A DNA stretch of 13,076 bases from a candidate division Zixibacteria bacterium SM23_81. GTDB taxonomy: Bacteria > SM23-81. The stretch is taken from positions 1 to 13,076 of the forward strand of contig LJUY01000066.1 of assembly GCA_001304015.1 (NCBI GenBank), written 5' to 3'. This document shows, one piece after another, positions 1 through 13,076 of the stretch. Numbering within the stretch: the first letter of the stretch is position 1; each line of letters begins with the position of its first letter. The notes beneath the pieces were generated by a model. The model did no database searches and was not told the origin of the DNA. It saw only the letters and a list, made by a program, of their open reading frames with translations. Made by a program: the position numbers and the translations under genes.

Positions 1-595
1 TCTTCCCAGATGATCGGGAAGCTCCGGGAGCTTGGCCTGGGGCCTGAGGAAATAGATGTGGTCATTCTCACCCACCTTCATTTCGATCATGGGGGAGGTT
101 GTGTTCAGGAAGAGTCCGGGACTCTGAATTTGACTTTCCCCCGAGCTCAACACATAGTTCAGAAGAAAGAGTGGGAAACTGCCTTGGCCCCCGATGTGCG
201 TTCAAGAGCCTCCTATTTAGAGGAGTTGCTTCTTCCCCTTTCCAGGGGTGGGATGCTCCGGCTGGCCAACGGCTCCACCCAGATCGCTCCGGGCATTGAG
301 GTGGTGAACACTGGGGGACATACCCGGGGACATCAGGTCGTCCTCATCTCCTCCGGGGATCGCAAGGCTCTTTTTACCGGGGACCTTATTCCCACCCGCT
401 GTGAAAATTCCCTACGTGGCCGGCGTCGACCTATTTCCTCTGGAAACCATGGAGCGAAAAGAGGAGATGATCCAGCGCGCTGTTGAGGAGAACTGGCTGG
501 TCCTTTTCGGCCATGATACCGAGATCGATGGTGGATATCTGGGTCGTGGTGAGAGAGGCCGGGTGGTTTTAGAGCCGGTATCCGAAGTTGCCTAA
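1..595 (+). CDS. MBL-fold metallo-hydrolase, 5' partial and frameshifted
   Basis: The 3' part of a metallo-beta-lactamase-fold hydrolase; the reading frame is already open at base 1, so the N-terminus lies outside the window. Seen: the zinc-binding motif THLHFDHGGG, then GGHTRGHQ (third metal histidine), TGDLIP (bridging aspartate) and, in another frame, LFGHDTEI (last histidine region). Frame 1 carries the protein to about base 399 and then gives low-complexity arginine-rich sequence to a stop at 484-486. Frame 2 from about 398 continues the expected family sequence (VKIPYVAGVDLFPLETME) to the stop at 593-595. Removing one C from the run at 395-397 joins them as PTAVKIPYVAG. This is either a sequencing or assembly indel or a recent pseudogene. 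The substrate is unknown; lactonases and glyoxalase II-like enzymes share the fold. No functional link to the downstream operon is evident. Confidence 0.8.
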
Positions 596-612
596 TGAAG
601 CGAGAAGAGTTA

Positions 613-653
613 TTCGAAGTTCGTTTATCGGTGTCGAAGCTCGTTACGTGAAT
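613..653 (-). repeat. 41-bp dispersed repeat, left inverted copy
   Basis: The reverse complement of 613-653 matches 10190-10230 at 38 of 41 positions. The match continues as cgttgat (654-660), equivalent to 10176-10182, once a single 7-bp unit present only in the right copy (10183-10189) is skipped. The two copies are in opposite orientation and bracket the whole carboxylase-to-epimerase region. Confidence 0.85.
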
Positions 654-816
654 CGTTGATCGGAACTCGATGCTCGTTCGAAATCCACTTGATGATTTAG
701 TCACGATCCACGATTCACGATAAACGATTAACGTGACGTATATCGAGGCCGGCAAACGAGTCACGAACTTCAGTAACCAAAGGCACCATGCTTTAAAAAA
801 AGCCTTAGACTTTAAA

Positions 817-823
817 TAAGGAG
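817..823 (+). promoter_or_regulatory. Ribosome binding site of the carboxyltransferase gene
   Basis: TAAGGAG lies 10 bases before the ATG at 834 and supports that start. Confidence 0.65.
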
Positions 824-833
824 CAGCGGGCAG

Positions 834-2384
834 ATGAGCGGACAGGATAAGGTGAAACAACTGAGGGAGCTCAAAGAACGGGCCAAGTTGGGAGGCGGCA
901 AAGAGAGAATAGAGGTTCAACACAAAAAGGGAAAATTGACTGCCCGGGAGAGGCTGGACCTTCTCCTGGATGAGGGCAGCTTTCAGGAGATCGACGCCTT
1001 CGTCACGCATCGCTCCACCGAGTTTGGGCTGGCCGAAAAGAAATTTATGGGCGATGGGGTGGTCACCGGTTCCGGCACCATCGATGGGCGACTGATCTAT
1101 GTCTTCTCCCAGGATTTCACCGTGTTCGGCGGCTCCCTTTCCGAGGGTCATGCCGGGAAGATCTGCAAGGTCATGGACCTGGCCATGAAGATGGGCGCTC
1201 CCGTCATCGGCCTGAACGATTCTGGAGGGGCCAGAATTCAGGAGGGCGTGATCAGCTTAGGAGCCTATGCCGAGATATTCTTGCGCAACACCTTGGCCTC
1301 GGGTGTGGTGCCGCAGATATCGGCGATTATGGGGCCCTGTGCCGGAGGTGCTGTTTACTCTCCGGCCATCACCGATTTTATCTTCATGGTGAAAAACACC
1401 AGCTATATGTTCGTCACCGGTCCCAATGTGGTCAGGGCCGTTACCCACGAGAAGGTGAGTTTCGAGGATTTGGGCGGCGCTGTCACTCACAGCACCGCAA
1501 GCGGCGTGGCCCACTTCGCTGCTGAAAACGAGGTGGAGTGTCTGGCTAAAATTCGGGAGCTGATTAGCTACATTCCCCAGAACAATATGGAAGATCCACC
1601 TCAAATTTCCCCAACGGACTCACCTGACCGACAGGACAAAGTCTTGGACCGCATCATTCCAGACAGCCCCACGAAACCCTATGACATGAAAGACGTCATA
1701 GGGCACTTGGTGGATGAGGGCAAGTTCCTGGAGGTTCACGAGGACTACGCCAAGAACCTGGTGGTTGGCTTTGCCAGGTTGGACGGCAGAACGGTGGGCA
1801 TTTTGGGAAATCAGCCGGCGGCATTGGCGGGCGTTTTGGATATCGATTCATCACTGAAGGGAGCCCGCTTCGTCAGATTCTGTGACTGTTTCAACATTCC
1901 CCTGCTCACCTTTGTGGACGTGCCGGGGTTTTTACCGGGCACTGCTCAGGAAAGCGGGGGAATTATCAAACACGGAGCCAAGCTCCTCTATGCATACTGT
2001 GAGGCCACCGTGCCCAAAGTCACCGTGATCACCCGCAAAGCCTATGGTGGGGCTTACGATGTGCTTAGCAGCAAGCATATCCGTGGGGATGTCAATCTGG
2101 CCTGGCCTACTGCGGAGATCGCGGTTATGGGACCAGAGGGAGCAGCGGAGATCATCTTCAAGAAAGAGATTTCTGCCTCGAAAAGCCCCCGGGCCACCCT
2201 CAGGCGGAAGGTGAAAGAGTTCCGAGAGCGATTCGCCAACCCCTATATCGCAGCCGAGCTGGGATTTATCGATGATGTTCTCGAACCCCACCAAACGCGC
2301 CCTACACTCATCAGAGCTTTCCGCATGCTGGCCACTAAGGTGGATGCCAACCCAAAGAAGAAGCACGGTAATATCCCCCTGTAA
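834..2384 (+). CDS. Propionyl-CoA carboxylase carboxyltransferase (beta) subunit
   Basis: A 516-residue carboxyltransferase of the PccB/MmdA family, normal length, matching from end to end. It moves the carboxyl group from biotin on the carrier protein to the alpha carbon of an acyl-CoA in the cytoplasm. Seen: N-terminal half with [34 protein letters not shown] and an oxyanion-hole region [14 protein letters not shown]-terminal half with [13 protein letters not shown] and a second glycine-rich site [15 protein letters not shown]. The aspartate in GGAYD (D409) sits at the position that in Streptomyces PccB favours propionyl-CoA; acetyl-CoA-type enzymes have isoleucine. Propionyl-CoA is therefore the likely substrate (inference). 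MmdA of sodium-pump methylmalonyl-CoA decarboxylases is similar, but the biotin carboxylase 18 bp downstream argues for ATP-driven carboxylation. It is the first gene of a four-gene operon. Confidence 0.93.
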
Positions 2385-2402
2385 AAGCTCGGAGCACCGA
2401 CT

Positions 2403-3920
2403 ATGTTGCGAAAAGTTCTCATCGCCAACCGGGGCGAGATTGCCCTGCGGGTCATGCGCGCTTGCCGTGAGATGGGTATTACCACGGCCACTGTGTACTC
2501 CGAGATAGATCGCCATGCTCTGCACGTAAGATTAGCCGATGAGGCATACTGCATCGGACCGCCTCCTGCCGGGGAGAGCTATCTCAAGCAGGAGGCCATC
2601 ATCGAGGTGGCCAAGGCATGCGGAGCAGAGGCCATTCATCCGGGCTATGGCTTCTTGGCGGAAAACGCAGACTTCGTTGAGGCCATTGAGGCGGCGGGCC
2701 TGGTCTTTATCGGGCCCTCTGCCCAGACCATGCGGCTAGTGGGAGATAAGACCGCCGCTCGACGGACCGTCAAAACGGCAGGCGTGCCTGTTGTGCCCGG
2801 TGGAGACCATGAGTTGAAGGGTGTCGCTGAGGCTTTGAAGCTCACCGAAAAAATGGGCTTTCCCGTCCTGATCAAAGCCGCTGCGGGTGGAGGGGGGAAG
2901 GGGATGCACATCGTGAATTCCCGGACTGAGCTCTCTTCGGCCATGAAAACCTCCCGCTCTGAGTCGCGCTCCTCTTTCGGTGATCCAACCATCTACATCG
3001 AGAAATACCTGTCGGGAGCAAGGCACATCGAGTTCCAGGTGTTGGGCGATACATATGGCAATCTGGTTCATCTGGGCGAGCGGGAATGCTCCGTTCAACG
3101 CCGTTATCAGAAATTGGTGGAGGAGTCACCCAGCTGTGCCCTGGATCCAGGCCTTAGAGAGCAGATGGGCCGAGCGGCACTGCAGGTGGCTGCGTCAGCG
3201 GGCTATACCAATGCGGGAACGGTGGAGTTTCTCCTAGACGAGGATGGTCAGTTCTATTTTCTAGAAGTAAACGCTCGCCTCCAGGTGGAGCATCCCGTCA
3301 CCGAGATGGTCACCGGAATCGACCTGGTCAAGGAGCAGATTCGAGTGGCAGCAGGGGAGAAACTGTCATTTGTCCAGGAGGACGTTGAGTCGCGCGGATG
3401 GGCGCTGGAATGTCGTATCTATGCTGAGGACCCGGAAAATGACTTCTTCCCCTCCACGGGGAAAATCGGTCATCTTCAGCTGCCCAATGGTCCTTGGGTT
3501 AGGAATGACAGCAGTCTCTATACAGGCATGGAGGTTTCCGTATACTATGATCCTCTGTTGTCCAAGTTGATGGTTTGGGGAAAAGATAGGCAAGAAGCTT
3601 TGGACCGGATGCTCTGGGCTCTTGGGGAGTATCATATAGCCGGGATTAAGACAACCATCGGCTTCTGCAGGCAGGTGCTGGTGGATCCCAAGTTCGTGGC
3701 CGGTACATACGACACGCGTATCATCCCGGAGCTGACCAATCGGGCGCGAGAGCATGTGAAGGGCCATGAGGAAATTGCCGCTCTGGCCGCTGCCCTGGTG
3801 GCCTTCTGGGGGGAGAAGGGTACTACGTTTGAATTCCTCTCGGCGAGAGGCCAGCAGGAAGACCCTTGGAAGATGGCCGGGCGAAGAAGAGGCATGGCCG
3901 GAGGTCCTTGGGAGAGATGA
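2403..3920 (+). CDS. Biotin carboxylase subunit of acyl-CoA carboxylase
   Basis: A 505-residue biotin carboxylase (AccC/PccA type) that uses ATP and bicarbonate to carboxylate biotin on the carrier protein. Seen: the N-terminal domain opens with MLRKVLIANRGEIALR; the ATP-grasp glycine loop GGGGKGMH is at about 162-169; RHIEFQVLGD is at about 207-216; the catalytic and metal-binding stretch FLEVNARLQVEHPVTE is at about 286-301; the C-terminal lobe begins around 330. It is about 50 residues longer than E. coli AccC; the C-terminal end is arginine-rich and looks unconserved. It has no biotinyl domain, which is a separate gene just downstream. GGAG at 2391-2394 lies 8 bases before the ATG. Its TGA lies right at the start region of the carrier gene, which suggests translational coupling. 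Confidence 0.95.
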   Translation: MLRKVLIANRGEIALRVMRACREMGITTATVYSEIDRHALHVRLADEAYCIGPPPAGESYLKQEAIIEVAKACGAEAIHPGYGFLAENADFVEAIEAAGLVFIGPSAQTMRLVGDKTAARRTVKTAGVPVVPGGDHELKGVAEALKLTEKMGFPVLIKAAAGGGGKGMHIVNSRTELSSAMKTSRSESRSSFGDPTIYIEKYLSGARHIEFQVLGDTYGNLVHLGERECSVQRRYQKLVEESPSCALDPGLREQMGRAALQVAASAGYTNAGTVEFLLDEDGQFYFLEVNARLQVEHPVTEMVTGIDLVKEQIRVAAGEKLSFVQEDVESRGWALECRIYAEDPENDFFPSTGKIGHLQLPNGPWVRNDSSLYTGMEVSVYYDPLLSKLMVWGKDRQEALDRMLWALGEYHIAGIKTTIGFCRQVLVDPKFVAGTYDTRIIPELTNRAREHVKGHEEIAALAAALVAFWGEKGTTFEFLSARGQQEDPWKMAGRRRGMAGGPWER

Positions 3921-3922
3921 CC

Positions 3923-4429
3923 ATGGAGTACACCCTGTCTGCTGGAAATCGTAAAATGGGGCTTTCTATTCGGGAAATCCCTGGAGGCGTGGAAGTTGTT
4001 CTCGATGGCCGAGCGGTGGCCGTGGACATGGTCCGCATCGGCAGCAGTCAGTGCTACTCCCTTCTTGTCAACGGCCGTTCCTACGAGGTTCAGGTGCAGG
4101 GGGATGGGGAGAATTACGAGGTGGTCTTGGGTCAGCGTCGATATGGGGTGACCGTGGAGAGCGATCGAGCTCGAATGCTGAAGAGCCTGATCTCCTCCGA
4201 GCAGAAACAAGAGCAGGCCCAGGAGATCAAGGCGGCCATGCCGGGATTAGTCGTCAAGGTGGAGGTGAAAGAGGGGGATCGGGTTCGCTCCGGGGGTGGC
4301 TTGGTCGTCGTGGAGGCCATGAAGATGGAAAACGAGCTTCGGGCCCCACGACAGGGAGTGGTCAAACAGGTTTTTGTGAAGAGAGGGATGACGGTGGACC
4401 AAGGACAAACTCTGCTGGTCATCGAGTAG
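3923..4429 (+). CDS. Biotin carboxyl carrier protein of acyl-CoA carboxylase
   Basis: A 168-residue biotin carrier that shuttles carboxyl groups between the biotin carboxylase and the carboxyltransferase. The last about 70 residues are a biotinyl domain: AAMPGLVVKVEVKEGDRV, then VVVEAMKMENELRAP with the biotin-accepting lysine in EAMKMEN (about K134), then QGQTLLVIE at the end. The first about 95 residues form a beta-rich region typical of carriers in three-part acyl-CoA carboxylases. Start choice: ATG 3923 has GGAG (3911-3914) 8 bases upstream. ATG 3917, two codons earlier, overlaps the upstream stop (ATGA) but leaves only 2 bases to the same GGAG. A start at 3866 would overlap the biotin carboxylase by 55 bases and adds a charged, unconserved extension. 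Confidence 0.92.
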   Translation: MEYTLSAGNRKMGLSIREIPGGVEVVLDGRAVAVDMVRIGSSQCYSLLVNGRSYEVQVQGDGENYEVVLGQRRYGVTVESDRARMLKSLISSEQKQEQAQEIKAAMPGLVVKVEVKEGDRVRSGGGLVVVEAMKMENELRAPRQGVVKQVFVKRGMTVDQGQTLLVIE

Positions 4430-4444
4430 GAACGAGGGATATTC

Positions 4445-6058
4445 ATGGGCCAAAAGAAGGAGGGTAAGAAATCTGTCAGGGGAGAGCGACGAGAGCGTCT
4501 TTATACCAGCTCGGGCATTCCCGTTGATCTGGTCTATACAGAGGGGCCGCCTCATGGTCTAGGCGCTGCCGGGGACTATCCATTCACCCGGGGTGTTTAC
4601 GAGACCATGTACCGGGGGCGGCTCTGGACCATGCGCCAGTATTCGGGGTATGCTACGGCCCAGGAAACCAATAGCCGTTTTCAGTACCTCCTGCGGCAGG
4701 GCCAAACAGGGTTGAGCGTGGCCTTCGACTTGCCCACGCAAATCGGCTACGACTCCGATCATCCTCTGGCAGACGGGGAGGTGGGCCGCACAGGAGTGGC
4801 CATCGACTCACTGGCAGATATGGAGGTCCTGTTCGCCAATATCCCCCTGGATCAGGTGAGCACCTCCATGACCATCAACGCCACTGCCGCCATTTTGTTG
4901 GCCATGTACCTGGTCTGCGCTCAAAAGCGGGGTCTTTCGCTGGATAGCCTCTCTGGCACCATTCAGAACGACATCCTCAAGGAGTATTATGCTCGGGGCA
5001 CCTATATCTTTCCGCCAGGCCCCTCCCTGAAGCTCATCACAGATATTTTTACCTTCTGCCATGAGCATATGCCTCGGTGGAATACCATCAGCATCAGCGG
5101 CTACCACATCCGCGAGGCCGGCTCCACCGCGGTTCAGGAGGTGGCTTTCACCCTGGCCGATGCCATTGCCTATGTCCAGGCAGCCATCGATGCCGGGCTA
5201 GAGGTGGACGAGTTTGCCCCACGCCTGTCGTTTTTTTTCAACGCTCACAATGAGATTCTCGAGGAGGTGGCCAAGTTCCGAGCAGCCAGGAGGGTTTGGG
5301 CCAAGATTATGAAAGAGCGCTTCAGCGCCCAAGATCCAGCATCTATGCGTCTTCGCTTCCACACCCAAACAGCGGGCTCGACCCTCACTGCTCAACAGCC
5401 GGAGAACAACATCGTGCGGGTGACTCTGCAGGCCTTGGCCGCCGTCCTGGGTGGCACACAATCCCTGCACACCAACTCTTACGATGAAGCTCTCTGTTTG
5501 CCCACGGAGAAATCCGTTCAACTCGCTCTGAGAACCCAGCAGATTATCGCTGAGGAGAGCGGTGTGGCCATAACTGTCGATCCCTTGGGAGGTTCTTACT
5601 ATCTGGAGTATCTCACCGATGAGATCCAGAGGCGCGTGGAGGAGTATATCGAGAAGATCGATGAGATGGGAGGAGCTATCAAAGCTGTGGAGTTGGGGTA
5701 TTTCCAGAAGGAAATTCAGGAGAGCTCTTACCGCTATCAGCGGCAGATCGAAGAGCAGGACCAAGTCGTGGTGGGAATTAACAAGTACATGTCCTCAAAG
5801 GAGGAGGAATCGGAAAATCTCCTCAAGGTCGATCCGGAGGTGCAGAAACAGCAGCTCCTTTTTTTGAACAAGATCAAGAGGGAACGGGATCAGGGGGCTG
5901 TTGAAGCTATGTTGAAGAAACTGCACCATGCCGCCTCAGGTGAAGAGAATCTGATGCCAGCTATTCTGGAATGCGTTCAGAGCTATGCTACTGTCGGCGA
6001 GATGTGCGATGTGTTGAGATCCGTGTTTGGGGAATATAAGGATGAGGTGGTGATGTGA
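4445..6058 (+). CDS. Methylmalonyl-CoA mutase catalytic (large) subunit, no B12 domain
   Basis: A 537-residue catalytic subunit of methylmalonyl-CoA mutase, which interconverts (R)-methylmalonyl-CoA and succinyl-CoA by an adenosylcobalamin radical mechanism. It holds the TIM-barrel domain only. The DxHxxG cobalamin-binding domain, fused in single-chain mutases, is absent, so a separate small subunit must exist elsewhere; this split form is known in archaea and many bacteria. Specificity residues are visible: Y66 in RQYSGYAT, R184 in ARGTYIFPP and H221 in [10 protein letters not shown]. Their spacing (118 and 37 residues) equals that of Tyr89, Arg207 and His244 in the Propionibacterium enzyme. 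Isobutyryl- and hydroxyisobutyryl-CoA mutases have other residues at the Tyr and Arg positions, so methylmalonyl-CoA is well supported. The start lies 15 bp after the carrier gene, with GAGGG at 4434-4438. The stop codon lies inside a dispersed repeat. Confidence 0.95.
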
Positions 6059-6136
6059 ATCGTGGATCGTGAATCGTGAAAACCGAGACCAAGCCCCGGG
6101 ATCCGTGAAAATCCGAGACTCGAGATTCGAGACTCG
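6055..6136 (+). repeat. Heptad repeat tract overlapping the mutase stop codon
   Basis: Units include gaatcgt, ggatcgt, gaatcgt (6058-6078) and gagattc, gagactc (6122-6135), again with 7-bp phase. Bases 6055-6072 are an exact reverse complement of 701-718. CCCGGGATCCG (6095-6105) is repeated as its reverse complement at 10322-10332. Bases 6121-6136 are identical to 7593-7608. Confidence 0.75.
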
Positions 6137-6233
6137 TGAGTCGGAAATTTAAAACACAAGGGATTCAAGGGTTCGAGAGAAAAAACGCGAACCGGGAGAA
6201 GAGTCCGGGTCCCGTGAAAGGCTATTTGATGTC

Positions 6234-6261
6234 CCTTGCTTACTGCTTACTGCCTACTGCC
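6234..6261 (+). repeat. Heptad tract of TACTGCC type
   Basis: Four units in exact 7-bp phase: ccttgct, tactgct, tactgcc, tactgcc. Confidence 0.75.
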
Positions 6262-6287
6262 ATCGGGGTCATGGGGAATGGGGGGAA

Positions 6288-6315
6288 CAAATTTCAAATT
6301 TACAATTTGCAATTT
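6288..6315 (+). repeat. Heptad tract of CAAATTT type
   Basis: Four units in exact 7-bp phase: caaattt, caaattt, acaattt, gcaattt. AT-rich, unlike the GC-richer heptads close by, so it is a different unit type with the same period. Confidence 0.75.
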
Positions 6316-6373
6316 AGAGTGAATTTTTAAGCGAAAGATTTCTCTCTCTGGTAAACTTTTGGTGAGATTCTGA

Positions 6374-7573
6374 ATGGCACCACAGAAACGCTTCGTGCCA
6401 ACTGAGCAAATCGGCGTCGGCGGCCTGGAGATCGGACCTTTGGAGAAGAAATATGTGAACCAGGTTCTGAACTCCAGTCGCCTTTCCCACGGACCATTCA
6501 GCCAGCGCTTTGAATCGATCTTCGCCCGGGAGCATGATTGCCGGTATGCCTGCTTTCTCAGCAGCGGAACGAGTGCTCTGCACATCGCCTTGGCGGTCCT
6601 TAAGGAACGACACGGTTGGCGGGATGGCGACGAGGTTCTGGTTCCCGCGGTGACCTTTATCTCGACTGCCAATATCGTACTTTACAATGGCTTGCAACCC
6701 GTGTTCGTCGATGTAGATCCTCAAACCTACAACATCGATGCAGCCCAGATGGAGGGGAAGATCACCGAGCGAACCCGAGCCGTCATTCCGGTGCATCTCT
6801 TCGGGCTCCCGGCGGAGATGGACCAGATTATGGAGGTGGCTGAAAGGAGAGGACTTCGCGTCATTGAAGATTCCTGCGAGACCATGTTTGCCACATACGG
6901 CGGGAAAAAAGTGGGATCTTTCGGAGACGTGGGTTGTTTTTCTACATATGTGGCCCACATTCTGGTGACGGGAGTGGGGGGCTTTTGTACCACCAGCGAT
7001 GATGAGCTGGCCGTTATGCTCAAAAGCGCGATGAATCACGGGCGGGATGCCATATACCTTCATATGGACGACGATAAGACGGCAGAAAAAGAGAGGCTCT
7101 TTGAGGTGGCGGCGCGGCGGTTCCGATTTGTTCGGCTGGGCTATAGCTTCCGGGCCACCGAGCTGGAAGCGGCCATTGGACTAGCTCAGCTGGAGCGCAA
7201 AGACGAATTCCTCCTGCAGCGCCGTCGCAACGCCAAGATTCTGACCGAAGGGCTGAGCCATCTGGAGGATCGTCTCCAGCTTCCCATCATCCCAGAGGGA
7301 CGAACGCACTCCTTTATGATGTACCCCATGGTGCTTCGAGATCAGCCCAAAAGCGATCTGGTGAACTTTCTCGAGGGGCGCAAGATCGAGACCCGGGACA
7401 TGCTGCCGTTGCTCAGCCAGCCCATCTACAGACAGATTTTCGGCGACATCGAGGGGCAATATCCCGTGGCTCGGTGGATCAACGAATCCGGCTTTTATGT
7501 GGGATGTCATCCTTATTTAAAGCCGGAGGAAATGGAGTATATGGTGGAGATGATTTGTGAGTATTTTAGATAG
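6374..7573 (+). CDS. DegT/DnrJ/EryC1/StrS-family protein, ColD-like, His at the PLP-lysine position
   Basis: A 399-residue protein with the aspartate aminotransferase fold of the DegT sugar-aminotransferase family. Seen: SSGTSALHIAL (about 63-73, phosphate-binding turn), PAVTFISTANIVLYNG, VIEDSCET with D166 expected to hold the PLP pyridine nitrogen, GSFGDVGCFST, and LGYSFRATELEAAIGLAQLE. The position that normally holds the Schiff-base lysine is histidine: STYVAHILVTGVGG, H195. The same change defines GDP-4-keto-6-deoxymannose 3-dehydratase (ColD) and CDP-hexose 3-dehydrases, where histidine is the active base and PLP/PMP is not covalently bound. The stretch after MNHGRD has no cysteines, so the [2Fe-2S] site of the CDP-type enzymes is absent and ColD-type chemistry is closer. 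Sugar substrate unknown; a deoxygenating dehydratase is an inference. ATG 6374 has GGTGAG 7 bases upstream. Confidence 0.85.
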   Translation: MAPQKRFVPTEQIGVGGLEIGPLEKKYVNQVLNSSRLSHGPFSQRFESIFAREHDCRYACFLSSGTSALHIALAVLKERHGWRDGDEVLVPAVTFISTANIVLYNGLQPVFVDVDPQTYNIDAAQMEGKITERTRAVIPVHLFGLPAEMDQIMEVAERRGLRVIEDSCETMFATYGGKKVGSFGDVGCFSTYVAHILVTGVGGFCTTSDDELAVMLKSAMNHGRDAIYLHMDDDKTAEKERLFEVAARRFRFVRLGYSFRATELEAAIGLAQLERKDEFLLQRRRNAKILTEGLSHLEDRLQLPIIPEGRTHSFMMYPMVLRDQPKSDLVNFLEGRKIETRDMLPLLSQPIYRQIFGDIEGQYPVARWINESGFYVGCHPYLKPEEMEYMVEMICEYFR

Positions 7574-7585
7574 TGGGAGGATATG

Positions 7586-7614
7586 CGAGATTCGAGATTC
7601 GAGACTCGAGAGGG
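7586..7614 (+). repeat. Heptad tract left of the four-helix-bundle gene
   Basis: Units gagattc, gagattc, gagactc, gagaggg. Bases 7586-7601 are an exact 16-bp reverse complement of 8065-8080, so the small gene at 7656-8030 lies between inverted arrays. Confidence 0.8.
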
Positions 7615-7655
7615 CGTGCACTATTCATCGAGGTTGACACCAACGGCAAGGTGCT

Positions 7656-8030
7656 ATGTCACCTAAAGGTTATAGAAAACTGGATGCATGGCGAAAAGGA
7701 ATTGAAATCGTCGAGATGATTTACAAGATCTCTAAGAAATTACCAAAAGAAGAAAGATTTGGCTTGGCAGCACAAATGCAAAGAGCAGCCCTTTCGATTC
7801 CAAGCAACATCGCAGAAGGATACTCTCGAGGATATCGGAAGGAATTTCAACGGTTCTGTCAAATCGCCCTGGGCTCTTGTTCTGAATTAGAAACGCAAAT
7901 GATCGTAGCCAAACGGCAGAAGTATTTGTCGAAGGAAGAGTTCGCCAAAATAGAAGACAACCTAGACCATGAAAGTCGCATGCTAATGAAGCTGATAAAA
8001 AGCTTACGTCAAAAAGAGCAAAGCACATGA
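7656..8030 (+). CDS. Four-helix-bundle protein (S23/IVP family)
   Basis: A 124-residue protein of the four-helix-bundle family first found as ORFs inside intervening sequences of 23S rRNA and now known from many genomic contexts. Seen: the N-terminal YRKLDAWRKGIEIVEMIYK helix, the family signature AALSIPSNIAEGYSRG at about 45-59, and a mostly helical, lysine- and glutamate-rich remainder; the length is normal. Members form pentamers; a molecular function is not established. It is not within rRNA here. Codons are richer in A and T than in the neighbours (many AAA, GAA, ATT) and the gene sits between inverted heptad arrays, which suggests separate acquisition. The ribosome binding site is weak (AAGG only 4 bases before ATG 7656). 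Confidence 0.88.
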   Translation: MSPKGYRKLDAWRKGIEIVEMIYKISKKLPKEERFGLAAQMQRAALSIPSNIAEGYSRGYRKEFQRFCQIALGSCSELETQMIVAKRQKYLSKEEFAKIEDNLDHESRMLMKLIKSLRQKEQST

Positions 8031-8064
8031 AATTCATTCTCGTCAAGTAATCATAATGCTTCAA

Positions 8065-8120
8065 CGAATCTCGAATCTCGAGTCTCGGGTCTCCAGTCTC
8101 GGATTACAAGTCTCGATCTT
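8065..8120 (+). repeat. Heptad tract right of the four-helix-bundle gene
   Basis: Eight units in register: cgaatct, cgaatct, cgagtct, cgggtct, ccagtct, cggatta, caagtct, cgatctt. The first 16 bases are the exact reverse complement of 7586-7601. The tract ends just before the nitroreductase ribosome binding site. Confidence 0.85.
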
Positions 8121-8137
8121 TCAGTCAGGAGCCACTT

Positions 8138-8653
8138 ATGAACGTCTACGAAGCCATCAAAACCCGTCGAAGCATCCGCAGCTATGAAGACAGGCCCGTG
8201 GAGGAGGATAAGCTCCACCGCATCCTGGAGGCCGCTCGCTTGGCCCCCTCGGCCAGCAATCTGCAAGAGTGGCGGTTCGTTGTGGTGAGAGATGCCCATA
8301 TCCGGAAAAAGCTCATGGAGGCGGCCAAGGGGCAGCGTTTCGTCGGGGAGGCCTCGGTGGTCATTGCCTGCTGTGCCAAGACGGACCAGCACGTGATGAC
8401 CTGCGGCCAGATGTGCTACCCCATCGATGTGGCCATCGCCATCGACCATATGACCCTGGCCGCCGTGGAGGAGGGCCTGGGAACCTGCTGGATCGGAGCC
8501 TTCTTCGCGGACCAGGTCAGGGAGATTCTGGGCATTCCGGAGAACGTCCCGGTGGTGGAGCTTTTAACCTTAGGGTATCCGGCCTCGGTTCCTGGACCCA
8601 GCTCAAGGCTGCCCTTTGACACGATCATCAAATACGAGCGGTGGTCGGATTAA
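8138..8653 (+). CDS. Nitroreductase family protein (FMN-dependent)
   Basis: A 171-residue flavoprotein of the nitroreductase fold, which acts as a dimer using FMN and NAD(P)H. Seen: the N-terminal FMN-phosphate signature TRRSIRSYEDRPV (residues 9-21), APSASNLQEWRFVVV (36-50; family members usually have QPW where this has QEW), a central helix with DVAIAIDHMTLAAVEEGLG, and CWIGAF near the active site, followed by LTLGYP. It is at the short end for the family. AGGAG (8127-8131) lies 6 bases before the ATG. The stop is one base before the likely GTG start of the next gene, so the two are probably coupled. The substrate cannot be read from sequence; the name does not imply nitro reduction. Confidence 0.9.
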   Translation: MNVYEAIKTRRSIRSYEDRPVEEDKLHRILEAARLAPSASNLQEWRFVVVRDAHIRKKLMEAAKGQRFVGEASVVIACCAKTDQHVMTCGQMCYPIDVAIAIDHMTLAAVEEGLGTCWIGAFFADQVREILGIPENVPVVELLTLGYPASVPGPSSRLPFDTIIKYERWSD

Positions 8654-8654
8654 G

Positions 8655-9674
8655 GTGGCTCCTTCGGCAGAGAGGAAGGTTAACTTCGGCCTCATCGGCC
8701 TGGGCCGACATGGGTCACGTTATGCCACACATCTTCTTAAGGATGTCCCCCAGGCCAAGCTGGTGGCAGTGTGCCGTCGGGACCGGGAGCAGGGCCAGGC
8801 CTTTGCCCACCGACATGGACTGATCTTTTGCTCAGATTACCACCAGCTCATCGAAAACCCAGGCGTACAGGCCATCGCAATTGTGGTCAGCCCCGACCTT
8901 CACCTGGACATCTGTCGCCATGCGGTGGCGGCGGGAAAACATGTTCTCTTGGAAAAACCTCTGGCGCGAAATCTGGCCGAGGGTAGACAACTTAAGGATT
9001 TGTTGGATAACGCCAGAATCAAGTTCATGTTGGCCCAAACCCTGCGCTTCAACTCGGTGGTTCGAGAGATCAAGCGGCTCAAGGATCGAGTTGGCAAAAT
9101 CCACCTGGCGGCCTTTAATCAACGTATGGAACGCCATAAACTGGGTTGGCTTGATGATCCTCATGTGGCTGGTGGGGGCAACATCCTGCACACCGGGGTG
9201 CACATCTTCGATCTGATTCACTTCCTCCTCGAGGAGGAAGTGGAGTGGGCTTGGTGCCGGACCGGTCGCGTCTATCACCAGCGTACCGAAGACATCTTCG
9301 CTGCGCTGCTGGGCCTAGAGATGGGAAAGACCATCTGCTTGGTCGATTCCTGCAAAGTCACCGGCGGCCGATCTGGTCGAATTGAACTGGTGGGAGAGAG
9401 GGGTCAGCTGGTGGGCGATCATGTTCTGGGCACCTTGATTCACATCGAGGATCGTCGGGCAGTTTCTCTGGAGCTGCCCTCGTCTGTTCATACGGTTCAA
9501 AAGGTTCTAGAGGCATTTGCCAATTGTATTCTGGACGACCAAACCCCTTCGATTACCGCCCAGGATGGCCTGCGCACTCTTCGAGTGGCGGAGATGTGCT
9601 ATCGCTCGGCCCAGAATGGAATGGTCGCAAAGCGGAGGAGCTATTTAAATGAGGGAAATATAGAGTCTAAATAG
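8655..9674 (+). CDS. Gfo/Idh/MocA family oxidoreductase
   Basis: A 339-residue NAD(P)-dependent oxidoreductase; the family acts mostly on sugars, inositols and related polyols. Seen: the Rossmann motif FGLIGLGRHGSRYA near the N-terminus, VVSPDLHLDICRHA, the family signature LLEKPLARN (E100-K101-P102), and GGGNILHTGVHIFDL with the conserved histidine of GVH (H183). In this last motif the usual Asp (GGxLxDxGxH) is His, a variant expected to alter the active site. Start choice: GTG 8655 is one base after the nitroreductase stop and begins shortly before the Rossmann fold. A TTG at 8616 with AAGG 7 bases upstream would add 13 unconserved residues and overlap the previous gene by 38 bases. It may work with the ColD-like protein on a keto-sugar (inference from proximity only). 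Confidence 0.88.
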   Translation: MAPSAERKVNFGLIGLGRHGSRYATHLLKDVPQAKLVAVCRRDREQGQAFAHRHGLIFCSDYHQLIENPGVQAIAIVVSPDLHLDICRHAVAAGKHVLLEKPLARNLAEGRQLKDLLDNARIKFMLAQTLRFNSVVREIKRLKDRVGKIHLAAFNQRMERHKLGWLDDPHVAGGGNILHTGVHIFDLIHFLLEEEVEWAWCRTGRVYHQRTEDIFAALLGLEMGKTICLVDSCKVTGGRSGRIELVGERGQLVGDHVLGTLIHIEDRRAVSLELPSSVHTVQKVLEAFANCILDDQTPSITAQDGLRTLRVAEMCYRSAQNGMVAKRRSYLNEGNIESK

Positions 9675-9685
9675 GGAGAATTGGG

Positions 9686-10090
9686 GTGCTGAAAAAATTG
9701 GAACACGTGGGCATCGCCGTTGAGGATTTGGATCAAGCCTTGGAGGTCTATCAGGAGACCCTAGGTCTTGCGCCCGATGAGGTTCTGGAGGTTCCAGAGC
9801 GTGGCATCAAGATCGCCTTTTTCACCTTGGGCCAGGTGCAGTTGGAGCTTTTGGCCAGCACTCGAGAGGGGAGCGATATCGGCAATTTCTTGCAGAAACG
9901 CGGCCCGGGACTGCACCACCTGGCTTTTCTGGTTGACGATGTGGCCGCGGCCTTGGGTCGTTTGAAGGAAAAAGGTATCCGGTTGATAGACGAGACTCCC
10001 AAGAGAGGGGGACGCGGCAATAGGATCGCCTTTGTCCACCCCAAGAGCATCGGCGGAGTGTTGGTGGAGTTGTGTGAGAAACATGGGTAA
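9686..10090 (+). CDS. mce: Methylmalonyl-CoA epimerase
   Basis: A 134-residue protein of the vicinal-oxygen-chelate fold that interconverts (S)- and (R)-methylmalonyl-CoA, linking the carboxylase product to the mutase substrate. Seen: two beta-alpha-beta repeats; metal ligands expected at H7 (LEHVGIAV), E54 (QLELL), a histidine of GLHHLAFLVDD (77/78) and E128 (GGVLVELCEKHG). The string RLIDETPKRGG and the ending AFVHPKSIGGVLVELCE are characteristic of the epimerase rather than of other VOC proteins. The start is GTG 9686 with GGGAG (9674-9678) 7 bases upstream; the first bases of that site overlap the stop of the oxidoreductase gene. Its presence strengthens the reading of the locus as the methylmalonyl-CoA pathway, even though four unrelated genes separate it from the mutase. 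Confidence 0.92.
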   Translation: MLKKLEHVGIAVEDLDQALEVYQETLGLAPDEVLEVPERGIKIAFFTLGQVQLELLASTREGSDIGNFLQKRGPGLHHLAFLVDDVAAALGRLKEKGIRLIDETPKRGGRGNRIAFVHPKSIGGVLVELCEKHG

Positions 10091-10093
10091 AGC

Positions 10094-10149
10094 GAGTCGG
10101 CAGGATGCAGAAAGCGGGATGCAGGAATCAGTGACAATAGCAATAGCAG
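10094..10149 (+). repeat. Heptad tract after the epimerase gene
   Basis: Units in register: gagtcgg, caggatg, cagaaag, cgggatg, caggaat, cagtgac, aatagca, atagcag. It begins 3 bases after the epimerase stop. Confidence 0.65.
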
Positions 10150-10162
10150 TAAAGTTTTGCAT

Positions 10163-10232
10163 TTAACGAATCACGATCAACGAATATCGATTCACGTAAC
10201 GAGCTTCGATACCGATAAACGAGTTTCGAAGC
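10163..10232 (+). repeat. Heptad tract containing the right copy of the 41-bp repeat
   Basis: Ten 7-bp units, many ending in CGA (ttaacga, atcacga, tcaacga, atatcga and onward). Bases 10190-10230 match the reverse complement of 613-653 with 3 mismatches. The unit at 10183-10189 is absent from the left copy. Confidence 0.85.
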
Positions 10233-10246
10233 AGGTACTAAACGAG

Positions 10247-10295
10247 ATTCCTGCTCCCCGCTCCCCGCATTCGCGGGGACAAGATTCGCAGGAAT
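10247..10295. repeat. Nested hairpin element (REP/dRS3-like)
   Basis: ATTCCTGC (10247-10254) pairs perfectly with GCAGGAAT (10288-10295). Inside it TCCCCGC (10262-10268) pairs with GCGGGGA (10273-10279) around an ATTC loop. ATTCC...GGAAT ends recall dRS3-type and other REP-like palindromes. There is no T-run after it, so it is not a canonical intrinsic terminator, although it could still stabilise the 3' end of the upstream transcript. Confidence 0.7.
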
Positions 10296-10347
10296 GACAT
10301 ATTAAGAATGAAGATTCCCGGATTCCGATTCGCGGATCCCGGGTTTC

Positions 10348-10356
10348 TAAGGAGGT
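10348..10356 (+). promoter_or_regulatory. Full-consensus Shine-Dalgarno of the synthetase gene
   Basis: TAAGGAGGT is complementary over nine bases to the usual 16S rRNA 3' end and lies just before ATG 10360. It is the strongest ribosome binding site in the window and fixes the start of the fused synthetase. Confidence 0.85.
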
Positions 10357-10359
10357 AGC

Positions 10360-13076
10360 ATGCGTGAGGTTCAACCTAACATGATCGACTATAAAAAGAC
10401 CCGTAAGGAGTTCAAACTAGAGGTGCCCGAGTATTTCAATTTCGGGTTCGACGTTGTGGATGAATGGGCCGAGGACAGGACCAAGCTGGCTCTGGTGATC
10501 GTGGATCAAATGGGCGAAAGAACGGACCGGTACACGTTCTGGGACATGAAGAACCTCTCTAACAAATTCGCCAATGTCCTCAAGAGATGTGGACTGAAGA
10601 AGGGAGACTGCGTCTTTCTGATGTTGGGCCGCGTGCCCGAATGGTATATCAGCCTGGTGGCCATGTTCAAGTTGGGAGTGGTGGCCATGCCGGCTACCGT
10701 TCTCTGCACCATGCGGGACATCGAGTACCGCATCAATCGGTCTGGAGCTGTGATGGTCATCACCGATGAAGAGGGAGTGGCTAAGGTGGAGGCAGTGCGG
10801 GAGCGTTGTCCCACCCTCAAGACCACGATCTTGGTTGGAGGCCGGCGAAAGGACTGGTTGGACTTTTGGGAGCGCATCGATGGAGCCCCGGCTCGGCTGG
10901 AGAAGGTGCCCAGGACCAAGAGTGACGATACCCTTCTTTTGTATTTCACCTCGGGTACCGTGTCCTATCCCAAAATGGTCCTGCACACCCAGGCCTCGTA
11001 CGCCATCGGCCATATCATTACCGCCAAGTTCTGGCAGGACCTGAAGCCCACTGATCTGCATTGGACCCTGACAGACACCGGCTGGGCCAAGGCCGCCTGG
11101 GGGAGTTTGTTCGGTCAATGGACCCTAGGAGCCACAGTCTTCCATCACAACGCCAGGGGCAAATTCGACGCCGCCAAGACTCTTAGGATTCTTGAGCGCT
11201 ATGGCATCACCACATTCTGTGCCCCACCCACGGGTTACCGGATGATGATTTTGGAGGACCTGAAGAAATATGATCTCAGTAACCTTCGTCACTGTATGAG
11301 CGCCGGGGAGCCCCTGAACCCCGAAGTGATGAAGGTATGGGAGGAGGGCACGGGCTTGAAGATTTACGATGGGTATGGACAGACGGAGACAGTCAACTTG
11401 GTGGCCAACTTCCGTAGCATGCCCATTCGGCCGGGCTCCATGGGCAAGCCAACCCCTGGCTTCGACGTTCAGATCGTCGATGATGATGGCAACATGCTGG
11501 GCCCGAACGAGGAGGGATATATCGCCGTTCGAGTGAAGCCAGAGCGGCCCGTGGGTCTCTTCAAGGAATACTGGAAAGACCCCGAGGAGATGTCACGGGT
11601 TTTCTCCGGCGACTGGTATTTTACAGGGGATAAGTCTTATAAGGACGATGACGGCTATTTCTGGTTCGTGGGCCGCGCCGATGACGTGATCATCTCCTCA
11701 GGGTACCGCATCGGGCCCTTTGAGGTGGAGAGTGCCTTGGTGGAGCACCCAGCCGTGGCTGAATCGGCCGTGGTAGCCAGTCCCGATTCCGTCAGGGGAG
11801 AGATTGTCAAGGCCTTTGTGGTTCTGAAACCGGGGTATTCTCCCTCCGAGGAGCTGACCACTCAAATTCAACAGCATGTGCGAGAGGTGACGGCCCCGTA
11901 TAAATATCCACGGGTCATCGAGTACGTCACCGATCTGCCCAAGACCATCAGCGGGAAGATCCGCCGGGGCCAGCTGAAGAAGAAAGAGTGGGCCAAGGAG
12001 CTGAAGAGAAGGCCCAGTTACGCATACATGGGCTCGGAGGCAAAACTGGTCGGGTCCACCATCGGAGAAACTCTGCGGGATATCGTCGAGCGATATCCGG
12101 ACAACGAGGCGCTGGTGGTTCCCTTTCGGGACGTGTGCCTGACCTACCGCCAATTTCTGGGTGTCTGCAGCCAGGCGGCCAAGAGCTTCCTGAAGTTGGG
12201 CGTTCAGAAGGGCGATCGGGTGGCCATCTGGGCCACCAATCACCCGGAGTGGGTCATCACCCAGTTCGCCTCTTCTATGATCGGAGCCATCTTGGTGACC
12301 GTAAATCCGGCTTACCGAAGCCACGAGCTGGAGTACGGCTTGAAGGATTCCGAAACCCAAACCCTGGTGCTCATCGAGAAGTTCAAGACTTCCGATTACA
12401 TCTCCATGCTCTATGAAGTCTGTCCAGAGGCCAAGAAGGCCAAGCCCGGTCAAATCAAATCTAAAAAACTGCCCTTTCTGAAGAACGTCATCCTCCTTGG
12501 CAAGAAAGTTCATCCTGGGATGTGGACCTGGGATCAGTTCCTGAAGCTAGGAGAATCGACCTCTGATGAAGAGCTGGCCAAGAGAGAACACGCTCTGGAT
12601 GCTGACGAGGTCATCAACATCCAGTATACTTCCGGGACCACGGGAATGCCCAAGGGGGCCTCTCTGACCCACCATAACATCCTCAACAACGCCTTTTTCG
12701 TGGGGGAGGCCATGAAGTTTTCTCCCCAGGATCGGCTGTGTATACCCGTTCCTTTTTACCACTGCTTCGGAATGGTATTGGCCAACCTGGCCTGCGTGAC
12801 CCACGGATCGGCCATGGTGCTTCCCGACGAGTATTTCGATCCTCTGGCTACCCTCAAAACGGTGGAAAAGGAGAAGTGCACCGCCATTCACGGCGTGCCC
12901 ACCATGTTCATCGCCGAGCTGGAGCATCCCGATTTCGCCAAGTTCGACCTGAGCACCTTGCGGACGGGCATCATGGCGGGCTCACCGTGCCCCATTGAAG
13001 TGATGAAAAAGGTGGTCGACTTGATGCATGCCAAGGAGATGACCATAGCGTATGGGCAAACTGAGACCTCCCCGGT
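10360..13076 (+). CDS. Tandem (double) acyl-CoA synthetase, 3' partial
   Basis: One reading frame, free of stops for 905 codons, runs off the window end and holds two adenylate-forming modules. Module 1 (residues about 1-545) resembles medium-chain acyl-CoA synthetases: [15 protein letters not shown] (192-206), GYGQTET (338-344), [20 protein letters not shown], and the catalytic lysine in [15 protein letters not shown] (K533). Module 2 (from about 550) resembles FadD-like short/medium-chain synthetases: [12 protein letters not shown] (756-767) and [10 protein letters not shown] (896-905), where the window ends. The linker is only a few residues (around [11 protein letters not shown]). Sequence resembling the usual N-terminus of a standalone module-2 enzyme begins before the first ATG there (12028), and no good ribosome binding site precedes it, so separate translation is unlikely. 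Each module would form an acyl-CoA from acid, ATP and CoA; propionate is a reasonable substrate from context, but unproven. The expected total is about 1,100 residues. Confidence 0.88.

Follow-up and report, generated by a model that had tools for sequence, protein, structure and literature searches.

A head-to-tail fusion of two predicted acyl-CoA synthetases beside propionyl-CoA genes in a candidate Zixibacteria bacterium

Gene fusion is usually a sign of proteins that work together, and acyl-CoA synthetases of the kind described here are normally regarded as independent enzymes. NRPS proteins carry several adenylation domains, but together with condensation and carrier domains. The eukaryotic protein DIP2 comes closer in layout, with tandem FAAL-like ANL domains on one chain that arose by domain duplication and of which FLD2 is degenerate in its A5 and A7 motifs (PMC9342972). 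Most members of the DIP2 group combine the FAAL-like domains with a DMAP1-binding domain. Among single synthetases, the MACS of Methanosarcina acetivorans (PDB 3etc) prefers 2-methylbutyrate, and its pocket residue Trp259, together with the glycine that replaces the Acs tryptophan before QTET, distinguishes medium-chain from acetyl-CoA synthetases; such enzymes rotate their C-terminal domain by ~140 degrees from one half-reaction to the other (PMC10455477). A preliminary description of the present locus, made from its sequence, stated that no characterised enzyme with two synthetases on one chain was known. This was too strong in view of DIP2 and of the Mycobacteriales fusion described below, although a search of the open-access literature found no account of a prokaryotic protein consisting of two acyl-CoA synthetases.

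The window analyzed here is a stretch of 13,076 nucleotides from candidate division Zixibacteria bacterium SM23_81 (assembly GCA_001304015.1, contig LJUY01000066.1; genome G000), whose draft genome comprises 3.07 Mb in 99 contigs. Read codon by codon, frame 1 has no stop between the ATG at 10360 and the window end, as first reported, and comprises 905 codons. The frame ends at the window edge because the window is the whole contig (C4) and the assembly stops there. Pfam models placed two AMP-binding domains in the frame and one AMP-binding_C domain between them (residues 455–533). The two sets of adenylation motifs, the two GQTET motifs, the complete first C-terminal domain, and the catalytic K533 were all recovered at the positions originally reported for them. 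The clean join also held, with module 2 starting shortly after KKKEW, 19 residues past the A10 lysine of module 1, and the junction running from K533 to YAYMGSE at residue 553. The features of the window are collected in Table 1.

Table 1. Coordinates of the fused gene, its modules and motifs, and the neighboring genes in the window.
Feature	Position	Strand	Evidence
Carboxyltransferase subunit (mmdA/propionyl-CoA carboxylase type)	834..2384	+	TIGR01117, 828 bits (cutoff 999)
Biotin carboxylase	2403..3920	+	Annotated context gene
Biotin carboxyl carrier protein	3866..4429	+	Annotated context gene
Methylmalonyl-CoA mutase large-subunit domain	4445..6058	+	TIGR00641 above cutoff
Methylmalonyl-CoA epimerase, directly upstream of the fusion	9686..10090	+	TIGR03081 above cutoff
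Shine-Dalgarno AAGGAGG before the fused gene	10349..10355	+	Sequence; the frame showed no other strong ribosome-binding site
Fused ORF encoding both acyl-CoA synthetase modules, truncated at the 3′ side by the contig end	10360..13076	+	Open frame; Pfam; sister copy (L032, 2-2824) that includes the whole C-terminus
Module 1, complete acyl-CoA synthetase of the MACS/MbcS type, with N domain and AMP-binding_C	10360..11994	+	Pfam; NCBIfam MbcS best match; PDB 3etc best match
Module 1 A3 P-loop, residues 197-206	10948..10977	+	Motif reading; TV variant common to split orthologues
Module 1 A5 motif GYGQTET	11371..11391	+	Motif reading
Module 1 catalytic A10 lysine K533	11956..11958	+	Motif reading
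Tail of module 1 and linker, 19 residues	11959..12015	+	Position of the stop and spacer in split relatives
Module 2, fatty acid CoA ligase of the PRK12583 type, truncated to its N domain by the contig end	12016..13076	+	Partial NCBIfam match; full module in L032
Module 2 A3 P-loop, residues 757-766	12628..12657	+	Motif reading
Module 2 A5 motif YGQTET	13051..13068	+	Motif reading

Judged by sequence, each half belongs to, or lies near, a known family. Module 1 has the composition of an ANL acyl-CoA synthetase, with AMP-binding and AMP-binding_C domains and the motifs A3, A5, A7, A8, and A10. Its best NCBIfam match was the MbcS equivalog (NF047394) at 534 bits against a cutoff of 850, and no specific NCBIfam cutoff was reached by this module in the model search. 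Consequently, it is named MACS/MbcS-like here and not filed as MbcS. The nearest solved structure was 3etc (541 bits), with which module 1 aligns from end to end; W225 takes the position of the pocket tryptophan (Trp259 in the M. acetivorans enzyme), G340 that of the glycine replacing the Acs tryptophan, and the A10 motif is shared. Enzymes of the 3etc and MbcS type stand alone, whereas module 1 is half of a fused chain and scores below the MbcS cutoff. Module 2 matches NF009233 (PRK12583), a family whose members are usually separate proteins of ~560 aa. The copy in the window is partial, and the complete module of the sister genome described below (L032) scored 851.6 against the cutoff of 832. 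All five motifs are intact in both modules, the sister genome supplying A7, A8, and A10 for module 2.

The resemblance to DIP2 is limited to the two tandem ANL domains on one chain (PMC9342972). Pfam showed only AMP-binding and AMP-binding_C domains in the fusion, and both modules are closest to CoA ligases, whereas DIP2 is FAAL-like, arose by duplication, has degenerate FLD2 motifs, and serves diacylglycerol homeostasis; its origin is unrelated to that of the fusion. Pfam scans of the window frame and of the sister copy in G001 (see below) showed no condensation or carrier (PCP) domains of the NRPS kind.

A second fused copy was found in Candidatus Zixiibacteriota CSMAG_1598 (genome G001, contig DAOVRJ010000172.1), a metagenome-assembled genome of another genus, with 88% amino acid identity over residues 176–905. 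Across the junction and on both sides of it, 731 codons aligned with zero indels and zero stops, and the junction sequence itself is nearly identical. Divergence between the two copies is mostly synonymous, with a dN/dS of ~0.08 overall, 0.07 in module 1, 0.12 in the linker (residues 534–575), and 0.08 in module 2. Beyond the point where the source contig ends, the sister copy continues into a second AMP-binding_C domain, a second A10 motif (FPMTVTGKIQK), and a stop codon. The true stop and the second A10 lysine, which the preliminary description had proposed to look for, were thus found in the sister copy and not in the source genome, where a search with the sister tail returned paralogues only. 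The full length of ~1,114 aa is a composite: both genomes are fragmented drafts, the source copy lacks the 3′ end, the sister contig begins inside the gene and lacks the 5′ end, and no single contig spans it. The phylum sample consisted of four genomes in two families. Both genomes of the fusion's own family (2/2, in two genera) carry it, and both genomes of the other family gave no AMP-binding match at all. Both modules are present in one frame, with no stop, in more than one genome, and by this evidence two different acyl-CoA synthetases are truly fused head to tail.

The same two orthologues are adjacent but separate in five genomes of another phylum (G098, G099, G100, G132, and G135). In Candidatus Latescibacteria 4484_7 (G098), bacterium bin44 (G099), and Candidatus Krumholzibacteriota CSMAG_831 (G100), the first and second orthologues are 68–70% and 66–72% identical to the fused modules. 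They lie on one strand in the order of the fusion but occupy different frames, a stop and a short spacer separating them; G132 and G135 also have an adjacent pair. These pairs differ from the fusion in being two genes. The separate second genes carry a leader upstream of a SYAY segment. The fusion has next to nothing between SYAY and the native module 1 terminus, KKKEWAK..., which G132 also shows. Maximum-likelihood trees of each module placed the two fused sequences together, beside those of the split pairs. Because the orthologues are separate and adjacent in another phylum, the fusion is derived. The simplest history suggested by these comparisons would be an ancestral adjacent pair followed by one fusion on the branch to the Zixibacteria family, and transfer of the pair as a unit between phyla is possible. 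The locus in G135 was at first taken for a third fusion (67% identity, a frame of 1,100 aa) and was reclassified as split, one in-frame TAA lying between the modules. Its two genes (L072, 3070–3270) share one frame, separated by the single TAA and ~20 nt up to the second start, and look like an intermediate step toward fusion.

Searches of 121 genomes of the Gordonia paraffinivorans family and of 397 genomes of the order revealed an independent prokaryotic fusion in three Mycobacteriales genomes (G295, G212, and G527). The 121-genome search gave two loci with one open frame across the junction, L097 (1,045 aa) and L098 (1,067 aa, on a 5.97 Mb contig); a domain scan of L097 found two AMP-binding and two AMP-binding_C domains. 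The third copy, from G527 in the search of the order, is 73% identical and showed one TGA, with the junction itself open. The second module of the Mycobacteriales fusion is ~50% identical to module 2 and has PRK12583 as its best match (796 bits, just below the cutoff of 832). Like the Zixibacteria protein, it forms part of a chain of two complete ANL modules with a short linker. The first module is FadD5/PRK06187-like and not MACS-type, the origin is separate, and the gene adjoins acyl-CoA dehydrogenase genes. In G610 the two halves are separate genes (72% identical each) with overlapping stop and start codons (TGATG). In Nocardia farcinica (overlap ATGA) and in G282 (TGATG), a MACS-type gene is followed directly by a PRK12583-type gene, and in G248 the gene order is reversed. 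Taken together, the fused and coupled cases indicate that PRK12583-type ligases have been coupled to another ligase repeatedly and that fusion occurred at least twice, so the arrangement is genuine and apparently recurrent. Such genes number in the tens per actinobacterial genome and are few in genomes of the other phylum, which makes adjacency alone weaker evidence in the Actinobacteria.

The genes upstream of the fusion on the same contig encode a propionyl-CoA route, in agreement with the first reading of the window: carboxylase and mutase genes are followed by the epimerase gene, which ends 270 nt before the fused gene. The mutase gene encodes the large catalytic domain only (537 aa), without a B12-binding domain, and a separate small subunit would be expected elsewhere. 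Six acyl-CoA dehydrogenase matches were found in the source genome. Single-gene relatives of module 2 adjoin acyl-CoA dehydrogenase, biotin-dependent carboxylase, and HMG-CoA lyase genes in Marinobacter (a leucine-degradation-like cluster) and acyl-CoA dehydrogenase, enoyl-CoA hydratase, and carboxylase genes in Priestia. The neighborhood is not kept in the split relatives, where DoxX/rhodanese-like genes, recognized by eye, lie beside the pair. In the sister genome, a gene for an archaeal-type HMG-CoA synthase (L032, 3050–4096; TIGR00748, 554 bits) lies directly downstream of the fusion, and no match to it was found in the source genome.

The reading we favor, and hold to be probably correct as a whole, is that a derived fusion created a bifunctional enzyme whose two working sites activate related acids for the propionyl-CoA route, with a benefit from 1:1 production. 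Loss of the stop codon, the spacer, and the N-terminal leader of the second gene joined a MACS/MbcS-type synthetase to a PRK12583-type ligase, although the exact mutational path is inferred. The single upstream ribosome-binding site would then direct synthesis of one chain of ~1,114 residues. Intact motifs and selection on both halves point to two complete adenylate- and thioester-forming sites that would work independently. From homology and neighborhood, these most likely activate different but metabolically related short- or medium-chain, probably branched, acids to CoA thioesters that would enter beta-oxidation. Acids like 2-methylbutyrate would yield acetyl-CoA and propionyl-CoA, and the latter could reach succinyl-CoA by means of the carboxylase, epimerase, and mutase from the neighboring genes. 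Rather than the passing of intermediates, the advantage of fusion would most likely be fixed 1:1 production, the last stage of a coupling that the split relatives already show. Two independent sites with different acid preferences are the most economical reading of the sequences.

It is unlikely that one module has become regulatory or catalytically weak, on the model of the degenerate FLD2 of DIP2 with its altered A5 and A7 motifs (PMC9342972). The P-loop of module 1 is slightly unusual, but its TV variant also occurs in the separately encoded orthologues and therefore gives no sign of decay after fusion, and 3etc has SGTAGFPKM at this place. Strong purifying selection acts on both modules, and the intact A3, A5, A7, A8, and A10 motifs in both speak against the inactive half that had been considered in the preliminary description.

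We consider it improbable that the chain is made or processed as two synthetases, by an internal start near 12028 or by proteolysis of the linker, which would make the fusion only formal. Module 2 had been described as having no start signal of its own; an in-frame ATG does exist at its beginning (12028; GTG in the sister genome), but no well-placed Shine-Dalgarno sequence precedes it, the nearest candidate (GAGAAGG) ending 15 nt upstream. A start at this codon would fall after, and so drop, the SYAY segment of the separate module 2 orthologues. Moreover, ribosomes on module 1 must read on into module 2 because no stop lies between them. In favor of this reading, the linker is basic, and it is the low-confidence stretch of a structure model of the module 1 C-terminal domain, linker, and module 2 of the sister protein (mean pLDDT 81), in which the two flanking parts were mostly well predicted. 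The stretch is probably a flexible, partly helical linker. The ~140-degree turn of the C-terminal domain implies that module 1 needs freedom at its C-terminus.

Similarly improbable is a direct cooperation of the two sites, by transfer of acyl-adenylates or sequential use of one pool, with a new activity arising from the fusion. The characterized relative of module 1 adenylates many acids unsuited to its second step (PMC10455477), and the same type of module has repeatedly been coupled or fused; however, simple co-expression explains this recurrence equally well, no structural evidence points to facing active sites, and the linker looks flexible. Least credible is an assembly or sequencing error that removed a stop or joined two separate genes, as the contig end in a 99-contig draft and the split adjacent genes of another phylum might suggest: the independently assembled contig of another genus contradicts it with the same indel-free join and mostly synonymous divergence, which makes such an error unreasonable, and the case that the preliminary description had named as refuting the fusion, split genes in close relatives with an assembly error here, is contradicted, the closest relative being fused and the split pair found only in a different phylum.

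Ligases of the PRK12583 type are thus neighbors of another ligase in one phylum, overlap or adjoin one in Actinobacteria, and have been fused to one on two independent occasions, which hints that they act with a partner ligase. That they form a recurrent partner module, with the two sites sharing an acid pool as separate enzymes cannot, and so define a prokaryotic didomain acyl-CoA synthetase class, is a speculative extension that we regard as unlikely. The fused and split orthologues constitute natural constructs with which acid activation by coupled and by separate enzymes could be compared. Annotators should neither split the frame into two genes nor label it NRPS.

Several other long frames were considered as fusions. 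L005 and L004 proved to be single synthetases, and Natrinema H7 has two separate genes in one frame, other than these orthologues. NRPS-like long frames on contig 9 of the source genome are ordinary condensation-adenylation-carrier modules unrelated to the fusion; L024 and L027, at about 62–67 kb of that contig, are NRPS genes that encode condensation, adenylation, and carrier regions and belong to a poorly known lineage. Relatives of module 1 (57%) were also seen in Thermoplasmatota archaea (L046, L048), grouping in the tree with G120 of the Krumholzibacteriota-type phylum, a placement that suggests a transfer between domains. Within the window, positions 7656–8030 encode a four-helix bundle protein (TIGR02436) between aminotransferase and nitroreductase genes. 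A 50-nt intergenic inverted repeat (613–662 and 10181–10230, 88% complementary, 9.5 kb apart) flanks the propionyl-CoA genes, and more TTCGAGA-rich repeats lie near 6106, 7583, and 8064. A palindrome-like element (ATTCCTGCTCCCCGC ... GCGGGGACAAGATTCGCAGGAAT), present in one copy in the window, occupies positions 10240–10300 between the epimerase gene and the fusion.
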